Source: a virus. Taken from it: a DNA stretch of 56,587 nt. Positions 1-56,587 of the stretch are shown piece after piece. The DNA lies in the IMG/VR virus record IMGVR_UViG_3300047198_000034, positions 1 to 56,587 of that record, one strand, 5' to 3'. The translations under genes were made by a program, and so were the position numbers. The notes below the pieces were generated by a model that was not told the origin of the DNA, searched no databases, and saw only the letters and a list, made by a program, of their open reading frames with translations. Numbering within the stretch: the stretch's first letter is position 1; each line of letters begins with the position of its first letter.

Positions 1-413
1 TTTTTCAATCTCATTCGGTTCTCTTCCCATTCAATAGCCCGTTCCCTTTTATCTTGTTCTTCACGTTCTTTTAAATGCTGCTTGAACTCTGTCAAAATCT
101 CTTTCGCTTCCTGTTTTGAGGGAGTCCATTCTATTTTCTTTAGATCAAATTCTCTTGTGGTTTTTTCTAAATATTTCTTATTTTCCCTTTCCTTAATAAA
201 TTCAATTATGTCATTTGGTCGTGGAAAATATTTTAATTCTCTTCTTGCCCATTTAAAGGCTTCCTCAACTTTTTCTATTGAGTAAGATTCAAGTTCTTCC
301 CAAAAAACCTGGGTTCTTAAAACCTCTTCGTCTTCTTCTAAATTAACGCTCGGAAGACAAACTTTTGTTTTTGCCATTTCCAATAAGAATTTGCTCTTGT
401 CTTCGGGTTTCAT
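1..413 (-). CDS. Putative replicative helicase loader (G39P-like), runs off left edge
   Basis: The open frame starts at ATG 413 behind a strong GAGGAG site and runs to base 1 without a stop. It overlaps the end of the upstream replication gene by about 70 bases. The N-terminal half has the pattern 'VEEAFKWARRELKYFPRPND', seen in small phage helicase-loader or helicase-inhibitor proteins that sit beside a replisome organiser; the C-terminal half is a highly charged helix. If the contig is circular, the frame continues AAC, TGT, TAA at the right edge and ends there, giving about 139 residues. An alternative start is ATG 377. The family call rests on the motif and the neighbour only. Confidence 0.6.
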   Translation of the reverse strand, partial: MKPEDKSKFLLEMAKTKVCLPSVNLEEDEEVLRTQVFWEELESYSIEKVEEAFKWARRELKYFPRPNDIIEFIKERENKKYLEKTTREFDLKKIEWTPSKQEAKEILTEFKQHLKEREEQDKRERAIEWEENRMRLK

Positions 414-1128
414 CTTTCTCCTCTTGCATTTTTAACCATTTTTTTTCTGCTCCAAATCCTTTTATTTGGGGATGAAGTGGTTCATCTTCCCATCTTTCCT
501 GATTCAACCAAGTTGCTGGATGAGGGATAAATTGACCTCCGTCCTTTTGCCATTGCTCTGTTTGTTTAAAGAGTTCTATTTTATCAACCATCTTTTTAAG
601 AAGAGTGTCATCAGGTTTAATTTTTCTCCACATCTTAAAGGCGTATCCTTTCCCTATTTTCTTTGGATATATTTTCCAAAAAACATTAAATGATGATAAG
701 AGGGAGTCAGGATATGGGGAGTCAGGAGTCAAGGAATGGGGATATGGGGAGTCAGGGGTTTTTACACCAAATGAACCACGTGTCTTTTTGGTGTTTTTAT
801 GGTGTTCATTAGGACTTGGTATGGTACTATCCGATTCTTTTATATGAGGACTTTGATGTTTTGTAAAATTTATAATTTCAATGTATTTACAACCATTTAC
901 TTCATATCTGTTTATAAATTCGGTTTGCATCAAATCTCCTAATAAGATATCTACATCGCAATCATCATAAGGTAATACTTCGGCTTTAATTCTTTTAGGT
1001 CTATCTTCAAGTCTTCCACTTCTATCTGCAAGACACCACAATCCAGCAAATAAAATACGTGTAGTTGGTTGTATAGAACATAAAATCTCATTTTTAAAGA
1101 ATCCTGGTTTAAGATTCCTTGCTCTCAC
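343..1128 (-). CDS. Replisome organiser / replication initiation protein (lambda O-like)
   Basis: This 261-residue protein starts with GTG at 1128 and has a weak ribosome site. The N-terminal part (about residues 8-110) resembles the winged-helix DNA-binding domain of phage replisome organisers ('ILFAGLWCLADRSGRLEDRP'). A proline/serine-rich linker follows (about residues 118-145) with repeated TPDSPYP units, and then a conserved C-terminal domain ('FWKIYPKKIGKGYAFKMWRK') typical of phage replication proteins that contact the helicase loader. The adjacent gene is a putative loader, so the pair would open the origin and load a host or phage helicase. The linker DNA carries direct repeats that could be the origin, as in lambda O. 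Confidence 0.8.
   Translation of the reverse strand: MRARNLKPGFFKNEILCSIQPTTRILFAGLWCLADRSGRLEDRPKRIKAEVLPYDDCDVDILLGDLMQTEFINRYEVNGCKYIEIINFTKHQSPHIKESDSTIPSPNEHHKNTKKTRGSFGVKTPDSPYPHSLTPDSPYPDSLLSSFNVFWKIYPKKIGKGYAFKMWRKIKPDDTLLKKMVDKIELFKQTEQWQKDGGQFIPHPATWLNQERWEDEPLHPQIKGFGAEKKWLKMQEEKDETRRQEQILIGNGKNKSLSSER
703..756 (-). repeat. Direct repeats inside the replication gene, candidate iteron origin
   Basis: GATATGGGGAGTCAGG occurs at 711-726 and 741-756, exactly 30 bp apart. Additional GGAGTCA(A)G cores lie at about 703 and 725. The repeats encode the Pro/Ser linker of the initiator. In lambdoid phages the origin iterons lie inside gene O at the same place, so an origin role is a reasonable inference. 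Confidence 0.45.
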
Positions 1129-1141
1129 ATTTTATCTTTCA

Positions 1142-1250
1142 CCAACAAAAAAGCCTGTCAGGAGAATCTCGACTCTTCTCAGAGTTTTTGGGTGAGACCC
1201 TGAACAGGCTCTTTGTTGGCTTTATTTTTTAGATTATCGAGATTCATATT
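1142..1250 (-). promoter_or_regulatory. Long leader hairpin with an alternative pairing upstream of the replication gene
   Basis: CCAACAAA (1142-1149) and AGCCTGTCAGG pair with CCTGAACAGGCT and TTTGTTGG (1212-1219), giving a stem of about 20 bp with small bulges. On the minus strand the 3' arm is followed by TTTTTTG, so the hairpin can act as a terminator. GAATCTCGA upstream on the minus strand (about 1239-1247) can instead pair with TCGAGATTC (about 1163-1171), inside the loop of the first hairpin. Two mutually exclusive folds ahead of a gene resemble an attenuator. Confidence 0.5.
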
Positions 1251-1290
1251 CTCACCCTAATTTCATCATATACCAACTTCGTATAAGAAG

Positions 1291-1977
1291 TCAAGCGATT
1301 TTTTCAGTCATCTTCTGAGGTTCAGGAACATCCAATGAGTCAGATTCCATCTGAATATATTGACGGTAAGCATTGTCTTCCGATAAATTCTTATCATTTT
1401 GGTCTGCAACAAGAAATTCATCCAACGTACTTAAATGTGTTGCGATTTGCCAAAATTCCTTTACGAGCCTTTTAATCTCTGTCATGATTTCATCATGCCG
1501 TTTATTAAGATATTCTACATATCTTCCGGTAATATCGACGAAGGTTAAATTTTCCGGTATCTCAAAAACTTTATATTTAGGGACTTCGACTAATTCAGTT
1601 TGTATGGCTTTAATCGGCATATTCTTAATTGGTTTTGGTTTCATTTTTCCCAATTCCCTTTTACCCCTACTCTTTATAAGAGCTCGATTCTTCAGTTCTG
1701 CCTTTTCTTCCTCCGTGAGATTCTCATTCCTGATCCGTGCGATCGTTCCCTTAGCTACGCCCGTTTTTTTGACGATCTCCCTCACGGAATGAGTTCTCAA
1801 AAGGGCCTTGACTTTTTCTTCTTTTTCTGGCTTCAGGTAATTTGGCATAGTCTCCTCATCGATGGCTTCCGGCTTTACTTCCCTTCCGCACATGTGGCAT
1901 ACATTCCTTGCTGGGTAAATGGCGTATGCTGGATGGTGTATGATTAATCCTCCGCAGTGTCGGTATGGGCATTTCAA
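1291..1977 (-). CDS. Zinc-finger/HTH DNA-binding protein
   Basis: This is a 228-residue protein. The N-terminus carries a Cys4 zinc site (Cys3, Cys8, Cys27, Cys30). Residues about 62-86 form a resolvase-type helix-turn-helix ('SVREIVKKTGVAKGTIARIR'). The rest is basic and then coiled-coil. The start is TTG 1977, overlapping the methyltransferase stop by four bases (TTGA), so the two genes are translationally coupled. It is likely a phage DNA-binding regulator; its target is unknown. Confidence 0.7.
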   Translation of the reverse strand: MKCPYRHCGGLIIHHPAYAIYPARNVCHMCGREVKPEAIDEETMPNYLKPEKEEKVKALLRTHSVREIVKKTGVAKGTIARIRNENLTEEEKAELKNRALIKSRGKRELGKMKPKPIKNMPIKAIQTELVEVPKYKVFEIPENLTFVDITGRYVEYLNKRHDEIMTEIKRLVKEFWQIATHLSTLDEFLVADQNDKNLSEDNAYRQYIQMESDSLDVPEPQKMTEKIA

Positions 1978-3977
1978 TGGTCACTCCATTTTTCAAAGCA
2001 TAGAACCTCTTCATAATCTATTCTCGGAGCCCCCTTCGACTCAGCCAGTCTTCTAAAGAACGACTTTCTCTCAACGGATATTTCCTCATCCTCTCCGGTG
2101 ATGGTGATTTGTTTTCCAAATGATTTGACCAACATCGCTTTGTGACGACAGACAAGTTTAAATCCTACACTTTCACAAAGGGTTTTCCATCTTCCTGGAA
2201 AATCAACGATGGCCCCTTTTTTACAATATGATTTCGTTACCCAGATCGCATGGCCCCCAGGCTTTAAAAGTTTATAGCATTGTTCAAGGATGATCCGGGA
2301 GGCTGACCAGAAAGTGTCGGGTGGGACATTACCTAAATTGCCTTGATCTCTTTGGGTAGGCCAATAGTTGCGCGGTTCTCCTGAATAATTAGTTAATCCC
2401 TTATACCCATTTCGAGATGATCCACCATCTTGCCGAATATCTGAATATGGTGGGCTACTCACCACGGCATCGAAGGAGCCTTCGGGCATCTTGCCAAGTT
2501 GGCCAAGGGAATCAGGATATCCTGTCCATTTATGAGTCATTTTAATAAGTGCTTTATCACTTCTACCAGGATGAGATTTACGTTGACCTTCTATAAATTT
2601 CTGTCTTTCTTCATCAGTCATCGGCTTATCGGTAGATGTTTCCGCATACGGTGGTGACGAGCATATCAAATCGAAATCCCCTTCTTTTAATGAACCGAGT
2701 TGGCCTTCGGAGGATCCATAATCTTGACTATGAAGTTCTTGAGTTCGACAAAAAGCCTCGAATGAAGCACCACCACCTTGAGATCGGTAGGTTTTATATT
2801 GCTTCTTACGATCAATGGAAGGACTATTCTTTTGGATAGACTGTTCAGCGTAGGGAGGTGATCCCACCACCAGCTCAAACTTCCCCTCTTTGAGATTGGC
2901 AAGAGAAGATTTCCAGATTTTTTTATGAATGATTTGACCTATAACGTTGTGGCTTACCCCATATTCCTTCGCTAAGATTGAATAGCTTGTATTCCCTTTT
3001 GAATATTTTTCTCTAATCTCTGTAACCTGCACTTCCGTTAATTTAGCCCTACCATGATTCTCACCCTTTGCCTGATGAAGATGTTTATTGAAAATTGGAT
3101 TTCTGCCTTTATCAGAAGAGTCCTGCCAATTATCCTGCATTGTTCCGAGGAATAAATGGTCTGGTCTAACGCACCCTGGATTGTCACAATGATGACAAAC
3201 CATTAAGCCTTCAGGAATAGGACCAAAATGGATTTCCCATGAAATACGATGGGCAGAGATTTCTTTTCCATCTATTAAAATCCTTCCATATCCTTTATTC
3301 TGTTTTTTACCTTTCCATTCCCAACAGGCATCCGCCTTTATAACTTTTGCCCAAAATCTATTTTCAAGATCAGAAAGTAAAAAGTGTTCAAAATTACCCT
3401 CCTTCAAATTTGCTAAGTTGCCAGGGGTGTGACCATAGCCGTCCTGCATGGCATCAAGGTTTCTATCGTCCTTCCGGCCACCCTTCCTTGTTGGTGTACC
3501 TCCGTGACCCAATCCTTCATGATATGGTGGACTCGATACCACCAAATCCGCTTGGTTTAGAGTCCCACGCAGCCCCGACTTTGCAATATCAGAGGGTCCC
3601 AAGTTACGGGCATTCCACATCACCTCCCTTAAATTTCTCGAATCCCCCTGCACAATCCTTGCCGTTCCAAGGTTAGGCCAACCCTTGAGTTGACGGTTCC
3701 AGAGGTCGATGTTCTGCTGGCCAAGGGAGACAAACTTTTCCTCAAGTTCAACAGCCAAAAAGTTTAGGCCGTGGCACATGGCATGAAAACCAAAGCCACA
3801 GATTCCGCCAAAGGGATCAAGGACATAATCCCCCCGCTTTACCCATCCCATGTTAATCGCATGGTCGTAAATCTTGCCGGCAAGGGAGAAGGATACCTTG
3901 GCCGGATGACTGAAAGCCTCTGGTACAAGATTCTTACCCCATGGAATTGAATAACAATTTTCCCAAATATCGGTCAT
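1974..3977 (-). CDS. DNA methyltransferase with four SPPY modules and an in-frame HNH insertion
   Basis: This 667-residue protein is a SAM-dependent amino-methyltransferase (N4-cytosine or N6-adenine class). The SAM-binding motif is DPFGGICGFG at residues 54-63, and catalytic SPPY tetrapeptides occur at about 149, 373, 440 and 510. Each SPPY after the first follows a repeated 'LGxLKEGxFD' segment. Between the first and second modules (about residues 198-356) lies a complete HNH homing-endonuclease domain ('VCHHCDNPGCVRPDHLFLGT') with its usual C-terminal HTH ('AKLTEVQVTEIREKYSKGNT'). NLANLKEGNFE before the insert is repeated as SLANLKEGKFE after it. The frame stays open throughout and no intein end residues are visible. 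It probably modifies phage DNA against restriction. Confidence 0.85.
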   Translation of the reverse strand: MTDIWENCYSIPWGKNLVPEAFSHPAKVSFSLAGKIYDHAINMGWVKRGDYVLDPFGGICGFGFHAMCHGLNFLAVELEEKFVSLGQQNIDLWNRQLKGWPNLGTARIVQGDSRNLREVMWNARNLGPSDIAKSGLRGTLNQADLVVSSPPYHEGLGHGGTPTRKGGRKDDRNLDAMQDGYGHTPGNLANLKEGNFEHFLLSDLENRFWAKVIKADACWEWKGKKQNKGYGRILIDGKEISAHRISWEIHFGPIPEGLMVCHHCDNPGCVRPDHLFLGTMQDNWQDSSDKGRNPIFNKHLHQAKGENHGRAKLTEVQVTEIREKYSKGNTSYSILAKEYGVSHNVIGQIIHKKIWKSSLANLKEGKFELVVGSPPYAEQSIQKNSPSIDRKKQYKTYRSQGGGASFEAFCRTQELHSQDYGSSEGQLGSLKEGDFDLICSSPPYAETSTDKPMTDEERQKFIEGQRKSHPGRSDKALIKMTHKWTGYPDSLGQLGKMPEGSFDAVVSSPPYSDIRQDGGSSRNGYKGLTNYSGEPRNYWPTQRDQGNLGNVPPDTFWSASRIILEQCYKLLKPGGHAIWVTKSYCKKGAIVDFPGRWKTLCESVGFKLVCRHKAMLVKSFGKQITITGEDEEISVERKSFFRRLAESKGAPRIDYEEVLCFEKWSDH

Positions 3978-4246
3978 ACTTTCTTAACCTCAAAAATATA
4001 ATGTCCTCCCCTTCGGGATTGCACCCAACACAAATTCCAAAACATAAAGTTCTTTTCCATTGCTTGGATAATATCCTCATTTCCCGGCCTACCACCCGTA
4101 GAAAGCCAGTATTTCTTCCCTGTTTTTCTCCAATAACCACAATTGGCATATTCCCACCTGTAATGAATAAATTCCATCAGGATAGGATAATCATTTGGCC
4201 ATACCTCTATTTTTTTAAGTTCATCCTCGGTTGGATATCGATTCAT
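3974..4246 (-). CDS. Conserved phage protein, unknown function
   Basis: The 90-residue protein is rich in aromatic residues (W, Y, F) and contains 'KYWLSTGGRPGNEDIIQAME'. Its stop overlaps the methyltransferase start (ATGA), so the two are coupled. No family is recognised with confidence. Confidence 0.7.
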   Translation of the reverse strand: MNRYPTEDELKKIEVWPNDYPILMEFIHYRWEYANCGYWRKTGKKYWLSTGGRPGNEDIIQAMEKNFMFWNLCWVQSRRGGHYIFEVKKV

Positions 4247-4416
4247 ACCTCATCCGCCTTATTTTCATTAATCAAGGTGCAGGGGGAAGTCTTCGATAGA
4301 TTTAAAAACCTTTCGTCCTTTGAGGTAAATATGACTTTTGGCTTCCACTTTGCAGTTTTATGGAGATGATATCCTTTGGCAAAGTGACGGATTAAAAAGC
4401 GGATAACAGTTTTCAT
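4243..4416 (-). CDS. Small basic protein, unknown
   Basis: The 57-residue frame starts at ATG 4416 behind AAAGGAGTCCCA and ends in an ATGA overlap with the next gene. It begins MKTVIRFLIRHFAKGYH and is basic and amphipathic. Its coupled position between genes and good ribosome site support it despite its size. Confidence 0.6.
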   Translation of the reverse strand: MKTVIRFLIRHFAKGYHLHKTAKWKPKVIFTSKDERFLNLSKTSPCTLINENKADEV

Positions 4417-4426
4417 TGGGACTCCT

Positions 4427-4564
4427 TTAAATCTTGGGTTTTAGACCAGTATGTTTTATAATTTCTAAGTGCATACGTGGCTTTAATAGAACCAGAATGG
4501 AATAGAATGTTTTTTTATCGATTAATACCGTATTGCCAATTTCCTCAAATCTGATTATCCTCAT
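4427..4564 (-). CDS. Small protein, unknown
   Basis: The 45-residue frame starts at ATG 4564 behind AAAGGAGCCCCA, nearly the same leader as its downstream neighbour. It begins MRIIRFEEIGNTVLIDKKTF. The shared leader suggests local duplication of expression signals. Confidence 0.5.
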   Translation of the reverse strand: MRIIRFEEIGNTVLIDKKTFYSILVLLKPRMHLEIIKHTGLKPKI

Positions 4565-4578
4565 TGGGGCTCCTTTAT

Positions 4579-4848
4579 TTATTGATATTCTGGTATCTTC
4601 AACTTCCGGTAAATATGTCTCATGATGGGATTCAGAGCTACTGATCCGCCAAAATCCTTGTCTTTAAATCTCTTTTTTAGTAATTTAAGAAGTTCCTGAC
4701 ATTCGCCTTTGCCCTCGTTTTCGGATTGGACAAGGTAAATAGTTGCCCAATCATCTCCTTCTGCGACATAGACCGTAACCCCTTTCCATTGAAATTCTAA
4801 AAGAGGCATATCTAAGGCAATTACCTTTCGCTCAATTAGCTTTTTCAT
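4579..4848 (-). CDS. GNAT-like acetyltransferase domain protein
   Basis: It has 89 residues from ATG 4848, which has the ribosome site AGGAGAGCCCCA like the neighbouring genes. The frame is open 25 codons further upstream to ATG 4923, which has no clear ribosome site. The pattern of a short strand with 'TIYLVQSENEGKGECQELLK' followed by 'LNPIMRHIYRKLKI' resembles the acetyl-CoA loop and C-terminal end of GNAT acetyltransferases. It is shorter than usual for the fold, so the substrate and activity are uncertain. Confidence 0.55.
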   Translation of the reverse strand: MKKLIERKVIALDMPLLEFQWKGVTVYVAEGDDWATIYLVQSENEGKGECQELLKLLKKRFKDKDFGGSVALNPIMRHIYRKLKIPEYQ

Positions 4849-4942
4849 TGGGGCTCTCCTAACCGGATCATAATTTCCTACCCATTCGATGAGTTCTTTT
4901 ATGGTTCCCTTAATTACTTTCATTGCACTACTTTTTTGTGGT

Positions 4943-5007
4943 GGCCAACGGGCAGGTCATCATCAACCTCTCACATGGTCATTCCATGGCGTTCTCCACC
5001 ATTGGCC
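4943..5007. repeat. Inverted-repeat element copy 1
   Basis: The outer arms are GGCCAACGG and CCATTGGCC (one mismatch), with an inner hairpin CATGG-TCATT-CCATG. It lies between genes. It shares the GACGGCCAATGGTGG end (minus strand) with two more copies at 5192 and 5447. Confidence 0.6.
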
Positions 5008-5014
5008 GTCATCT

Positions 5015-5179
5015 TTACTTTTCATTTGCATCCCTTAGCTTATTAAGGATACAAATATCTAATAATGTCCTTGTAACTTCTGGATTAGTTTTTTCGGTAT
5101 TTACAATGATTTTACCCTTCTCTTTTAATTCCCGCTCAATTAATAATCTTAGATTTTCCTTTTCTTTTGGGTCTATCAT
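5015..5179 (-). CDS. Small charged protein, unknown
   Basis: It has 54 residues from ATG 5179, behind AAGGAAGAGAAG. A TTG at 5200 would start inside an inverted-repeat element and is less likely. The sequence is almost entirely charged helix ('KENLRLLIERELKEKGKIIV'). Confidence 0.55.
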   Translation of the reverse strand: MIDPKEKENLRLLIERELKEKGKIIVNTEKTNPEVTRTLLDICILNKLRDANEK

Positions 5180-5191
5180 CTTCTCTTCCTT

Positions 5192-5287
5192 GACAACCAA
5201 TGGGCAGTTTGATCTTGAGTCCTGCTTAACAACACATTCCCTTCTGTGTTCCAGCCTGCATCACTTGTTAAGCCACCATTGGCCATC
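5192..5287. repeat. Inverted-repeat element copy 2
   Basis: The arms are ACCAATGGG and CCACCATTGGCC. Nested inside are CTTAACAA/TTGTTAAG and CACA/TGTG stems. The right arm overlaps the stop codon of the 48-residue gene, and the left arm lies just before the ribosome site of the 54-residue gene. Confidence 0.6.
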
Positions 5288-5434
5288 TTATTTTAATTTT
5301 CCATCTATAATTTCTAAGAGCACTTCTTGAACTGATTCTCGATATACCATCATTATTTCATTCTTACCCCAACCAGTTTTCTTACTTATTTTTTCCTCAA
5401 AAATTCTTTCTAATCGCTCAAGAATATCTCCCAT
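5288..5434 (-). CDS. Small helical protein, unknown
   Basis: The 48-residue frame starts at ATG 5434 with ribosome site AAGGAGGGGGAG. It begins MGDILERLERIFEEKISKK. It sits between inverted-repeat copies 2 and 3. Confidence 0.55.
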   Translation of the reverse strand: MGDILERLERIFEEKISKKTGWGKNEIMMVYRESVQEVLLEIIDGKLK

Positions 5435-5446
5435 CTCCCCCTCCTT

Positions 5447-5551
5447 ATGACGGCCAATGGGCTGTTGCGGATCGGAGTTTTATATCACCACCGGCAGACA
5501 TTCTCAGTGGCCTACTGAGTTATGTGCTTTTCAGCCACCATTGGCCGTCAT
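5447..5551. repeat. Inverted-repeat element copy 3, 14-bp perfect arms
   Basis: ATGACGGCCAATGG (5447-5460) is the exact reverse complement of CCATTGGCCGTCAT (5538-5551). An inner hairpin CTCAGT-GGCCT-ACTGAG is present. The element fills the gap between the 81-residue gene and the ribosome site of the 48-residue gene. Confidence 0.7.
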
Positions 5552-5565
5552 AATTTCTTATCATT

Positions 5566-5811
5566 TCAACATAGAATAACGAAATGTTTACGATCATTGT
5601 ATCTGTCGCATATTCCTGGTAAATTTTCTTTCGTCTGAAACATATGTCCCTCTTTTACTTCTCGGACAACAACACTCCATCCACCTTCCGTTCCGCTGGG
5701 ATTTTGAGTATTACAAACCTTTAATATTTCATCATCATCAGCATCCGGAATAGCACACACTTGCATTCCACATATTCCCACCATTGGCCTTGTAATAATT
5801 ACTCTTTCCAT
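5566..5811 (-). CDS. Small protein, unknown
   Basis: It has 81 residues from ATG 5811 with ribosome site GAGGAAG. It contains scattered cysteines and 'CAIPDADDDEILKVCNTQNP'. Codons 8-12 contain GGCCAATGGTGG, identical to one end of the nearby inverted-repeat elements. No family is recognised. Confidence 0.6.
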   Translation of the reverse strand: MERVIITRPMVGICGMQVCAIPDADDDEILKVCNTQNPSGTEGGWSVVVREVKEGHMFQTKENLPGICDRYNDRKHFVILC

Positions 5812-5890
5812 TTTTTCTTCCTCATAACTTCTCCCCAGACTTATTCACAAGACTATAAAGTTCTTCATCACCTGTCATTCTTGTCGTATG

Positions 5891-6028
5891 TCAACGAGAA
5901 TGGAATTTCTTAATTTCTTCCTCCAACTCCTTGATATGAAGAAGAAGATGCTTAACGGTTTTACGAAACCATTCTATAGATCCTGCGCTTCTATACAATC
6001 TTTCAATCTCTTCTACGGTCTGATTCAC
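5891..6028 (-). CDS. Small coiled-coil protein, unknown
   Basis: The 45-residue frame starts with GTG 6028 behind GAGAGGAAA. The sequence is one amphipathic helix ('FRKTVKHLLLHIKELEEEIK'). Confidence 0.5.
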   Translation of the reverse strand: MNQTVEEIERLYRSAGSIEWFRKTVKHLLLHIKELEEEIKKFHSR

Positions 6029-6072
6029 TTTCCTCTCTTGAGTTGACAACTAATGGATGGGATTCCCATGGG

Positions 6073-6786
6073 TTAAATCTGTGTTTTCTTCGAAATCGCA
6101 CGAACACCTGGAATATTCAATTTCTGTGTATATCTCTGGGCCTTCCCATTTAAATAGGTCACATATTGTCCTGCCCATTTTTTTAAATTAATTACCCCCG
6201 ATGCTGCTTCTAACGAAACCTTACCATTAGCCATACCTTGTATAAGAGCTGCAAAGTCAAATATTTCTGCGTTCCAAGTTTCCCTAATATAACTCCCTTT
6301 AGATTTGGGGATCTCTGACATTACCTTTATCGGTGGGACATAGACAGGAGTTCTTATAATTTCTTCTGCTCCCTGATTATCTCCTGCCGCTTCTGCCTCG
6401 ATAGCTTCTTTTAATGCCTCTTCCTCTGCTCTCTTATGGGCTTCCTCATGGAGTCGCCTTTCCTTTTCTTTACGCTTAGCCTCCTGTATTTCAGTCCAGT
6501 TCACCATGATCTTATCGAGATAGTTTTTGGCTTTCTCCAATTTCTCAAGGGGAGTAGCAAAGAAAGCCATTATCTTTGACTTGGATTCATCGAGGGGCCT
6601 TGTTTGTGCCATGCGGGTATCAGTCAATTCCTTGATCCGATTCTTGACCGTCTTCATGAATCCCTGGGCCATCACATAATCATCTATTGTGGAGATTACC
6701 AGGGTGTTGGCTTGATCAAGAACAGTTAGGGCTTTCTGAGTATTTTCCTGAACTTCTGGGGTTATGATTTCAGATTGAACTTCCAT
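6073..6786 (-). CDS. Coiled-coil recombination-associated phage protein
   Basis: The 237-residue protein has a long Lys/Glu/Ala-rich coiled coil (about residues 90-140) and a C-terminal globular part ('AALIQGMANGKVSLEAASG'). Proteins of this shape are often found beside phage recombinases and exonucleases, and both candidates follow downstream here. A role in single-strand DNA handling is inferred from context only. Confidence 0.65.
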   Translation of the reverse strand: MEVQSEIITPEVQENTQKALTVLDQANTLVISTIDDYVMAQGFMKTVKNRIKELTDTRMAQTRPLDESKSKIMAFFATPLEKLEKAKNYLDKIMVNWTEIQEAKRKEKERRLHEEAHKRAEEEALKEAIEAEAAGDNQGAEEIIRTPVYVPPIKVMSEIPKSKGSYIRETWNAEIFDFAALIQGMANGKVSLEAASGVINLKKWAGQYVTYLNGKAQRYTQKLNIPGVRAISKKTQI

Positions 6787-6808
6787 TTATTTTAATTCTC
6801 CTTTCAAA

Positions 6809-7000
6809 TTAATAGCTATAATACACTACTGTAGAGAATTTCGGAAAACATACAACGATTTGTTTTGTAGAAAGCGGAATTCTTATAATCCAATAATTTT
6901 CATCAAATGGTGGAGTCATCAAAAAGATGCCTCCATTAGATGATTTAAAAGTATCTTTTGTCTTAATAAAATCTTCATTGATTTCAATTTGAGCTTCCAT
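6809..7000 (-). CDS. Small protein, unknown
   Basis: The 63-residue protein has a beta-rich sequence ('GGIFLMTPPFDENYWIIRIP'). It overlaps the next upstream gene by 17 bases. No family is recognised. Confidence 0.5.
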   Translation of the reverse strand: MEAQIEINEDFIKTKDTFKSSNGGIFLMTPPFDENYWIIRIPLSTKQIVVCFPKFSTVVYYSY

Positions 7001-7229
7001 ATTTTTCCCAATGTTTTGAAGTTGACCATTTTGGGTTAATCTCTCTTATGATTGTAGAAGCCAATTTTAAAATATTCCGAGCCTCTTCTAACAAACCCTC
7101 TAACCAAGCAGATGGGTAAGGATTACCATTCTTGTCTATGCAATCACATAATCCAAACCGGTCCCCACGGGCACGAGCAACAGCATCAGCATTTAATAAT
7201 ATTTCTGCATATTCTTTTTCTTTACACAT
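6984..7229 (-). CDS. Conserved phage protein, unknown
   Basis: The 81-residue protein contains 'AEILLNADAVARARGDRFGL' and a central Cys pair (LCDC). It overlaps its upstream neighbour by eight bases, indicating coupling in the recombination operon. Confidence 0.6.
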   Translation of the reverse strand: MCKEKEYAEILLNADAVARARGDRFGLCDCIDKNGNPYPSAWLEGLLEEARNILKLASTIIREINPKWSTSKHWEKYGSSN

Positions 7230-7434
7230 TTTTTACCTTTCCATCCAATTTTTTACTTATTCTAATATGTTCTTCGATTCCAATTTCTTTATATTTTTCT
7301 TCCATCCTTTTTACATAATAACCCCCAACTCCACCCATAAAAAAGGGATCTCCTGCTGGCATAAACCTCCATTTCCTTAAAAGTTCTTCATAACTTGCGT
7401 TATCAATCCAGTCTTTCATTTCTTGAATTTCCAT
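7222..7434 (-). CDS. Conserved small phage protein
   Basis: The 70-residue protein carries a pattern familiar from many phage genomes: 'NASYEELLRKWRFMPAGDPF' followed by a glycine-rich segment and 'YYVKRMEEK'. Its function is not known. It overlaps the exonuclease gene end by 32 bases. Confidence 0.65.
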   Translation of the reverse strand: MEIQEMKDWIDNASYEELLRKWRFMPAGDPFFMGGVGGYYVKRMEEKYKEIGIEEHIRISKKLDGKVKNV

Positions 7435-7993
7435 ATTTCCCTCTTTTCCACCTTAAAAAATAAAGCATCGAAGCGTAAACCCCAAATGCTTCTCTAAGCT
7501 CAGATGGTGAATAAATCTCTAATTTTGGTAGACCTCCATCGGGATCTAAATAGATATCCATCGGGGTTTTTATCAGTTCCAATCCGTTATGAATTTTAAT
7601 GGTGACTACCTGAAAAGCAATCTGGAGAATGTGCCACGGTTCAGGACTTCCAGATTTCAAATCGAGAGGACCTGGAAGTCTGTCGATGGTTGTCCCCACT
7701 ATCAATTCGGGATGATAAATGGAATATTCAATTTTGATAGGTGTATAATTTTGGTCTTTCCTGAATCGCTTCCAACTTTCTAAATATCCTTGAATCTGAG
7801 GATCAACCGTAGACTCGTCAAGGGTTGCTTTATCCCAAAATTCGGTCGCCCGATGAATAGCCGTTCCCCTTTGGAGATACCATTCATTTGCGTTTCGGAT
7901 TAATCCGGCTTCTTCAATGGTATCGGTTAACCCGTCAATCCGCTTCCCATCCAAGAGGTAGCGATGGTCATTGGTTAAAATTAGTTCGCTCAT
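7403..7993 (-). CDS. PD-(D/E)XK exonuclease (RecB/Cas4-like)
   Basis: This 196-residue protein shows the PD-(D/E)XK signature. There is a conserved His/Glu helix ('GTAIHRATEFW'), then 'VGTTIDRLPGPLDLKSG' containing the metal-binding Asp and catalytic Asp-x-Lys, then a Gln-rich helix ('ILQIAFQ'). The size fits a phage-type single-domain RecB-like exonuclease. It is coupled (ATGA) to the candidate annealing protein upstream, the usual exonuclease/annealase pairing of phage recombination modules. Confidence 0.8.
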   Translation of the reverse strand: MSELILTNDHRYLLDGKRIDGLTDTIEEAGLIRNANEWYLQRGTAIHRATEFWDKATLDESTVDPQIQGYLESWKRFRKDQNYTPIKIEYSIYHPELIVGTTIDRLPGPLDLKSGSPEPWHILQIAFQVVTIKIHNGLELIKTPMDIYLDPDGGLPKLEIYSPSELREAFGVYASMLYFLRWKRGKYGNSRNERLD

Positions 7994-8922
7994 TGTGCAT
8001 TCTCATCTTCTGGGGGTCCCTGAGTCTTTAAGGAAACAATCTCAAGACCATATTGAGTTTGTTTAAATTCCATTGTGACCTGTAACCCACCCTGAATAGC
8101 CGCTTTCACTTCCTCAAAGATTTTCTTGTCGAAAGTCGAATAGGTTTTTTCTCCCGCGACAATCTGATAAAGGGTGTATAGTTTACCATCCTTCTTTTTC
8201 CCCTCTTTTTGTGTGATTTTATCGATTCCTGTTACAATCGTCTCAGTGTTCTTTGTCTTCCCATTTTCAGACGAAGTTTCTTTTTGCTTTGGCATCTTAA
8301 TTGGAGGTTTTCCATTAATACCCAATTCCATGCCTTCCGGCAAATCCTCAAGATCCTGATCGAAAATATCGGAAGCTGCGATTACCGTAAGAGTCATGTC
8401 AATAAGGGCTCTTTTCTTTGCCATTTTGAGGATAGTATTGGCAACATCAATCGGATTCATCCGAACTTGTTTTTGTTGATATGCTTTTATTTCTCCCTTT
8501 TTCCACACAACTCTTTTGCGATCTGTCGGCATTTCCTCAAACTCCTCATCGCAAACTGGTTTGCGCCATTTGTATTTTTCTTCATTAGATGAACATTCCC
8601 CGAGACCGACACCAAGAAGATTATCGGTTGCCTGGGAAAACCCTTTGATCAAAACCCGATATCGAATTTCGTCTTCATTAGATAAATCGGCGATTTCATT
8701 TCTTGGATCCACGCCGATATGAAAAGTCGATAATAATTTTTCGGCTCCAGGTTTATAAAGCGTTGGCTTGGGAGTTCCGGGGATCTTGCCGTAATGATGA
8801 CCTTCTTGCATAACGGCATTCATTACTTCTTGGATAAGTCGAACCTGGGCTAAAATTTCACTTGCAGTCAATGGTTTTTTTTCTTTTCTTACCATCAAAT
8901 CATACGTTTCTTCATTCTCCAT
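7990..8922 (-). CDS. Candidate single-strand annealing / recombination protein
   Basis: The 310-residue protein has 'HYGKIPGTPKPTLYKPGAEK' and 'ANTILKMAKKRALIDMTLTV', which mark a widespread phage family usually found next to exonucleases. The C-terminal third looks like an OB-type beta domain after a low-complexity Lys/Thr linker. Annealase function is inferred from the coupled exonuclease and the family context, not from a diagnostic catalytic motif. Confidence 0.65.
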   Translation of the reverse strand: MENEETYDLMVRKEKKPLTASEILAQVRLIQEVMNAVMQEGHHYGKIPGTPKPTLYKPGAEKLLSTFHIGVDPRNEIADLSNEDEIRYRVLIKGFSQATDNLLGVGLGECSSNEEKYKWRKPVCDEEFEEMPTDRKRVVWKKGEIKAYQQKQVRMNPIDVANTILKMAKKRALIDMTLTVIAASDIFDQDLEDLPEGMELGINGKPPIKMPKQKETSSENGKTKNTETIVTGIDKITQKEGKKKDGKLYTLYQIVAGEKTYSTFDKKIFEEVKAAIQGGLQVTMEFKQTQYGLEIVSLKTQGPPEDENAQ

Positions 8923-8934
8923 CTTTTCCTCCTT

Positions 8935-9153
8935 TCATAGATATCCATTTTTTATAATTTGGTCTATGTCATAATTTTTTGGAAGTTCAGCTAAATCTTT
9001 AATGACATCATTCATAGCCTCTCTTAATGTAGTCCCACAAGTCCCGACATATTGGATTCCATCTTTCCACCAAGCATATAAAAATAGACCTACTAAAACT
9101 CCTTTAATAAATTCAGGATTCCTTTTCCCATACATATCATACAGAAATCCCAT
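8935..9153 (-). CDS. Small protein, unknown
   Basis: It has 72 residues from ATG 9153 with ribosome site AAAGGAGGGGA. There is one hydrophobic stretch ('GVLVGLFLYAWW') and an acidic helical tail. It is possibly membrane-associated. Confidence 0.55.
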   Translation of the reverse strand: MGFLYDMYGKRNPEFIKGVLVGLFLYAWWKDGIQYVGTCGTTLREAMNDVIKDLAELPKNYDIDQIIKNGYL

Positions 9154-9165
9154 TTTCCCCTCCTT

Positions 9166-9258
9166 TCATTTCATCATCCAATAAAAGAAAAGATAAATTA
9201 GTACCCAAAGTGGTATGCTGATAACGAGTGAGTTTCTTAAACCTCTGAAGAAGTCCAT
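9166..9258 (-). CDS. Single-pass membrane peptide
   Basis: The 30-residue frame starts at ATG 9258 behind AAAGGAATTTAAG and ends just before the next ribosome site. The sequence is a membrane segment ('LVISIPLWVLIYLFFYW'). Confidence 0.5.
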   Translation of the reverse strand: MDFFRGLRNSLVISIPLWVLIYLFFYWMMK

Positions 9259-9273
9259 TCTTAAATTCCTTTA

Positions 9274-9360
9274 GCGGGCAGGCAACATTCAAAGGACTAA
9301 CCACTCGTGGATATCGTATCTGCTAACCCTCTTGTTATGCCCTTATGAGGCATTGCCCGC
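9274..9360. repeat. Structured intergenic element with cruciform arms, weakly attC-like
   Basis: GCGGGCA (9274-9280) pairs with TGCCCGC (9354-9360). Inside are ATGCC-CTTATGA-GGCAT and CCAC-TC-GTGG hairpins. On the minus strand GGCATAAC and GTTGCC form an AAC/GTT pair, with a partly wobble-paired stem between them. It separates the 92-residue and 30-residue genes. Confidence 0.5.
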
Positions 9361-9362
9361 AT

Positions 9363-9641
9363 TTAATCCACCCTTGACCAGTGGGTCTTTAGATGTTCTG
9401 GTAATTGCATCAAAACTAATCTTTCACTCTCATCATGAAGGAATTTAAAATGTATCCATGAATGTCCTTGGCAAATGATTTGTTTGGGTACATCATAGGG
9501 GCCCCAGACAGTTAAACCCCCCATAGGTGAATAGGAGGTAAAGGGTTTTTCGGCCACAATCTGAAAAACATCATTGACCATTTTCTGACATATTGGACAA
9601 ATTGTTGATTCTAAAACATCAAAATCCATTTCTTCATCCAT
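9363..9641 (-). CDS. Small zinc-binding protein, unknown
   Basis: It has 92 residues from ATG 9641, whose ribosome site GGAGA lies in the end of the preceding gene. An earlier in-frame start at 9671 would overlap that gene more. One CPIC pair is followed by a distant Cys/His ('ICQGHSWIH'), which could complete a zinc site. Confidence 0.6.
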   Translation of the reverse strand: MDEEMDFDVLESTICPICQKMVNDVFQIVAEKPFTSYSPMGGLTVWGPYDVPKQIICQGHSWIHFKFLHDESERLVLMQLPEHLKTHWSRVD

Positions 9642-9643
9642 TT

Positions 9644-9907
9644 TCAATCTCCATATCTTGAATGAGAACAAAAAGGGCAGTCGTAAGGTTCAAAAGGCCC
9701 GAGTTCTCTGAAATACTTTCCGCAATAACCACAACGTACCCACGGAAAGGGCTCAGCCTCTTTTTTTGGGATACAATCATCACAGTTAGAACAATCGCTT
9801 ATCGGCCTTAAACAAAGAGGCTTTCCCAAATTCTCCATTGACCGTAGAGAATCCATGACCGTCTTAGCAAACCTTTCTAAATTTTCTGGTGTTCTTTTAA
9901 ATGTCAT
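9644..9907 (-). CDS. Zinc-ribbon protein
   Basis: The 87-residue protein has a Cys cluster (CSNCDDC) followed by a classic ribbon (CGYCGKYF ... CPFC). The ribosome site before ATG 9907 is GGGAGGGGAAG. It is probably a nucleic-acid-binding or structural zinc protein. Confidence 0.65.
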   Translation of the reverse strand: MTFKRTPENLERFAKTVMDSLRSMENLGKPLCLRPISDCSNCDDCIPKKEAEPFPWVRCGYCGKYFRELGPFEPYDCPFCSHSRYGD

Positions 9908-9951
9908 TTCTTCCCCTCCCTTAACCTCAATTCCTGCAATCTTAAAAGTGA

Positions 9952-10815
9952 TTACTTCTCTATCTTTGGTATGCTATCGTTATAGACCTTTAAGGCTGTT
10001 GTAGTTCTCTTTCTAAAAGCATTCCAGGCCACCAAGCATTTACGGAATACTTCTCTTTCTGTTGCTTTTTTACTATATTGAGAACCTCTTCCATGATCGA
10101 TCGAATATCCAATTAGAAAATCTCTTAATGTTCTTGCTGGCTCAGCTTTTTTGACTTCGCCATCACGAACATCAATCCAGAATTTTCTTGCGGCTTCTCT
10201 GTTTTTTTCAGCAGTCATCATCATGGCAGCAACAACAGATCTGCGAGCCAAATGTGAACATTCTTTCCAATCAATTTTTCCGTTTAAACAAAAAATTGAA
10301 AAAACAAAATCACCTAATTTTAAGTATTCATGAATACTGGCTGCCTTTCTTTGGCGATCCCACCCAGTTCGACCATCTTTATATAATCCTCCGCCAAGAA
10401 TTTTCTGTGTTAATTGGATTGGCCATTTAATGTCGTGAGCATCGGCATATGGATTGACCAAATCGTATAGCCCCCTTCCCCCTTGATCATAGGTTGCATA
10501 AACCTCTGCTACATCTTCCCAAGTATCACATTCAATTTCTTCAAGATTTGCAATCATCATAGAATCAAGATCAATGATTGCTCGCAACTGGTGTTGCCCA
10601 TTTACTAAAAGTTTAATTTTTTTATTTTGTTCATTCTTGAGAATTACGATTGCTATACTGCCAGTTCTGAATGTATCATCTTTTAGGGCATGCTTAATCT
10701 GATCAAGGTGTCGTTGGTTTATTGCCCTTTGTGCTTTATAGACATTAAATTTCCAAAATTCCTCTGCTTCTTTTCTACTAACGATGAGCTCTTCCCTTGA
10801 TTTAACTTTCCACAT
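9952..10815 (-). CDS. DGQHR-domain (ParB/DndB-like) protein
   Basis: The 287-residue protein carries 'LLVNGQHQLRAIIDLD' near residue 75, the GQHR signature of DGQHR-domain proteins related to ParB and DndB. The C-terminal two thirds is helical. It sits directly after a ParB-like gene, so the two may act together on DNA. A role in transcription control or modification sensing is possible, but the sequence does not show which. Confidence 0.7.
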   Translation of the reverse strand: MWKVKSREELIVSRKEAEEFWKFNVYKAQRAINQRHLDQIKHALKDDTFRTGSIAIVILKNEQNKKIKLLVNGQHQLRAIIDLDSMMIANLEEIECDTWEDVAEVYATYDQGGRGLYDLVNPYADAHDIKWPIQLTQKILGGGLYKDGRTGWDRQRKAASIHEYLKLGDFVFSIFCLNGKIDWKECSHLARRSVVAAMMMTAEKNREAARKFWIDVRDGEVKKAEPARTLRDFLIGYSIDHGRGSQYSKKATEREVFRKCLVAWNAFRKRTTTALKVYNDSIPKIEK

Positions 10816-10825
10816 GTTATCCTCC

Positions 10826-11581
10826 TTAAATTAAAAGTCCCTCAAGATTTTCCAAGAGTTGTTTGATTGCCTGTTTCGGAGTATCCTTCCATTGATTTTT
10901 TCTTGCTCTTCTTACGGCTTCATAAAATGCTTCAAAGGTTTTTTTGATTTCATCATTTACCTTTTCGATTGCTAAGGGTTTCGTTTGAATAATTGGTTTT
11001 TTGGGTTTTGGATTTCTGGTTGCTTTAAAAGCCTTATTGACCGACATCTCTCCCTTTCTTACGGCCTGTTTAATCTCTTCCGTAGCCTCCTTCTCAATGA
11101 TCTCTGATTTACGAATTGTATCATGTGAGACACCAGCGATCCTTGCAATCTCTTCACGGGTCTCACCCTCCGCAGATTTCTGCGTAGGGTCGGCCTTACC
11201 TACTTTCATTCTTTTTTCTGCCTTTTCCTCAATAACTGGTTTTAAAAGAAGTGCGAGTCTGGCTCTCTCGTGTGGAGGTAAATTGCGGCGGGCAAGTTGG
11301 TTCTTAATAATCCAAATCTTAGCCTCTTCTTCGCTATCAAATTCCTTCTCCAATATTTTGAATCCAATATTATGCTTGTGGCAGATTTCGTATCGGTTAT
11401 ACCCGTCAATAATGGAACCATTCCATGTGATAATCGCCTCCCGACATCCCTCCTGCAATATGCTCTGTTCAAGCAATTGATATTCGTCAGAAGAAATCGA
11501 TGGAATGATATTATGAAATTCAGGATTGATTTGAAGTTCCATTAACATTTTATTAATCACCTCGTTAGATTTTTCAGTCAT
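10826..11581 (-). CDS. ParB-like DNA-binding protein
   Basis: The 251-residue protein has an N-terminal ParB/Sulfiredoxin-type domain ('IITWNGSIIDGYNRYEICHK'). This is followed by the ParB motif region 'KNQLARRNLPPHERARLALL' and an HTH ('TREEIARIAGVSHDTIRKSE'). The C-terminus is helical. It starts at ATG 11581 in a four-base overlap with the upstream gene. Such phage ParB proteins may act as regulators, partition factors or nucleases. Confidence 0.8.
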   Translation of the reverse strand: MTEKSNEVINKMLMELQINPEFHNIIPSISSDEYQLLEQSILQEGCREAIITWNGSIIDGYNRYEICHKHNIGFKILEKEFDSEEEAKIWIIKNQLARRNLPPHERARLALLLKPVIEEKAEKRMKVGKADPTQKSAEGETREEIARIAGVSHDTIRKSEIIEKEATEEIKQAVRKGEMSVNKAFKATRNPKPKKPIIQTKPLAIEKVNDEIKKTFEAFYEAVRRARKNQWKDTPKQAIKQLLENLEGLLI

Positions 11582-11817
11582 TTCTTCCCCTCCATCTCAT
11601 CCCTGAGTTTCAGGCCCCACTCCTCACCGATTCTTTTGGCCGTATCCCAATCACCTATCCACTCCCGAATCGACTCAAAAGGATTAGGACGATAGATATT
11701 AGATTCGCTGGCTATTGCATAACCCTTAAATCTTCTAACCGTGATCTGCCAGCTTTTTGGGAGCCCAAGAAGATAGGTTGATCCCTCATATTCTGGTGTC
11801 CATTCCAATTTACTCAT
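11578..11817 (-). CDS. Small protein, unknown
   Basis: It has 79 residues from ATG 11817, which has a clear GGAGGGGAAGAA site. An in-frame start at 11871 lacks one. Tryptophan-rich ('FESIREWIGDWDTAKRIGEE'). It is coupled to the ParB-like gene by ATGA. Confidence 0.6.
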   Translation of the reverse strand: MSKLEWTPEYEGSTYLLGLPKSWQITVRRFKGYAIASESNIYRPNPFESIREWIGDWDTAKRIGEEWGLKLRDEMEGKK

Positions 11818-11842
11818 TTCTTCCCCTCCCCCCGTTTTTCTA

Positions 11843-12118
11843 TCAGCCTTTAGATTTGTTATTTTTATCATGTTTTGTTGTTGTTTCTATACAAGAATGA
11901 CCTTGACTTTCATTTTCATCCAGCCTAACATCCTTCATATGGAACTTAGAATCTATCAACTTTTGAACCTCAATCCCCATTTTCACAAGACGAGTGGCCA
12001 TGCTGACTTTAGAGATTCCCTCCTCCTCGGCCATCCGTTCAATTTCAGCCTCAAGACTGAGGGGCCACCTTACATATTGGGGTTTGCCCTTTTTATCCAC
12101 GAATGCTACCTCCATCAT
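11843..12118 (-). CDS. Ribbon-helix-helix-type DNA-binding protein
   Basis: The 91-residue protein has 'RWPLSLEAEIERMAEEEGIS' plus 'KVSMATRLVKMGIEV', which fits a strand-helix-helix fold of the CopG/Arc type. The C-terminal tail is polar. It overlaps the upstream gene by 26 bases. Likely a small regulator. Confidence 0.6.
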   Translation of the reverse strand: MMEVAFVDKKGKPQYVRWPLSLEAEIERMAEEEGISKVSMATRLVKMGIEVQKLIDSKFHMKDVRLDENESQGHSCIETTTKHDKNNKSKG

Positions 12119-12413
12119 GTTTTTCCCCCTTTATCTGATCCGGTAACGGTAATATGGCCTTTGTTTTGGGATTTAATCTCTGTAATGGCTTCCTGGTGCC
12201 CTTTGGGACTCTAAAACTACCCTTCCCATAGGGTTGTAGAGGGTAAAGTGGACAATCTTCGATATCGCAATCAATCCGACCATCAAAATAGTTGCCCATG
12301 CAGTCATAGCATTTGGCTAAAATCATCTGCCTCTGGGTCAGTCTTTCACCAGCCAAATGCTTTTTTAACTCCCTGCCGCCTTTGGCTTTTGGGAAAGATT
12401 GGAATGATTCCAT
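12093..12413 (-). CDS. Conserved Cys-rich phage protein
   Basis: The 106-residue protein has the recurring phage motif 'AKCYDCMGNYFDGRIDCDIE' followed by DCPLYPLQPYG. Four or more cysteines probably hold zinc. The ribosome site before ATG 12413 directly follows a strong hairpin. Function unknown. Confidence 0.7.
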   Translation of the reverse strand: MESFQSFPKAKGGRELKKHLAGERLTQRQMILAKCYDCMGNYFDGRIDCDIEDCPLYPLQPYGKGSFRVPKGTRKPLQRLNPKTKAILPLPDQIKGEKHDGGSIRG

Positions 12414-12429
12414 TGGTTTCCTTTCCTCC

Positions 12430-12487
12430 GGCCAGGGAAGGGTTGCGCTGCTGGGGGTGAAGAGGTGTTAGACAGCGCACCCTGGCC
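12430..12487. terminator. Strong two-step hairpin between genes
   Basis: GGCCAGGG (12430-12437) pairs with CCCTGGCC (12480-12487), and TGCGCTG (12444-12450) pairs with CAGCGCA (12473-12479). Only a six-base bulge separates the stems. On the plus strand it is followed by TTTTA. On the minus strand it lies just upstream of a ribosome site, so it may process or modulate the leftward message instead. Confidence 0.5.
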
Positions 12488-12489
12488 TT

Positions 12490-12942
12490 TTATGAATATT
12501 GAAGCACTTTATCTATGGCCCTTCGTGATGATCTTGAATGATATGGCTGATCATTTTGATCTACGATCCTTAATTGTATATATGGAAAAAATTCATGAAA
12601 TAATTTTATTTTATTTTTTGATTGATGAAATGCCTGACGAGTTCCTATGACTTCATAAAAAATGTTTCGAACCTTATCATAAAAATCTGGCGAGTATTTG
12701 TATACACCAAAACGGAATGTTGCCGGTTGGTATATAAAGTTCGGGTGTTTAAGGGCAAATTCAATTTCTGCTTGAAATGGATTTTTTCGGTGATTAGGAT
12801 GAGAAATTTGTCTTTTTATCAATATTTCCTTATGTCTTCTTTTATATCCATAGCAAGTCTCACAAAGTACCAACTTTTTCAAAGATGCTGGTCGACGGTT
12901 GCATCGAGAACACAAAATAGTTTGATCAATATTCCATTCCAT
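12490..12942 (-). CDS. Putative small PD-(D/E)XK nuclease with N-terminal zinc finger
   Basis: The 150-residue protein has an N-terminal Cys4 site (CSRC ... CETC) and then a basic region. 'FGVYKYSPDFYDKVRNIFYE' continues into VIGTRQ, where a Pro-Asp and a later Glu are spaced as in PD-(D/E)XK nucleases of the homing or very-short-patch type. This could be a solitary homing endonuclease. The nuclease call rests on the motif spacing alone. Confidence 0.55.
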   Translation of the reverse strand: MEWNIDQTILCSRCNRRPASLKKLVLCETCYGYKRRHKEILIKRQISHPNHRKNPFQAEIEFALKHPNFIYQPATFRFGVYKYSPDFYDKVRNIFYEVIGTRQAFHQSKNKIKLFHEFFPYIQLRIVDQNDQPYHSRSSRRAIDKVLQYS

Positions 12943-12956
12943 AGCAATCCTTGTTG

Positions 12957-13148
12957 TTATGCGCAGTTGGCATGGTTATGAGGAAAAAATTTTCTTACCC
13001 AATAATTAATAGCTTCAGGCGTAACATTTACGAGAAAAGCAATCTCTGTCTGACTCAACTGTTTTCGGCAGTAGTAATCTTCAAGAAAACTTCTTTTCTC
13101 ATCTGTGGTCATTCCCTTAAATCGTGCCACTTTTGGTTTTCTTCCCAT
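12957..13148 (-). CDS. Small HTH regulator, first gene of the leftward operon
   Basis: It has 63 residues from ATG 13148. The helix-turn-helix is 'LSQTEIAFLVNVTPEAINYW'. The start codon lies seven bases beyond a consensus -10 box, so the message would be leaderless. A TTG at 13166 in frame would lie inside the promoter and is rejected. Its position makes it a candidate Cro-like early regulator. Confidence 0.65.
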   Translation of the reverse strand: MGRKPKVARFKGMTTDEKRSFLEDYYCRKQLSQTEIAFLVNVTPEAINYWVRKFFPHNHANCA

Positions 13149-13154
13149 GAAAAC

Positions 13155-13184
13155 AATATAAACCAACTGCGTTTATTTTGTCAA
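13155..13184 (-). promoter_or_regulatory. Leftward sigma70-type promoter
   Basis: TTGACA (13184-13179 on the minus strand), an 18-base spacer and TATATT (13160-13155). Transcription would begin at or next to the A of ATG 13148. It heads the entire leftward gene set. Confidence 0.7.
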
Positions 13185-13280
13185 GCTTTTTATTTGAATT
13201 ATTTGAAAATTCATGGTATAGGTATTGCATATAGAGATAAATCCTTTAAATTCACATACTTTTGACGCATTAAAAATGTA

Positions 13281-13309
13281 TTGACATTAGGCGTTTAATT
13301 TATTATCTT
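13281..13309 (+). promoter_or_regulatory. Rightward sigma70-type promoter with overlapping palindrome
   Basis: TTGACA (13281-13286), a 17-base spacer and TATCTT (13304-13309). The imperfect palindrome AATGT-ATTG-ACATT overlaps the -35 box and may be an operator. The promoter drives the HTH gene at 13329, which has ribosome site AAAGGAG. Confidence 0.7.
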
Positions 13310-13328
13310 AAATAGAAAGGAGACTGTC

Positions 13329-13952
13329 ATGAGAAATAATTACAATCATTGTAGGATGTGGGGGTTCGATGAAAGGCTGAATGAGAGAATTGGAATTGAA
13401 CTAAAAAGGAAACGGAAATCCACTGGAATGAGTCAGCAAGAATTAGCCGAAAAAGTGAAAACAACACAGGCCACAATATCAAGAATTGAAAGAGCGGTGG
13501 ATAACATCACAATGACAAAACTTATTAAATACCTTAATGCTCTTAATATACAACTCTTCATTAAATTTCCTCTTAATGGAGATGATAAAATATTCGAAGA
13601 TCATATTCCTACAAGTCAAGATATATATTATCAGACCAGTTTTGAAAAGGGATTATTTATGATTGGCAATGATTATGCAGGTATTGCAATTGAAGGCAAA
13701 AAACAGTTCTTACCGGATTTGGTTAGGTCTCCTTCAGTCGATATGGGATCTCTTTTTGACGAGGCCAGGTCGTCTTTCAAGAATATTTCGAATGATAAGG
13801 CTGGGTCGGAAAATGACACAGGCGCATCTGGCCAGAGCTTTAAACGTGTCAGAGAATTACCTTTATATGGTGGAGAATGCTCAAAAGTTTCCATCATTGT
13901 CTTTTATCCTGAGATTCGGTATAATGTTTTCAATCAATCCAAGGCTGCTTAA
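13329..13952 (+). CDS. XRE-family HTH regulator (repressor or antitoxin-like)
   Basis: The 207-codon frame has a good N-terminal Xre helix-turn-helix ('MSQQELAEKVKTTQATISRI', about residues 34-53). It lacks a recognisable peptidase or dimerisation domain. From about codon 155 the sequence loses protein-like character, and the +1 frame contains a second, well-formed HTH. The real product may therefore end earlier or continue by frameshifting into the next frame. It is the divergent regulator opposite the leftward promoter. Confidence 0.7.
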   Translation: MRNNYNHCRMWGFDERLNERIGIELKRKRKSTGMSQQELAEKVKTTQATISRIERAVDNITMTKLIKYLNALNIQLFIKFPLNGDDKIFEDHIPTSQDIYYQTSFEKGLFMIGNDYAGIAIEGKKQFLPDLVRSPSVDMGSLFDEARSSFKNISNDKAGSENDTGASGQSFKRVRELPLYGGECSKVSIIVFYPEIRYNVFNQSKAA

Positions 13953-14028
13953 AGTTTATTGGCTAAACGATTATATATCATGGGTTCGGGAAAGAGTCAA
14001 GAAAAAAATTGGTCTGGACGAGGACTGA
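13792..14028 (+). CDS. Second XRE-type HTH, overlapping frame
   Basis: This frame (open from 13663) encodes a textbook Xre domain, 'MTQAHLARALNVSENYLYMV' followed by ENAQKFPSLSFI, and ends at 14028 in GACTGA just before the next start. ATG 13792 is the nearest in-frame start but has no ribosome site. Either a weak or non-ATG start is used, or it is joined to the upstream HTH by frameshift (or the pair is a broken single gene). Confidence 0.55.
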   Translation: MIRLGRKMTQAHLARALNVSENYLYMVENAQKFPSLSFILRFGIMFSINPRLLKVYWLNDYISWVRERVKKKIGLDED

Positions 14029-14029
14029 G

Positions 14030-14185
14030 ATGGAACTTAAAACTTATTTCGATTTAGCAACATTGTGTGCCGCATTAGCAAATGTTTTTATCTCAATTGT
14101 AAAAAGAAATTGGTATTCATTTGCAGGTTGGGGGGCTGTCGCTTTTATGGCGGTTAGAAACTTACTTCCTATTATTGGGAAATAA
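14030..14185 (+). CDS. Small membrane protein
   Basis: The 51-residue frame starts at ATG 14030 behind GAGGACTGAG, two bases past the stop of the HTH frame. It has two hydrophobic segments ('LATLCAALANVFISIV' and 'AGWGAVAFMAVRNLLPII'). It may be a superinfection or holin-like factor of the regulatory block. Confidence 0.5.
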   Translation: MELKTYFDLATLCAALANVFISIVKRNWYSFAGWGAVAFMAVRNLLPIIGK

Positions 14186-14217
14186 CAAGAATAAAATTCA
14201 TCTAAAGGAGAACTAAG

Positions 14218-14475
14218 ATGCGACAAAAATTGTCAATGATTGCCGTTTTTTTGCTCTTATTTTTGGCAGGATGTGTCCCTCAAGGGTATTGGACGAAATC
14301 AGATTTCAGTAATGACCAATGGAACAGGGATCATTATGAATGTGCTAACAATGCCCAAGCGACCTGTCATTATTGGGATCCGAGACAGAACGTTATTGCC
14401 GGTGCTATTTGCGTCCAGGATCAATATAATTTTTGTATTCGGTCAAAAGGATATCAGTGGGAAGTTCCGCGTTAG
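14218..14475 (+). CDS. Predicted outer-membrane lipoprotein
   Basis: The 85-residue protein starts at ATG 14218 behind AAAGGAG. The signal peptide ends in the lipobox LAGC (Cys19), and the mature part has six cysteines ('NAQATCHYWDPRQNVIAGAI'). Its placement after the repressor suggests lysogenic conversion or exclusion of other phages. It implies a diderm host. Confidence 0.7.
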   Translation: MRQKLSMIAVFLLLFLAGCVPQGYWTKSDFSNDQWNRDHYECANNAQATCHYWDPRQNVIAGAICVQDQYNFCIRSKGYQWEVPR

Positions 14476-14939
14476 AGTATACTTGCAATCGTAATAACAA
14501 TTATTGCGATAACGCCAAGAGGTCCCCAGGTCTCCCAAATAGACTTTGGCTTCCCAACCTCGGCCAGTTTAAGCGCCCTGTCTGTTACTTGAGTCATATC
14601 TTCTAAGGCTTTTCTCGTAGTTTGAACTTCCATCTGATCAATGTCGTGTACCTTATCTTTCAGGACGTTTTCTTGTTTAAGGAGATCCTTTTCTTTTTCC
14701 AGATTGGCAATCCTCTGATCTTTCAAGGCATCCTGTTCCCTTCTCAGCTCAAGTTCTCTCCTGTCAAGGTCGCATTCCTTCTCATTCTTTAAGATCATCT
14801 GAACCTCATCGAGAGGGAAGGATAATTCTTGGGCGATACCCACGCTTGCGAAACTCATCAGCAAGAAGATCGATATCAGTAGGCACAGTGATAATCTTAC
14901 GCTCTTCTGTAAGTTTGAGGATCTCCTTATTTTTTTCAT
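14472..14939 (-). CDS. Spanin-like protein with signal peptide and C-terminal membrane anchor
   Basis: The 155-residue protein begins inside the end of the upstream Rz-like gene in another frame (134-base overlap). It has an N-terminal signal peptide without a lipobox Cys ('LLISIFLLMSFASVGIAQEL'), a long coiled coil and a C-terminal membrane segment ('WGPLGVIAIIVITIASIL'). Nested frames and coiled coils are typical of Rz/Rz1 spanins, but the missing lipobox makes the exact role uncertain. It ends convergently with the lipoprotein gene. Confidence 0.5.
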   Translation of the reverse strand: MKKIRRSSNLQKSVRLSLCLLISIFLLMSFASVGIAQELSFPLDEVQMILKNEKECDLDRRELELRREQDALKDQRIANLEKEKDLLKQENVLKDKVHDIDQMEVQTTRKALEDMTQVTDRALKLAEVGKPKSIWETWGPLGVIAIIVITIASIL

Positions 14940-15225
14940 CGACCAACCCCGCTAACCGTTTAGACTCGGCTTCTGCCAGAATCCGTTGTTTTTGAACTGC
15001 GTCAACTCTCTTTTTAAGATCAAGAATCATCTGATCCCTGGTCTCATTCTCCTTCTTCAGGCTTTCGATAATGGCCGTCTTGTCTTGTCTCAACTGATCG
15101 AGGCCCATGTCATACAATTTTCGGGAGACTGCCCAACCCGAAACGTATTGCCAAATAAATAAGATCAGTACGGCAAAGGCGATCCATCCCCATAAAGGAA
15201 TTTTTGAAATAAAGGATTTTATCAT
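14806..15225 (-). CDS. Rz-like inner-membrane spanin subunit
   Basis: The 139-residue protein has an N-terminal membrane anchor ('WGWIAFAVLILFIWQYVSG') and a periplasmic coiled coil ('DKTAIIESLKKENETRDQMI'). Its C-terminal coding sequence overlaps another secreted protein in a different frame, as Rz and Rz1 do. It would bridge to the outer membrane at lysis. Confidence 0.6.
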   Translation of the reverse strand: MIKSFISKIPLWGWIAFAVLILFIWQYVSGWAVSRKLYDMGLDQLRQDKTAIIESLKKENETRDQMILDLKKRVDAVQKQRILAEAESKRLAGLVDEKNKEILKLTEERKIITVPTDIDLLADEFRKRGYRPRIILPSR

Positions 15226-15299
15226 ATCTTTGCTTTTTTGTTTAGGAATTTAGAACTTTCCATCATTACTGACGGCTGACCACATTCTAAACTCCGATT

Positions 15300-15351
15300 A
15301 ACCCATGATTCGATCAGTGGTGGCTCACCTCACCTGGGTTCATCATGGGTT
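15300..15351. repeat. Ten-base-pair perfect hairpin with AAC/GTT ends
   Basis: AACCCATGAT (15300-15309) is the reverse complement of ATCATGGGTT (15342-15351), with a GC-rich imperfect inner stem. It lies between the Rz-like gene and a small membrane gene and overlaps the stop of the latter. Confidence 0.5.
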
Positions 15352-15441
15352 TTGTTGTTTTAGAATATATTTGCGCCAAGCCCATTTCAGGATTTCCCAA
15401 CCAATTGCTCCAACAATTAATCCTATCAAAAAATATACCAT
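15343..15441 (-). CDS. Small single-pass membrane protein
   Basis: The 32-residue frame starts at ATG 15441 with GGGGG upstream. The sequence is 'MVYFLIGLIVGAIGWEILKW' followed by a basic tail. Possibly an accessory lysis protein. Confidence 0.5.
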   Translation of the reverse strand: MVYFLIGLIVGAIGWEILKWAWRKYILKQQNP

Positions 15442-15460
15442 CCTAATTACCCCCTATCGA

Positions 15461-15844
15461 TTATTGATGTGATATGCCCAATCCACCCGGCTTTGCCGGC
15501 GGTATCGTATCAAGATTGTAATTATATGATGCTGGAAGACTATCAAAAGATTCATTACCGTTTGTATCCACCGCCGTCAACATAAAAATTAGAGTTCCTG
15601 CGGATTGATCTGGAACCGTTACAGTAAAGAGATATGGCAAGGTCGGAGGATGTGGAATCAGAATAGTATTGATTTTTATTCGTACTCCATCCGTCCGGTA
15701 GAGATTGTAACCAGTCATATCTGTCTCTGTATTTGGAGTCCAGGTAGCTTTGAGAGGTATCGAGCCTGCGAATACTATCCCAGAAAATGTAATAAAAATA
15801 ACCACGGATACCAACATTAAAATAATTTTTTGTCTTATCTTCAT
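15461..15844 (-). CDS. Secreted fibronectin type III-like protein
   Basis: The 127-residue protein has a signal peptide ('LMLVSVVIFITFSGIVFAGS') followed by one FN3-type domain ('TDMTGYNLYRTDG' ... 'TLIFMLTAVDTNGNES') and a proline-rich end. It may be exported to the host envelope. Its place in the lysis region is unusual for an FN3 protein. Confidence 0.6.
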   Translation of the reverse strand: MKIRQKIILMLVSVVIFITFSGIVFAGSIPLKATWTPNTETDMTGYNLYRTDGVRIKINTILIPHPPTLPYLFTVTVPDQSAGTLIFMLTAVDTNGNESFDSLPASYNYNLDTIPPAKPGGLGISHQ

Positions 15845-15848
15845 CTCT

Positions 15849-16157
15849 TTATCTCCTTTGGATTTTTACTTTATTATTTGTCAGAAAAAATATATCATAA
15901 ACAGCATCGCAAAACTCAAAGGTCCATGGAACACTTGTTGACGTAGAGGATTTAAAATAATATCCATAACCCCCTACAACAACGGGATTTTCAGGACTTG
16001 AAAGAACCCATATCATTAAATATTGCTTGTCTGAACCCCTATAAATGAGCGAAACACCATATTCTTGACATATAAATTCGTCAAACTTCTCGAAGGGACT
16101 GAACTCCCCAAGGATGACGGCCAGAAGTAAAATCATTAAAGTTATGATCTTTTTCAT
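15849..16157 (-). CDS. Small exported protein, unknown
   Basis: The 102-residue protein has an N-terminal signal sequence ('KKIITLMILLLAVILGEF') and two Cys in the mature part. It is coupled to the holin-like gene by ATGA. No family is recognised. Confidence 0.55.
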   Translation of the reverse strand: MKKIITLMILLLAVILGEFSPFEKFDEFICQEYGVSLIYRGSDKQYLMIWVLSSPENPVVVGGYGYYFKSSTSTSVPWTFEFCDAVYDIFFLTNNKVKIQRR

Positions 16158-16426
16158 GGAAATTTAGGCGATCTTCCAAAACCATTATTTTCTTCATATT
16201 TACGATAATTCAATTCAGTATAAGATTTGAGTCCTTTATAACCCATCCATATTCCCATTGAACCAAGATAGAGAGTTGCGTAATTCCCACCAAGACTTTT
16301 CCATGCTTCCATAATCGTCTTATTGAAAAACCCAGCCACAAGCAAAATCATGGTGATTATCGTAAAAACAAAACTCACCACCCATCCTTGAATAGCACCA
16401 TCTTTAACAAGTTGGATTTTTTTCAT
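16154..16426 (-). CDS. Putative holin
   Basis: It has 90 residues from ATG 16426, which overlaps the endolysin stop. An in-frame ATG at 16480 would lie inside the endolysin gene. There are two membrane segments ('GWVVSFVFTIITMILLVAGF' and 'YATLYLGSMGIWMGYKGL') with short polar ends. Adjacency to the endolysin supports holin function. Confidence 0.65.
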   Translation of the reverse strand: MKKIQLVKDGAIQGWVVSFVFTIITMILLVAGFFNKTIMEAWKSLGGNYATLYLGSMGIWMGYKGLKSYTELNYRKYEENNGFGRSPKFP

Positions 16427-16836
16427 ATACTTTCTCTCGCTACTTTCCATAAATCCATTGTTCTGTTTATCCATCCCCAAATATACTGAGGATACTGTTT
16501 TCTCATGGAAATATATTTTTCAAGTCTCAAAAAAAGATAATCTTCCCAACCTTTTCTATTTTGTAAAAGTGTTTTCGCACGACCTGAACCCATATTTACA
16601 GCCGTATCAAAAAGCACCATATCAAAAGGTTCTGGGAACATATTACATACTGCTTCCTCCCAATATTCTGTCCGATAAATTTCTTGGGCCTCATCTAAGG
16701 TTAAATTCTTAATATCCAAATAGGGATACGCCCGCTTGGAGATACCATACTTCGTTTCTCCGCCCGGGTCATTAGGATCATTTGAGTAAGTTCCTTCCCA
16801 CTTCAACGTAAATTCGATGGCCTTTTCAAAGCTCAT
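16423..16836 (-). CDS. Endolysin, glycosyl hydrolase family 108 (N-acetylmuramidase)
   Basis: It has 137 residues from ATG 16836, which overlaps the preceding stop (TAATG). The GH108 signature 'KWEGTYSNDPNDPGGETKYG' holds the catalytic Glu, followed by 'LFDTAVNMGSGRAKTLLQ'. It is somewhat shorter than typical GH108 enzymes because the C-terminal peptidoglycan-binding region is reduced. It cleaves the murein glycan at lysis. Confidence 0.85.
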   Translation of the reverse strand: MSFEKAIEFTLKWEGTYSNDPNDPGGETKYGISKRAYPYLDIKNLTLDEAQEIYRTEYWEEAVCNMFPEPFDMVLFDTAVNMGSGRAKTLLQNRKGWEDYLFLRLEKYISMRKQYPQYIWGWINRTMDLWKVARESI

Positions 16837-17027
16837 TATTTGAACCAAGAGTGCCAAGTTTTAATAGACTTCTTAACCGAAATCCTCATCAATGTTTCGC
16901 CATGGTTTAGATTCACACAGAACCAAATTCGGAGTTTACCGTCTGAGGTAAGAACGGTTTCCATTTTCATAAATTCACCGCATATAGGACATTGAGCATC
17001 TTTGATCTTTCCTGTTTTATATTTCAT
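16836..17027 (-). CDS. Small zinc-finger protein
   Basis: The 63-residue protein has CPICGEF and a later Cys/His ('WFCVNLNHGE'). Coupled to the endolysin by TAATG. Function unknown. Confidence 0.6.
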   Translation of the reverse strand: MKYKTGKIKDAQCPICGEFMKMETVLTSDGKLRIWFCVNLNHGETLMRISVKKSIKTWHSWFK

Positions 17028-17053
17028 CTTTTCCTTCCTTTCTAAAGAAAATA

Positions 17054-17468
17054 AGGGAGAGCCAGTTCAACTATCTCCATTTACCATATGGCTATCTTTG
17101 CCGGCATCCATGCCGAAAAGCCAACCTGGGCCGTTCCAGTTTTGGAAACAGTATTTGCCAAAATATCAACAATCGTTATCTTTACATCATCTCCCGCTTT
17201 TATCACAGCCCCGGGGGATTTAGAAAATCCAAGAGAGGTCAAATTTCTCGCTGGGTCTAATATTTGGAGGTTATTTATCATTACTCCCTCGATAGGTTTA
17301 TCGTTTACAGCTATGGAAACCCCAATAATCGGCATTGGTCCCTCGGCCTTCACGGCCATTTGGAATCCAATTTCTGATTTACTCTGCATTCCTGTTCCAA
17401 TTAGAATTTGTAATTCTGCCATCTTTCTCACCTCCTTTCCTTTTTAAGCTTCAATTTTGGCTCTCCCT
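17054..17468. repeat. Eleven-base inverted repeat flanking one gene
   Basis: AGGGAGAGCCA (17054-17064) is the reverse complement of TGGCTCTCCCT (17458-17468). The pair brackets the 113-residue gene exactly, leaving only its ribosome site inside. Confidence 0.45.
17081..17422 (-). CDS. Phage virion-associated protein, unknown
   Basis: It has 113 residues from ATG 17422 behind AGGAGGTGAGAAAG; a GTG at 17431 lies within that site and is not used. The sequence is beta-rich ('SIAVNDKPIEGVMINNLQIL') and resembles a small tail or fibre-associated domain. An inverted repeat flanks the gene. Confidence 0.55.
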   Translation of the reverse strand: MAELQILIGTGMQSKSEIGFQMAVKAEGPMPIIGVSIAVNDKPIEGVMINNLQILDPARNLTSLGFSKSPGAVIKAGDDVKITIVDILANTVSKTGTAQVGFSAWMPAKIAIW

Positions 17469-17485
17469 ATAATTTTAAAAAAGTA

Positions 17486-17665
17486 TCAATTAAACTTCTT
17501 CTGTCTCTCTAAAAATTCAATAAAAGAATCTAAATGCTTTTTAAAAGATTTTGTCTGTTCCCATAACAAATCAATTTGACCTTTTTCAAACAACTCATCA
17601 CAGATAATTAGATTTTCTTTCATTATGATCAATGATGCCCTAATCCATGTTTCAAGTGTGGTCAT
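17486..17665 (-). CDS. Small helical protein, unknown
   Basis: The 59-residue frame starts at ATG 17665 in an ATGA overlap with the gene upstream. The sequence is helical ('SFKKHLDSFIEFLERQKKF'). Confidence 0.55.
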   Translation of the reverse strand: MTTLETWIRASLIIMKENLIICDELFEKGQIDLLWEQTKSFKKHLDSFIEFLERQKKFN

Positions 17666-17997
17666 TCTTTTTGCTTCCTTATTTTGCTTGAAGGTTCTAC
17701 CCCACCGATTGATCTAATCAAAAGTTCAATTTGATGAAGTTTATCACTCATTTCCCTTGCCGTTGCTATCGCTGTCTCCTTAGCCTCCTTAGCTGCCACT
17801 TTTGTATCATCTAAAACATTACAAAGTGTTTTTGTCTGAAGATCGAATATGGCCTTATCCACTTTTGAATCAAGTTTGCCAGAAATAGAAGTTAAGATAA
17901 TGGTCGTGAAAGAGGCCATAATCACAATGATGGATAAAACTGTTCCAATCAACCATTTGAATGTCACAAACCGTTCCCCGTCTTTTTGTTCTTGCAT
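17662..17997 (-). CDS. Single-pass membrane protein with coiled coil
   Basis: The 111-residue protein has a membrane segment ('WLIGTVLSIIVIMASFTTII') and an Ala/Lys-rich coiled coil. It lies between tail-fibre and lysis genes and could be an additional holin-region component. Confidence 0.55.
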   Translation of the reverse strand: MQEQKDGERFVTFKWLIGTVLSIIVIMASFTTIILTSISGKLDSKVDKAIFDLQTKTLCNVLDDTKVAAKEAKETAIATAREMSDKLHQIELLIRSIGGVEPSSKIRKQKE

Positions 17998-18015
17998 TCC
18001 ATATTTCTCCTTTTT

Positions 18016-19662
18016 TTAACTTGCCATTCCACTAACTTTTGATGGATCTCCAATTCCACAAACACTGACCCATCCCGTTATTCCATTCACCTTGAGAACT
18101 CCCGGAGGGGTGGCAAAGGTAATACTATCCATATTAATAAGCACTTCAAGATTGGAGATCCCAGGAATCGTTAACCCAGCATCCCCATATTGAGCAGTTG
18201 GAGGAGTGAAATCATACCAATATCGGGAAAGTCTATTAACCGAAAATTCATCTATTTGGGCAATGATACCATTTGATCCGTTTGACCATGCTGCCCCAAC
18301 CACAAAATCACCATTAATATTGATTGGATCGACGTCCTGAAAACTCGAACCCGAAGATGTTTTATCCACCCCATTAATTAAAAATTTACCAGTGCCATTA
18401 ACTGAAAGAGCGATATGATACCAAATATCTAATTGAAAATCATAACTCTGACTTCTTACATAACCAAAATCATAATCTATATTTTGGGTTTCAAATAGAA
18501 ACTTCTTACCTCCTAAGAGATCAACTATAAATTTTAATCTCCAGTAATTCTGCGGATAACCGTTATCCGTTTGACAACAAATAGTATGTGACAACATGAG
18601 ACCTGGCCATCCGTGAAACATAATCCGAAAATCAATTCCCAATCCATTTCCGTAATAAGGGTTGAAGATGAAATCTGTATGGAAAGGAGTGGTAATAGCA
18701 TCACTTCCATCAAAAAGTCCAGAGGCAGAACCAAACACTTTTTGGCTGGTGTCTAATTGGGCATCTTGATGGGCAGTCCAAGGTTTGCCCGATCTGTCAA
18801 GAAATATTGGTGAGCCATCTGTTCCATCAAAATGAAGCAGAACCACATTATATTGATCGTAATACCAATAGGTTAAAGGTGAAAGAGATTCTATCTCTGT
18901 AGCTACTTCTAAATCATTAATAAGAAAAAATGGAACATTATCTATCTCTGTGATTACTTCTAAATTCTCAATTACCCAGGGAGCACCAGGGGCATAAGGT
19001 TGAATTGATGGAGTAAAATTTCCTGTCCATCGAGCAATCCCATTTGAGAATCTAAATTCTTCAACCCAACCATTTAAATATTTAGAAGGAATGGCATCAA
19101 GATTAGCTCCAATTCGAACAACGCTATCTCCATTTAAAATATGGTCGGTCCCAATGCTTACTGGATTACCAACAGCGACACCGTTCAAATAGATTTGTAA
19201 ATTTCCTGCATATCGAATGATTGCAACATGATACCAAGTATCCATTACAAAATCACATTGACCGTGAGTAATAAACTGGTTTTCCTCTACGGTATTACAT
19301 TCAAAATACAAATGGGAATTAACAGCACCCATTGATATATATAAAGAAAATGCAGAAACCTCCCATATAAGTTGATATTGTTCAAAGAGTACCGTAGCAC
19401 CTAATGGAAGATTATGGGGCCTTAACCTAAAATCTACGGTAAAATCATTATTGCTAAGATTAAACTCAGCATGGTCAGGAGTATCGATATAATCACTATT
19501 CCCATCAAAAAGACCAGAAGCAACCCAAACATATTGAGCGGTGTCTATTTGGGCGGTTCCATGTGCAGTCCAGACTTTGCCTGACTCATCGGTAAAAGTG
19601 GTGGATTCGTCAGCACCATCAAAGTGAAGAAGGACTTTACTATAACTATCGTCAAGTGCCAT
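18016..19662 (-). CDS. Tail fibre/adhesin with two LamG (concanavalin A-like) domains
   Basis: The 548-residue protein contains two related lectin-like units (about residues 6-225 and 270-505). Each begins with 'VVLLHFDG(T/A)DGS' and contains 'DTWYHVAI' and a glycine-rich strand, the LamG/glucanase jelly-roll pattern. Short repeated 'LEVxTEID' linkers separate them. It probably binds host surface glycans. It lies at the distal end of the tail operon. Confidence 0.8.
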   Translation of the reverse strand: MALDDSYSKVLLHFDGADESTTFTDESGKVWTAHGTAQIDTAQYVWVASGLFDGNSDYIDTPDHAEFNLSNNDFTVDFRLRPHNLPLGATVLFEQYQLIWEVSAFSLYISMGAVNSHLYFECNTVEENQFITHGQCDFVMDTWYHVAIIRYAGNLQIYLNGVAVGNPVSIGTDHILNGDSVVRIGANLDAIPSKYLNGWVEEFRFSNGIARWTGNFTPSIQPYAPGAPWVIENLEVITEIDNVPFFLINDLEVATEIESLSPLTYWYYDQYNVVLLHFDGTDGSPIFLDRSGKPWTAHQDAQLDTSQKVFGSASGLFDGSDAITTPFHTDFIFNPYYGNGLGIDFRIMFHGWPGLMLSHTICCQTDNGYPQNYWRLKFIVDLLGGKKFLFETQNIDYDFGYVRSQSYDFQLDIWYHIALSVNGTGKFLINGVDKTSSGSSFQDVDPININGDFVVGAAWSNGSNGIIAQIDEFSVNRLSRYWYDFTPPTAQYGDAGLTIPGISNLEVLINMDSITFATPPGVLKVNGITGWVSVCGIGDPSKVSGMAS

Positions 19663-19673
19663 CTAAAATACCT

Positions 19674-20048
19674 TTAAGTTGGATCTCTCAAAGTAATCTT
19701 CCAAGAAGGAAAATCAACCGTTCCGCTTTCAGTAACGCCAATAGCATTACAGGTTGCTTTCCTTTTCAGGATGGAACTCCCTGTATCATTTATGCAGACG
19801 AAATGGCCTGTTCCTGTCACATCCACGGTGACTCCAGCCTTTGCAGTAATGGTGACTTTTCTTCCATCCGTGTCACCATTCGCCTTAGTGTAATCCCCAC
19901 TAACAAGTGCCACATCAGCGAGTTTATATGTGGTGTGGGCATGTGTATAAGTGGTCGGTTCAGTTTCACACAAGGTCATCTCATCCCCATTGGCTATGAG
20001 ATCATCAGCTAAAAGATCCAAATCTGCATCAGCTATATATTTGCCCAT
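19674..20048 (-). CDS. Virion protein, probably fibre- or baseplate-associated
   Basis: The 124-residue protein is acidic at the N-terminus ('DADLDLLADDLIANGDEMTL') and then beta-rich ('KVTITAKAGVTVDVTGTG'). Proteins with this profile are common beside phage tail fibres. Its exact role is unknown. Confidence 0.55.
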   Translation of the reverse strand: MGKYIADADLDLLADDLIANGDEMTLCETEPTTYTHAHTTYKLADVALVSGDYTKANGDTDGRKVTITAKAGVTVDVTGTGHFVCINDTGSSILKRKATCNAIGVTESGTVDFPSWKITLRDPT

Positions 20049-20057
20049 CTTATCCTC

Positions 20058-21005
20058 CTATATTTCCACCCAGGCATAACCAAACTTTATTCTGATAGTA
20101 TTTGCCGCAACCAAGTAACCAGCCACAACAACCTCATCCCCTGCCGTTCCAGGAGGAGATAAAGATAAACCTCCAGGAGTGGCAGAACTATAAACCGTAA
20201 CGGCAGCATCAGAGGAAGGACTCAAAGCCCAAGTATCGTCCCTCATTATTCCATTTTCCAAGATCGTTCCAGAATAACCAGAAGTGATGTCAGCCGTTGC
20301 TATGCCACCCGGAAGAATTAATTTATCCGTCCCATTTGCATCATATTTGTAATATTTCCAGACCCCACTATTTAATTTTTTATAGACTGAATTCCCCAAT
20401 GATAGATTCTCTCCAGCCGCCCCCGTCATAGCCATCCCTTGCCATTGATGATCTGATAGAAGTGTGGGATCTTCAAGAATGATTTGAGTAATGCCAGCAA
20501 TATGACCAGAAGCGGGATCACTTGCAGTCTTATTGACAGATTCATTTCCACTGGTATCAACTTCTGTAAGCCAAAACCAATAAGTAACCCCTGATGTTAT
20601 AGTTATATATTCGCCTACAGATTTTTGGCCTAACTGAATAGTGATATAGTTTGTTGGATGGCATACGGTTGTGAATAAATATGAGGTACCTGGGTCATTG
20701 GATGTATTAATGTAAAGATTATAATATCCAGTATCCACCCTTGAAGATATAAAATTTTGTAAAATAAATGAATTAGATAATGTGAAAAGACTGGGAGAAC
20801 CAGAATCATATGGCGTCACATCAGAGAGAGTCAGATGCGTAACGATAGCGGTTGCCGGCCCCCAACCAGCGGCATTATGGGCGCGGATGTAGAATTCGTA
20901 CCATTGATTAGTTTTTAGATTTTCAACCGTTCTTGATATGGTAGCTTCAGGACTATCAGAAAGATTCAATTTGGAGATTAAAATACTTTTAAATGGCTCG
21001 GTCAT
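20058..21005 (-). CDS. FN3-containing tail protein
   Basis: The 315-residue protein has fibronectin type III-like units ('TNQWYEFYIRAHNAAGWGPA' and 'GVTYWFWLTEVDTSGNES') followed by a beta-rich C-terminus. The FN3 fold often decorates tail-tip proteins and helps adsorption. It lies three bases after the tail hub gene. Confidence 0.7.
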   Translation of the reverse strand: MTEPFKSILISKLNLSDSPEATISRTVENLKTNQWYEFYIRAHNAAGWGPATAIVTHLTLSDVTPYDSGSPSLFTLSNSFILQNFISSRVDTGYYNLYINTSNDPGTSYLFTTVCHPTNYITIQLGQKSVGEYITITSGVTYWFWLTEVDTSGNESVNKTASDPASGHIAGITQIILEDPTLLSDHQWQGMAMTGAAGENLSLGNSVYKKLNSGVWKYYKYDANGTDKLILPGGIATADITSGYSGTILENGIMRDDTWALSPSSDAAVTVYSSATPGGLSLSPPGTAGDEVVVAGYLVAANTIRIKFGYAWVEI

Positions 21006-21008
21006 TGA

Positions 21009-24000
21009 TCAGTCCCCTACAAGTTCTCGGTATAAAATTTCATAGCTGTAAACATATTCATTTGCCGAATTCTGGTCAAAAGTCACTGTCACCGTGGCAT
21101 GGGTTTCCCCTGATTCTGGATCAACCCATAATGGTCCATCGGCGATCACCAAATTTTGGACCTGGGAAGGAAGAGAAGGAAGAGTCATTATTGGTGTATA
21201 TCCAGTCGTTTCCCTTATCCCTGAAGCCTCTACCAATTGATTTAATTGATCTATTTGCCATTCAATCCAGGCTAAATAATCGGTTATTTTCTTCTGCCTT
21301 GTGCCAAGTTCAAGTTCGATTGCGAGGCCATTATCTATTAAAGTGTATTGGATTCTGTTAATAAAATATTGGATTTTTGTCAAAGGAGAATCGCCAGTCT
21401 CTCTTATAAAAACCAAGGGAATTGGATTACCATTGATCTGTGGTTCATAATCAAAGAAAAGGGTTTTGGAAGTGAGCCTAACCGTAGCTGTCTTATTAGG
21501 ATATTCCTTTGCGGCCAAATAAGAGTTCGCCCACAATTGGGCATCTTCTATTTGGGAAAGTGATGCATTCTTGATTCGTTCGCTTTTAATTCCATGAATG
21601 GCTCCAGATTTGGAATAAGTTATTTTAAAATAAACGTCTTTGCTGGTATCGTGCCACGACCCATCGTAATACTCTAACGTGCCTGCAAGATATGTATCAT
21701 TGTTCGCTCCATTTATAAAATAATAATCTGAATCTGATAAATCTCCAGTTCTTGATATCCTAAAACCATATTGAGTAATAGGATGGAATTTATCAATGGT
21801 TAGATCAAGTTTGAAATCTTTCGATGACGTTGTAATATCCGACCCAGAAATTATGACGGACTTGATTAAAACATCAGGATTTGACCTATTAACAATCGAA
21901 ATCTCCAAATCGTCTTGTACAGCTTTCAAGGAAACATCGTCAAGGGAGAATCTTGCTCCTGTAAATCTAATATCAATATCTTCATCAGTTCCCACTGTGA
22001 AAGTAACTGTTTCTGCCATCCAGGTTTTGGAATCATATGCTGCATTAAGTAAAATCTGGGAATTTGATGTCAGACTAAAGATTTGCAGACTCATAGGATA
22101 AATTTTGATATTTACTTTATATCTGAATGAGAGAGTATATTCTCCTGTCAATCCATCAACTTCTTGATGTTTTCCGTTGACCTTGCCGGTGGGATTTACA
22201 TCAAGATAATGATTTGTCCCAGCATCATCATATGATACTTTTGATGCTATCACTCGTCCAGATTTAGGTATATAATCAAGCCAATATGCCGTTCCAGAAG
22301 TTTCCATGTTTCCATCGACAATAAGTTCAGCAAAGCCTACCTTTCCAATATTTAAAGTCAATGTTTTTAACCTTAGGATTCCAATAAATGTTTGAATCAG
22401 TTCTTGATAAATCGATCTTCCAAAATTAAATGCCGTATTTTTTACGGATTGCTGTATAGTAGCTACATCCGCCTCGTCTTCAAGAATGACATTCAATCCT
22501 TCCGCACCAGAAAGATGGAGGCGATTAGTAATATCGCCCGCATCGGTCGAATAGTCTATTGAATCAATCTCTGGCTGTCCAAGAAAAAAATCCCAACCGA
22601 CAATAGAAGATTTCTCAGTAAAGTAAAATTTTCCGTCTGCCCGGACACCCCACTCATAATTTCCTCCTAAAGTACCAAGGGTTTGAATAACTTGCAAAGC
22701 TGACGTATCGAAGGTTATGGATTCTGGAACAATTAGGCAAGGAGAAATAAGATCTACATCGTATATTATATCAGTGTACGGTTCGACATAATTATCTATA
22801 ATATTAGCAGCAATCTCTGAGACTGAACAATTGGCGAACACGGCCGGTTCTCCCGTCACGGGATTTGTATAAACCACGGCTTTCTGAGTTTGCTGGATAA
22901 GACCCACTGCGGTAAAACTAATTTTTTCTGGTTCCTCAAAAACAGGATTTTTTAAGAGAATTGTTCCAAGATATCTTTGAACGTACAACATGCTTCCTTC
23001 AATCCTAACCTTTATTTTTATTCTCCAAGTCGATCCGCATATAACATCAGAATAATCAGAAAATTGTGCTTTTAAAATAATATCACATTGGTCACATCCC
23101 CCAACTCTGGCAAATCCCCAGGTCAACGATTCGATCTTCGGATTCAATATTTCAACGAGCGTATTGCTATTCCAGAGTTCAACCCGACAATCAAATGTGG
23201 ATAATTCCTCTCCTACAGCTCCTAACAAAACAGCATCCATCGAAAATCCAAAAAAGGTAATGGCTGCGTCCATTCCGACTATTTTAAGAGTACTTTTCGT
23301 TAAGCAGGCGTCGATTATAGGCATTGTGCCGGATGTAGGTTGGATTATAGAATCCATTGAAATTGAAGATGTGGTTGGATAAGCCTGTAGGACTCCATCC
23401 ATCGAAACCGAGGAAGTGGCTGGAGTAAATCCAAGAATTAGGATAGCATCCATTGAAATCGATGCAAAATTGGATATTAAAATGGCATCCATCGAAACCG
23501 AGGAAGTGGCTGGAGTAAATCCAAGAATTAGGATAGCATCCATTGAAACTGTTGATGTAACCGGAGGAACCGTATATTCAATATGAATCCAAGGTGGTGC
23601 GTAAGCCTGAGACTTGCTACAAGCACTCCTATAATTATTCCCAGCAATAGTATTATTATTCCTCCAAAAAACTTGTATAGAACCACCTGCAGCACGTCCA
23701 GGTCTATCAACAAGTTCTTGAATAATTGATACAATCGAAGGACTATTAATCGACTGGTCGGGTGGCCATGTTTCGGCATTCCATGGAACATAACTATTAG
23801 TCATTACTCTGGAGTAGAAATCGCCACCACTTGTGACCTCCACTGCATCGTCGGTTGCCTCCCCATATATCCGAGCATCTATTGTTCCATATCCCCCTAC
23901 TGAGTATAAAATGATATAAGCGGAAGTAATCACACTACCAGGAGGAATGAAAAAGGAATATGGACCCGGCCAGTTTATAAATCTCATACACATGCTACAG

Positions 24001-24113
24001 TCATCATAGCCTGAGTAATCTACTCTGCCAACCAAGAGGTTGGCGTATTCATACCAATATGTACTCGAAAATCTACAACTCGTATCGTTGGCTTGTATAT
24101 CAATAATTGGCAT
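21009..24113 (-). CDS. Large tail-tip/hub protein (Gp37-like tail protein)
   Basis: The 1034-residue protein has an N-terminal beta domain, then a stretch of SMDAILILGFTPATSS-type repeats (about residues 185-290). A tail-hub core follows ('ESLTWGFARVGGCDQCDIIL', 'GLIQQTQKAVVYTNPVTGEP') of the kind seen in siphovirus tail-tip proteins of the ReqiPepy6 Gp37 type. A carbohydrate-binding-like segment and a C-terminal FN3-like end complete it. Position directly after Dit and small structural proteins agrees. Confidence 0.75.
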   Translation of the reverse strand: MPIIDIQANDTSCRFSSTYWYEYANLLVGRVDYSGYDDCSMCMRFINWPGPYSFFIPPGSVITSAYIILYSVGGYGTIDARIYGEATDDAVEVTSGGDFYSRVMTNSYVPWNAETWPPDQSINSPSIVSIIQELVDRPGRAAGGSIQVFWRNNNTIAGNNYRSACSKSQAYAPPWIHIEYTVPPVTSTVSMDAILILGFTPATSSVSMDAILISNFASISMDAILILGFTPATSSVSMDGVLQAYPTTSSISMDSIIQPTSGTMPIIDACLTKSTLKIVGMDAAITFFGFSMDAVLLGAVGEELSTFDCRVELWNSNTLVEILNPKIESLTWGFARVGGCDQCDIILKAQFSDYSDVICGSTWRIKIKVRIEGSMLYVQRYLGTILLKNPVFEEPEKISFTAVGLIQQTQKAVVYTNPVTGEPAVFANCSVSEIAANIIDNYVEPYTDIIYDVDLISPCLIVPESITFDTSALQVIQTLGTLGGNYEWGVRADGKFYFTEKSSIVGWDFFLGQPEIDSIDYSTDAGDITNRLHLSGAEGLNVILEDEADVATIQQSVKNTAFNFGRSIYQELIQTFIGILRLKTLTLNIGKVGFAELIVDGNMETSGTAYWLDYIPKSGRVIASKVSYDDAGTNHYLDVNPTGKVNGKHQEVDGLTGEYTLSFRYKVNIKIYPMSLQIFSLTSNSQILLNAAYDSKTWMAETVTFTVGTDEDIDIRFTGARFSLDDVSLKAVQDDLEISIVNRSNPDVLIKSVIISGSDITTSSKDFKLDLTIDKFHPITQYGFRISRTGDLSDSDYYFINGANNDTYLAGTLEYYDGSWHDTSKDVYFKITYSKSGAIHGIKSERIKNASLSQIEDAQLWANSYLAAKEYPNKTATVRLTSKTLFFDYEPQINGNPIPLVFIRETGDSPLTKIQYFINRIQYTLIDNGLAIELELGTRQKKITDYLAWIEWQIDQLNQLVEASGIRETTGYTPIMTLPSLPSQVQNLVIADGPLWVDPESGETHATVTVTFDQNSANEYVYSYEILYRELVGD
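23396..23548 (-). repeat. 63-bp direct repeat inside the tail hub gene
   Basis: The segment at 23396-23458 recurs at 23486-23548 with a 90-bp period and no visible mismatches in the repeated core. It encodes the SMDAILILGFTPATSSVSMD units. Such recent duplications allow length variation of the linker. Confidence 0.75.
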
Positions 24114-24144
24114 TTAAACTCCTTTAAGCTCCTACGTAAAGACA

Positions 24145-24495
24145 TCAAATATAAACTTCAAATTCAGAGTTCGTCACGAGACTTTGACCAGTAGACGAAA
24201 ATACCCAGAATCGGTATCTATTCGTCTCAATACAATGGAGATATTCAGATAACATATATCCCCCATTATTTTTCATAATTCCCCTTCCAAATCTCCTAAC
24301 AAACTTCTCTCCTTTTTCTTGGTTAATTAAAACATCATGGCGGGGCAAACCTGCGACACGGGGAATAATAGAAATCCTTACAATTTCAGTAATTGCAATC
24401 ATTGACGAAGAATTTTCAGAACCATCATCATTATATTGACGAATTATGCCACTCGGTTCTTCGACTTCCCATTGGTAGGCTTCGGAGATTTTCAT
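24145..24495 (-). CDS. Structural protein, unknown
   Basis: The 116-residue product starts at ATG 24495 (a TTG at 24507 overlaps the preceding stop and is an alternative). The sequence is mixed alpha/beta ('VRISIIPRVAGLPRHDVLIN'). Its position between Dit and the hub suggests a tail-tip role. Confidence 0.55.
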   Translation of the reverse strand: MKISEAYQWEVEEPSGIIRQYNDDGSENSSSMIAITEIVRISIIPRVAGLPRHDVLINQEKGEKFVRRFGRGIMKNNGGYMLSEYLHCIETNRYRFWVFSSTGQSLVTNSEFEVYI

Positions 24496-24503
24496 AAGTA
24501 TTC

Positions 24504-24995
24504 TCAACTTTCATCATATGCAAAGACCAACCCCTCAGATGCTAAAGTGCCAGAACTTGCTGCCGACGATACAGTCATTTGCATTCTAAGGAAATCCCCT
24601 TTATAGCCTGTCCCGGTATGGGGTCCCGTATTGATGGCATCCAGATCAATTGGGGTTCCAGAAATCTTTGTGAAAATATTTGTTCCCGAGATATTGGTAT
24701 TAATATTAGCAGCAAAGGAACCTGAAAGGTCATATTGTACACTAATACCCGTTCCGAAACTATTAGTTCCATCTGTGTAGACTCTAAGATTTTGGATATC
24801 TACTGACGGAGCGCTCTGAAAATAAAATCTGGCTTGTTTAGTATAGCTGTACACTGACCCAGATGGAGGAATCTGAAGTCTATCATTTGTGTCAACTGTG
24901 GTATCATCGGCTGCTTTAAATCGAATAGTCCCAGCACTTTTGTCTACCCCAGCCGAACTTCCAGTCATTTCGTGAATTTGAATTGTTGCTGGCAT
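24504..24995 (-). CDS. Beta-rich virion protein
   Basis: The 163-residue protein has serine/threonine-rich strands ('VDTNDRLQIPPSGSVYSYTK', 'SFAANINTNISGTNIFTKIS'). It resembles small virion proteins of tail tips. No catalytic motif is seen. Confidence 0.6.
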   Translation of the reverse strand: MPATIQIHEMTGSSAGVDKSAGTIRFKAADDTTVDTNDRLQIPPSGSVYSYTKQARFYFQSAPSVDIQNLRVYTDGTNSFGTGISVQYDLSGSFAANINTNISGTNIFTKISGTPIDLDAINTGPHTGTGYKGDFLRMQMTVSSAASSGTLASEGLVFAYDES

Positions 24996-25023
24996 ATCTT
25001 TTCTCCTTTATGATTGATTTTAT

Positions 25024-25785
25024 TTAATACCATCTATCCGTCCAATCCACCCTAATTGTGACCTCAATTGCAGCGTCTTGAGTGAACCTAATCGTATTAG
25101 CACCTGGCAAGAGATCCCAAAAATCTCCGCTCAGTAGCGATAATGAATTGCTACCTCCCATTGTGGCCGTAAATAAAGCATAGTCCACAACCCATATCTG
25201 TCCAGATCCCATATGACTAAATAAAGGGAGATTCGTAAGTGATCTATTTTGAACGGATGGATTTGTGAAATCAGAATCGGCCGTCACAGTTATGGTTGGC
25301 AAAGATGGAGCATTCCCAGCCGGTGCGGCTGTGGTGAAATCATAGGAAGTTGCCGAGGTTGTCTTCTCGGTATAACTTGCCGAGGTAGCATACCAAAAAG
25401 GATCGGCGGCAATGAAATCGAGCGAAAATTCACCCAGCAATCCGGTAATATAATCTCTTATTGGACAACTGGATTTTTGCACGTTGATATAACGGTCATC
25501 GAAAATATAGAATTTTAGCGAACTGGTCTCAAGATTTTTCTTAAATGTATCCTTATATGTTCTATAGGCCTCTTTTGTTGTTCCCCTAATGATCCCATTC
25601 AATGTAATTATTTTTGGTTCCAGATAAAGACTTGAATCCAATAGGGCCCCATCTTTCCTTGGCACAATGATCGGATTAATTCTTGAAATAAATGATTCAT
25701 CAGGGGTTTGGATGGTTATCCCATTCGTACTATTTAAAAGAAATGTTCCAAGAGAATTGACTAATTTGAGGCCGAATGTCGCCAT
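25024..25785 (-). CDS. Distal tail protein (Dit)
   Basis: The 253-residue protein lies directly after the tape measure gene. It shows the siphovirus tail component pattern: N-terminal 'RINPIIVPRKDGALLDSSLY', a strand set 'ITLNGIIRGTTKEAYRTYKD' and the later 'LDFIAADPFWYA'. It forms the hexameric ring that links the tail tube to the tip. Confidence 0.85.
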   Translation of the reverse strand: MATFGLKLVNSLGTFLLNSTNGITIQTPDESFISRINPIIVPRKDGALLDSSLYLEPKIITLNGIIRGTTKEAYRTYKDTFKKNLETSSLKFYIFDDRYINVQKSSCPIRDYITGLLGEFSLDFIAADPFWYATSASYTEKTTSATSYDFTTAAPAGNAPSLPTITVTADSDFTNPSVQNRSLTNLPLFSHMGSGQIWVVDYALFTATMGGSNSLSLLSGDFWDLLPGANTIRFTQDAAIEVTIRVDWTDRWY

Positions 25786-25788
25786 ATT

Positions 25789-28700
25789 TTATCCAAACAC
25801 CAGGGGCTTTTTAGTTGCCCACCAGATCATCTTTCCCAGTTTATGACCCACAAGACTAACATCCATTCCGTTCCCAAGCGTCACACCACCCATATATTGA
25901 TTGACTGTCAAGGGTTGAACATTTCCAGATTCAGACTTCTTTCCTGGTGGAATAACCTCCTCCCCCTTATGAAGTTTATAAATCCCTGTATATGGAACAT
26001 ATGGGATTCCAGTTTGACCCTCTGGAATATAAGGAACGGTAATATTTCCCCGCGTACTTCCTGTCATGGTTGATTCCAATCTCTTATTGAGTTCGAAAAT
26101 CGCAGACCACATCTGCTCAAAGATTGAAATGGCCGGTTGAACTGCAGCATATTTTTCCATTAATTCTTTTTCAAATGTTGCGGCAACAAATCCTTTTTCT
26201 AATGCCGTGGTTATCGATTGAGTTATATACTGATATAAAGGAATAAGTGCTTTTTGTAATACCGTGGACTGAACAAATGCTTCAACCATCCCATCGAGAA
26301 TAGAATTATAAATCGATTCCTTTAAGGTTCTTTCGAATACTTTAAACCCCGATTGCGCAGTTCCCATTTTAAGACCAGCAACCACTGCATCAGAAAGAGT
26401 ACTCGTGACATCGTTATAGATATCCTGGGCGATTTGCTGAATAGCTTCTCTTGCTTTTTTAGTAAACTCTTTAAATCCAAACAAACCTCCCATCTCCTTG
26501 ATCGCCTTAATATCCCAATCTATTCTTACATTTCCCAATTCAGTAATTCTGGGTTTTCCGAGTTTTGGGTACTCAAAACCCATTTCCCCAAGTGCCTTGA
26601 ACATTTGCTGCCTTACTAAAAAAACAGATTCTCTACCCATTTGGGCTTTGGTCGCCCCCCCGATTAGTTTATCAATAAAACCCCCAATTACTCCTCCTAA
26701 AATTCCAAAATAACTTCCAATTTCTGTAAAAATTCCTTTTCTCTCGCCAGCAATTAATCCCCCCAAATATGCTGAAATTGGTTTGACTATTGCCAAATAT
26801 AAAGTGCCTATTACACTTGCCGTTCCAATCGTTTTTAATATTCCTCCTAAACCCAATAAACCAAGAAAATTTCCTCCTCCAATTATTCCTCCTGCACCCC
26901 TTTCTGCTCCTCCAGTACGTTCGGCTAATTGCCAATTAAGAAGATTCCCAGTTCCAGTTGCTGTAGTAACTTGTCCTAAAGTTCCAGATATTCCTAATGC
27001 CTTCAGAATTTCAAGTTTAAGAATCGTAAAGCCGATATCCTCAATCATTTTCATGAATCCCTTTTTGACATTATCAAAAAAACTCTTGAAACTTCCATCG
27101 GACTCACGGATAGCATTAGTCATGACATCGATCGAATTTGGAAGAAAACTCGAATATTGATTGGCAAGTTCCCCTTGAGTTTTTTTTGTAGCATCAAGAA
27201 GACCTTGCTGCATCAATTGGGATACATTAAGATTAGCTATGGCTTCTTTACGTGCCAGTTCTGCCATTCGAAGTTTTTCTAATGCTGCGGTATAGCCGGG
27301 AAGCACATCACCTGCTTTTTCCATGACCTTCGCATGTCTTAATTCCTCTTCGATAAGTGCCTTATAGACTACCACCTCATTCTGGAGTGTTCCTGTTAAT
27401 TCTGCATATCTAAGATTTAGATCAAGAATTTCCCTTTGTTTTGCCGGATCAATAATTTTCTGCAACTTCCCAGCTATTTCCATATATCCGGCTACAAAAG
27501 AAACTCCAGCCTTCTCAGGATCAAACATTCTGGTCTTTCCCCACTCCGTTTCAATCTCATAGGATGCCTCAGACATCAATCTCCCAATATCCATCAAAAT
27601 CTGACGTTCATATTCAGGAAATTCGTTTTCCCATTTTTTCATCCATATATCTGGTGAAATCGATGGAACGCCAGCTTTTTCGGGATCAAATATTCTTGTC
27701 TTTCCCCATTCAGTATCTACTTCTTCTGCAGTTGAAGCCCAATCTTTTGCTATTTCTACATTGAGTTTATGTAAACGATCAGATTCTTCTTTTTCTGCAT
27801 TCTCAACTGCTTTCCAGTAATTCTCCCAGACTTTATAGGATAATTGACCCAATCCGACTTTTTTCAATTCTTGGATTGAAGACTCTCTGTCTATATCCAG
27901 AATCTTTATTTTTTGCTCAAAAGTTTGAAATTCCAATGCCATGCCTTGCTTCATCAATTCATTAAGTTTTTTCTGAAGTTCAATCTGATCGACAGCTTTG
28001 ATTTGACTTTCTCTTGATGGTCCTTCTGCCATTCCGCCAGGCATAGTCGGCATTGTTTTAATTCGTAATCCTGCTAATTCGGCAACCTCTTCTGGCTTCA
28101 ACCATCCCAATTGTTCCCTTGCTTTAAGAAATTCCTCCCTGTTGCCTAATGTTTTTGAAATCGCTTCCGGGATATTTTCCCCTTTGCCTATTCTTTCAAT
28201 AAGTTCCATCGATTTTAATAAGGTATTGAATAATTTAGTTGTTTCTGGAATTATTTTCTCGCCAATGGAGGCGGCAAATTTCGCCATCATATCCCCAAAC
28301 TCCTTCCACGTTGCCCCCCACTTCTGGAATTTTTCATACTCATTCAATTTATCGAGAGAATCACCGAGTTTCGCCGCATCTTCCTTTGTCTTTTCCATGA
28401 TGGCTCCCGCCCATGCCATTCTCCGACCATAATCGCTGAGTTGTTCTTTTCCTACCCCAAGGGTTGCGGCGTGTTGTTTTTCTGCCTTATCCATATCGAT
28501 TATGATACCAGCGGTTTTTAATCCTCTTTCCCTGAGATTTATCAATGAGTCAGAAATCTGCTCATAGGCTTCGCTTACAGTTTTTCCAGTCAATCTTGTA
28601 CTTACCCTGGCTGCTTCTCCGATACCGATAATCTGTTTTTCACTAAAACCCTCAGAAATCAACCTCAATGCTTTTGTCATGAGGTCCGTTGTGTCAATCG

Positions 28701-29199
28701 TACCTTTTGTTACCTTCTCCAATTCTTTTAAAAGTGCATCGCCAGCCACATTGAAGTTGCGAGTCATAGACGCAAAACTCTGTTCGAGAGCTCCAAGTTT
28801 TACTCCTCTTTCCGCAAGATCATATGCTTTTTTTATAGTGTAATATGTGCCAAGAATAGCTGCTGAGGCAGCCATCCAGTGGGTTTTGAGGGCGTTAATA
28901 ATTGAAACCTGATCTCCGAATTGTTGTTGATTTAATGTCTTAATCTTGGCGTGCATAGCCTCTTCTGCTCTAACTCTCTCGGCGGCGGAACTTGTGGCCC
29001 TGGACTTGATCCCCTCATAGGCATTGGTGGCTTGCTGGCGCATGGCATTATACATCACATCAGATTTTTGGCCAAGGACCTTCCAACTGTCCTCAACATT
29101 GACGGCCATCGTTTTGGCATCGTAGAGAATACGCTTTTGGGCCGCATCAAATCTTTTACTATCCAAATCGATTTCGGTATAGACGGTTCCCGCTGACAT
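25789..29199 (-). CDS. Tape measure protein
   Basis: This 1136-residue protein is the largest in the window. It has long helical and coiled-coil regions, an internal 'RMAWAGAIMEKTKEDAAKLG' tape-measure-like unit, a hydrophobic central zone ('LGLGGILKTIGTASVIGTLY') and a C-terminal region just before Dit. An internal near-duplication encodes 'EWGKTRIFDPEKAGV' and 'EWGKTRMFDPEKAGV'. Length predicts a tail of roughly 170 nm by the usual 1.5 Angstrom per residue relation. Confidence 0.9.
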   Translation of the reverse strand: MSAGTVYTEIDLDSKRFDAAQKRILYDAKTMAVNVEDSWKVLGQKSDVMYNAMRQQATNAYEGIKSRATSSAAERVRAEEAMHAKIKTLNQQQFGDQVSIINALKTHWMAASAAILGTYYTIKKAYDLAERGVKLGALEQSFASMTRNFNVAGDALLKELEKVTKGTIDTTDLMTKALRLISEGFSEKQIIGIGEAARVSTRLTGKTVSEAYEQISDSLINLRERGLKTAGIIIDMDKAEKQHAATLGVGKEQLSDYGRRMAWAGAIMEKTKEDAAKLGDSLDKLNEYEKFQKWGATWKEFGDMMAKFAASIGEKIIPETTKLFNTLLKSMELIERIGKGENIPEAISKTLGNREEFLKAREQLGWLKPEEVAELAGLRIKTMPTMPGGMAEGPSRESQIKAVDQIELQKKLNELMKQGMALEFQTFEQKIKILDIDRESSIQELKKVGLGQLSYKVWENYWKAVENAEKEESDRLHKLNVEIAKDWASTAEEVDTEWGKTRIFDPEKAGVPSISPDIWMKKWENEFPEYERQILMDIGRLMSEASYEIETEWGKTRMFDPEKAGVSFVAGYMEIAGKLQKIIDPAKQREILDLNLRYAELTGTLQNEVVVYKALIEEELRHAKVMEKAGDVLPGYTAALEKLRMAELARKEAIANLNVSQLMQQGLLDATKKTQGELANQYSSFLPNSIDVMTNAIRESDGSFKSFFDNVKKGFMKMIEDIGFTILKLEILKALGISGTLGQVTTATGTGNLLNWQLAERTGGAERGAGGIIGGGNFLGLLGLGGILKTIGTASVIGTLYLAIVKPISAYLGGLIAGERKGIFTEIGSYFGILGGVIGGFIDKLIGGATKAQMGRESVFLVRQQMFKALGEMGFEYPKLGKPRITELGNVRIDWDIKAIKEMGGLFGFKEFTKKAREAIQQIAQDIYNDVTSTLSDAVVAGLKMGTAQSGFKVFERTLKESIYNSILDGMVEAFVQSTVLQKALIPLYQYITQSITTALEKGFVAATFEKELMEKYAAVQPAISIFEQMWSAIFELNKRLESTMTGSTRGNITVPYIPEGQTGIPYVPYTGIYKLHKGEEVIPPGKKSESGNVQPLTVNQYMGGVTLGNGMDVSLVGHKLGKMIWWATKKPLVFG

Positions 29200-29207
29200 T
29201 TAATCCC

Positions 29208-29690
29208 CTACCTTACAACATCTGGACATTTTCTAATTCCCTGCTCGATTTTATCCCTAAGACCCCTTGTTGCTGTTCTAAACCCCGGTCTCATAAACGA
29301 TTGTCTTTTCATTTTCACCGTTCCATATTCAAGAAAATGCGCATAATTTACTTTTTTATTACCGGCATATACTCTTACATTCCCAGGACGTTCTGGTTTA
29401 TTTACTCGCCTAATCGAATTTCTTAAAGAACCAGGTTCGCGGCCCGTCCATTGTTGAGCCTGAAATGAGACACGTTGACGAAGATGTTCGGGTATTTTTC
29501 TGCGGTTTCTGGTCGTAGGAATAAAAGAAACATTTTTCATAACAAATCCGCCTTTACGGCTTATTTCCCCTACTGGACATAAACCTTTCGATGCGGAAAC
29601 CACATCATCCATGATCTCATTCACCGCTTCGATGGCCCTGCCTTTTATTTCGTCACATATATTATTCAATCTCCATCCTACGATTCTCAT
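29208..29690 (-). CDS. HK97 gp10-like tail component
   Basis: It has 160 residues from ATG 29690; a TTG at 29711 is an alternative. The conserved C-terminal pattern 'NYAHFLEYGTVKMKRQSFMR' followed by PGFRTA is typical of HK97-gp10/tail completion proteins. Its position between the tail chaperones and tape measure differs from the usual one beside the head-closure genes. Confidence 0.75.
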   Translation of the reverse strand: MRIVGWRLNNICDEIKGRAIEAVNEIMDDVVSASKGLCPVGEISRKGGFVMKNVSFIPTTRNRRKIPEHLRQRVSFQAQQWTGREPGSLRNSIRRVNKPERPGNVRVYAGNKKVNYAHFLEYGTVKMKRQSFMRPGFRTATRGLRDKIEQGIRKCPDVVR

Positions 29691-29698
29691 AATTTGCC

Positions 29699-29728
29699 TT
29701 GACTTCTGCAATTCATTTCATCTATAAT
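29699..29728 (+). promoter_or_regulatory. Sigma70-type promoter facing against the tail operon
   Basis: TTGACT (29699-29704), an 18-base spacer and a perfect TATAAT (29723-29728), 24 bases before the start of the small plus-strand gene. Confidence 0.65.
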
Positions 29729-29752
29729 ATTTTTAATTCCTTGAGAGAAAAT

Positions 29753-29938
29753 ATGATAATAAAACCGGAAAAGATCACATTTGCAGGAATTGAAATTCCA
29801 ATAGAGGGGAAAAAGATTTCTATTCAAGGAATTTATGATCCTGATCATATGTCCTGGAGAGTGCACAAACAATTTGTCCTTTTTAAATTCAAGCAATTTA
29901 TCCATTCTTTTTTAAATACCTTCCATCATTCATGTTAG
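29753..29938 (+). CDS. Moron-like small gene on the opposite strand
   Basis: The 61-residue frame starts at ATG 29753 (ribosome site GAGAG) with a near-consensus promoter just upstream. The sequence reads as a real protein ('KITFAGIEIPIEGKKISIQG') with a basic, hydrophobic C-terminus. It is the only plus-strand gene in the structural operon, and no good minus-strand gene occupies this gap. Autonomous single-gene inserts of this kind are often expressed in lysogens. Function unknown. Confidence 0.55.
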   Translation: MIIKPEKITFAGIEIPIEGKKISIQGIYDPDHMSWRVHKQFVLFKFKQFIHSFLNTFHHSC

Positions 29939-30297
29939 ATATCTTCATTATGTTCCTTCTTCGACTTGGAGAGAAAATGATGAAATGTCCGGCAGACTTT
30001 CTTGAAAGTGCCGATTCTATCCTTGATTTTATATTCATTTATTGCCGCCCAGATTGCTAAGTGATTGATATCAATCACCTCTCCCATCCCCACCGTTATT
30101 ACCTGATTCCGTACTTCCATATAAATACTTGCGATATCCTTGTTCTCTTCCTTTAATTCTACCCAACAAGATTCGCATGGTGGTATAGTGGGCGGTGTTC
30201 TTTCTCCATGGGTTTTTCGGCATTCATCACATCCTGTCCAAATGGTTCTGTCTTCCATAATAATCCTGGATGCAGCTTGGTCGTCTGCGAACTGCAC
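29935..30297 (-). CDS. Tail assembly chaperone, frameshift extension (GT-like T part)
   Basis: The frame can be read from GTG 30297 but has no own ribosome site. It is reached from the upstream chaperone by a -1 shift at 30309-30315, continuing K-L-I-D-W-V-Q. It has four cysteines (CDEC, CESC) and helices ('INHLAIWAAINEYKIKDRIG'). By analogy with lambda G/GT, the fused minor product would help load tail tube protein on the tape measure. Confidence 0.75.
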   Translation of the reverse strand: MQFADDQAASRIIMEDRTIWTGCDECRKTHGERTPPTIPPCESCWVELKEENKDIASIYMEVRNQVITVGMGEVIDINHLAIWAAINEYKIKDRIGTFKKVCRTFHHFLSKSKKEHNEDI

Positions 30298-30302
30298 CCA
30301 GT

Positions 30303-30761
30303 CTATAAGTTTTTTTCGGTTTCTTCCTTTATCTTTGCCCCCGAATTAGAGATAATCTGCAAACAACGGGCAATGAAGCGATCAAACATCGGATTTTTCA
30401 TCAATTTGATCTTATTCTCTCTCGTATTGGTAATCAGTTCTCCGGTTTTACTGTCCTTAAAATTCTCAATGCCAGTTATCGCATAATCCCAAGTATCTTC
30501 CTGTTCCACTCTCGCCTGCTCATAGGTCAAATCCTCAAAATAGGTCAATCTCTCCATTGCCTTCGATTTGGGATTAAATATATGTTCAACCGCCCTTTTG
30601 CGTTTTGATATCCGCTCTTCAAAAAATGGAACAATACTTCTTATCTGGACACGGGCATCCGATATGGGATCATCGTAGACAATCTCCCCCGTATTCAGAT
30701 CGATATGGGAAGTGAAGAAAGTAAACCATTCGCCTTGCGTTGAGTCAAGATCAAAGAGCAT
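30303..30761 (-). CDS. Tail assembly chaperone (G-like)
   Basis: The 152-residue protein lies between the tail tube and tape measure genes, the canonical chaperone position. It is charged and helical. The last codons read GAA AAA AAC TTA TAG, ending in a slippery heptamer two codons before the stop. Confidence 0.75.
   Translation of the reverse strand: MLFDLDSTQGEWFTFFTSHIDLNTGEIVYDDPISDARVQIRSIVPFFEERISKRKRAVEHIFNPKSKAMERLTYFEDLTYEQARVEQEDTWDYAITGIENFKDSKTGELITNTRENKIKLMKNPMFDRFIARCLQIISNSGAKIKEETEKNL
30309..30315 (-). promoter_or_regulatory. Programmed -1 ribosomal frameshift site
   Basis: The slippery sequence A AAA AAC is in the correct phase of the chaperone frame, two codons upstream of TAG (30303-30305). 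The -1 frame is open from here through the 120-codon downstream frame. Confidence 0.75.
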
Positions 30762-30797
30762 AAATCACCTTATCTTTCTGTCCCGAAGGACTGATAT

Positions 30798-31241
30798 TTA
30801 GCCATCAAGATACATGAATGCGCCAGAGATCTTGGCTGTGAAATCAGTCCGAGCCAGTCCGTTCCGATCTGCCTTCACCGCTCCGGCCGTAGTCATAAGG
30901 ATCGATCCGCTTGTCCCGATGGTCATCCAAGAATTGGAATTGAGCCAAAACCGAATTCCGGACGTGGTACTATTGTAGAGTTTCACCCCATTCTCAGCAC
31001 AGGTCCGTAGATAATTTTGCTCAGGATCCGTCGGATCAAATGCTACGTTGCTTAGGGTAATTGTTCCCCCATCTGCAGCACCAAATTCAAAAATATCGAT
31101 GTCAACACCAAATTCCGATGCATCGATATTTCTTCGGGTTAGACCTGAAATTTCATATGTCCCCGCTCCGAGAACCTTCGAAGTTGGTCCCATCGTCACC
31201 TTCTGAAACATTCCTGTTAAAGTTGCTGCCCTGTCTGCCAT
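30798..31241 (-). CDS. Major tail tube protein
   Basis: The 147-residue protein has a beta-rich sequence with 'GTYEISGLTRRNIDASEFGV' and 'GGTITLSNVAFDPTDPEQNY', the pattern of siphovirus tail tube subunits. It lies immediately upstream of the chaperones with a strong ribosome site (AAGGAGG). Confidence 0.8.
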   Translation of the reverse strand: MADRAATLTGMFQKVTMGPTSKVLGAGTYEISGLTRRNIDASEFGVDIDIFEFGAADGGTITLSNVAFDPTDPEQNYLRTCAENGVKLYNSTTSGIRFWLNSNSWMTIGTSGSILMTTAGAVKADRNGLARTDFTAKISGAFMYLDG

Positions 31242-31258
31242 TTTTCATTACCTCCTTG

Positions 31259-31927
31259 TTAGATTGTTTTTGTCTTCAATGCCCTTTCAAGGGCCTTCTG
31301 TTGCTGTTGGGTCTTCATTGCCTTATAAAGGTTATATGTATTTCTATTGACAGCCATCGTCGCCAAATGATCAGCCGGAATAGATGTATCAACAAAGATT
31401 CTATACCCTGCCGCCTTCAAATCCTGGCAGAATCCGATGTCTTCTCCAACGCCTTGTTCATTATCATCCTTTCGGAATTTGAACCACGGAGAGGGCATTT
31501 TTCTGAAAACCTCCATATCGTACATGATGCACCCAGCCCCAGTTGCATCAACCTCTACCAACTCATTCTCTTCCCATTCGTCAATTGGTTCATAACCATT
31601 TCCATTTTTTCTCAACATAATTGAATCAAACGGAGGATAACGCCGAAAACAAAGTGCCCCGACAATGGGAAGTTGGTGAATCAAAAGATTCGTAATTGTT
31701 TTAGGATGATAAATCATATCAGTATCCATCATAATCAGTTTCGTCGCCCCTATAGAGATTGCTTTCTGAACAATATCATTTCGAAGCGTATCGATTGGCC
31801 CATTATCAGCATTGATAAGGGTGAAATCAGGGCGCTCCATATACAGGAAAGAGTAGAGAAAACTCACTGGCACGAAAGGGAAATTGCAAGGAACTCCGAT
31901 TGCGAGATTTAGGTTGCTGATCTTCAT
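31259..31927 (-). CDS. Glycosyltransferase-like protein
   Basis: It has 222 residues from ATG 31927, overlapping the preceding stop (ATGA). A DxD motif occurs in 'LIMMDTDMIYHPKTI', and a later GEDIGFCQDLKAAGY resembles the acceptor-side acidic motif of GT-A enzymes. It probably works with the neighbouring bifunctional enzyme, adding sugar to virion proteins or DNA. The target cannot be read from sequence. Confidence 0.75.
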   Translation of the reverse strand: MKISNLNLAIGVPCNFPFVPVSFLYSFLYMERPDFTLINADNGPIDTLRNDIVQKAISIGATKLIMMDTDMIYHPKTITNLLIHQLPIVGALCFRRYPPFDSIMLRKNGNGYEPIDEWEENELVEVDATGAGCIMYDMEVFRKMPSPWFKFRKDDNEQGVGEDIGFCQDLKAAGYRIFVDTSIPADHLATMAVNRNTYNLYKAMKTQQQQKALERALKTKTI

Positions 31928-33192
31928 TTCACTCCTTTGAATGATATCTGATCCTCCATCGCCGATGTGCAATAGGGATGAGTTTGGGAAACTTTCTCGA
32001 TATCACCGAATCCTGCCTCCGCCATAGTCGCCTTCAGAAGTGATGAACCATAACAATACCGATGATGTGATTTCTGCGTATATGAATAAATGTAAAGATC
32101 ATTCATTTTTTTCATGTTATCTGCCGTCGGATTCGCAAGATAAGTCTTTACCAAATAATCAAAGTCTGGGACTGTAAGCATTATTTTTCCTCCTATCTTT
32201 AGGATAGAATGCCAATGCCTTAATGCCTTCTGTCCCTCCTCAAATGTCAAGTGTTCAAGCAAATGGCCACAATAAATTTCATCCACCGTTCCCGGCTCAT
32301 AGGGGAGATTACGGACATCAGCTATAAGATCGGGATGAATATCTTCAAATTGATCGATATTTATAAATCCAGCAAGAGTATAGGGTCCGCATCCGAGATT
32401 CAGTCGGATTGCACCATTGTGTCTTTTCTCTTCTACCGGACCATTCAGCGGCCCTGTTTGTCTTCCCCAGATATTTGGTCCCCATTTCTTTTCAAGATGC
32501 ATATCATTCCGTCTGCAAACGTGGCCGTATTCAACTTTCCCATCCGTCTCCATTATCTTAAAAGTCTGGCTTCCAATATGATGGACATAGACATCAACGG
32601 CTATCCCGATCTTATAACCGGCTGTTCGTGCACGAAAACAAAAGTCAATCTCTTCCCCGCAACAGGGCCAATGGGTTTCATCAAAAGACCCTATCTCATC
32701 GAATAGGGATTTTCTGAAAGCCATACAGAAGCCAATAACGAAATTAACCTCCCGGGATTCTCCATCATGTTCCTCTGACCATACCGTTGCCACATCAAAT
32801 AATTGTTTATCGGTATTGTAGGTCGGAAGAACGGCCTCCTGTTGAAGTCCGGCACAATAGTTTGCCACAGGCGCAACGATAGAAAAAGTATCAAGATGAT
32901 CCAAAAGGCGTTCGGCCCATTGAGGAGTACAAACAACATCATTATTCAAAAGAACAATTACATCGCCTTTCGCCGCCCGGATGCCTTGATTGACGGCTAC
33001 GGGAAAGCCGAGATTTGTCTCGTTACGGATCAAGGTAGTATCGATAAACCCCGTAAATGGTTTATGAATTGGCGGAAATGAACCGTTATCAATAAGAACC
33101 AACTCATAATCCTGAGTGTTTTCTCGAATTGCCATGATGCATTCCTCAGTCATATCGTGGCAATTAAAAACAGGGATGATAATCGAAATCAT
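31924..33192 (-). CDS. Bifunctional glycosyltransferase family 2 / SAM methyltransferase
   Basis: In the 422-residue protein, residues 1-230 form a GT-A glycosyltransferase ('ISIIIPVFNCHDMTEECI', 'GDVIVLLNNDVVC'). Residues about 255-400 form a class I methyltransferase ('RLNLGCGPYTLAGFINIDQF', 'VDEIYCGHLLEHL'). Fusion of a sugar transferase and a methylase in one polypeptide, inside the tail module and coupled to a second glycosyltransferase, suggests a capping-methylated glycan on the virion. Confidence 0.8.
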   Translation of the reverse strand: MISIIIPVFNCHDMTEECIMAIRENTQDYELVLIDNGSFPPIHKPFTGFIDTTLIRNETNLGFPVAVNQGIRAAKGDVIVLLNNDVVCTPQWAERLLDHLDTFSIVAPVANYCAGLQQEAVLPTYNTDKQLFDVATVWSEEHDGESREVNFVIGFCMAFRKSLFDEIGSFDETHWPCCGEEIDFCFRARTAGYKIGIAVDVYVHHIGSQTFKIMETDGKVEYGHVCRRNDMHLEKKWGPNIWGRQTGPLNGPVEEKRHNGAIRLNLGCGPYTLAGFINIDQFEDIHPDLIADVRNLPYEPGTVDEIYCGHLLEHLTFEEGQKALRHWHSILKIGGKIMLTVPDFDYLVKTYLANPTADNMKKMNDLYIYSYTQKSHHRYCYGSSLLKATMAEAGFGDIEKVSQTHPYCTSAMEDQISFKGVK

Positions 33193-33202
33193 ATTTTCCT
33201 TT

Positions 33203-33613
33203 TCACTTCAAAGAAGTCAAAACCTCAAAATCTACAGCCCAATGTTTCACGCCTACCGTTGCATCTGCTATTAAGATATCGTTAATCATCGTTATCAAAT
33301 TTTGTTCCCTCATCCAGACCAAGGTGTTATCCGTAATTGTCAAAGATTGCTCATCAAAGAGAGCTTTCAAATCTTTATACATAGTCGTTATTTCTTCTGG
33401 TCTCGATGATGCAGAAAAGAGGGAAAATTGAATCAATGTATCGGTATAATATTCAGTGAAAGTCCGATCCGGCACATTCGAAATGATCGAGTAAACGATA
33501 TAAGGATATTCAGTTTTATGAGGGGCTTGATCAGGATAAATCCGCCCGTCCACATCGGTTGAGAGGTTAGAATTTATTGTTTTCTGATAAATGGCTGTCA
33601 GCAAATTCTTCAT
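33203..33613 (-). CDS. Tail completion/terminator protein (DUF3168-like)
   Basis: It has 136 residues from ATG 33613 (TGATG overlap). 'GRIYPDQAPHKTEYPYIVYS' followed by a strand-helix pattern ('DTLIQFSLFSASSRPEEITT') fits the DUF3168/gp17 tail terminator family. Position between head closure and tail genes agrees. Confidence 0.75.
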   Translation of the reverse strand: MKNLLTAIYQKTINSNLSTDVDGRIYPDQAPHKTEYPYIVYSIISNVPDRTFTEYYTDTLIQFSLFSASSRPEEITTMYKDLKALFDEQSLTITDNTLVWMREQNLITMINDILIADATVGVKHWAVDFEVLTSLK

Positions 33614-33936
33614 CAACTCGCCGCCTCCGTGCAGAAAATGGTTAACTCCCGATTTCTTTCTTCAGGATTGAGGATTGCATCGATATTAAAATTTCTCTCT
33701 CCCCATTGGATTCTATGATATGGTTTAATTCCTGATTGGTAACGCATTATCATTTTATGCGATATAGAAGCTTGCGCCTGTTTCGCTGCAAAATATTCAC
33801 GGCCTGATAACGGTTCTATCTGTGCCCAACAATAAGTAAATGGTTCCCAAGTTACAATTTCTCCCCCCATTGAATCCCTCAAAGTTACTTTTTCCTGAAT
33901 ACAAATTTTGTGGCGAAGCAAACCCGTTCTGATCAT
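33613..33936 (-). CDS. Head closure protein (SPP1 gp16 / head-tail adaptor-like)
   Basis: It has 107 residues; ATG 33936 has AAGG at good spacing, and ATG 33942 is an alternative. The pattern 'IQEKVTLRDSMGGEIVTWEP' then 'AQIEPLSGREYFAAKQ' and 'RIQWGERNFNIDAILNPEER' is typical of the phage head-tail joining family. Confidence 0.85.
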   Translation of the reverse strand: MIRTGLLRHKICIQEKVTLRDSMGGEIVTWEPFTYCWAQIEPLSGREYFAAKQAQASISHKMIMRYQSGIKPYHRIQWGERNFNIDAILNPEERNRELTIFCTEAAS

Positions 33937-34526
33937 ACCCATACCTTATGGCGATAAAGCAATCTTTCAACCGTATCTAACTTTTGAATCGTCTGACCAA
34001 TAATGATTGTTTCTGGATTCAGATAGAGATCGGCAATCTGTATAAGCATCGCCTGGATAATTTTTGGGGGAATATTTTCAGCCAGATCCCCATATCCACA
34101 AACAAATTCAATTTGAATTGGATTCATAGGATATAACTCTTCAGTAGGCCAAGATTCGTCTTCGGCCAAAATCAATCTTCCCCGATTTGAAACGGTATCT
34201 GTCAGATAATAAATCGGGTCTAATGTCGCTGAAACTGCATCAGCCGTCAACACGGTGACGGAAGTGATGGACTGAAGGGGCGGTTTTGGGATCTGAATGT
34301 ATTTTGTAGAGGGCCATTCATCAAGATAATATTTCCAGGTCTGAGTAATCAATGCCCGATTGAGGAAATGTTCCGTATCCCAACGGACAGCAGCAATAAG
34401 TCTATCGATCTCGGCAATAGAAACCTCATCAATATCTTCATCATAGGGATTCATTTTTAGCTGTACAATCACTTGTTGATAGGTAACTGGCTCGATGCTC
34501 GGCGATATAATCAGTTCCAATGGCAT
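33933..34526 (-). CDS. Head-tail connector protein (HK97 gp6-like)
   Basis: The 197-residue protein has 'EPVTYQQVIVQLKMNPYDED', 'IDRLIAAVRWDTEHFLNRAL' and 'PPKIIQAMLIQIADLYLNPE', which match the gp6-like connector family. Its first codons (MPLELI) are also found at the start of the HNH gene just upstream, so the HNH element probably landed at its 5' end. Confidence 0.85.
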   Translation of the reverse strand: MPLELIISPSIEPVTYQQVIVQLKMNPYDEDIDEVSIAEIDRLIAAVRWDTEHFLNRALITQTWKYYLDEWPSTKYIQIPKPPLQSITSVTVLTADAVSATLDPIYYLTDTVSNRGRLILAEDESWPTEELYPMNPIQIEFVCGYGDLAENIPPKIIQAMLIQIADLYLNPETIIIGQTIQKLDTVERLLYRHKVWV

Positions 34527-35149
34527 GATGTCTCCCTGAGTGATTCTGGTGAATATTTTTTGAGTATATCTATGGCAAACGAAATTACATCCTCAATTCT
34601 TTGTCCATTCCCATGATTCTTTGTCCATAACTCCAAATTCTCAATTCTATTGTCTGTCCTTATCCCATTTTTATGATGAACGGTTTCTTCTGGCATTAAT
34701 GGCCTTTTTAGAAATTCAGACATAATGAGAATATGTTCTTTGATGCATCCTGATTGATTTGCATTCGGATGATTTGGCTTATGTAACTGAATATAATTAT
34801 TAGATCCGATTTTTCTTCTATTTTTGCATATTTCTCTAGCCACATCTTTTTGCAGGCAACCACAACTTCTCGATGTACCATGTGTCAGACCAACGGTTGG
34901 CACTAAAACTGAATTTCCACAATCACAAATGCACTTCCAATAATTCCAGGTATTGTTAACCATGGCTGGTCTAATGGTTCTCGAAATAACTCTCAACCTA
35001 CCAATTCTTTCTCCAATCAAACTATATCCTATTCTATTTTCACTAAGGTTTTTTTTATGTTCCTCCGAAAGTTTTCTGCCTTTCAGGGCTTTGCTAATTT
35101 TTCTTTTATGATCTTCTGAGATATGCCTGGTAATTAATTCTAATGGCAT
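34511..35149 (-). CDS. HNH homing endonuclease with NUMOD3 motifs
   Basis: The 212-residue protein starts MPLELI like the downstream connector. It then has two NUMOD3-type DNA-binding motifs ('ISEDHKRKISKALKGRKLSE'), a Cys-rich region (CICDCG, CGC) and an HNH core ('EETVHHKNGIRTDNRIENLE' plus LW). The ribosome site GAGGAGGGATAA is in the end of the preceding gene. It overlaps the connector gene by 16 bases. Free-standing homing nucleases of this type spread between related phages. Confidence 0.85.
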   Translation of the reverse strand: MPLELITRHISEDHKRKISKALKGRKLSEEHKKNLSENRIGYSLIGERIGRLRVISRTIRPAMVNNTWNYWKCICDCGNSVLVPTVGLTHGTSRSCGCLQKDVAREICKNRRKIGSNNYIQLHKPNHPNANQSGCIKEHILIMSEFLKRPLMPEETVHHKNGIRTDNRIENLELWTKNHGNGQRIEDVISFAIDILKKYSPESLRETSCHWN

Positions 35150-36889
35150 TTATCCCTCCTCAATTATCATTGCATTAAGAGAATGTGTTCCATGAACACG
35201 ATTAAAAGAACTTAAAGATGTTCCGCCTTCTACTATCGTCATTGAATTTGGAATAAGTGTTCCTTGTGCTACAATCATCGTCTGTAAACGTGTGAGGTTT
35301 GCGATGATATTGGGGGTATAACTTTCGGCTATGATATTGGCCGCCAAAGTCCTTGCGATTGTCGCTGAAATTTCTGGTGTCAGACTTGAGCCAACGATAT
35401 TTGCAATCAGATTAATAAGACCTTCAAACGTGGCTGTGATATCAGGAGTAAAACTTTCGGCTATGATCGATGCCATTAATGCTCTTGCGATGATGATTGA
35501 TACATCTGGTGTTAGACTTATCCCCTGAATATTTGCAAGGATAGATCTTGAAATAATTGTCAATACATTTGGAGTTAGACTTTCTGCTGTAATGGCAGCC
35601 AAAAGAGAATGGACAATCACCGCAGAAATATCAGATGTAGAACTTGATGCTTGCAGGTTGGCTATTAGAGACCTAATCAGAGCCGCCTGAATATCTGGGG
35701 TTAAACTTGTAGCCTCGATAGTGGCCAATAATGTTCGCAGATTAGTTGCTGTTATATCAGGAGTAGCACTTGTCCCTGCGATGGCTGCTATGAGATTGAT
35801 AACCCTCACCATTGTAGCCGTAATATCGGGGGTGATGCTTTCTCCGACAATAAAGGCAAGAAGTGATCTGTAAAGGATTGCCAAGACATCTGGAGTCAGA
35901 CTTGTTGCCGAAATAATGGACAAAAGCGACCGGACAATTGTTGCCGCAACATCAGGGGTGAGGGTTTGTCCGATTATTACAGTCAGAAGTGCCCTTACAG
36001 AAGTTGAAGAAATGTCAGACGTGGTACTTGTTCCTGCAATAGCCGCCAGAATCGCACGGGCCGAAGTAGAAGATATATCTGAAGTGATACTTGTTCCCAT
36101 GATAGAAGTAAGTAGGCTTCTGGCAATCGTTGCTGCCACATCTGGGGTAACGCTTCCCGTGACAATGGCTGCCAGCAATGCACGGGTTTCCGAAGCGATA
36201 ATATCGGGAGTTATACTTGCGGTCGTAATATTGGCCAACAATGCCCGTGAAATTACACCCGATATATTTGGAGTCGTGCTTATTCCTGAAATGTTTGCCA
36301 GAAGTGCCCTGGAAATAATCGATGAAACATCGGGTGTAGTGCTTGTTCCAATGATGGTCGCAAGAAGATTTCTGGTTTCCCCTGCCGCCACATCTCCACC
36401 TTCCCAATCGTCAGCAACCGTTGCTGAATCTTCTATTAATATTCCTGCACTTCCGCTCGCTATATCCGAATTTGTACGAGTAGCCTGGGCAACACCATTG
36501 ACATATGGTGTAATAGTTGTTCCTGAAACTTCTATTTTATATATATCATTTGGAGCAGGGACTACTGCATAATCGGAACCTAATTTAGTAAGAGATGTTG
36601 CAATACATTTATAAATAGAAAAAATGGTAGTGGCAGCAGACATCCAATAAAAAGTGGCAGCAGAAGAAGAAACTCTAACACTTGGTCCTAAAGAATATAT
36701 TGAAGTAAGTTTTATTTGAGAATATTGGTTATCATTAAACGAATTAGCATTCCAGTAAGCATGGGAAGGCCACGAATTTCCTCGGCATTGATTGTTTAAT
36801 GTTTTAAGGGCATTACTGGAAGTAACCGTAGTCCAATTTCCGCCTATTGGATTTGCATCTGCTCTATTAAAATCATCAGTATAGGCCAT
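35150..36889 (-). CDS. Virion protein with LamG-like head and ~18 tandem 21-residue repeats
   Basis: The 579-residue protein has a concanavalin-like N-terminus (about residues 1-170). It continues as 17-18 tandem units of 21 residues, consensus 'xxRALLAxIxGTSxTPDIxAT', with two 23-residue variants, and ends in a short tail. Uniform amphipathic repeats predict a regular solenoid or fibre. Location among head genes suggests a capsid-attached fibre or decoration. Confidence 0.75.
   Translation of the reverse strand: MAYTDDFNRADANPIGGNWTTVTSSNALKTLNNQCRGNSWPSHAYWNANSFNDNQYSQIKLTSIYSLGPSVRVSSSAATFYWMSAATTIFSIYKCIATSLTKLGSDYAVVPAPNDIYKIEVSGTTITPYVNGVAQATRTNSDIASGSAGILIEDSATVADDWEGGDVAAGETRNLLATIIGTSTTPDVSSIISRALLANISGISTTPNISGVISRALLANITTASITPDIIASETRALLAAIVTGSVTPDVAATIARSLLTSIMGTSITSDISSTSARAILAAIAGTSTTSDISSTSVRALLTVIIGQTLTPDVAATIVRSLLSIISATSLTPDVLAILYRSLLAFIVGESITPDITATMVRVINLIAAIAGTSATPDITATNLRTLLATIEATSLTPDIQAALIRSLIANLQASSSTSDISAVIVHSLLAAITAESLTPNVLTIISRSILANIQGISLTPDVSIIIARALMASIIAESFTPDITATFEGLINLIANIVGSSLTPEISATIARTLAANIIAESYTPNIIANLTRLQTMIVAQGTLIPNSMTIVEGGTSLSSFNRVHGTHSLNAMIIEEG
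35225..36365 (-). repeat. 63-bp (21-codon) tandem repeats
   Basis: Degenerate 63-bp units encode the LLAxIxGTSxTPDI pattern. DNA copies have diverged while the protein pattern is kept, so the repeat is old and under selection. Confidence 0.7.
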
Positions 36890-37513
36890 TTAAAAATCCT
36901 CTAAACTCATCTTAAATTTTCCAAATCCAAGATTTTCAACTATGAAATGAACTATTTCTCTCACAGTGGTAGAATTATTTATCCAACCTATTGCCAAACC
37001 CTTTCCCTGCATCCAATCCCTAACACCATTTCTAATCTGTACTGGAATTTGTTGAACAGTTATATCAAGATTTCTGGATATTAAATTCGTAATATTTATG
37101 TTTCCTTCTCCGTTGGCTATTTGAAAAGTTGAAAAAACACGGATTAAATAACGTATTCCATCCCTAATGGTATTGCTTCCCGATAACCATGAGGTTGAAA
37201 CTCCATAATTTCCTAAAGATACCTTCAGTACACTTAGATTAGGAATAGAATTTATTAGAGAATCTAAATAAGTTTTCATATTTGAATCATCGAATATTTC
37301 ACCAATAGGTAATGACCTTCCATCTACTATAATTGCATCATGGGAAACTTGAGAAGCATGAACACAACATATAGATATTAGTCTTGCAGGATTGTCAATT
37401 TCGTCAAACCAGTCCCCTTGAGTAATGTCAATCAAATCATTCAAAATAGACCGATATGGGTCTATCATTGTTCCTGTTCCCTGCTGTGGCGCAAGATAGA
37501 ATCTGACTTTCAT
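36890..37513 (-). CDS. Structural-region protein, unknown
   Basis: The 207-residue protein has N-terminal 'GTGTMIDPYRSILNDLID', a mixed alpha/beta body and repeated Asn-rich strands. It lies one base from the repeat protein. No family is recognised; a virion role is inferred from position. Confidence 0.55.
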   Translation of the reverse strand: MKVRFYLAPQQGTGTMIDPYRSILNDLIDITQGDWFDEIDNPARLISICCVHASQVSHDAIIVDGRSLPIGEIFDDSNMKTYLDSLINSIPNLSVLKVSLGNYGVSTSWLSGSNTIRDGIRYLIRVFSTFQIANGEGNINITNLISRNLDITVQQIPVQIRNGVRDWMQGKGLAIGWINNSTTVREIVHFIVENLGFGKFKMSLEDF

Positions 37514-37552
37514 TTTATTCCCATAATTATAATTTTTAAAATAATTATATTA

Positions 37553-38395
37553 TTAAGAAAGACTCACATCCAATGCACCTATGGCGAAAGTAACAGTATC
37601 ACCCGCTAACGGAGTCTGATCAACTATCTGGTCGTTATCATAAGCAAGGACATTCCCTGCGTTAAGAGTTCCACCATCTACGATAGCCATACCAACAACC
37701 GCAGACCAGTTACCAGCCCCTACAGTTGGAAATGTAATCGCATGTTGATTATCGCAGGCTCCGTTTGCAACATCCTCCCATTCTGGAGATCCTGCTGCTG
37801 CCTTATTCACCAAAACTCTTGCATAACCTGTCCCTGCTATCTCTTTTCCGGCAGTTGTCAGGGTGGTATCTGCATCCGCCCCTACCGTATCAAGAAGAGC
37901 AATATAAGTAGCTGGTTGTGCATAATCAATATTTCTGAACATGAGATCAAGAAACCAGTTGCAAAGTTGCGTCGTGAGTCCCTCTCCATCTGAGGCTGAA
38001 ATTTCTACATAAACTTGTGTGGTTGCCACACTTGGAGTATTTCCTGAGACTGGAACAATATTCGGTGTCATAGCGCCATAAGCGAGCATATTTCCTGCCC
38101 CGTGAGTCCCCGAATCTACAATTGCCCAATGGGAAACCGTACCCCAGGCCCCTGATGCCTGGTTGAAAGTAACCACTCCAGTTTGGGAAATCTTGCGACT
38201 CGCTGCTGCGGAGAAGGTAATCGCTTTACGGGTATAATTATTTGCATTTGTAACTTCATTCATAGATGCCCCTGTTCCCGTTTCTCCAGGATCGGCTGTG
38301 GCAAATGCCAAATAAACAATAGCGACATGACTATATTCCGTTCCAAAAATATGATTCATTAAAGCATTTTCAGCAAAATTTGATAATGATCCCAT
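37553..38395 (-). CDS. Phage tail-fibre-like protein, internally duplicated
   Basis: The 280-residue protein begins with the widely seen 'LSNFAENALMNHIFGTEY' pattern. Two related halves (about 1-145 and 146-280) each contain 'YxRxxI/V', an 'ITF' strand and 'SHWAIVDSG' or 'VVGMAIVDGG'. Such proteins occur among head decoration or fibre genes. Confidence 0.7.
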   Translation of the reverse strand: MGSLSNFAENALMNHIFGTEYSHVAIVYLAFATADPGETGTGASMNEVTNANNYTRKAITFSAAASRKISQTGVVTFNQASGAWGTVSHWAIVDSGTHGAGNMLAYGAMTPNIVPVSGNTPSVATTQVYVEISASDGEGLTTQLCNWFLDLMFRNIDYAQPATYIALLDTVGADADTTLTTAGKEIAGTGYARVLVNKAAAGSPEWEDVANGACDNQHAITFPTVGAGNWSAVVGMAIVDGGTLNAGNVLAYDNDQIVDQTPLAGDTVTFAIGALDVSLS

Positions 38396-38496
38396 GATTT
38401 TTCTCCCTTATTTATTAAATTTTACATAGTCCTCTTTAAAAAAGGGGCGATCCATGAGGGAAAGGAGGTAAAGATCCACTTCACGCCCCGAATGAA

Positions 38497-39255
38497 TTAT
38501 CTCGTTGCTTGCCATACTCGGATATAATCAATCTTTAGATCACCAAGGCCAGTACCCCCAGCCTTTGTCACCATGATGTTGGGCATCAGGGTCATTGTAC
38601 CGTTTGACAAATCAAATGTTGTCCCCGTTGCCACACCAACCCCATCGATATAAAACTTAACATCGGCGGCATTGGTGCAATCAATTCTAAGAATATTATA
38701 TGTTCCTGGAACCGCTGTTATGCCAGTAGCAATTGCTGTATTATGACCCCCAGCAGCACCACTATCTGTGTAAATAACGATGGCTCCGCTTCCGTCCAAT
38801 ACGAAAAAGATATGGAGATCAATATCGTCAGCCGCAGCTACCTGATCATCGGCGACGTGGACTTCACCCTGAAAACCGATATGCATTTCTGCGGCATCCG
38901 TAGGAAGTACGGCTATATCACATCGGGCTTCAAAAATAGGTCCCTTGTCAATATTAAAGGCTAAAGTATCACAATAAATACCGCCATCCTCTGTCTCGTC
39001 ATCTGCTTCCAAATGTAATGTTACATTACTCAAAGCCTTAATAATTGTCGCAGGACCACCAACCCCAGTTGCCGCTACCGTCCAGAAATTATCACCAATA
39101 AATTGCCAATCAAGAAATGTGCCATCAGTGGGGGCAGCGGTGCCCAGAAACTCATCATAAATATAGATTGGCGCAAATGGTTCAGTTGTTTCATAGGTTG
39201 ATCCATCAAAGAAAGCTAACTGACTATTGCGCCATTTTGATTTTGTGTTTCCCAT
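38497..39255 (-). CDS. LamG-like virion protein, paralogue 1
   Basis: The 252-residue protein has 'KGPIFEARCDIAVLPTDAAE', 'NILRIDCTNAADVKFYIDGV' and a terminal 'IDYIRVWQATR', forming a jelly-roll of the concanavalin type. It is clearly paralogous to the next gene, with a nearly identical DNA stretch around 38615-38665. Likely a capsid or fibre decoration. Confidence 0.75.
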   Translation of the reverse strand: MGNTKSKWRNSQLAFFDGSTYETTEPFAPIYIYDEFLGTAAPTDGTFLDWQFIGDNFWTVAATGVGGPATIIKALSNVTLHLEADDETEDGGIYCDTLAFNIDKGPIFEARCDIAVLPTDAAEMHIGFQGEVHVADDQVAAADDIDLHIFFVLDGSGAIVIYTDSGAAGGHNTAIATGITAVPGTYNILRIDCTNAADVKFYIDGVGVATGTTFDLSNGTMTLMPNIMVTKAGGTGLGDLKIDYIRVWQATR

Positions 39256-39267
39256 TGTTAGCCTCCT

Positions 39268-39993
39268 TTATCTGGTCGCCTGCCAAATTTTGACATAATC
39301 AAGATTCACGGTTCCGGCATCAGTCCCGCCACCGGTTTTCTTATACAACATAATCCAAGGCTGAACCATTAGGGCAGCAACCGTGTTCATTTTGAAAGTT
39401 GTCCCCGTTGCCACACCAACCCCATCGATATAAAACTTAACATCGGCAGAATTAGTGAAATCAATTCTAAGAATTGTATAAGCCGTACCAGAGATTGTGA
39501 CACCAGTTGCAACATTTCGATTCACGGCAGTGTCATCGTCAGCATAGATTTTGGCCACCAAATCACCATCGAACACGAACAGACAGTATTTAGACATTTC
39601 ATCAGCGGCCGCTACAGCCATACTGTCCGCACCGTAGGAATCGGCAATAACTCCAACATGAACTTCAACAAGGCCCGCGGGGGCAACCGCAAAGTTCAAC
39701 CTGGCTTCAAAGATCAGTCCCTTGTCAATATTCCAGGTCTTGTCATCTTTGCCATAGCATCCCGCTGCTTGATTCTCATTTTGGACGCCACAGGTCAAAT
39801 TGAATACGCTTAATGCTGGGGCGGTAGTTGTGCCGTTGGCTACATCCAGGTCAGTCCAGATATCGGTATTTATAACCGTACCCAAAAAATCGTCATACAG
39901 AATGATAGGGGCAATCGGTTTGACTGTCTCGTAAGTCGTTCCGTCGTAAAAGGCAAGTTGATTTCCACGCCATTTGGTTTTTGTGCTTCCCAT
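39268..39993 (-). CDS. LamG-like virion protein, paralogue 2
   Basis: It has 241 residues from ATG 39993 behind GGGAGG; a start at 40008 is less likely. Same domain plan as paralogue 1, ending in 'LDYVKIWQATR'. The VKFYIDGVGVATGTTF stretch is identical in both proteins. Confidence 0.75.
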   Translation of the reverse strand: MGSTKTKWRGNQLAFYDGTTYETVKPIAPIILYDDFLGTVINTDIWTDLDVANGTTTAPALSVFNLTCGVQNENQAAGCYGKDDKTWNIDKGLIFEARLNFAVAPAGLVEVHVGVIADSYGADSMAVAAADEMSKYCLFVFDGDLVAKIYADDDTAVNRNVATGVTISGTAYTILRIDFTNSADVKFYIDGVGVATGTTFKMNTVAALMVQPWIMLYKKTGGGTDAGTVNLDYVKIWQATR

Positions 39994-40102
39994 AATAAAA
40001 CCTCCCATGTTTCACTGACGTCTATACATGCAGTGCCGAACTAAATTCGGTAACTAAAAGGTTAAAAATCAAGGTGGGAGAATGAATCTCCCACCCACCT
40101 AT

Positions 40103-40585
40103 TTAAATCGTCGCTGATGCAGATAAATTCTTCGTATATCTCGGTTCAAGAATCGCAAATCCCGTGACGGTTCCCGACACTCCTGTTGCAGTATCCGCAA
40201 ACTGTGCCGTAAGCCACTCTTCCTGATTGGCAACATCCATATCGGTCGCATCAACTTCAACGATTAACATCGTATCGTCATAGCCTACATGGGCAATGAT
40301 CAATGTGTCGGTTGAAGCCTCAGCCCCCAGCACGTCTGAATTTGCAACCAAGACAGCAGCAGACCCATAAGCATATTTAAAGGTCAATGCCGAGGTGACA
40401 GCATTGGCAGTTGCTCCACTAAAGACCTGGAGATAAAGAGCCGCACCCGCTAATGTTCCAATTTCAAAAAGAAATGTGCATTTATGAAAACCCTTCATGT
40501 TGATCGATTCGCAATCAGTGAGAGCCCCACTAATATCCATCTGACTGCATACCGGAACGATTTTAAATCTTTCTGCTAAATCCAT
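40103..40585 (-). CDS. Head decoration-like protein
   Basis: The 160-residue protein is beta-rich, with 'HKCTFLFEIGTLAGAALYLQ' and the ending 'GFAILEPRYTKNLS'. It shares a similar C-terminal layout with the next protein upstream (MD[IV]AN ... FAIL[IE]P[TR]). Location directly after the capsid protein suggests decoration. Confidence 0.65.
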   Translation of the reverse strand: MDLAERFKIVPVCSQMDISGALTDCESINMKGFHKCTFLFEIGTLAGAALYLQVFSGATANAVTSALTFKYAYGSAAVLVANSDVLGAEASTDTLIIAHVGYDDTMLIVEVDATDMDVANQEEWLTAQFADTATGVSGTVTGFAILEPRYTKNLSASATI

Positions 40586-40627
40586 AGTTATCTCCTTTCG
40601 AGGGTTACTATCCCATCGTTAAATTGT

Positions 40628-41119
40628 TTAATCCGCATAAACTGTTGCCATTGGTGCATAGCGAGTTGGGATAAGAATCGCAAATACCCCACCCGTGCAT
40701 GATGCCCCAAAATCCGATGTATTAAGACCGATGCAATCAAATCCATTGGCAATGTCCATATCTCTTTCAGGAACGATGTCAAAAACGACCATCTTCGTTC
40801 TGGTTGCCTCGGTATCTGTGGTATAAACGCCTAATGTGGCTGTGCCAAGAGTTAGGAGATTGCTAAGAGCACAGTTCTGGTTGTAATAGACGGGACTGTT
40901 CACCAATAATGCTTTCTCACTCGTTCCAGTTGTAGTGCCAGCACCGGCTGTTGCCTGTTTTACTGTAAGGGTATGTTGCGTAGCAACAGCACCCTGAGTA
41001 ATTATGACAACAAGAAATGCCCTATGAACATTCTTCAAGCTGATATAGGCACTATCTTTTGCCTCGTTCACTAAAAATCTTCCTAAGTTTGCTATTAGAT
41101 TCAATTCTGGATGAAACAT
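40628..41119 (-). CDS. Head decoration-like protein, distant paralogue
   Basis: The 163-residue protein contains 'LKNVHRAFLVVIITQGAVAT' and 'VFAILIPTRYAPMATVY'. Structural resemblance to its neighbour and its location beside the major capsid gene suggest that both decorate the shell. Confidence 0.65.
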   Translation of the reverse strand: MFHPELNLIANLGRFLVNEAKDSAYISLKNVHRAFLVVIITQGAVATQHTLTVKQATAGAGTTTGTSEKALLVNSPVYYNQNCALSNLLTLGTATLGVYTTDTEATRTKMVVFDIVPERDMDIANGFDCIGLNTSDFGASCTGGVFAILIPTRYAPMATVYAD

Positions 41120-41199
41120 AGTTATTACCTCCTTGTGAGAGGGGTACTACCCCATGATTTTTATACTGGAGGAGAATTTCACTCCCCCAGGTTAATTGT

Positions 41200-42528
41200 T
41201 TATCTTGCTTCCAATGTGACAAAGGGAGATTGGGTTGCCGTGGTTGCCTGTTCTGGCGTAAAATAGGTACTCCAAGCAGGCTGACCATCTATTCTCATCA
41301 CAAACCGATAGTAAGTTTGATCGGTGATAAAACCATAATGCATGGAAATGGCTTCCTGAACTCCGCCCTTTTCGATCAAAATATATTCGGCAAAATCGGC
41401 AAGAATGATATCTCCGACATCGCCAAGCTTGCTGCAATAGTTGCAAGGGATAACTGGCCGACCAAAGAGCGTTCCATAAGGTTGGGCACTCGCTCCACCA
41501 GGAGGAAGATATACTGGTGATCCTCCTACGCCTACTGTGATTCCCATCCCATACAATTCCGGTTCGATGCTTTGATTGATTAACCAAATTGCATTGGTTC
41601 GACTATCGGCATACATTCTTGACCACATATTTTTGATGTTTTCATACTGGATAGTATCGGCAAGTTGGCCATTTTCTTTACCTACTGTCACCAGGCACCC
41701 TGAATTAATGATGCCCAGTGGTTGTCCAGCACCACTTCCCCTGATGATTTGTTTTTCGGCTTCCTTTACCAATGCTCTGTTAGCTCCCAGTCTGACGAAA
41801 GCTTCAAGCGCCGTTGCATCGCTTAATAATTCATCAGTTGTAGGTACAACGGCGATCAATTTTTTAAGTCTTAAAAGCATTGCTTTTAATTTAGGACTGG
41901 AGGGAGTCTTTGATCCTGCCTCTCCTAACCAATAGGCTATAATTCCCCCAAAAATCCCTGCTGATTCAGCGTCATCAGCCGCCACAGGGATAGTAATCGA
42001 ATTGCTATTGGCAGAAATCGGCATTCTTGTGACTCGTTGAAGGATCTGACCAGTTGAAAACATCTTTGTCTTGATTTCGCTTGCGTAATCCTGTTGCACG
42101 AGAAAACCACCATCTGAAGGAGAGGTTTCACTCATACCTGCCGCAGCACGTAAAAGTCTCCGATCCACACCACGGGAAGGATCTGTTGCTCTCGCAACGG
42201 CAATAAGTTGTTCCCCTAAGGAAGCGAAACGATTTTCTTTTGTAGGAAGACCGGGAAATTTCGCTTGGAGTGGATCCAAATGAGGAACAGGATCTGGTCT
42301 TATCCCATCCCTTATGGGTCTGTTTAATTTCTCTTCGATGGCGTTTTGCCTGATGCACGATTCAAGGTCAGCCTGAAAATGCTCAAGATCGGTGACGAAT
42401 TCGTTTATTTTTACTATTTCTTCACCGATTGGGACTCGATTTTCGACTTCTGCTTTTGATCGGATTGCATTGATTTCTGCCTTGCGAGAATCAATTAATT
42501 TCTGAAGTTCTTGCACTTTCTTAATCAT
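41200..42528 (-). CDS. Major capsid protein, HK97 fold
   Basis: In the 442-residue protein, the N-terminal ~110 residues are a coiled-coil delta domain ('LIDSRKAEINAIRSKAEVEN'), removed by the protease in this family. The body has 'FLVQQDYASEIKTKMFSTGQ', 'SANSNSITIPVAADDAESAG' and 'RSGAGQPLGIINSG'-type loops (here RGSGAGQPLGII), all typical of HK97 capsids. Its order behind the protease and portal agrees. Confidence 0.92.
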   Translation of the reverse strand: MIKKVQELQKLIDSRKAEINAIRSKAEVENRVPIGEEIVKINEFVTDLEHFQADLESCIRQNAIEEKLNRPIRDGIRPDPVPHLDPLQAKFPGLPTKENRFASLGEQLIAVARATDPSRGVDRRLLRAAAGMSETSPSDGGFLVQQDYASEIKTKMFSTGQILQRVTRMPISANSNSITIPVAADDAESAGIFGGIIAYWLGEAGSKTPSSPKLKAMLLRLKKLIAVVPTTDELLSDATALEAFVRLGANRALVKEAEKQIIRGSGAGQPLGIINSGCLVTVGKENGQLADTIQYENIKNMWSRMYADSRTNAIWLINQSIEPELYGMGITVGVGGSPVYLPPGGASAQPYGTLFGRPVIPCNYCSKLGDVGDIILADFAEYILIEKGGVQEAISMHYGFITDQTYYRFVMRIDGQPAWSTYFTPEQATTATQSPFVTLEAR

Positions 42529-42573
42529 TTCTTTTACCTCCTATTTCTTTATTTGGTTAATGGTTTGGTCAGG

Positions 42574-42626
42574 GCAAAGAAAAAGGCGGCACAGATAGAT
42601 GGGTTAGCATCTAACCATGCCGCCTT
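42574..42626 (-). terminator. Rho-independent-type terminator or attenuator before the capsid gene
   Basis: AAGGCGGCA (42583-42591) pairs with TGCCGCCTT (42618-42626). An inner TGGGTTAG-CAT-CTAACCA stem completes the fold. On the minus strand it is followed by TTTTTCTTT. Its location between protease and capsid genes suggests partial termination or RNA processing. Confidence 0.65.
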
Positions 42627-42681
42627 GAATCTTTCTTACGTTCCCGTCAGACTGGCCAATCCTCGGGGGAACCCTGAAGTT

Positions 42682-43578
42682 TTAGATTATGTTATCTTTC
42701 CTTTCATTTTTCGCCATCACTACATCATAACGTCTTAGGATATCATCAAGATTGATATCCTGTGAATAAGGGATTCCGGTATCTGGATCGATGATATCGA
42801 CAGGTTTGCTGTTCACCAATAATCCTCCCTCCGCACTCCTGGAATAGACGGAAGTCGTAAGATACACTGGTCTGGCCACTACACTTATTTCATCCAATCT
42901 TCCTTCGTCAATCACTTGCAAGTAAGTGCCGCCAGTAATTCTTTCATAATGAGCCGTTCCACTAAATTTAAAGCTCATGTTGGAGATGTCGCCCCTATTG
43001 ATCGATGCCCGCAATCCCTTCACCCAATCGTTTTCAGGAGGAACATTTTCAAAATAAATTCCACCATCATTTTCAATCAGTTTCAAAGTTCCTGCCCGAT
43101 TCCTGCCCAACACTTTTTGAATATCATGTTGATACAATAAAAAAATGTCATCTTCCTCAAGTGAACGTTTGAATGCCCTAATACTGATTTTTTCTTTCAT
43201 TGATGGACTTTCTGGAAGAGGATTATCAGAGATTTTATTATAAGGGACAGCTAATCCTGTGAATTTTGGAAATTTACCATCAAGATCCAGCTTTATTAAA
43301 CTTTCAAAACTTCGGATGTTTCCATCGATGATGGATCGATTCTTCTCTTTATGATCGGCCACCCATTTCTCGGCCTCAGACATTGACCATTTTTCCTTCA
43401 AAAATCTGTATGCCTGAATAACCATTGGCCCATCCGTTCCATCTGCTTTAAGTTTACCGGATATGGCAAAGATACCTTGCTCTTCCGAAAGTGTAATGAA
43501 ACGAAAGGTGCTATCTATAAAAAGATCTGGGTCTTTCACTCTAATTGATATATATTTATCACTCTCTTCGATTGGCAT
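42682..43578 (-). CDS. HK97-type prohead protease
   Basis: It has 298 residues from ATG 43578 behind GGAGGAACAAAA; an upstream frame to 43635 lies in the neighbouring gene. The S78 pattern is present: 'FLLYQHDIQKVLGRNRAGTL' with the His, 'GDISNMSFKF' with the serine region, and 'LDEISVVARPVY'. There is a ~100-residue N-terminal extension beyond the usual protease. It matures the capsid by removing scaffold domains. Confidence 0.88.
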   Translation of the reverse strand: MPIEESDKYISIRVKDPDLFIDSTFRFITLSEEQGIFAISGKLKADGTDGPMVIQAYRFLKEKWSMSEAEKWVADHKEKNRSIIDGNIRSFESLIKLDLDGKFPKFTGLAVPYNKISDNPLPESPSMKEKISIRAFKRSLEEDDIFLLYQHDIQKVLGRNRAGTLKLIENDGGIYFENVPPENDWVKGLRASINRGDISNMSFKFSGTAHYERITGGTYLQVIDEGRLDEISVVARPVYLTTSVYSRSAEGGLLVNSKPVDIIDPDTGIPYSQDINLDDILRRYDVVMAKNERKDNII

Positions 43579-44209
43579 TTTTGTTCCTCCTAAATTGAAT
43601 CCAAAAAATATCTGCATAATCATGGGGTCGATCAATATATTTTGAAGGTTTTAAAATTCCGCCCTCGACTTCTACTGCAAATGCCCTATTATCTTTAATA
43701 GCGACAAAATCAGGTAGAGGTCGCCTATCTATACGAACACAAAGAAAACCCTCTTTTTTAAAAGTTTCAATTTGATTAGTAATTTGTTGGTTATGTTCTT
43801 CACTATTGGAGATTTTTCCCTCCTTGACATGACTTAAATGTTGTCTGTGATCTATTGAATATTTTCTCCCTTTAAGGGCCAAACTTATTTTTTCCTTATG
43901 TTCATCTGTAAATTTTCTTCCCATCATTTTCTGAGATTGAATAGTTTTAAATTCATCAGTCCACCCATAGTTTCCTCTTGCTTTTCGAGTAGCAACCATT
44001 TTTTTAATGGAATTAGGATTTTTCTTTTTCCCTTTAAAAATAAGGGATGTTAATTTTGCCCTACATTCTGATTTAATGCAGATATGTCGTTTTTCGCTTT
44101 TTCCTCTTGAATATTGCCAAAGAGTTCTCGTTATTTTATCTCCGCAAATTTCACAATTAAAAGTAATCTTCTTGGCAGTTCCAGAATTCCATGCCTTCAT
44201 TTCTGGCAT
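43559..44209 (-). CDS. Homing-type nuclease: NUMOD3 motifs plus PD-(D/E)XK-like domain
   Basis: The 216-residue protein has an N-terminal Cys4 zinc site (CEIC ... CIKSEC) and basic NUMOD3-type motifs ('FTDEHKEKISLALKGRKYSI'). The C-terminal 'RRPLPDFVAIKDNRAFAVEV' plus EGG has the Pro-Asp and Glu-x-Glu spacing of PD-(D/E)XK nucleases. It is inserted between portal and protease, with its own ribosome site (AAGGAGAAAAAG). It is not an HNH enzyme. Confidence 0.7.
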   Translation of the reverse strand: MPEMKAWNSGTAKKITFNCEICGDKITRTLWQYSRGKSEKRHICIKSECRAKLTSLIFKGKKKNPNSIKKMVATRKARGNYGWTDEFKTIQSQKMMGRKFTDEHKEKISLALKGRKYSIDHRQHLSHVKEGKISNSEEHNQQITNQIETFKKEGFLCVRIDRRPLPDFVAIKDNRAFAVEVEGGILKPSKYIDRPHDYADIFWIQFRRNKNANRRE

Positions 44210-44219
44210 CTTTTTCTCC

Positions 44220-45560
44220 TTATGTCTGGACCTGAGATTCTTTCTTCTTTAGGACATCGGCAATAAGTTTCTGCATTTGCTTGTCTTTTCCGTTTGATCC
44301 TTCGGAGGATGCATCAGCACCTTGAATATTGGCAGGAGTAAGATATTCATCTCCGCCTGGGTCTTCCCTTAATGGCATATTCTCCAATTCCAGGATTGCA
44401 TTTGGGGAAAGCCAACCCCACTGACGACCAGCGGCATAATAAGCAGTTCTTGTAGCCGTATCGCCACGCAGAAGTCCTTCCAATCGATGTTCTACGGAGA
44501 TATTGGGTTCTATAATCAATTTCATCTGAATCGCCTGCTCAATTCTCACACACCATGGTCTCAATGTATAAATAACAACCTCCAATGATTGCTGTTCGAT
44601 ATTGTTATTAGTCGATCTCTCCAAATCATAAATCCAATGGGGAGGGACATTGATCCATCGACAAACTTCTTCGACTTGAAATCTTTTCGATTCTAAGAAT
44701 TGAGAATCTTTAGCGTTGGCAGAAAGAGGATTAAATTTCATCCCCTGTCCAATTATACCAATGAGTTGAGATTTACTTACTCCTCCATATTCTCTGTACC
44801 AATCCTTTCTGATAGCTTCTTTTTCCTCTTTATCTACAATGCCTGGTACTTCCAGAAATCCCGCAGGGGTGGCATTATTAGTAAAGAATCGAGAAGAATA
44901 TTCTTCATAAGCCATACCCGTGGCGATTCCCTCTCTCGCTAATGAGACAATGCCATATCCCATCAATCCATTAAATCCCAATCCTGCAATATGGAGAATT
45001 TCCCAGGGAGGAAAGTTTACAGTCTGTCCATTGTCGGTCATGGTATACTCATAGACAAGCAAACCATTAGGATTGGGACGTTTAACTTTCATGCGGGATG
45101 GATCGAGAGGCCAAAGAGCCAACGGATCACCTATTAAAGTTTGCTGAATGTGAGCGTAGCCATTTCCCCAGAGAATGGCATGGCTGATTAAAGTTTCTCT
45201 GAGTTGCATCGAGGTCATTTCTGGATTTGGTTGGGTATGCAAAAGTCGATAAAGCGGATGATCAATCGCTTTTTTCTTACCTTTTGGAGTCTCACGATAA
45301 ACGTGAAGTGGTAAACTTCCTATCGTTTCAGAAATTTTCCTTACTCCACAGAATAAAGGAGAAAATTTCAATGCCGAGTTTTCATCGACTGAAACACCAG
45401 CCGCCGTAGGATATTCAAGTTTTGAATACCAGAAGTCCTCAAAAGGCCCTCCAGGGGTTGGTTTGCTTCCTCGATACATTGCAACCAACTCAGCCCCCTC
45501 TTTTGGGGGAAGAGTCTTTAATGTCTGAATGAAATCATTAAAATTATCTTTTTCAAGCAT
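44220..45560 (-). CDS. Portal protein (HK97 family)
   Basis: The 446-residue protein has 'FSPLFCGVRKISETIGSLPL', 'ILWGNGYAHIQQTLIGDPLA' and 'RFQVEEVCRWINVPPHWIYD', hallmark segments of the HK97-type portal. It forms the dodecameric DNA channel. Its start overlaps the terminase stop by one base. Confidence 0.92.
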   Translation of the reverse strand: MLEKDNFNDFIQTLKTLPPKEGAELVAMYRGSKPTPGGPFEDFWYSKLEYPTAAGVSVDENSALKFSPLFCGVRKISETIGSLPLHVYRETPKGKKKAIDHPLYRLLHTQPNPEMTSMQLRETLISHAILWGNGYAHIQQTLIGDPLALWPLDPSRMKVKRPNPNGLLVYEYTMTDNGQTVNFPPWEILHIAGLGFNGLMGYGIVSLAREGIATGMAYEEYSSRFFTNNATPAGFLEVPGIVDKEEKEAIRKDWYREYGGVSKSQLIGIIGQGMKFNPLSANAKDSQFLESKRFQVEEVCRWINVPPHWIYDLERSTNNNIEQQSLEVVIYTLRPWCVRIEQAIQMKLIIEPNISVEHRLEGLLRGDTATRTAYYAAGRQWGWLSPNAILELENMPLREDPGGDEYLTPANIQGADASSEGSNGKDKQMQKLIADVLKKKESQVQT

Positions 45561-47410
45561 TAATTGGCTCCAATATTCACTTTTAGTCCATCATAAGAAC
45601 AGAATTCATTCCCTTCGGTATCTTGTCCACACCGTTTACATAAGATTCCGCTTTTTTGTTTTATGATTTTAATTTCATTTTGAGCAATTTCAATCTCAGG
45701 TTCATTTGGATTAAGGGCCGAAATACTCCCCGGCTGATAGATAAACTTTTCAAGTTCAGGATGCCTCATAAGACGATCATAGGCCATAAATGAGGCTACC
45801 ATTCCATCTATTCTGCCATTTGATTTACTTTTATCAGGTCTTATATCCCCATTATCATTCATTATTACTCGCATAACGTCGAGGTGAGTACGGAGTACAG
45901 GATTCCCCCCATGACGAACTTTCCCCACTGTAATCTTGGTCAAAAATTCCTTCATCGGGGGACTGAAAAATTGAAAAGTAGGTTTGAATTGCACCATTGT
46001 AAGACCAGTTTTCTCTAAATCAAGAGCCATCTGAGTTGCGTTCCATGGGTCATAAGAAATTTCAGAGAAATTATATTGTTTGCGAAGTTCACCAATCTTT
46101 GCTCTCACAAAATCATAATCGACGATCTTCCCGGGAATCCCCTGGATCAATCCTTTTGCAATCCATGAATCATATGGTAAGTGATCGCAGTCAATTTTCT
46201 TCTTTAAATCCTCTTCCGGCATCCAAAAGAAAGGGAGAATATCAATCGTTCTGTCCCCGTTTTGAGGAGCGAAGATGAGAACGAAAGCTGTGATGTCGGT
46301 CGTAGCTGAGAGATCCAGACCCCCATAACATGGCCTTTTTTGAAGAGTTTCGGTAAGAAGAGGCATTCCGCATGTATCCCAGTCGCTAAGAGAAATCCAT
46401 TTCGTCTCCTGAGAAGTCCATTGGTTGAGCCGTTTTTGTTTAAAATAATTTTCTTTCGCTGGATTTTCTTTAGCTTCTTTGAAATCAGCCTGAAGATCCT
46501 CAATGGAAAAAGTATAACCAAGGCTGGGATTGGCTAATTTCCAATTATTTTCGTCTTCCCAATTTAAATCAATTGGAACATAATATAGAATTGGCAAAAA
46601 CCGAGGATCATATGTTGGATCTTGTTCAACTTTAAATGCTTTTTCATGGACTTCCCAACATATACTATTTCGATCCCATCCAGCATTAGTCAGAAAAAGA
46701 TAGATTGGCTGTCGCCGTGCAGCGCCACTACCCTGAGTCAACACATCATATAAATCTCTATTCTTCTGTTCTGATAGTTCATCAAAAATTAAGGCACTGA
46801 TATTTAAACCCTGTTTGCTTGCAGTTTCCGAACTTACAACCTCAAGAATTCCATCTCCGGCAGAATAAATTATCTTTTTTTGAGATTCAATAAGTTTCAA
46901 AACTGACGAAAGAATTTCATTTTGTTGAACCATAATTCGGGCAGCTTTAAAACAATAACCAGCCTGAAATCTATCAAAGGCTGCAAGAATGATATTAGGA
47001 GAATTTTCATCATCCCAAAGAAGATGATATAAACCAAGTGCAGCACAAAATTCAGTTTTCCCTGATTTTTTCCCAATTTCTAAATAACATTGTCTATACT
47101 GTCTTTTGCCATCTTCTCTAAAATTTCCATACAACTTTTCAATCATTTCTTTTTGCCACGGAAATAATTGAAGAGAATTTCCCTTCCACTCACCAACCGT
47201 TGCAGTAATAAACCGTTCAAAAAACTCAAAAATACGCTCAGGTCCAGGAGAATAATTTGATTCTGGAAATGATTCATAAGGCCCACGTTTCCATCTAAGA
47301 TCATTAGATTTTCTCGGAACTTGAGTTGAAACATAACCATCCAATTTCAAAGCATTTGAAATTTTTTCTCTTGTTCTTTTCGGTCGTTTTTTACCTTTTG
47401 GCCATCCCAT
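45560..47410 (-). CDS. terL: Terminase large subunit with extra N- and C-terminal modules
   Basis: In the 616-residue protein the ATPase Walker A is 'EIGKKSGKTE' (about 111-120) and Walker B is 'SALIFDEL'. The nuclease domain begins at 'YGGLDLSATTDITAFVLIFA'. Unusual additions are an N-terminal basic NUMOD3-like segment ('GKKRPKRTREKISNALK', residues 6-22) and a C-terminal zinc ribbon (CKRCG ... CSYDG). No obvious small subunit precedes it; the HTH proteins upstream are candidates. Confidence 0.93.
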   Translation of the reverse strand: MGWPKGKKRPKRTREKISNALKLDGYVSTQVPRKSNDLRWKRGPYESFPESNYSPGPERIFEFFERFITATVGEWKGNSLQLFPWQKEMIEKLYGNFREDGKRQYRQCYLEIGKKSGKTEFCAALGLYHLLWDDENSPNIILAAFDRFQAGYCFKAARIMVQQNEILSSVLKLIESQKKIIYSAGDGILEVVSSETASKQGLNISALIFDELSEQKNRDLYDVLTQGSGAARRQPIYLFLTNAGWDRNSICWEVHEKAFKVEQDPTYDPRFLPILYYVPIDLNWEDENNWKLANPSLGYTFSIEDLQADFKEAKENPAKENYFKQKRLNQWTSQETKWISLSDWDTCGMPLLTETLQKRPCYGGLDLSATTDITAFVLIFAPQNGDRTIDILPFFWMPEEDLKKKIDCDHLPYDSWIAKGLIQGIPGKIVDYDFVRAKIGELRKQYNFSEISYDPWNATQMALDLEKTGLTMVQFKPTFQFFSPPMKEFLTKITVGKVRHGGNPVLRTHLDVMRVIMNDNGDIRPDKSKSNGRIDGMVASFMAYDRLMRHPELEKFIYQPGSISALNPNEPEIEIAQNEIKIIKQKSGILCKRCGQDTEGNEFCSYDGLKVNIGAN

Positions 47411-47479
47411 TAATTTTATTCACCAAAACCTAATTAAAATTCTTATCTCGTTAACCAACGGGTTATTTACCCAAGCATC

Positions 47480-47842
47480 TCAAGGATTTATCCCCCCCAC
47501 CCTTTGTTCTTTCCCAATCTCATCCTGATGATACTGGGGCATATGACACGAAGCGCATAGACCTTCACCATTATTGAGATCAATATTCCGCCAGTTATTA
47601 TCTTTGTGGTGAGCGACCGTTGATGGAGTTAGAATTCCTTTTCTTAAACAGGCTTGGCATAAGGGATCACGATGTAAAACTGTTTCTCTCCAATATTTAT
47701 GGGCATTAGAAGCATAATAACTATGCTGCTGTTTTTCTTCGGCTGTATTATAGATTTTAGTTTGTTTAGGTTGATGGAGAGGACACCATTTACCGTGGGT
47801 GAGTAGAACAGAGCATCTTGGAGAGGCACATTGATTATACAA
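47480..47842 (-). CDS. HNH endonuclease (HK97 gp74-like), packaging-associated
   Basis: The 120-residue protein has an N-terminal zinc site (CASPRC ... CPLH) and an HNH core ('CQACLRKGILTPSTVAHHKD', then 'LCASCHMPQYHQD'). The start is TTG 47842 with GGAG eight bases upstream; no ATG is available. HNH genes next to terL in HK97-like phages support DNA packaging. Confidence 0.85.
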   Translation of the reverse strand: MYNQCASPRCSVLLTHGKWCPLHQPKQTKIYNTAEEKQQHSYYASNAHKYWRETVLHRDPLCQACLRKGILTPSTVAHHKDNNWRNIDLNNGEGLCASCHMPQYHQDEIGKEQRVGGINP

Positions 47843-47992
47843 TCATATAACTCCTCTAATATTCATTGCTTCATTAGTTACGTTTACTTCAATTGAAGCG
47901 TTTGAATTGTTTGATATTCAATATGGACAGGAATGAAAAGATTTGTCTATGGTGTAATGGGTAGGAATGAGGAGGAATGGGGAGTGATATTT
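47843..47992. other. Intergenic region near terminase, possible packaging (cos/pac) region
   Basis: No gene seen. It contains the perfect 12-base palindrome CTTCAATTGAAG (about 47890), flanked by ACGTTTA and GCGTTTG, and several GGAATG direct repeats between 47930 and 47985. Its location beside the packaging genes makes a terminase recognition site plausible but unproven. Confidence 0.35.
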
Positions 47993-48301
47993 TTAAATTT
48001 GGGGATTTATGATGACTTTTATTCGCTTGATCTCGCTTTCCGGGATAAGATAGCCATCTCGAACCCTGATAATATTCATTAAGAATCCTTCATCAATCCA
48101 TCTATAGATTGTTTTCTCTGTTCGTTTTACTTCCTTTGCCGCCTCTTTTACAGTGAGAGTTTTCAATAAGAGTCTCCTTCGATTTTTATTTTTTATTAAT
48201 CTCGGATCAATCTTTCCATCATGTACAGCAATATAGATTGCCTGCAACTGTTCGCCGAATGTTTTAAATAAAAATGGCTGATTTTCCCCTTTTTTTTTCA
48301 T
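47993..48301 (-). CDS. Excisionase/MerR-type HTH protein
   Basis: The 102-residue protein has C-terminal 'LTVKEAAKEVKRTEKTIYRW' plus IDEGFL, a winged HTH of the excisionase (HTH_17) type. It is coupled to the tiny gene upstream by TAATG. A role as a small terminase subunit or regulator is possible from position. Confidence 0.65.
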   Translation of the reverse strand: MKKKGENQPFLFKTFGEQLQAIYIAVHDGKIDPRLIKNKNRRRLLLKTLTVKEAAKEVKRTEKTIYRWIDEGFLMNIIRVRDGYLIPESEIKRIKVIINPQI

Positions 48302-48396
48302 TATTTTACTTTCTTCTTTAATATCTTCTTAGATTTAATCCCACAGGCTTTACAGATATCTTTCCATCCGCTCAAAATAATCTGCTCTTCAGACAT
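48301..48396 (-). CDS. Tiny basic protein, partial HTH-like
   Basis: The 31-residue frame starts at ATG 48396 with an ideal AGGAGG site. 'LSGWKDICKACGIKSKKILK' resembles the first half of an HTH. It overlaps the next gene by one base. Confidence 0.5.
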   Translation of the reverse strand: MSEEQIILSGWKDICKACGIKSKKILKKKVK

Positions 48397-48414
48397 TGAT
48401 CCTCCTAATTCTTA

Positions 48415-48582
48415 TCATTCTGGTATCTCGATTTTAACATTCACAGACTCAAGACCTTGCTCATTCCTAATCACTTTGATGGTAGTGACTTCTATTCCTG
48501 TCTTCTGCTCGAATGCCAGAATCTCATGAAATAATCTGATACTCAATCTTCTTTTCTCATCTGCCAGTTCTTTAAGGTCCAT
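48415..48582 (-). CDS. Small conserved phage protein
   Basis: It has 55 residues from ATG 48582 behind AAAGGAGGAATCAACC; an earlier frame start at 48630 lacks a site. The sequence is helical, then 'TGIEVTTIKVIRNEQGLESV', a pattern seen in small phage proteins of unknown function. Confidence 0.6.
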   Translation of the reverse strand: MDLKELADEKRRLSIRLFHEILAFEQKTGIEVTTIKVIRNEQGLESVNVKIEIPE

Positions 48583-48631
48583 GGTTGATTCCTCCTTTCG
48601 AATTGTCTTTTTTATTTTTTCACCTTTCATT

Positions 48632-48655
48632 TGGCGGTCTAACCACCTACCGCCA
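48632..48655. repeat. Hairpin at the distal end of TIGR array 1
   Basis: TGGCGGT (48632-48638) pairs with ACCGCCA (48649-48655), immediately after the last degenerate repeat. There is no T-run, so it may protect or process the array transcript rather than terminate it. Confidence 0.45.
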
Positions 48656-48657
48656 GG

Positions 48658-48920
48658 GATTTCGCATTGTACCCATGGATTTCAACATTTCAATTGCTCG
48701 CACGAACTCTTTAGATTTCAGATCAACTTTCGCTCGCATATAATTCCTGGGTTTCAGGTCATTCATCGCTCGCATTACCTGGCTGGGTTTCAAGATTTCC
48801 CTCGCTCGCATCCTCTTCCTTGGGTTTCAATAACTGGCTCGCTCGCACACTATCTTTGGATTTCAGCCTCTCCATCGCTCGCATCTTTTTTTTGGATTTC
48901 ACTGGGACCCTCGCTTCACA
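48658..48920 (-). repeat. TIGR-type array 1 (36-bp period, ~14 short spacers)
   Basis: On the plus strand TGG[G/A]TTTCA and TCGCTCGCA alternate, each followed by a 9-base variable segment, giving a 36-bp period; one segment is 10 bases. The reverse strand reads TGAAACCCA and TGCGAGCGA. Terminal repeats are degenerate (GATTTCGCA at the left, TCGCTTCACA at the right). No long frame covers it, so it is not a protein repeat. It follows the 214-residue gene on the minus strand. Confidence 0.88.
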
Positions 48921-48923
48921 TTT

Positions 48924-49568
48924 TTACAATAGAGCAGATCGTTGTATTGTGCTGTTTGGCTTATCGAACATCTTCCTTATGGTGATTGCCACCTGTGCCG
49001 TAATCTTGAGCTTTTCAATCTGCTCATTGAGTTCCTTAACCTTTTTTACGGCGACTTGAAGAGCTTCTTTTGTATGATCATGGGCCAGCTTTTCATTCTC
49101 ATACATACTCTTCCAATCCGTAATTTCCTTTTTAATTTTAGGTATTGGCCAATGCTTCTGGATGATGGCCTCCATCTTAGCTCTGGACAGGGGCATCTTG
49201 TGCGCAATCCCTTCTTGTTGAATCTCTGAAATAACCTTTTCTACTCTCATCCCTCCACATACTCGATCAATCTTTGATACCAAACCGATGCCATACTCAA
49301 GGGCGTATTTGGGGAATTTGGTAAACGCTCTCACATTTTCACGATAGGTTCCTTGGCGAATGGTGAAATTATCCTCAAGATATTCCCAAAAAGAACTCTT
49401 CTTGTATCTTGGATTTTCCTTGAACCGATAAGTTGTTCTTAGATATTCCAAACATTCATACATTTCCTTCTGATTTTCTCTTGATAAGGTGTAAAGTTTC
49501 TTAATCTTGGCTTCCAATTCTGAGATGTTAATTCCATCATATTTATCGTTCTTTTTGATTTCTTCCAT
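48924..49568 (-). CDS. TIGR-locus protein of unknown function (coiled-coil)
   Basis: It has 214 residues from ATG 49568, which has the site AAGGAGGAGATCTCAA. The frame extends 13 codons upstream only because it reads the array's end. The N-terminal half is helical ('MYECLEYLRTTYRFKENPRY', 'SSFWEYLEDNFTIRQGTYRE'). The C-terminal third is a coiled coil ending in NSTIQRSALL. No nuclease motif is seen. It is sandwiched between arrays 2 and 1, with the same A-rich AAAAAAAGGAGG junction as the tas gene, so it may work with the guides or be an inserted regulator. Confidence 0.65.
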   Translation of the reverse strand: MEEIKKNDKYDGINISELEAKIKKLYTLSRENQKEMYECLEYLRTTYRFKENPRYKKSSFWEYLEDNFTIRQGTYRENVRAFTKFPKYALEYGIGLVSKIDRVCGGMRVEKVISEIQQEGIAHKMPLSRAKMEAIIQKHWPIPKIKKEITDWKSMYENEKLAHDHTKEALQVAVKKVKELNEQIEKLKITAQVAITIRKMFDKPNSTIQRSALL

Positions 49569-49590
49569 TTGAGATCTCCTCCTTTTTTTT

Positions 49591-50103
49591 AGATTCGCAT
49601 TGGTCACCTGGGTTTCATGTCTATAATCGCTCGCACCTTTTTCATGGGTTTCAGAATTGGATTCGCTCGCAATGATCCATTAGGTTTCAGCTTTTTGTTC
49701 GCTCGCATTCCTCATCTGAGTTTCGAATCCGTCATCGCTCGTATTTTTGTTTTGGGTTTCAAGCCGTCCCTCGCTCGCACTATTTTTATGGGGTTCAATA
49801 CTTGACTCGCTCGCAATAAACGATTGGGTTCCAAAGACTCCCTCGCTCGCATTACTTCCGTGGATTTCAGAAATGTTATCGCTCGCAGAGTTATTTTGGG
49901 TTTCAACTTCAACATCGCTCGCAGGGGCCTCCTGGGTTTCAAGACGGTAATCGCTCATCCTCTACACTCTGGCCTCAATACTGGGAGAAGGCGCACTCAG
50001 GACTTGGATTTCAACCTCTTCATCGCTCGCACTAATTTGCTGGATTTCAGGGAGGGGGTCGCTCGCATTTGTTAACTGGGTTTCAATCGTTAACTCGCTC
50101 GCA
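49591..50103 (-). repeat. TIGR-type array 2 (36-bp period, ~28 short spacers)
   Basis: This is the longest array. Conserved 9-mers TGGGTTTCA and TCGCTCGCA (plus strand) alternate with unique 9-base spacers in perfect 36-bp phase over about 14 units. A degenerate stretch at 49951-50004 keeps phase (CTGGCCTCA, GAAGGCGCA). The proximal units are read in frame by the tas gene (NASE and ETQ motifs), and a shadow frame of 92 codons crosses the rest; both follow simply from the 36-base period. In minus orientation the conserved segments contain UGA and CGAGCGA, as expected for the sheared G-A pairs of box C/D-like kink turns. Confidence 0.9.
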
Positions 50104-50915
50104 TTCTCCCAATAAAAGGGTTGAATAATGTTCGTATGCCCCATCAAAGCTCCTGTATAAGGTTCTGATACTGTCTTACCCTCAAGAGTCCTTGCAACTG
50201 TCCACCAATGAGCCAGAAATATCTTGACCACTTCATTTTTGGCTGCATTATGAACATGTCCCTTTTCCCATTCAGGATGATTCTTTTGATGCTTCGCCTT
50301 ATGTTGTAAAAGCAGGGCCTTATATGGATGATCATCTTTTTGTCTATTGAATTCCTCACCAATATGAAAACCCACCGTCCGCCCCACCGTTGACCAGTTT
50401 GACAAAGTACCTTTTTTCCGCTTTGGCATAACACCCTCAACTACATGTCTTCCCATATAGGCCCACCATTTTGATATTGTTGGGAAGTCCTTGTACTCCA
50501 ATCGATGCTTCAAAAGACCTTCCTTCGCTGTCTTTCCACAATCAACACATTTTAATTTATGCTCATTCTTTTCCAACTTGCCGCCGCAGTCTTTACAGAC
50601 CGGAATGAATCGATAATAAAACAAAATTATCATTTGGGCTGCAATATAAGGCCCGATTCCTGGTATTTTCTTTGCCCATAATTCCCAAATATCCCATTGC
50701 TTCAACTCCTTTTCAATTTCTCTATTAATCCGACCTTTTACTGTTTCTAATCCTGCCTCTGCCTTTTGTCCCTTTAAAAGCGTATCAAATTTTTCTTCCC
50801 GTTTTTCTCCTGGTAAAGATTGAAGCCTCTGTTTTGTTGATGCAATTAATTGAGTAACCCCTTGATATGTCCTTACCAAAAAATTCAAATATTTTATTCC
50901 CTGTTCGTTTGTCAT
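49962..50915 (-). CDS. Tas protein (Nop/IS110-like guide-RNA-binding protein), no fused nuclease seen
   Basis: The 317-residue protein has an N-terminal coiled coil (about 15-80), then 'KIPGIGPYIAAQMIILFYYR' (83-102), the Gly-rich helix-hairpin-helix found in Nop proteins and IS110 transposases. A zinc ribbon follows (Cys107, 110, 123, 126), then 'FPTISKWWAYMGRHVVEG' and a helical end ('NEVVKIFLAHWWTVARTLEG'). The authentic fold probably ends near residue 269; codons after that are array repeats. No HNH or RuvC motif is visible. Ribosome site AAAGGAGGTGTCGAG. It is proposed to bind 36-nt tigRNAs made from the flanking arrays and target DNA. Confidence 0.8.
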   Translation of the reverse strand: MTNEQGIKYLNFLVRTYQGVTQLIASTKQRLQSLPGEKREEKFDTLLKGQKAEAGLETVKGRINREIEKELKQWDIWELWAKKIPGIGPYIAAQMIILFYYRFIPVCKDCGGKLEKNEHKLKCVDCGKTAKEGLLKHRLEYKDFPTISKWWAYMGRHVVEGVMPKRKKGTLSNWSTVGRTVGFHIGEEFNRQKDDHPYKALLLQHKAKHQKNHPEWEKGHVHNAAKNEVVKIFLAHWWTVARTLEGKTVSEPYTGALMGHTNIIQPFYWENASELTIETQLTNASDPLPEIQQISASDEEVEIQVLSAPSPSIEARV

Positions 50916-50934
50916 CTCGACACCTCCTTTTTTT

Positions 50935-51105
50935 AAATTCGCATCTCTTGCTTGGGTTTCAACCTGACGGTCGCTCGCATAATGTTCCTGGGTTTCAGCA
51001 CGCCCATCGCTCGCATTGTATTTGTGGGTTTCAAAAAGCCGATCGCTCGCATTAGGATATTGGGTTTCAAGCCGATTATCGCTCGCATATTGCTTCTGGA
51101 TTTTA
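50935..51105 (-). repeat. TIGR-type array 3 (36-bp period, 9 short spacers)
   Basis: Same 9+9+9+9 layout as arrays 1 and 2, directly upstream of the tas ribosome site. The terminal repeats are degenerate: AAATTCGCA at the tas side and TGGATTTTA at the other. The junction TGCGAATTTAAAAAAAGGAG (minus) resembles the one before the 214-residue gene. Confidence 0.88.
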
Positions 51106-51285
51106 TTGGCTTTTTAGATTTCTACATATTATCACACTAACCGTTTCATCACCTCCCCACCGCCCGGCATCAAGAATATTAGGATTTTCAGTTTCCAAAA
51201 GAATACGATAGGATTTATCCAAACTCACAAGTGACTTTGCCCGTATTTCCTTAATCACTCCGATAAATTCAATCTTTTCATTCAT
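51103..51285 (-). CDS. Small conserved phage protein
   Basis: It has 60 residues from ATG 51285 behind AAGGAGAAAACGATC. Beta-rich ('IEFIGVIKEIRAKSLVSLDK'). Its stop touches TIGR array 3. Function unknown. Confidence 0.6.
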   Translation of the reverse strand: MNEKIEFIGVIKEIRAKSLVSLDKSYRILLETENPNILDAGRWGGDETVSVIICRNLKSQ

Positions 51286-51298
51286 GATCGTTTTCTCC

Positions 51299-51400
51299 TT
51301 ACCAATATTTAATAACAAAATGACCCGTGATATAAATCATTGTTACCCAAAACAAAAAAGTGATTCCAATTAAAATTGCTAAAATAAGGCTATTTTTCAT
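51299..51400 (-). CDS. Single-pass membrane peptide
   Basis: The 33-residue frame starts at ATG 51400. Its stop overlaps the next ribosome site (TAAGGAG). The sequence is a membrane helix ('LILAILIGITFLFWVTMIYI'). Confidence 0.5.
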   Translation of the reverse strand: MKNSLILAILIGITFLFWVTMIYITGHFVIKYW

Positions 51401-51422
51401 CTTCTCATTTCTCTCTCTTGGA

Positions 51423-52040
51423 TTATTTTTTTAACAAATAACCTATTTCTTTAATCCCATAAAATAATAGGATCTCGGCAGCCTTCATTAAATCAAAAAT
51501 ATTGATCGCCATCTTTGGAGTTACTTCCAGCTCGAATTTGACAGTATCATCGCCATAGGCTTCGATTCGGGGTCCCAATCCTTTAATTAGATCGTAAACA
51601 TAAATCGAAGGTTCTTGATTATCTTCTTTAAATTCAACCCGAAAATAATCGGCTAACTTTTGAATATTAGCTCTTCTTTTTAGGTGATAATCATTCGATT
51701 GTTTAACCTGATTGATGGCCTTTTCGAGTTCAGGCAGATAAACAGGCAAGAACCGTCTTTCGATATCCCTCGCTATTTGCTCAGAACTTTTGGTAACAGA
51801 GACATAGATTGAGGATTTAGATTCATAACAGCCAGATTCCCCCCTTATGGATGTCGGGAAATCGCCAGTAATATGAACTTTCTGCTCAGTAGCGATGGAA
51901 ATCCTGATCTTCTGATATTCCTTGATTAGATGTGCCCATCTTTGCCATTTCATATCCTCATCTGATGGGAATTCTACGCTCATTTTTAGGATAATGGCAA
52001 CTTGACCTATTTTATTTTTAAATTCTTGAGTTTCCATCAT
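51423..52040 (-). CDS. Conserved phage protein, unknown
   Basis: The 205-residue protein is mixed alpha/beta ('IEAYGDDTVKFELEVTPKMA') with a helical end. It begins MMETQEFKN. No catalytic motif is recognised. It sits among early-region genes. Confidence 0.6.
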   Translation of the reverse strand: MMETQEFKNKIGQVAIILKMSVEFPSDEDMKWQRWAHLIKEYQKIRISIATEQKVHITGDFPTSIRGESGCYESKSSIYVSVTKSSEQIARDIERRFLPVYLPELEKAINQVKQSNDYHLKRRANIQKLADYFRVEFKEDNQEPSIYVYDLIKGLGPRIEAYGDDTVKFELEVTPKMAINIFDLMKAAEILLFYGIKEIGYLLKK

Positions 52041-52053
52041 AATTTCCTTTTCT

Positions 52054-52287
52054 TTATAAAAACCCCTCTTTTTCGATTTTACTTACAGGAGGTCTTTCAA
52101 ATCTTTTTTTTCTTTTTTGGCGCTTAACCTCTATGTCGAGGTGTCTACCTGGGGATATTCTTAATCCTGTCTTTTCCAGGGCAAGGATAAGGTTAGGGGC
52201 CTCAATCTCACCTTGACAGATAGTCTTTCTCTTGCCTAAATATTCCAGGTTATTGGATCCTGTCCAAAGATTGAACTGGAAGAGCAT
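52054..52287 (-). CDS. Small protein, unknown
   Basis: The 77-residue protein has a basic C-terminus ('DIEVKRQKRKKRFERPPVSK'). Starts at ATG 52287, overlapping the preceding stop by one base. Confidence 0.55.
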   Translation of the reverse strand: MLFQFNLWTGSNNLEYLGKRKTICQGEIEAPNLILALEKTGLRISPGRHLDIEVKRQKRKKRFERPPVSKIEKEGFL

Positions 52288-52496
52288 CAGACCTCCTTTA
52301 ATATTTCCTCATAAAGTTCCTGACAATCTTGAAGTAACTTAATCGCTTTTATTATCATTTTGGGAAAAAGTTTAAATTGATCTCTTATAGCTTCCTCTCC
52401 AGCCTTTTTTGATTGCCAAACTCTGTTTTCGATTTCGTTCCGAAGTGATATATTAATACCTTGTTTCTTAATTTGTTCTATTTCTTCCCTTATCAT
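52287..52496 (-). CDS. Small helical protein, unknown
   Basis: The 69-residue protein is entirely helical and charged ('MIIKAIKLLQDCQELYEEIL'). Starts at ATG 52496, one base after the YopX gene. Confidence 0.55.
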   Translation of the reverse strand: MIREEIEQIKKQGINISLRNEIENRVWQSKKAGEEAIRDQFKLFPKMIIKAIKLLQDCQELYEEILKEV

Positions 52497-52497
52497 T

Positions 52498-52833
52498 TTA
52501 GACCTCCTTCATTAATTCGGGATTGGAATAAATATCGCCGATGACCTCACCTGTGAAATAGGCATAGAAATTTATTTGATATAGAGATTGCTTTGGTTTA
52601 GCAATAAAACCAGAGGAATCATTGCTCATTTTATAAATAATCTCACAAATATCGCCATTAGGAATCTTAACAATATCCCCTTCATAAATCTCCTTGCCAT
52701 TCTTATCGAGGAGGCCGATGAACTGCATAAGTTCATAATATTCAGGACGACAACGGTAATCAATGTCTTCTAAATCAAAATACTCCATTTTATTTTCCAA
52801 TTTATTCCATGCCCTAAATTTTATCTCTCTCAT
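52498..52833 (-). CDS. YopX family protein
   Basis: The 111-residue protein shows the YopX signature in order: 'MREIKFRAWN', 'LMQFIGLLDKNGKEIYEGDI' and 'GEVIGDIYSNPELMKEV'. Common in phage early regions; biochemical role unknown. Confidence 0.88.
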   Translation of the reverse strand: MREIKFRAWNKLENKMEYFDLEDIDYRCRPEYYELMQFIGLLDKNGKEIYEGDIVKIPNGDICEIIYKMSNDSSGFIAKPKQSLYQINFYAYFTGEVIGDIYSNPELMKEV

Positions 52834-53196
52834 TCAGATCTCCTGAATTATGATCTTTCCTTCTCTTCCCCAAAGTTTGGTTATGTGGATATCATAAATC
52901 CCTGAATCGTCTGAATAAATTGCGTCTGAAATTCCTTTCCCCAAATTATCCCAATCCGGTGTTTGCATATGGGGCTTACCATCATATTGTAGTTTTTTCT
53001 TCTCGCTCCACGAATCTGGCATCGGCAGAACAAAAGTAACATGGCTCCCATAACAAGGCAGCACGACTTTTTCTAATCTACATTGAAGACAAAAATCTCG
53101 ATATTTCTTTACCCGGGGGCGTGAAGGGTCAAGCCACTTATCTCTTCTCGTCATCCTGGGTTTTGCGATGGGAATGATGGAATATTCTTTTTTCAT
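52834..53196 (-). CDS. RusA-like Holliday junction resolvase
   Basis: It has 120 residues from ATG 53196; an upstream TTG at 53229 is less likely. The RusA motif 'PDWDNLGKGISDAIYSDDSG' has the catalytic aspartates, followed by 'IYDIHITKLW'. The N-terminal 'IPIAKPRMTRRDKW' is also typical. It resolves branched DNA from phage recombination and replication. Confidence 0.87.
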   Translation of the reverse strand: MKKEYSIIPIAKPRMTRRDKWLDPSRPRVKKYRDFCLQCRLEKVVLPCYGSHVTFVLPMPDSWSEKKKLQYDGKPHMQTPDWDNLGKGISDAIYSDDSGIYDIHITKLWGREGKIIIQEI

Positions 53197-53232
53197 CTTC
53201 TTATCAGGGCAAAATTGCCTGTTAATCAATGG

Positions 53233-53355
53233 TTATCTTTTAAATATGAGACATCTCCAAATCTGTCGAAACAAACCTCTGCCTAAATGGATATGCAAAT
53301 TTTTTCCTGTTCGTCTTACTTCCCATTCATCGTTTATTTTCCTCATCTTAAACAT
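53233..53355 (-). CDS. Small basic protein in an attC-like-bounded unit
   Basis: The 40-residue frame starts at ATG 53355 (site AGAGG), just downstream of attC-like site A. Basic ('EWEVRRTGKNLHIHLGRGLF'). Its stop lies in AGATAACC, again a TAAC sequence. Confidence 0.5.
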   Translation of the reverse strand: MFKMRKINDEWEVRRTGKNLHIHLGRGLFRQIWRCLIFKR

Positions 53356-53371
53356 ATTGAACCTCTAAAAA

Positions 53372-53457
53372 AGATAACCAGCGGGTCGAGGCGAGCATCA
53401 ATGTCCCGCTACTAAAGGTAAGAGTGAATGCTCGCCGCCTCACCCTTGACGTTATAC
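53372..53457. repeat. attC-like site A
   Basis: It runs from AGATAAC to GTTATAC over 86 bp. Arms ATAAC-CAGC-GGGT(C)GAGGCG-AGCAT and the complement of ATGCTCGCC-GCCTCACCC-TTGAC-GTTAT pair with an unpaired spacer and an extrahelical C on the plus 5' arm. The stop TAA of the 80-residue gene lies in the right R-like box. Confidence 0.6.
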
Positions 53458-53694
53458 GTATTGATTAAAAAATCTTAATAAGAAAGTGATTCTCATGCGT
53501 TGATTGAATCTATTATCAACCAATGCAGATCTTAAACCTGTAACCCGAACGATCCGATATGGATATGGACAAAAGTAATCTCCACATGAGCAACAAAGTC
53601 GATGTCTCCAAATAAAAGAAAAAAGGCGTATAACAAATCGCTTGAGCCGATGCGAAATAGCTCTTATAGTTTTATTTTCAGTTCTGTGGCGCAC
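53452..53694 (-). CDS. Small Cys-containing protein between attC-like sites A and B
   Basis: The 80-codon frame starts with GTG 53694 inside attC-like site B, where GAGG precedes at six bases, and ends in site A. It is basic with a hydrophobic patch and CCSCGDYFCPYPYR. No better internal start is present. It may be a real short gene or partly a read-through of the site. Confidence 0.4.
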   Translation of the reverse strand: MRHRTENKTIRAISHRLKRFVIRLFSFIWRHRLCCSCGDYFCPYPYRIVRVTGLRSALVDNRFNQRMRITFLLRFFNQYV

Positions 53695-53714
53695 GGCTCA
53701 CCTCATCGTTATGT
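53628..53714. repeat. attC-like site B
   Basis: Ends are GTATAAC and GTTATGT. The stem TGAGCCG(A)TGCG pairs with CGCACGGCTCA, with the extra A unpaired. Unpaired spacers AAATCGCT and CCTCATC separate it from the AAC/GTT boxes. This matches integron attC architecture closely. The Lar-like gene's TAA stop lies in the right box. Confidence 0.7.
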
Positions 53715-53909
53715 TGATCTATGATTCCATGCCTTAACTGCTAATTGTTTCGTAGATCGTATAAAATAAGATTCTGCACAAGATGAATATGGGCAAGATA
53801 TATCCCATAAATCTTCTGCCATCTGAGTCAAGGTGGGTTTACGGCCACAAAAGGGGCAACCCAACATAACAACCGGCTGCACTTGACCGTGATTAGCTTT
53901 CTTTTTCAT
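53709..53909 (-). CDS. Lar-like restriction alleviation protein
   Basis: The 66-residue protein has 'MLGCPFCGRKPTLTQMAEDL' followed by WDISCPYSSC and a final VKAWNHRST, the Lar family plan (zinc ribbon and WN[RH]R end). The start is ATG 53909 (GGGGG upstream) or ATG 53867, which sits in the GTTATG box of attC-like site C. Lar proteins reduce host type I restriction. Confidence 0.75.
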   Translation of the reverse strand: MKKKANHGQVQPVVMLGCPFCGRKPTLTQMAEDLWDISCPYSSCAESYFIRSTKQLAVKAWNHRST

Positions 53910-53948
53910 TATACCCCCGTATCCGGCAAGTGAGCCGGAATGTTAGCA
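53864..53948. repeat. attC-like site C
   Basis: Ends are ACATAAC and GTTAGCA. The stem CCGGCT(G)CACTTG pairs with CAAGTGAGCCGG, with the extra G unpaired on the plus 5' arm as in sites A, B and D. 85 bp long. Confidence 0.7.
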
Positions 53949-53949
53949 C

Positions 53950-54282
53950 TCAAGCCTGTATCCTCTTCAATTCTTCTTCGGCTTTCTTGGTGCGTTTCTC
54001 GAAATCGGCCCAATATCCAGCAGCTTCATTCCGCAATGCCGCAATCTTTAGGTATGCCAAATGGAGCTTGTCGCCGTTCTCCAATGCCTTTTTGTCGCAT
54101 TCGTGGCAATACAGTCCATCACCGCTCCCGGAGAAGTGAACACCATGTTCGTACTCTATCGCGGCAATCTTCGTGCAATCGTAACAAAATTCTTTCCCAC
54201 AGATGATGCACTTTTGATATCCACTCGCCTCTTTTCCGCATATGTCACAAAATGTCCTTTCGACTATCACTTGCCTTTTCAT
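53950..54282 (-). CDS. Zinc-finger protein in an attC-like-bounded unit
   Basis: The 110-residue protein has two Cys-rich fingers (CDICG ... CIICGKEFCYDC) plus CHEC, arranged like a RING/FYVE-like treble clef, and then a coiled coil ('KKAEEELKRIQA' end). ATG 54282 has AAAGGAGATGGACA. Its TGA stop abuts the GTGCTAAC box of site C. Confidence 0.65.
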   Translation of the reverse strand: MKRQVIVERTFCDICGKEASGYQKCIICGKEFCYDCTKIAAIEYEHGVHFSGSGDGLYCHECDKKALENGDKLHLAYLKIAALRNEAAGYWADFEKRTKKAEEELKRIQA

Positions 54283-54318
54283 TGTCCATCTCCTTTCGGA
54301 ATTAAGAAATCTAAAAAC

Positions 54319-54405
54319 GTGCTAACAATCGCTTCGAGAGGGACGCATGATAGTTGGGTGCTATGGCTTCTCTGTGCCTGCGCCCCTCAAGCGAAGTGTA
54401 ATAAC
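54319..54405. repeat. attC-like site D (one R box degenerate)
   Basis: The left end is GTGCTAAC. The stem TCGCTT(C)GAG(A)GGG(A)CGCA pairs with TGCGCCCCTCAAGCGA, with three extrahelical bases on the plus 5' arm. The right box reads GTGTAAT instead of GTT-type. The L-stem is the best-formed of the set. Confidence 0.6.
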
Positions 54406-54429
54406 TTTCTCAAATTCCTTAATTTCCAT
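54361..54429 (-). CDS. Very short peptide overlapping site D
   Basis: The 22-residue frame starts at ATG 54429 with the strong site AAAGGAGGATGAT. The sequence begins MEIKEFEKVITLRLRG. It overlaps the right arm of attC-like site D, so it may be truncated by the site's insertion. Confidence 0.35.
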   Translation of the reverse strand: MEIKEFEKVITLRLRGAGTEKP

Positions 54430-54492
54430 ATCATCCTCCTTTCAAAAGAAATTAAAAGCGGCATAGATCAGACGCTGAATAGCCCTTGTCAT

Positions 54493-54537
54493 TTTTAACC
54501 ATCCTCTCTCCGGCGCAGATCATGCCGGATGTTATTC
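54493..54537. repeat. Short attC-like hairpin (site F)
   Basis: TTTTAAC and GTTATTC bound a CCGGC-GCAGATCAT-GCCGG stem over 45 bp. It is shorter than known attC sites. The TAA stop of the 45-residue membrane gene lies in its right box, as at sites A and B. Confidence 0.4.
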
Positions 54538-54669
54538 GTTCCACATCCATTTCCAGATACTTCTAATAAATAACCATGTCACGCAGGCAGCGCCTCCGAA
54601 TGCCATAAGGAAAATGCCAAGAACCACCATCCCTAAGACTCCGATTGGATTCTCAAGTTCTATTTCCAC
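54532..54669 (-). CDS. Small membrane protein
   Basis: The 45-residue frame starts with GTG 54669 behind AAGGAGATAACCA. One membrane helix ('GVLGMVVLGIFLMAFGGAAC') and a Trp-rich end. Its stop lies in the attC-like hairpin. Confidence 0.55.
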   Translation of the reverse strand: MEIELENPIGVLGMVVLGIFLMAFGGAACVTWLFIRSIWKWMWNE

Positions 54670-54680
54670 TGGTTATCTCC

Positions 54681-54875
54681 TTATTGAAGCAATGATTTTA
54701 CTTTATCTAAAGAGGGGCCAGCGACTATCTTCTGGAGAACTCCCTTAATATCAACCTCTCCTTCGGGAAGTAGGATTTGAAAAACGACTTGCTCCCGGCT
54801 TCTATGGTTAAAAAATTTCTTATCATTGCCATCCCGTACTTCCTCCTCAGAAATCTCAATCTTGAATCGTTTCAT
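54681..54875 (-). CDS. Small phage protein, unknown
   Basis: It has 64 residues, coupled (ATGA) to the gene upstream. 'REQVVFQILLPEGEVDIKGV' is beta-rich. Function unknown. Confidence 0.6.
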   Translation of the reverse strand: MKRFKIEISEEEVRDGNDKKFFNHRSREQVVFQILLPEGEVDIKGVLQKIVAGPSLDKVKSLLQ

Positions 54876-55123
54876 TTTCGTTCTCCTTCTACTTTCTCAT
54901 AAGTTGCTTCAAAAATATCTGGCTTACAAGGATATCTTTCTCCCTTTATCCCCGTAATAATCCAATCTCCAGGAGTTACTTCGTGGCCCTCTTTTGATTC
55001 AACAGTACCAATGCTAAATCCGGTCGGAGACTTTAAATCTTCTTTTATCCCATCAGGCCATGGTTTAACTGTTGGAATAAATAACGATGCTTCGATCACC
55101 ACTGGTTTCTTTCTAAATTTCAT
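54872..55123 (-). CDS. Conserved phage protein (PGDWII family)
   Basis: The 83-residue protein begins 'MKFRKKPVVIEASLF' and contains 'VTPGDWIITGIKGERYPCKP' and DIFEATYE, a very common phage family of unknown function. Confidence 0.8.
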   Translation of the reverse strand: MKFRKKPVVIEASLFIPTVKPWPDGIKEDLKSPTGFSIGTVESKEGHEVTPGDWIITGIKGERYPCKPDIFEATYEKVEGERK

Positions 55124-55126
55124 TTT

Positions 55127-55303
55127 TCATCCCTTCTTATCGTTTTCATATTCTAAGTCCCAATCCAGTATATCAATCATCGGGATTATAAAATTTCTCA
55201 TTTTTCCATCTTCAGACATAAAAAGAATAAGATTTTGATCTTCTGCATCGGTTGTAATATGCCACGGATCTTGTTTTAGCCAGAGTTTTAAAACAGGAGT
55301 CAT
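55127..55303 (-). CDS. Small protein, unknown
   Basis: It has 58 residues from ATG 55303 (TAATG overlap). An upstream in-frame start at 55342 lies inside the preceding gene. The sequence contains 'DPWHITTDAEDQNLILFMSE'. Confidence 0.55.
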   Translation of the reverse strand: MTPVLKLWLKQDPWHITTDAEDQNLILFMSEDGKMRNFIIPMIDILDWDLEYENDKKG

Positions 55304-55566
55304 TATTTTTTCTCTTTTACCTCTGCCCCGCACATCGGGCATTTTTCTATTTTTTTACCGCCGGTAATCAGGTAGTGACCGAGTAACCACAAATCATCAT
55401 TTTTAAATCCATAACTCATAAACTCCTTAAAATCTTTACACCATTTACATTTCACTAACGGTTTTTGTTCTAATTGGTCGTGGTGACAATGCTGGTATGG
55501 AGCCACATAATAATTACTCCCGTACTTCCCCCTTAACCATTCACGACATTCATAACAAAGGCTCAT
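55303..55566 (-). CDS. Zinc-binding small phage protein
   Basis: The 87-residue protein has three Cys pairs (CYEC, CKWC, CPMC) and a His cluster, typical of small phage zinc proteins. Ribosome site GGAGAG. Confidence 0.6.
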   Translation of the reverse strand: MSLCYECREWLRGKYGSNYYVAPYQHCHHDQLEQKPLVKCKWCKDFKEFMSYGFKNDDLWLLGHYLITGGKKIEKCPMCGAEVKEKK

Positions 55567-55610
55567 AATCTCTCCTTTCCGGCCTTATTCTTTTCTAATT
55601 TCCCTTTCTT

Positions 55611-56159
55611 TTAAGATGGCGGCTCAAATCTTTTTTTCAACCCCAAAAAGCATTCTAACTGCCCCTTTAAAATCCAATGCCATCCTTCCCAATTACAGAT
55701 TCGGATCTTTTCCTCATCTGTGGGCAGATTTTTTAGGGTTTCCCAACAAGTATTATTATCCAGGATTCTATTTTTGAATTTCTCAAGGGGTGGCATATCA
55801 GCCCAAAACTTCCTAGAAAATGGAAGAATAAGTGTTGAAATCCACTTAGCGGAAATATCAAATATAAAATTAAAAATATATCCGCCTGCCTCGATAGACT
55901 CGCCTGCCTTGATAGACCCGTCTGCCTTGATAGACCCGCCTGCCTTGATAGACCCGCCTGCCTCGATAGACCAGCCTGCCTCGATAGACCCGCCTGCCTC
56001 GATAGACCCGCCTGCCTCGATAGACCCGTCTGCCTCGATAGACCAGCCTGCGTCTAATAGAATCGATATTTCAAACTTCACCAATGTTTTAAAAAATAAT
56101 ATTTTTTTATCATAATCCTTATATTTCTCTAAATCCTTTATTGTTTTAACTACATCCAT
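55611..56159 (-). CDS. Protein with nine hexapeptide-type repeats
   Basis: The 182-residue protein has N-terminal helix, then nine or so six-residue units [GDE][GEW]SI[EK]A (about residues 36-93), then a globular C-terminus with several Trp ('ICNWEGWHWILKGQLECFLG'). The repeat fits a left-handed beta-helix turn pattern. The flanks are ordinary phage-like sequence. Function unknown. Confidence 0.7.
   Translation of the reverse strand: MDVVKTIKDLEKYKDYDKKILFFKTLVKFEISILLDAGWSIEADGSIEAGGSIEAGGSIEAGWSIEAGGSIKAGGSIKADGSIKAGESIEAGGYIFNFIFDISAKWISTLILPFSRKFWADMPPLEKFKNRILDNNTCWETLKNLPTDEEKIRICNWEGWHWILKGQLECFLGLKKRFEPPS
55880..56054 (-). repeat. 18-bp tandem repeats (nine to ten copies)
   Basis: The plus-strand unit CGCCTGCCTCGATAGACC varies only at a few positions (CTC/CTT, CGC/CAG/CGT). 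Near identity at the DNA level signals recent expansion and likely copy-number variation. Confidence 0.85.
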
Positions 56160-56205
56160 AAAATTCCCTCCTTTCCGCCTTGTTTTACCCTACCCGGGAT
56201 CAGGT

Positions 56206-56244
56206 TTATGTCAAATATGGATCGTATACTGGGAACATTGGCAT
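56206..56244 (-). CDS. Twelve-residue peptide behind a UUCG hairpin
   Basis: ATG 56244 follows AAAGGAGGTG; the peptide is MPMFPVYDPYLT. It could be a leader peptide or chance. Evidence is the ideal ribosome site only. Confidence 0.25.
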   Translation of the reverse strand: MPMFPVYDPYLT

Positions 56245-56256
56245 CACCTCCTTTCC

Positions 56257-56276
56257 GGCCCCACCGAAGCGGGGCC
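56257..56276 (-). terminator. Very stable hairpin (GGCCCC stem, UUCG-type loop)
   Basis: GGCCCC (56257-56262) pairs with GGGGCC (56271-56276); on the minus strand the loop reads GCTTCGGT, a cUUCGg tetraloop. It lies right after the 93-residue gene's stop and before an ideal ribosome site. There is no T-run. Confidence 0.5.
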
Positions 56277-56557
56277 TATGTGGATTTTGGCGCATAATAA
56301 GTTTCATAAGGTTGTGATTGGAATCTTGATGGAATCCACCAGCAATCTCCATATTTTTTACATTTCCAAGGCGTTCTACATCCGGTTTCGCAAGGAGGAT
56401 TTTCCCACCATGAATCATAGCAATCATCACAGATATGACTTTGAGCAGTTTGATAATCGCTCCATCCCCCATATCCCTCTCCAATATGGGTTTCTTTATT
56501 GATTATCAATATTTCTGATTTACATTCATCGCAGAATAATTTCTCATTTAAAAGCAT
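56276..56557 (-). CDS. Cys-rich zinc protein, unknown
   Basis: The 93-residue protein has CDEC, CDDC and further Cys (CETGC, CKKYGDC). ATG 56557 follows GGGGGAAATT. It is the first gene after the putative circular junction; the overlapping frame at 56206-56484 is rejected. Confidence 0.65.
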   Translation of the reverse strand: MLLNEKLFCDECKSEILIINKETHIGEGYGGWSDYQTAQSHICDDCYDSWWENPPCETGCRTPWKCKKYGDCWWIPSRFQSQPYETYYAPKST

Positions 56558-56587
56558 AATTTCCCCCTGAATTTAGCTTTTTAACAG

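What the first reader, a model, noticed from the sequence alone, without database searches (positions are those of the whole stretch)
48658..51105. TIGR-Tas-type RNA-guided locus in a phage: three 36-bp-period arrays around a Nop/IS110-like protein
Seen: about 51 variable segments of 9 bases alternate with two conserved 9-mers (TGGGTTTCA and TCGCTCGCA on the plus strand) in a near-perfect 36-bp period, in three arrays flanking one protein with an IPGIGP helix-hairpin-helix and a zinc ribbon. Known: TIGR-Tas systems use arrays processed into 36-nt tigRNAs with two short spacers, and Tas proteins with a Nop domain related to IS110; they occur in phages. Inference: this is such a system, with a Tas lacking a fused nuclease. 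CRISPR is excluded by the spacer size.
Basis: partly seen in the sequence, partly recalled or inferred. Interest (0 to 1): 0.97.

Follow-up and report, generated by a model that had tools for sequence, protein, structure and literature searches.

The report
RNA-guided TIGR-TasA locus in a phage
This phage carries an RNA-guided DNA-targeting system of the recently described TIGR-Tas kind, with about 26 two-part guides in three arrays, a nuclease-free guide-binding protein and a second conserved partner protein; it is a real and well-preserved member of a known but poorly understood family, and what it targets is still unknown.

Summary
On the minus strand, 26 units (52 spacers of 9 nt) alternate with an edge repeat (TGCGAGCGA) and a loop repeat (TGAAACCCA) at 36 bp, in three arrays. 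The 317-aa protein is a TasA. It matches TasR in the PDB by sequence (E=7.6e-25), and its predicted fold matches TasR (Z 22.4) and TasH (Z 21.7) better than IS110 recombinases (Z about 16). It has no nuclease domain.

Its family lies beside tasA in 37 related loci, mostly with a zinc ribbon inserted in TasA. It is probably the published "TasParB", but my ParB test was inconclusive.

No self-target or relative-target was found above shuffled controls. Spacers turn over far faster than tasA. A few guides nevertheless recur in diverged systems far above chance, and two of three looked up hit phage tail-fibre genes; that is a lead, not proof.

Verdict: a new member of a known kind. Most likely it binds DNA by RNA guidance without cutting.

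The parts
50939..51123 (-). TIGR array 1: 4 clean units plus one degenerate first unit (51123); ends in a 3'-truncated edge (TGCGAATTT) directly before the tasA ribosome-binding site
49962..50915 (-). tasA, 317 aa: coiled coil (about residues 4-80), helix-hairpin-helix IPGIGP, zinc-ribbon insertion (about residues 101-141), Nop C-terminal domain to about 271, then a disordered array-encoded tail
   Evidence: PDB TasR 9mty E=7.6e-25 and TasH E=1e-5; AlphaFold2 mean pLDDT 85.8; fold Z 22.4 TasR, 21.7 TasH, 15.9 ISCro4, 15.6 IS621
50493..50615 (-). zinc-ribbon insertion in TasA (CKDC...CVDC), absent from the corresponding place in TasR
49965..50102 (-). array-encoded C-terminal tail of TasA (residues 272-317): the ORF stays open through the first units of array 2; pLDDT mostly under 50
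49595..50103 (-). TIGR array 2: 14 units, two of them decayed (49995, 49959); ends in a truncated edge (TGCGAATCT) before the ribosome site of the second gene
48924..49568 (-). conserved partner gene, 214 aa, all-helical, with a 50-residue C-terminal helix; probable TasParB of Faure et al. 2025 (ATG after AAGGAGGAG; the listed GTG start at 49607 is upstream)
48662..48919 (-). TIGR array 3: 7 units (first edge decayed, one 10-nt spacer B); ends in a truncated edge (TGCGAAATC)
48632..48655 (-). 7-bp hairpin (TGGCGGT-N10-ACCGCCA) just after array 3; no T-run on this strand, so not a classical terminator
   Evidence: sequence; scan found no intrinsic terminator

Best explanation
The locus is a phage-borne TIGR-Tas system of the TasA type. 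Shown here: three dual-repeat arrays, an effector with the TasR/TasH Nop fold but no nuclease, and a conserved operon partner. Inferred from the published system: the arrays are transcribed from the minus strand with tasA and its partner and are cut, with TasA's help, at the edge repeats into about 26 tigRNAs of 36 nt. A TasA dimer holds one tigRNA by its two box C/D-like repeats; spacer A pairs with one DNA strand and spacer B with the other, so a target reads spacerA followed by revcomp(spacerB), with a 0-2 bp gap. With no nuclease, TasA most likely unwinds, bends and blocks the target, silencing genes or replication of competing mobile DNA, and the helical partner acts at or spreads from the bound site. 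The targets are not in the phage's own genome; foreign phages are the most likely ones. The confidence given is for membership and RNA-guided DNA binding (about 0.93); silencing of rival mobile DNA as the role is about 0.5.
For: Sequence match to TasR and TasH. Fold match, with the aligned part starting after the RuvC of TasR. Array anatomy fits the published definition in PMC12045711: dual 9-nt repeats, 9-nt spacers, 36-nt period, arrays up- and downstream of tas, truncated 3' edges. Box C/D-type pairs hold and covary over 51 loci: edge 2-7 51/51 (G-C, G-U, A-U), edge 3-6 51/51 (C-G, U-A), loop 2-7 50/51, loop 3-6 mostly unpaired, in line with the description of TasR. Starting from the repeats alone, 27 of 30 viral contigs with such an array have tasA beside it; two of the other three are cut off beside the array. 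The partner family is beside tasA in 37 loci. Spacers turn over while repeats and TasA persist. No self-targets.
Against: No transcript, 36-nt RNA or DNA binding was measured. The edge ends in CGA, not the CCA of most TIGR arrays, so edge and loop box C differ here. No intrinsic terminator was found after the arrays. No target was identified for any guide of this locus. Silencing of competitors is inferred; an effect on the phage's own replication, partition or integration is not excluded.
Confidence: 0.93

Rival explanations
1. The system works with its helical partner as an RNA-guided partition or condensation device: TasA marks chosen sites and the ParB-like partner loads there and spreads, favouring inheritance of the phage or loss of rivals.
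For: The partner is in the same operon in 37 loci. Its best PDB fold match is the DNA-binding domain of ParB (6sdk, Z 6.5, 97 residues, rmsd 3.3), and it has a long C-terminal helix suited to dimerisation. Faure et al. report ParB-like partners of TasA.
Against: The Z is below the level that means a true relative for helical folds and is tied with ATP synthase chains. No sequence match to ParB. No CTPase domain. No guide targets in its own genome, so it is not a self-partition device by base pairing.
Confidence: 0.25
2. Gene regulation of the phage itself: the tigRNAs direct TasA to the phage's own genes.
For: The locus sits inside the phage genome in an operon; one guide (unit 49707) has a 2-mismatch, 2-bp-gap match inside tasA itself.
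Against: Own-genome matches equal the shuffled pairing: 1 observed at 2 mismatches or fewer against 0.67 expected. Pooled over 570 guides, 3 own-locus matches against 4 shuffled at 2 mismatches.
Confidence: 0.07
3. An IS110-family transposase gene with incidental repeats.
For: PHROGs calls the family a transposase and the fold is related to IS621 (Z 15.6).
Against: No N-terminal DEDD/RuvC catalytic domain; TasR and TasH are clearly closer (Z about 22, E 7.6e-25); dual-repeat arrays accompany the gene in nearly all relatives.
Confidence: 0.01
4. A CRISPR array or a coding tandem repeat.
For: Interspersed repeats with unique spacers; the ORF stays open through part of array 2.
Against: 9-nt spacers, two alternating repeats, no cas-type match for either protein, no PADLOC or Rfam match. 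Spacers unrelated between relatives, and array 3 has stops in the matching frame.
Confidence: 0.01

Closest known systems
TIGR-TasA (Faure et al., Science 2025, PMC12045711)
   Same: Nop-only Tas protein, dual-repeat array with 9-nt spacers and 36-bp period, phage host, truncated 3' edges, arrays on both sides of the gene
   Different: This clade has a zinc-ribbon insertion (the paper's main text does not mention zinc), an edge box C of CGA instead of CCA, and the tasA ORF running into the array
tasA-tasParB operons (same paper, fig. S14 and methods)
   Same: Second gene in the operon, arrays before, between and after the two genes, partner with a long C-terminal helix
   Different: The paper gives 10-nt repeats and ParB/CTPase HHpred matches; here repeats are 9 nt and ParB relationship could not be shown. 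I could not see fig. S14 or the sequences, so identity of the two families is likely but unproven
TasR (PDB 9mty) and TasH (PDB 21kl, 9w04)
   Same: Nop coiled coil and C-terminal domain, Z about 22
   Different: They carry an N-terminal RuvC or HNH nuclease; this protein has none
IS110 family (IS621, ISCro4) recombinases
   Same: Related RNA-binding domain, Z about 16
   Different: No DEDD catalytic domain, no bridge-RNA layout, arrays instead
Microcystis phage Mvi-JY20 (PP438412.1)
   Same: A phage record with a named host and an unannotated TasA-like protein (XAI95461.1) followed by a 36-bp TIGR array and an intrinsic terminator
   Different: 29% identical over 121 residues; no zinc ribbon; no partner of this kind seen

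Membership tests
TIGR-Tas | Nop-domain protein of the Tas family | tested here: met
   PDB TasR E=7.6e-25, TasH E=1e-5; fold Z 22.4 and 21.7
TIGR-Tas | Array of two alternating 8-12-nt repeats with about 9-nt spacers, 36-nt unit | tested here: met
   26 units
TIGR-Tas | Box D (UG) and box C (CCA) with pairing in both repeats and an extra pair in the edge | tested here: met
   Pairs hold and covary over 51 loci; the window's edge has CGA in place of CCA but keeps the paired bases
TIGR-Tas | Arrays end in a 3'-truncated edge followed by an intrinsic terminator | tested here: inconclusive
   Truncated edges at all three ends; no T-tailed terminator found
TIGR-Tas | Processing into 36-nt tigRNAs bound by Tas | not testable with these tools
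   Needs small-RNA sequencing
TIGR-Tas | Tandem-spacer targeting of both DNA strands | not testable with these tools
   No target known for this locus
TasA subtype | No N-terminal HNH or RuvC nuclease | tested here: met
   Model residue 1 aligns to TasR residue 107
TasA-TasParB operon | Operon partner homologous to ParB | tested here: inconclusive
   Best fold match ParB DNA-binding domain Z 6.5, tied with unrelated chains; no sequence match
IS110 transposase | N-terminal DEDD/RuvC catalytic domain | tested here: not met
   Protein begins at the coiled coil
CRISPR-Cas | Single repeat of 25-36 nt with similar-sized spacers, cas genes | tested here: not met
   9-nt spacers and two repeats; no PADLOC match for either protein

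The most novel reading that the evidence does not exclude
Zinc-ribbon TasA with its dedicated helical partner is a distinct two-protein, RNA-guided, non-cutting weapon of phages against phages, whose guides are selected to match conserved coding motifs of rival phages' tail-fibre genes. Evidence not excluding it: guides recur in diverged TIGR systems (5 pairs within 2 of 18 mismatches where TasA is 65% identical or less, about 0.004 expected under equal base composition), and two of three such guides looked up match tail-fibre-like genes 18/18. Those recurring guides come from relatives, not from the window itself.
Probability: 0.15. Interest if true: 0.85.

Novelty: new member of a known kind. 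Interest (0 to 1): 0.5.

Why it matters
TIGR-Tas was described in 2025 with its natural targets, biological role, array growth and the role of nuclease-free TasA all unknown. This window gives an intact TasA operon with an unusually rich array set (26 guides), and its relatives define a coherent clade: zinc-ribbon TasA plus a helical partner. The comparison gives usable facts on the open questions. Guides do not target the own genome. Spacers are replaced much faster than the protein diverges. Some guides are nevertheless kept or regained across diverged systems, which is a way to find real targets. A sequenced phage with a named host (Microcystis phage Mvi-JY20) carries such a system unannotated, so the biology could be tested in a native host.

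Tried and rejected
1) Self-targets and targets in relatives: spacerA+N0-2+revcomp(spacerB) and two other layouts, 570 guides against 0.98 Mb, arrays masked; real pairs equal shuffled pairs at every mismatch level; window alone also at chance.

2) Tail-fibre targets as a proven answer: rejected. I first took synonymous-looking differences between recurring guides as proof (note), but with six frames and few changes that is not significant, the number of IMG/VR hits per guide is mostly near the chance rate, and a third guide gave no common context. Kept only as a lead.

3) Exact matches of five recurring guides and four Mvi-JY20 guides in 50,697 phage records: none. A positive control in the same format was found, so the search can see exact 18-mers, though with E near the limit.

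4) B-to-A spacer sharing in L033 was a parser artefact, because its edge and loop differ at only 2 positions.

5) ParB relationship of the partner by profile comparison: nothing, though the ParB profile used was very thin. A supposed ParB neighbour of tasA in five loci turned out to be mainly a different family, which I recognise from memory as DUF5131-like.

6) Foldseek for the partner: no match at E<=0.001.

7) Rfam: no match. Plasmids: no TasA.

8) A first request to fetch whole contigs of relatives failed on a size limit and was not repeated, so the self-target test on relatives covers only the fetched stretches.

Full report
WHAT WAS CLAIMED AND WHAT IS THERE. The finding describes three arrays with a 36-bp period around one Nop/IS110-like protein. 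Read on the minus strand, the units are edge TGCGAGCGA, spacer A, loop TGAAACCCA, spacer B, each 9 nt. Array 1 (51123-50939) has five units, array 2 (50103-49595) fourteen, array 3 (48919-48662) seven; four units are decayed. The edge occurs 20 times exactly in the region and nowhere else in the window; the repeat blocks carry about 14 bits each, the spacer blocks about 2.

OPERON. Gene order in the direction of transcription is array 1, tasA (50915-49962), array 2, a second gene (49568-48924), array 3. Each array ends in a truncated edge (TGCGAATTT, TGCGAATCT, TGCGAAATC). In the first two cases the truncated edge runs straight into a strong ribosome-binding site of the next gene (sequence). 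The tasA frame stays open into array 2 and adds about 46 mostly disordered residues; relatives differ in this, so I regard it as incidental overlap.

THE EFFECTOR. phmmer against the PDB finds TasR 9mty (E=7.6e-25) and TasH 21kl (E=1e-5). A model built on 42 relatives has mean pLDDT 85.8. It matches TasR at Z 22.4 (204 residues, rmsd 2.7) and TasH at Z 21.7, then ISCro4 and IS621 at about 16, and archaeal Nop proteins at 6-7. Model residue 1 corresponds to TasR residue 107, so the RuvC domain is absent: this is a TasA. A four-cysteine zinc ribbon (residues 101-141) is inserted where TasR has only a few residues.

THE SECOND PROTEIN. The 214-aa product is helical with mean pLDDT 90.8 and ends in a 50-residue helix. 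Its family was found next to tasA in 37 loci. Over the 78 TasA-bearing rows (some are near-duplicates), 29 have zinc ribbon and partner, 34 neither, 8 partner only (two of these have a truncated tasA), 7 zinc ribbon only. This is largely one clade, so the counts are not independent events. Faure et al. describe a ParB-like gene, tasParB, in tasA operons with arrays before, after and sometimes between the genes. The anatomy here fits that. My own ParB test is inconclusive: best fold match ParB DNA-binding domain, Z 6.5, no sequence match.

MEMBERSHIP FROM THE ARRAY SIDE. Scanning 2.9 million viral contigs for loop-N9-edge-N9-loop gave 30 contigs; 27 have tasA beside the array. Two of the other three are cut off beside the array, and one (L162) has an array between two genes with no tasA in 14.7 kb. 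With the window's own exact edge and loop, five of six contigs already carried tasA; the sixth has a single unit and no tasA, and may be a chance match. Edge and loop keep box C/D-type pairs by covariation over 51 loci, in line with the description of TasR tigRNAs.

SPACERS AND TARGETS. From the published cleavage geometry I derived that a target reads spacer A followed by the reverse complement of spacer B, with a gap of 0-2. Tested over 570 guides and 0.98 Mb of mostly TIGR-carrying phage DNA, real pairs are no better than shuffled ones. The window's own genome gives 1 match at 2 mismatches against 0.67 expected. So these systems do not mainly target themselves or these relatives. Spacers turn over quickly: the window shares none with L003 or L089 (76% identical TasA), and a pair with 95% identical TasA shares 3 of 10 units.

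A LEAD. Five guide pairs recur within 2 of 18 mismatches between loci whose TasA is 65% identical or less, where about 0.004 are expected under equal base composition (AT-rich sequence raises that figure somewhat). Three such guides were looked up in IMG/VR. One matched, 18/18, three tail-fibre-like genes at NGNTQLWYLG, and its variants matched two other structural-type genes with the same motif. One matched two collagen-type tail-fibre-like genes at FPDMSVQST. The third had no common context. Homologues of the first fibre are annotated as tail fibre proteins in two phage records. The hit numbers are close to chance for most guides, so I keep this as a lead only. Nine guides had no exact match among 50,697 phage genomes, with a working positive control.

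VERDICT. This is a new member of TIGR-TasA, probably of the tasParB group. Binding without cutting is the most likely mode of action. The phage is a tailed one with terminase, portal, protease, major head, distal tail and tape-measure genes. Its nearest TasA relative in the genome collection lies in a contig binned to Candidatus Methanoperedens, others in Desulfobacterota, so the host is uncertain.

Noticed in passing
L170 (PP438412.1, Microcystis phage Mvi-JY20), locus 2659-3750: A sequenced cyanophage carries an unannotated TasA-like protein (XAI95461.1, 'hypothetical protein') followed by a TIGR array (ATGCGAGCC / ACGAAACCC, 8 units) and an intrinsic terminator: a possible native model system.
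   Followed up: partly
L162 (IMGVR_UViG_3300031553_000102), about 3020-3310: A TIGR array of about 8 units lies between two genes of the head region with no tasA anywhere in the 14.7-kb contig: an array separate from its effector, or an orphan.
   Followed up: partly
L065, L067, L072, L075, L077 arrays; L053 and L091: A few guides recur, with 0-3 mismatches in 18, between TIGR arrays whose other spacers are all different; this could be used to find natural targets.
   Followed up: partly
window 55882-56051: A 9.4-copy 18-bp tandem repeat (CCGCCTGCCTCGATAGAC, 92% match) overlapping the minus-strand ORF 55611-56159, probably a six-residue coding repeat.
   Followed up: no
window 10826-11581, minus strand: A ParB-like protein (PHROG ParB-like partition protein, E=2.4e-11) elsewhere in the same phage, with no detectable sequence relation to the tasA partner.
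   Followed up: partly
window 1974-3977, minus strand: A 667-aa ORF combining DNA-methyltransferase matches at both ends with an HNH endonuclease match in the middle, as if a homing-type HNH were inserted in a methyltransferase gene.
   Followed up: no
window 31924-33192, minus strand: A predicted glycosyltransferase plus methyltransferase ORF within the tail and head gene region.
   Followed up: no
L061-L079 loci: A second large TasA clade has repeats beginning AG or GAG (for example GAGCGAGCCA / GAGAAACCCA, effectively 10 nt) and no partner of the window's kind.
   Followed up: partly

What the first reader, a model, noticed from the sequence alone, without database searches (positions are those of the whole stretch)
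49951..50103. The tas reading frame runs into its own array
Codons after about residue 269 are array repeats (NASE, ETQ), because 36 is divisible by three and the repeats contain no stop in this frame. The guide array therefore doubles as coding sequence, or translation is tolerated until TAG-free repeats end at 49962. A degenerate but in-phase unit near the stop suggests selection to end the frame.
Basis: seen in the sequence. Interest (0 to 1): 0.7.

Follow-up and report, generated by a model that had tools for sequence, protein, structure and literature searches.

The report
Guide array inside its effector gene
In this phage the end of the gene for an RNA-guided DNA-binding protein is made of three of the system's own guide-RNA units, read in frame as protein; the same kind of overlap recurs in related phages, so one stretch of RNA may have to serve either as message or as guides.

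Summary
A 317-codon TasA gene (50915-49962, minus strand) runs without a stop into a TIGR guide array; base 50103, in codon 271, is the first array base, and TAG lies at 49964-49962. The protein family and the predicted fold end near residue 270; residues 272-316 are predicted disordered. The in-frame part is a complete mini-array of three canonical 36-nt units (predicted tigRNAs 50099-49992), ending in the usual 3'-truncated edge repeat. The 'degenerate unit' is the join to the next array: last codons, stop, normal 5'-truncated edge. Relatives argue against a sequencing error: seven of 36 non-redundant loci read through at least one whole unit (1-5), not as one clade (AU p about 1e-5), always in the ETQ/ASE frame; seven more end on the UGA/UAA of their first loop repeat. 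Openness alone is unremarkable (P about 0.31), two non-tas genes in one locus also run in, and I found no evidence that the peptide is selected. In the nearest relative a translated unit has the same predicted 18-bp target as an untranslated unit here, spacers exchanged. Most likely: recurrent, tolerated overlap of a working array with tas, making messenger and guide use of one RNA mutually exclusive.

The parts
49962..50915 (-). tasA-like ORF, 317 aa (Nop-domain TasA core plus array-encoded tail)
   Evidence: phrog_4285 over residues 8-267; profile match to TasR 9mty 8.6e-42 and TasH 3.3e-15; Foldseek 9mty 5.8e-11
50106..50915 (-). conserved Tas core, residues 1-270
49992..50103 (-). mini TIGR array nested in frame in the tas ORF: edges at 50103, 50067, 50031, 3'-truncated edge TGCG 49995-49992; loops at 50085, 50049, 50013
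   Evidence: labels edge/loop are swapped in the scripts
50064..50099 (-). predicted tigRNA 1 inside the ORF
   Evidence: cut positions inferred from the processing described in PMC12045711
50028..50063 (-). predicted tigRNA 2 inside the ORF
   Evidence: as above
49992..50027 (-). predicted tigRNA 3 inside the ORF, ends at the 3'-truncated edge
   Evidence: as above
49962..49991 (-). linker with the last nine tas codons (PSPSIEARV) and the stop TAG 49964-49962
   Evidence: homologous in L001 and L003
49596..49955 (-). main downstream TIGR array, 10 units, starting with the 5'-truncated edge AGCGA 49955-49951
50940..51105 (-). TIGR array upstream of tas, ends TGCGAA just before the tas ribosome-binding site
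48924..49565 (-). partner gene (213 aa), found after tas and its array in most related loci
48663..48915 (-). third TIGR array, after the partner gene; its stop precedes the array

Best explanation
This is a phage TIGR-TasA locus in which a complete three-unit guide array lies in frame inside the 3' end of tas, between the conserved core and the last nine codons. Shown by sequence: the overlap, its canonical array end, intact repeats, absence of stops, recurrence in several Tas lineages, and a tail beyond the conserved core. Inferred: ribosomes read through, adding a disordered hydrophilic tail of 47 residues that does no harm; the same RNA is also cut into tigRNAs. Because cuts fall inside edge repeats and the stop codon lies 3' of all three units, any molecule processed here loses its tas stop codon, so one transcript can be message or guide source, not both. 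The likeliest history is that arrays are packed directly against gene ends in these operons and sometimes fuse to the last codons; in one of three frames they end the gene at once (UGA of the loop repeat), and in the ETQ/ASE frame they stay open, so units can accumulate without breaking the gene. The feedback consequence follows mechanically if processing occurs, but I see no evidence that it was what selection favoured.
For: Fold and family. In-frame intact array with canonical end. Relatives reading through 1-5 units, same frame: window 3, L001 2, L002 3, L003 1, L010 5, L020 1, L024 2, i.e. 7 of 36 non-redundant loci; not one clade, AU p 9.7e-6, six changes on the tree. Further fused joins where the tas stop is the loop repeat's UGA/UAA: L004, L005, L028, L034, L035, L038 and L033 (read by eye). 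Tail disordered, pLDDT under 50 at 272-316. Guide nature of in-ORF units: 6 of 6 repeat elements perfect in the window and in L002, against 35 of 41 and 17 of 25 outside; L001's translated unit GGAGGCCCA/TTACCGCCT is the window's untranslated unit 49955 (TTACCGTCT/GGAGGCCCC) with spacers exchanged, which gives the same predicted 18-bp target with 2 mismatches, the only such pair among 309 units, none in 10 shuffles.
Against: No RNA or protein data: translation and processing are both inferred. L001's two in-ORF loop repeats have box D UG changed to UA, so its nested units may be dead. Read-in is not special to tas: the partner gene and an ORF of about 80 codons in L002 also run into arrays, so a tas-specific regulatory role is not implied. 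L086, 76% identical, has no nested units. L010's nested repeats are only 5 of 9 perfect; L014 and L018 stop inside the first unit.
Confidence: 0.62

Rival explanations
1. Selected switch: the array is kept inside the ORF because Tas-dependent processing destroys its own message, giving negative feedback on Tas level.
For: Tas is required for processing and cuts fall inside edge repeats (PMC12045711, passages); the stop lies beyond all nested units; read-in loci are not one clade; tas joins are fused to the array more often than partner joins, 16 of 33 against 2 of 17, Fisher p 0.013 without correction for kinship (counts by reading).
Against: Most loci lack nested units; close relative L086 lacks them; L001's nested loops look decayed; partner and another ORF of L002 read in as well.
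Confidence: 0.18
2. Protein function: the ETQ..ASE tail is selected as a flexible acidic or hydrophilic module.
For: All nine fused-and-open tas loci use the ETQ/ASE frame and none the basic KP/RA frame; in-ORF spacers have a slightly more coding-like score than outside ones, p 0.019.
Against: The score difference is lost against stop-free outside spacers, p 0.12, and charge and hydrophobicity do not differ significantly; length varies from 1 to 5 units; an ORF in L002 uses the KP/RA frame.
Confidence: 0.08
3. Pure accident without consequence: nested units are never processed and the tail is neutral.
For: Openness is expected by chance, P 0.31; the tail is predicted disordered.
Against: Nested units are as intact as the rest in the window and L002; shared target between an in-ORF and an outside unit.
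Confidence: 0.1
4. Sequencing or assembly error hides an earlier stop.
For: Single metagenome-derived record.
Against: Independent contigs L001, L002, L003 read in in the same frame and L001 and L003 share the join.
Confidence: 0.02

Closest known systems
TIGR-TasA systems (Faure et al. 2025, PMC12045711; sections 4, 6, 8, 44 and passages seen)
   Same: Nop-domain protein without nuclease, dual-repeat array with 9-nt spacers and 36-nt units, phage location, arrays before, between and after genes, 5'- and 3'-truncated edge repeats at array ends.
   Different: Here a complete mini-array is inside the tas reading frame and tas ends beyond it. In the main text, term searches found 'open reading frame' and 'stop codon' 0 times and 'overlap' once; I did not read the supplement or fig. 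S14.
TnpB / omegaRNA (Nety et al. 2023, PMC10278001; passages seen)
   Same: Guide RNA is cut by the effector out of its own messenger; a figure legend shows substrates with TnpB coding sequence next to the omegaRNA scaffold, and the authors discuss feedback by the mRNA.
   Different: One scaffold and guide against tandem guide units; unrelated protein; in TIGR systems Tas is required for processing but is said not to cut (PMC12045711).
TasR 9MTY and TasH 21KL/9W04 structures
   Same: Profile and fold matches.
   Different: Those carry RuvC or HNH domains (names from the entries and the paper); this protein has none detected.
IS110/IS621 recombinase with bridge RNA
   Same: Weaker fold match, 9t56 and 8wt9, best E 0.016 and 0.029.
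   Different: No tandem guide array (recalled and from PMC12045711 passages).

Membership tests
TIGR-TasA | Nop-domain Tas protein | tested here: met
   hmmsearch 9mty 8.6e-42, TasH 3.3e-15; Foldseek 9mty 5.8e-11, probability 1.00
TIGR-TasA | Dual alternating repeats with 9-nt spacers, 36-nt unit | tested here: met
   edge TGCGAGCGA, loop TGAAACCCA; 23 units, three of them nested in tas
TIGR-TasA | Arrays begin with 5'-truncated and end with 3'-truncated edge | tested here: met
   AGCGA after stops and TGCG at ends; the nested array starts with a full edge in the window and a truncated one in L001-L003
TIGR-TasA | No nuclease domain | tested here: met
   no HNH or RuvC hit in Pfam; 270-residue core aligned over its length with Tas relatives
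TIGR-TasA | Array transcribed and processed to 36-nt tigRNAs bound by Tas | not testable with these tools
   needs RNA sequencing
TIGR-TasA | Rho-independent terminator after the array (described as typical, not as defining) | tested here: not met
   no terminator-like site in 48300-51500 by a simple scan
TasParB partner | ParB-like protein operonic with tasA | tested here: inconclusive
   partner found by tblastn in 34 of the 41 loci other than the window; all-helical with a long C-terminal helix, but no ParB hit in Pfam, PDB sequences or fold search
TnpB-like guide from own mRNA (likeness, not membership) | Guide RNA overlaps the effector's own ORF on the same strand | tested here: met
   overlap shown by sequence; co-transcription and processing not tested; the proteins are unrelated

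The most novel reading that the evidence does not exclude
Guide units nested in the effector's reading frame form a built-in switch, gained repeatedly: as Tas accumulates, tigRNA excision removes the stop codon from its own message, so guide making and Tas making exclude each other on each RNA. New guides also change the effector's C-terminus, so the array is at once an RNA guide store and a variable protein tail.
Probability: 0.18. Interest if true: 0.75.

Novelty: new variant of a known kind. Interest (0 to 1): 0.48.

Why it matters
tigRNA maturation and array growth are stated open questions in the TIGR paper (discussion passages). Loci where the guide array is inside the effector's ORF make two of them testable: whether processing competes with translation, and how units come and go (unit number differs between close relatives at the same tas end). 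The exchanged-spacer pair between the window and L001 is what a two-strand target read in either direction predicts, a possible clue to how spacers are taken up. Annotation matters too: Tas proteins predicted from such loci carry guide-derived tails that are not part of the fold.

Tried and rejected
Selection on openness: joint P 0.002 over six loci (0.0075 with the rate of the same loci), but the loci were chosen for being open, so I do not count it. Coding-like spacers: p 0.019, lost (0.12) when stop-containing outside spacers are removed. Frame bias: no fused tas locus uses the KP/RA frame, (2/3)^16 = 0.0015 if all 16 were independent, 0.04 if only eight lineages are (eight is the number of changes between fused and not fused); one non-tas ORF does use it. 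Self-targeting: with correct spacer pairing the window holds no site closer than 3 mismatches for any of 23 units, no better than mispaired controls. The shared target of the window and L001 was not found in viral contigs or in three host genomes. A DNA pattern for the stop-bearing join found only L001's and L003's contigs. ParB fold for the partner: nothing. Plasmids: no Tas match; phages: two partial matches.

Not in the counts: distant loci L036, L037, L039-L070, L085, L092, L093 were read by eye only, as were L100, L106 and L107; among the distant ones L037, L060, L062, L064 and L067 also read into array repeats. Loci L071-L084 and L096-L105, L108, L109 are the same contigs found again.

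Rows dropped before counts: six near-duplicate loci (L008, L011, L019, L026, L030, L087) from 42, leaving 36; of these L013 is a boundary case and L029, L089 could not be classed, leaving 33. For the tree also L009, L033, L034, L038 were left out (32 rows), and L027, L029, L089 and L091 were left unscored for the join-type counts. The automatic scan missed the nested unit of L003 and gave a false read-in for L027; one search misplaced the first loop repeat in several loci (tas: L016, L017, L018, L023, L032; partner: L021, L031, L035), and I classed those by reading the sequence.

Full report
What is there. On the minus strand the window carries, in order, a TIGR array (51105-50940), a tas gene (50915-49962), the array that follows it (to 49596), a partner gene (49565-48924) and a third array (48915-48663). 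Units are 36 nt. I first labelled TGAAACCCA 'edge' and TGCGAGCGA 'loop' in my scripts; by the published definitions (PMC12045711, sections 4 and 8 read) it is the other way round: arrays begin with AGCGA and end with TGCG, the halves of TGCG|AGCGA, so TGCGAGCGA is the edge repeat and the A-rich TGAAACCCA the loop. A tigRNA is then AGCGA + 9 + TGAAACCCA + 9 + TGCG = 36 nt. No count depends on the names except the target pairing, which was redone.

The overlap. The tas ORF passes its conserved end (phrog_4285 matches residues 8-267, profile 25-272 of 277; core alignment to residue 270) and enters an array at base 50103. It reads three complete units whose six repeat elements are perfect, a 3'-truncated edge TGCG at 49995-49992, nine more codons and TAG at 49964-49962. 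After the stop comes a 5'-truncated edge (AGCGA 49955-49951) and a ten-unit array. AlphaFold2 with 32 sequences gives a confident core and pLDDT under 50 for 272-316. The core is a Tas protein by profile (9mty 8.6e-42) and by fold (9mty 5.8e-11), with no nuclease domain found, hence TasA-like.

Is the open frame surprising? In this frame (T|GAA|ACC|CA and T|GCG|AGC|GA) only four codons per unit can become a stop. Outside ORFs 253 of 321 and 279 of 325 half-units are open, so three open units have P about 0.31, and in the window the frame stays open for 92 codons after the stop as well. Openness is therefore no evidence of selection.

Relatives. Scans of viral contigs and GTDB contigs gave 41 related loci with a well-defined tas end besides the window, 36 non-redundant including it. 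Seven read through at least one complete unit: the window 3, L001 2, L002 3, L003 1, L010 5, L020 1, L024 2. L014 and L018 enter but stop inside the first unit. In seven others the first array unit also overlaps the last codons, but the stop is the UGA or UAA of the first loop repeat (L004, L005, L028, L034, L035, L038; L033 by eye). Seventeen end before the array; one is a boundary case and two are unclassed. The seven reading loci are not one clade (AU p 9.7e-6) and need six changes on the tree of 32 cores. All nine fused-and-open loci use the ETQ/ASE frame; none uses the KP/RA frame.

The stop-bearing unit. It reads as the end of one array (TGCG), a linker with the last codons and the stop, and the start of the next array. 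The stop commonly lies 22-25 nt before the next full loop repeat at other gene/array joins as well, the partner gene included. In the window, L001 and L003 the join is in 36-nt register and alike (35/45, 32/45 and 27/45 identical pairwise); at its spacer positions the excess over ordinary unit pairs is clear only for the window and L001 (12 of 18; 1 of 68 ordinary pairs as high), not for the window and L003 (8 of 18; 10 of 85). L002 lacks it. Relatives without nested units often end in short tails such as KKAA or EKAA just before the array, so the nested array may sit in front of an older C-terminus; the tails are too short to prove it.

Controls against a special role. Among 17 partner genes followed by an array, L002 reads in and L016 ends on the loop UGA; 15 stop before (classed by reading; L086 and L091 are degenerate). 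Tas joins are fused more often (16 of 33, Fisher p 0.013), but kinship is not corrected for. In L002 another ORF of about 80 codons runs through many units, first in the KP/RA frame. Read-in is thus a general result of packing arrays against gene ends.

Are the nested units guides? In the window and L002 they are as intact as the others. In L001 both nested loops have lost the G of box D. The strongest hint is a pair found by comparing 309 units of all 36 loci: L001's second in-ORF unit has A = GGAGGCCCA and B = TTACCGCCT, and the window's first unit after the stop has A = TTACCGTCT and B = GGAGGCCCC. Since A and B bind opposite strands (PMC12045711, section 6), exchanged spacers give the same predicted double-stranded target, 16 of 18 bases alike. 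It is the only pair with three or fewer mismatches, with none in ten shuffles. The target itself was not found.

How it most likely works. Inference from here: the tas message is translated to the stop at 49962, giving a tail of 47 residues outside the fold. If the nested units are processed as published systems are (36-nt RNAs cut in edge repeats, Tas needed but not the cutter; passages), every cut lies upstream of the tas stop, so the cut molecule can no longer give a complete Tas. Whether this is a used switch or a tolerated cost cannot be told from sequence; I give the switch 0.18.

Known and new. TIGR-TasA is known. A guide array inside the effector's own reading frame was not found in the main text of the discovery paper by term search, and two literature searches pointed to no other paper that I judged from its listing to treat tas-array joins; the other listed papers and the supplement were not read. 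The closest parallel is TnpB, which makes its omegaRNA from its own mRNA (PMC10278001, passages). I rate this a new variant of a known kind.

Noticed in passing
window 49955-49920 and L001 4880-4915: Two units with exchanged A and B spacers (16 of 18 target bases alike): the same predicted double-stranded target in opposite orientation, the only shared target among 309 units of related loci.
   Followed up: partly
window 48924-49565: Partner gene conserved after tas and its array, found by tblastn in 34 of the 41 loci other than the window; all-helical with a long C-terminal helix; may be the published TasParB but no ParB similarity was found.
   Followed up: partly
L004, L005, L028, L034, L035, L038 tas ends: The tas stop codon is the UGA/UAA of the first loop repeat and spacer A of the first guide encodes the last three residues of Tas.
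   Followed up: partly
L002, about 7560-7980: A non-tas ORF of about 80 codons before the array runs through many array units, first in the KP/RA frame, then after a shift in the ETQ/ASE frame.
   Followed up: partly
L060 876-987: Distant Tas lineage whose repeat is GAGAAACCC (no UGA) reads its array in the frame that is closed in the window's family.
   Followed up: partly
window 51103-51318: A 71-codon ORF ends on the UAA of a changed loop repeat at the start of the upstream array (TAAAATCCA).
   Followed up: no
window 50538-50597 (tas residues 107-126): Four cysteines (107, 110, 123, 126) invariant in the alignment of 32 Tas proteins, like a zinc-ribbon insert.
   Followed up: no
window 55611-56159: ORF with repeated SIEAGG/SIKAGG peptide units on the minus strand.
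   Followed up: no

Follow-up and report, generated by a model that had tools for sequence, protein, structure and literature searches.

A probable cluster of integron cassettes without an integrase, beside an attI-like element, in a tailed phage genome

Introduction

Clusters of attC sites without an integrase (CALINs) have already been published for virulent and temperate phages, 17 being reported (Qi et al. 2023, PMC9892861). In the phages TJE1 and PH101 the genes run with the attC sites, and attC1 and attC2 of TJE1, plus other sites, recombine with IntI1 (Qi et al. 2023, PMC9892861). The cassettes of CALINs can also be captured by integrases acting in trans (PMC9668308). The general view is that integron cassettes spread chiefly by way of plasmids and transposons and are expressed from a promoter linked to the integrase. 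In the literature searched, from which preprints and most subscription journals were absent, Qi et al. 2023 was the only paper found that is devoted to attC sites in phage genomes, and no report was found of an attI-like platform lacking intI and common to phages. The parts of Qi et al. 2023 consulted do not describe a platform common to two phages, and the words 'opposite' and 'reverse' are absent from its main text.

The locus described here is contained in a single IMG/VR virus record (IMGVR_UViG_3300047198_000034), the 56,587 bases of which are referred to below as the window. It resembles the locus of Tetrasphaera phage TJE1 in that an attC cluster occurs in a phage genome with no integrase, and both are matched by the same covariance model. 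However, the genes of TJE1 are parallel to its attC sites, whereas those of the window are antiparallel. With sedentary and mobile integrons (class 1, class 2 and chromosomal) the locus shares a match to the attC model and the complementarity of cassette ends. Unlike them, it has no intI, its attI-like element is not demonstrated to be an attI, its genes are antiparallel, and the Pc promoter is inferred to be replaced by a phage operon. The existence of phage CALINs is known; what is new is a platform in two dissimilar phages, antiparallel genes and a rearranged cassette content.

Construction of a covariance model for attC

Since Rfam gave zero matches in the window, a separate model of attC was built, and all scores given here derive from it and not from that of IntegronFinder. 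The source material consisted of integrase-linked integrons, namely those of IntI1, IntI2 and a third IntI from plasmids, together with further loci encoding an IntI relative (80 of 444 genome candidates and 80 of 102 viral-contig candidates). A strict scan of the IntI loci yielded 131 distinct candidates; a cleanliness filter reduced these to 34, and the alignment was made from 30 of the 34. Covariation is evident in the stems of the 30-site alignment, with 111 cells in which both sides are changed, where shuffling gives a mean of 42. This alignment gave the first model (R1), which identified 158 sites at E <= 0.1 among the 80 viral IntI loci; almost all of them lie on the other strand from intI, the arrangement seen in ordinary integrons. 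The second model (R2) was built from the best 150 R1 sites, with the window excluded from training. Polarity was anchored on aadA1, whose attC lies on the same strand as the gene. As a separate observation, an IntI relative is encoded in 102 stretches from IMG/VR; many of them hold long attC arrays, and some of these records are perhaps misfiled integrons.

In a null set of 28 terminase-related viral loci (276 kb) the best R2 score is 12.6 bits, and the published CALIN of TJE1 gives 34.6, 30.4 and 28.0 bits. P12002L, also a published phage CALIN, is not matched by R2; the model thus overlooks some true sites, and the lack of a match does not prove that a site is absent.

Four attC-like sites in the window

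The first two sites fit the attC sequence-and-structure model strongly. Site A (53372–53457, plus strand) scores 37.2 bits (E 2.5e-7) and site B (53628–53714, plus) 38.9 bits (E 9.3e-8) under R2. Both score above the TJE1 sites, and they are the only matches when the whole 56.6-kb window is searched on both strands with E up to 10. The fit of site C (53864–53948, plus; 18.6 bits, E 0.0017) is weak, and that of site D (54319–54405, plus; 10.9 bits, E 0.16), the last of the array, is partial; C and D were scored by R2 with filters off, over positions 50000–56587 (6.6 kb). Under R1, sites B, A and C reach 30.7, 23.4 and 14.7 bits, and D is not found. The attC identity of A and B is established, as a prediction of the model.

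A preliminary description, made without database searches, had proposed four sites of common polarity with AAC/GTT ends, one box of D being degenerate. This held. All four are placed in plus orientation by the covariance model, albeit weakly for C and partially for D; A, B and C carry both the R'' AAC and the R' GTT, and D lacks the GTT of its R' box, which would fit either an array that ends in foreign DNA or decay, both being possible. The same description placed all extrahelical bases on the plus 5' arm, which is incorrect, site A having a 3-nt bulge on the other arm. A plain helix score favours the minus strand for A, but the covariance model places it on the plus strand. Scores below threshold at every site, together with strict conservation of gene order in relatives, had been named as the outcome that would refute the reading; with A and B scoring well, its first half was not obtained.

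Other features of the sites are less typical. A strict R-box scan (GTTRRRY, one deviation in all) finds no site in the window because the boxes there read GTTAT. Hairpin shape alone is not significant, since the window contains 10 hairpins with a helix score of at least 18 and shuffled sequences have a mean of 5.3 and a maximum of 11. The DNA-fold z-scores are -1.7 for A, -1.5 for B, -5.1 for C and -4.0 for D. A candidate fifth site (~54440–54542), with a stem and a GTTATTC box, was dropped on the basis of a z-score of -0.4 and the lack of any model match.

PF00589 has 0 matches in the whole record, which is possibly incomplete, so neither a tyrosine recombinase nor an integron integrase was found; the earlier statement that the window has no integron integrase is upheld. 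The intI criterion for a complete integron is therefore unmet. With A and B 171 bp apart, the criterion for a CALIN (at least two nearby attC sites and no integrase) is met.

Cassettes and the complementarity of their ends

The array contains four cassettes. The first (53233–53451, plus) consists of a 40-aa ORF (53233–53355, minus) and attC A. The second (53452–53708, plus) has attC B but no clear gene; its minus-strand ORF (53452–53694) shows no family match in Pfam or PHROG searches. The third (53709–53942, plus) combines attC C with a Lar-like restriction alleviation gene of 66 aa (53709–53909, minus) that matches PF14354 at 29.2 bits, just over the cut-off of 28.6, and phrog_599 with E 5.6e-6. 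The gene has its upstream ATG in the loop of site C and ends with a TAA located in the R' box of site B. A counter-restriction function is possible, and is inferred from sequence alone; a pattern search gave no close relative of the gene. The fourth cassette (53943–54398, plus) comprises attC D and a gene for a small cysteine-rich protein of 110 aa (53950–54282, minus). This protein is probably zinc-binding, with only sub-threshold RING/B-box-like Pfam matches; its single-sequence fold is poor (mean pLDDT 64.7), too poor for a structure search, and no relative was found in phages or plasmids. An ORF of 22 codons (54363–54430, minus) that has a strong ribosome-binding site runs into site D. Conceivably it is the start of a phage gene that was cut when the array arrived.

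The preliminary description had given the array an extent of 53372–54405, which is correct only in part; the array starts at 53232, with an extra first cassette and, to the left of that cassette, an attI-like element. Two further claims also hold in part. TAA stops are found within the boxes for three of the four cassette ORFs, the gene of the zinc protein stopping at a TGA just outside, and the small genes said to lie between the sites include no clear one in the A–B interval. The claim that the genes read opposite to the usual cassette polarity is confirmed. The usual arrangement, one small gene per attC and with its polarity, is accordingly unmet, the genes being antiparallel and cassette 2 having no clear gene. 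Because reversed genes occur in integrons, the antiparallel genes lower the typicality of the array but not its membership.

A cassette enters an integron as a circle cut at G|TT. For this reason, the first bases of a cassette complement the R'' of its own attC, and the two boxes of any one hairpin in an array come from neighbouring cassettes. In the window, all four intervals show an opening box that is exactly complementary to the R'' of the attC belonging to the cassette, with runs of 10, 8, 9 and 8 nucleotides for cassettes 1 to 4. The corresponding runs within the same hairpin are 5 (A), 5 (B) and 4 (C), D having no GTT. When the boxes are paired in all 24 possible ways, the true pairing ranks first with a sum of 35, and the runner-up reaches 28. 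The same pattern is found in integrase-linked arrays, where 93 of 105 cassettes show an exact run of at least 7 (mean 9.2) and same-hairpin pairs reach this length in only 13 of 148 cases (mean 4.0), random pairing giving 8.6%. Cassette-end runs are 12, 10 and 11 in L217 and 9, 7 and 9 in L257, two phage contigs described below. The complementarity of the ends of all four cassettes, which the preliminary description had not noticed, is thus demonstrated. The test is symmetric and so carries no information on polarity, which rests on the covariance model.

An alternative is that these are phage-specific hairpins, intergenic stems with roles in termination, RNA processing or translation control that merely resemble attC. 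In its favour, the stems lie between genes, one of them holds a start codon, the hairpin shape does not exceed chance and the R boxes are atypical. Against it stand the scores that the model gives to A and B, the only matches in the window, and the presence of only one terminator-like site in the region, none being at A–D. Furthermore, in 4/4 intervals the boxes pair by cassette and not by hairpin, the property that separates cassettes from look-alike hairpins. We consider this alternative very unlikely. The preliminary reading had left open captured integron cassettes or a phage-specific look-alike; the former is supported and the latter disfavoured.

Phage context

The window encodes a terminase, a portal, a capsid and a prohead protease, and its larger ORFs lie mostly on the minus strand. 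The array intervals sit between rusA (52834–53196, minus) and a phrog_419 gene (54872–55123, minus). The former, a rusA-like Holliday junction resolvase gene (PF05866 46.8 bits; phrog_140), adjoins the platform described in the next section and belongs to the flank, outside the array. Alignment of its product with relatives begins at residue 6–21 of the longer ORF. No close relative of the phage was found, the best relative of the terminase being only 45% identical and no named phage giving a near match; relatives of the gene at 51423–52040 are only 28–33% identical. In the absence of a close relative, gain or loss of cassettes within one phage lineage remains undecided.

Several other features of the window were recorded. 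SPPY-type motifs recur in a DNA methyltransferase-like ORF (1974–3977, minus), which also contains an HNH endonuclease domain. Tandem 36-bp units (4.2 copies, 50953–51103) adjoin an ORF (49962–50915) that matches phrog_4285, a PHROG named transposase. Tandem 18-bp units (9.4 copies, 55882–56051) encode GGSIEA-type hexapeptide repeats in the ORF at 55611–56159.

An attI-like platform common to two phage contigs

The array is preceded by an attI-like platform (53201–53238, plus), a conserved 35-bp element that ends in the first box, G|TTATCT. This element is matched at 91% over 35 bp (53201–53235; E 5e-7) in L217 (IMGVR_UViG_3300020171_000249), a 10,266-base contig in which a terminase is weakly matched, and the match to the element begins at the cassette crossover. 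In the window the platform box is complementary over 10 nucleotides to the R'' of attC A, and in L217 over 12 nucleotides to the attC of the first cassette. The element was not found in the IntI loci examined, where no known attI matched it, and in named phages nothing above chance was found. The platform looks as an attI would, but it is known from two contigs only, and attI activity is no more than a possibility inferred from sequence alone.

The element could instead be a conserved phage promoter or operator. The L217 copy has TTGATT and GATAAT 18 nucleotides apart, and the window copy contains a GGCAATTTTGCC palindrome. However, the window copy fails a promoter scan, promoter-like sites do not exceed their frequency in shuffled sequence, conservation begins at the cassette crossover, and the box pairs with the attC of the first cassette in both contigs. 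On balance we lean slightly away from this explanation, although the two roles, promoter and attI, can coincide in one element.

The resemblance between the window and L217 is otherwise limited. At the DNA level attC A is 83.5% conserved over 85 bp (E 2.5e-17) and rusA 67% over 224 bp (E 7e-12), the remainder being three weak matches (E between 0.003 and 0.04), of which one is a further part of rusA. At the protein level only RusA (60% identical) and the Lar-like protein (34%) match, and the latter, in L217, has no match to the Pfam Lar model at E 0.1. The two contigs thus have in common the platform and one attC, and are otherwise alike only in rusA and the Lar-like gene.

The order of the cassettes differs. 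From the platform, the window has the 40-aa ORF (closed by attC A), the unclear ORF (B), the Lar-like gene (C) and the cysteine-rich gene (D). In L217 a small Lar-like zinc gene comes first, then an HNH gene, which an A-type attC closes, and then a zinc-ribbon gene. The Lar cassette is therefore third in the window and first in L217, and the A-type attC closes cassette 1 in the former and cassette 2 in the latter; in both, a Lar start codon lies inside its attC. Strict conservation of gene order, the other half of the refuting outcome named beforehand, is not observed. We read the difference in content as cassette exchange, an inference that does not exclude descent with loss.

A related possibility is a fossil array, in which the cassettes entered once (for instance with a piece of a host integron) and are now inherited as ordinary phage genes without recombination. 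The absence of an integrase, the decayed state of D and the lack of a clear gene in the A–B interval would agree with this. On the other hand, the box pairs are still exact for 8–10 nucleotides in all four cassettes, and L217 has the same platform and attC A, yet there Lar and the A-type site occupy different places. A fossil origin remains possible, but is the less likely reading.

Frequency of arrays and gene polarity in other records

In whole-record searches, attC sites at E <= 0.01 were found in 3 of 77 RusA-found records (1/40 and 2/37) and in none of 31 other records. Because the contigs were found via rusA, a link between rusA and the arrays cannot be claimed. An exact search with an arm of site B gave no match. 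A looser arm pattern returned 19 viral stretches; among these and three remote relatives, two reached 19 bits and none more.

One of the other phage contigs that bear rusA, L257 (IMGVR_UViG_3300038701_001047), has at 2505–4626 an attC-like array between one-gene intervals. Two of its sites are long palindromes, one gene is PAPS-reductase-like, and ORF stops fall in TAAC boxes in 4/4 cases read. Its sites score 42.2 and 27.4 bits, and two more 16.2 bits each. A single attC-like site of 33.4 bits (G091, at L301 2408–2465) lies between a methyltransferase-like ORF and another ORF. Like the window, all three loci have attC sites, and in L217 and L257 the genes are likewise antiparallel to them; L217 alone adds the platform and attC A. 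They differ from the window in gene content, no platform was seen in L257, and the neighbours of the G091 site run with it, as do those in TJE1. Neither the L217 nor the L257 record, both possibly fragments, contains an integrase or tyrosine recombinase.

As a baseline for polarity, the longest ORFs in 106 intervals of integrase arrays were scored, giving 50 forward, 47 reverse and 9 tied, or 35 against 21 under strict scoring (21/56 reversed). This baseline is too crude to use and is probably inflated by high G+C, and it does not settle whether the reversed polarity reflects selection or chance.

Discussion

The array is very likely (probability ~0.88) a CALIN in a tailed phage, with four cassettes that start at an attI-like element next to rusA; that they recombine in trans is an inference. 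The host, or some other element, would provide the integron integrase in trans, which follows from the lack of a tyrosine recombinase in the window, L217 and L257 records. Its substrate would be the bottom strand of attC in folded form, and it would join cassette circles to the platform at G|TT. The minus-strand operon of the phage itself would then transcribe the cassettes. Genes lying against the attC polarity would in this way be expressed, and those of use to the phage, for example the Lar-like gene with its possible counter-restriction role, would be kept. Several points stand against the CALIN reading: the missing integrase, the weakness of C and D, a hairpin shape at chance level and atypical R boxes, as well as a platform seen in two contigs only and no close relative that shows gain or loss.

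A bolder reading is that of an enzyme-less phage integron platform, with a conserved attI-like site common to phages otherwise alike only in rusA and a Lar-like gene, that collects small, often zinc-binding, perhaps counter-defence genes. Its array would be inverted relative to the attC polarity for the phage operon to read it, and the integrase would be borrowed from hosts that bear integrons. Here we find the case for and the case against almost evenly weighted, with a slight lean against.

The complementarity of cassette ends needs no trained model, and could be used across viral databases to sort true phage cassette arrays from look-alikes. If the platform without intI is truly present in two dissimilar phages, it would constitute a second vehicle for cassettes, and could explain the source of some small cassettes in reverse orientation. 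Phage counter-defence genes would then be exchangeable by site-specific recombination, and, should the bolder reading prove true, phages would act as a standing exchange market for cassettes.
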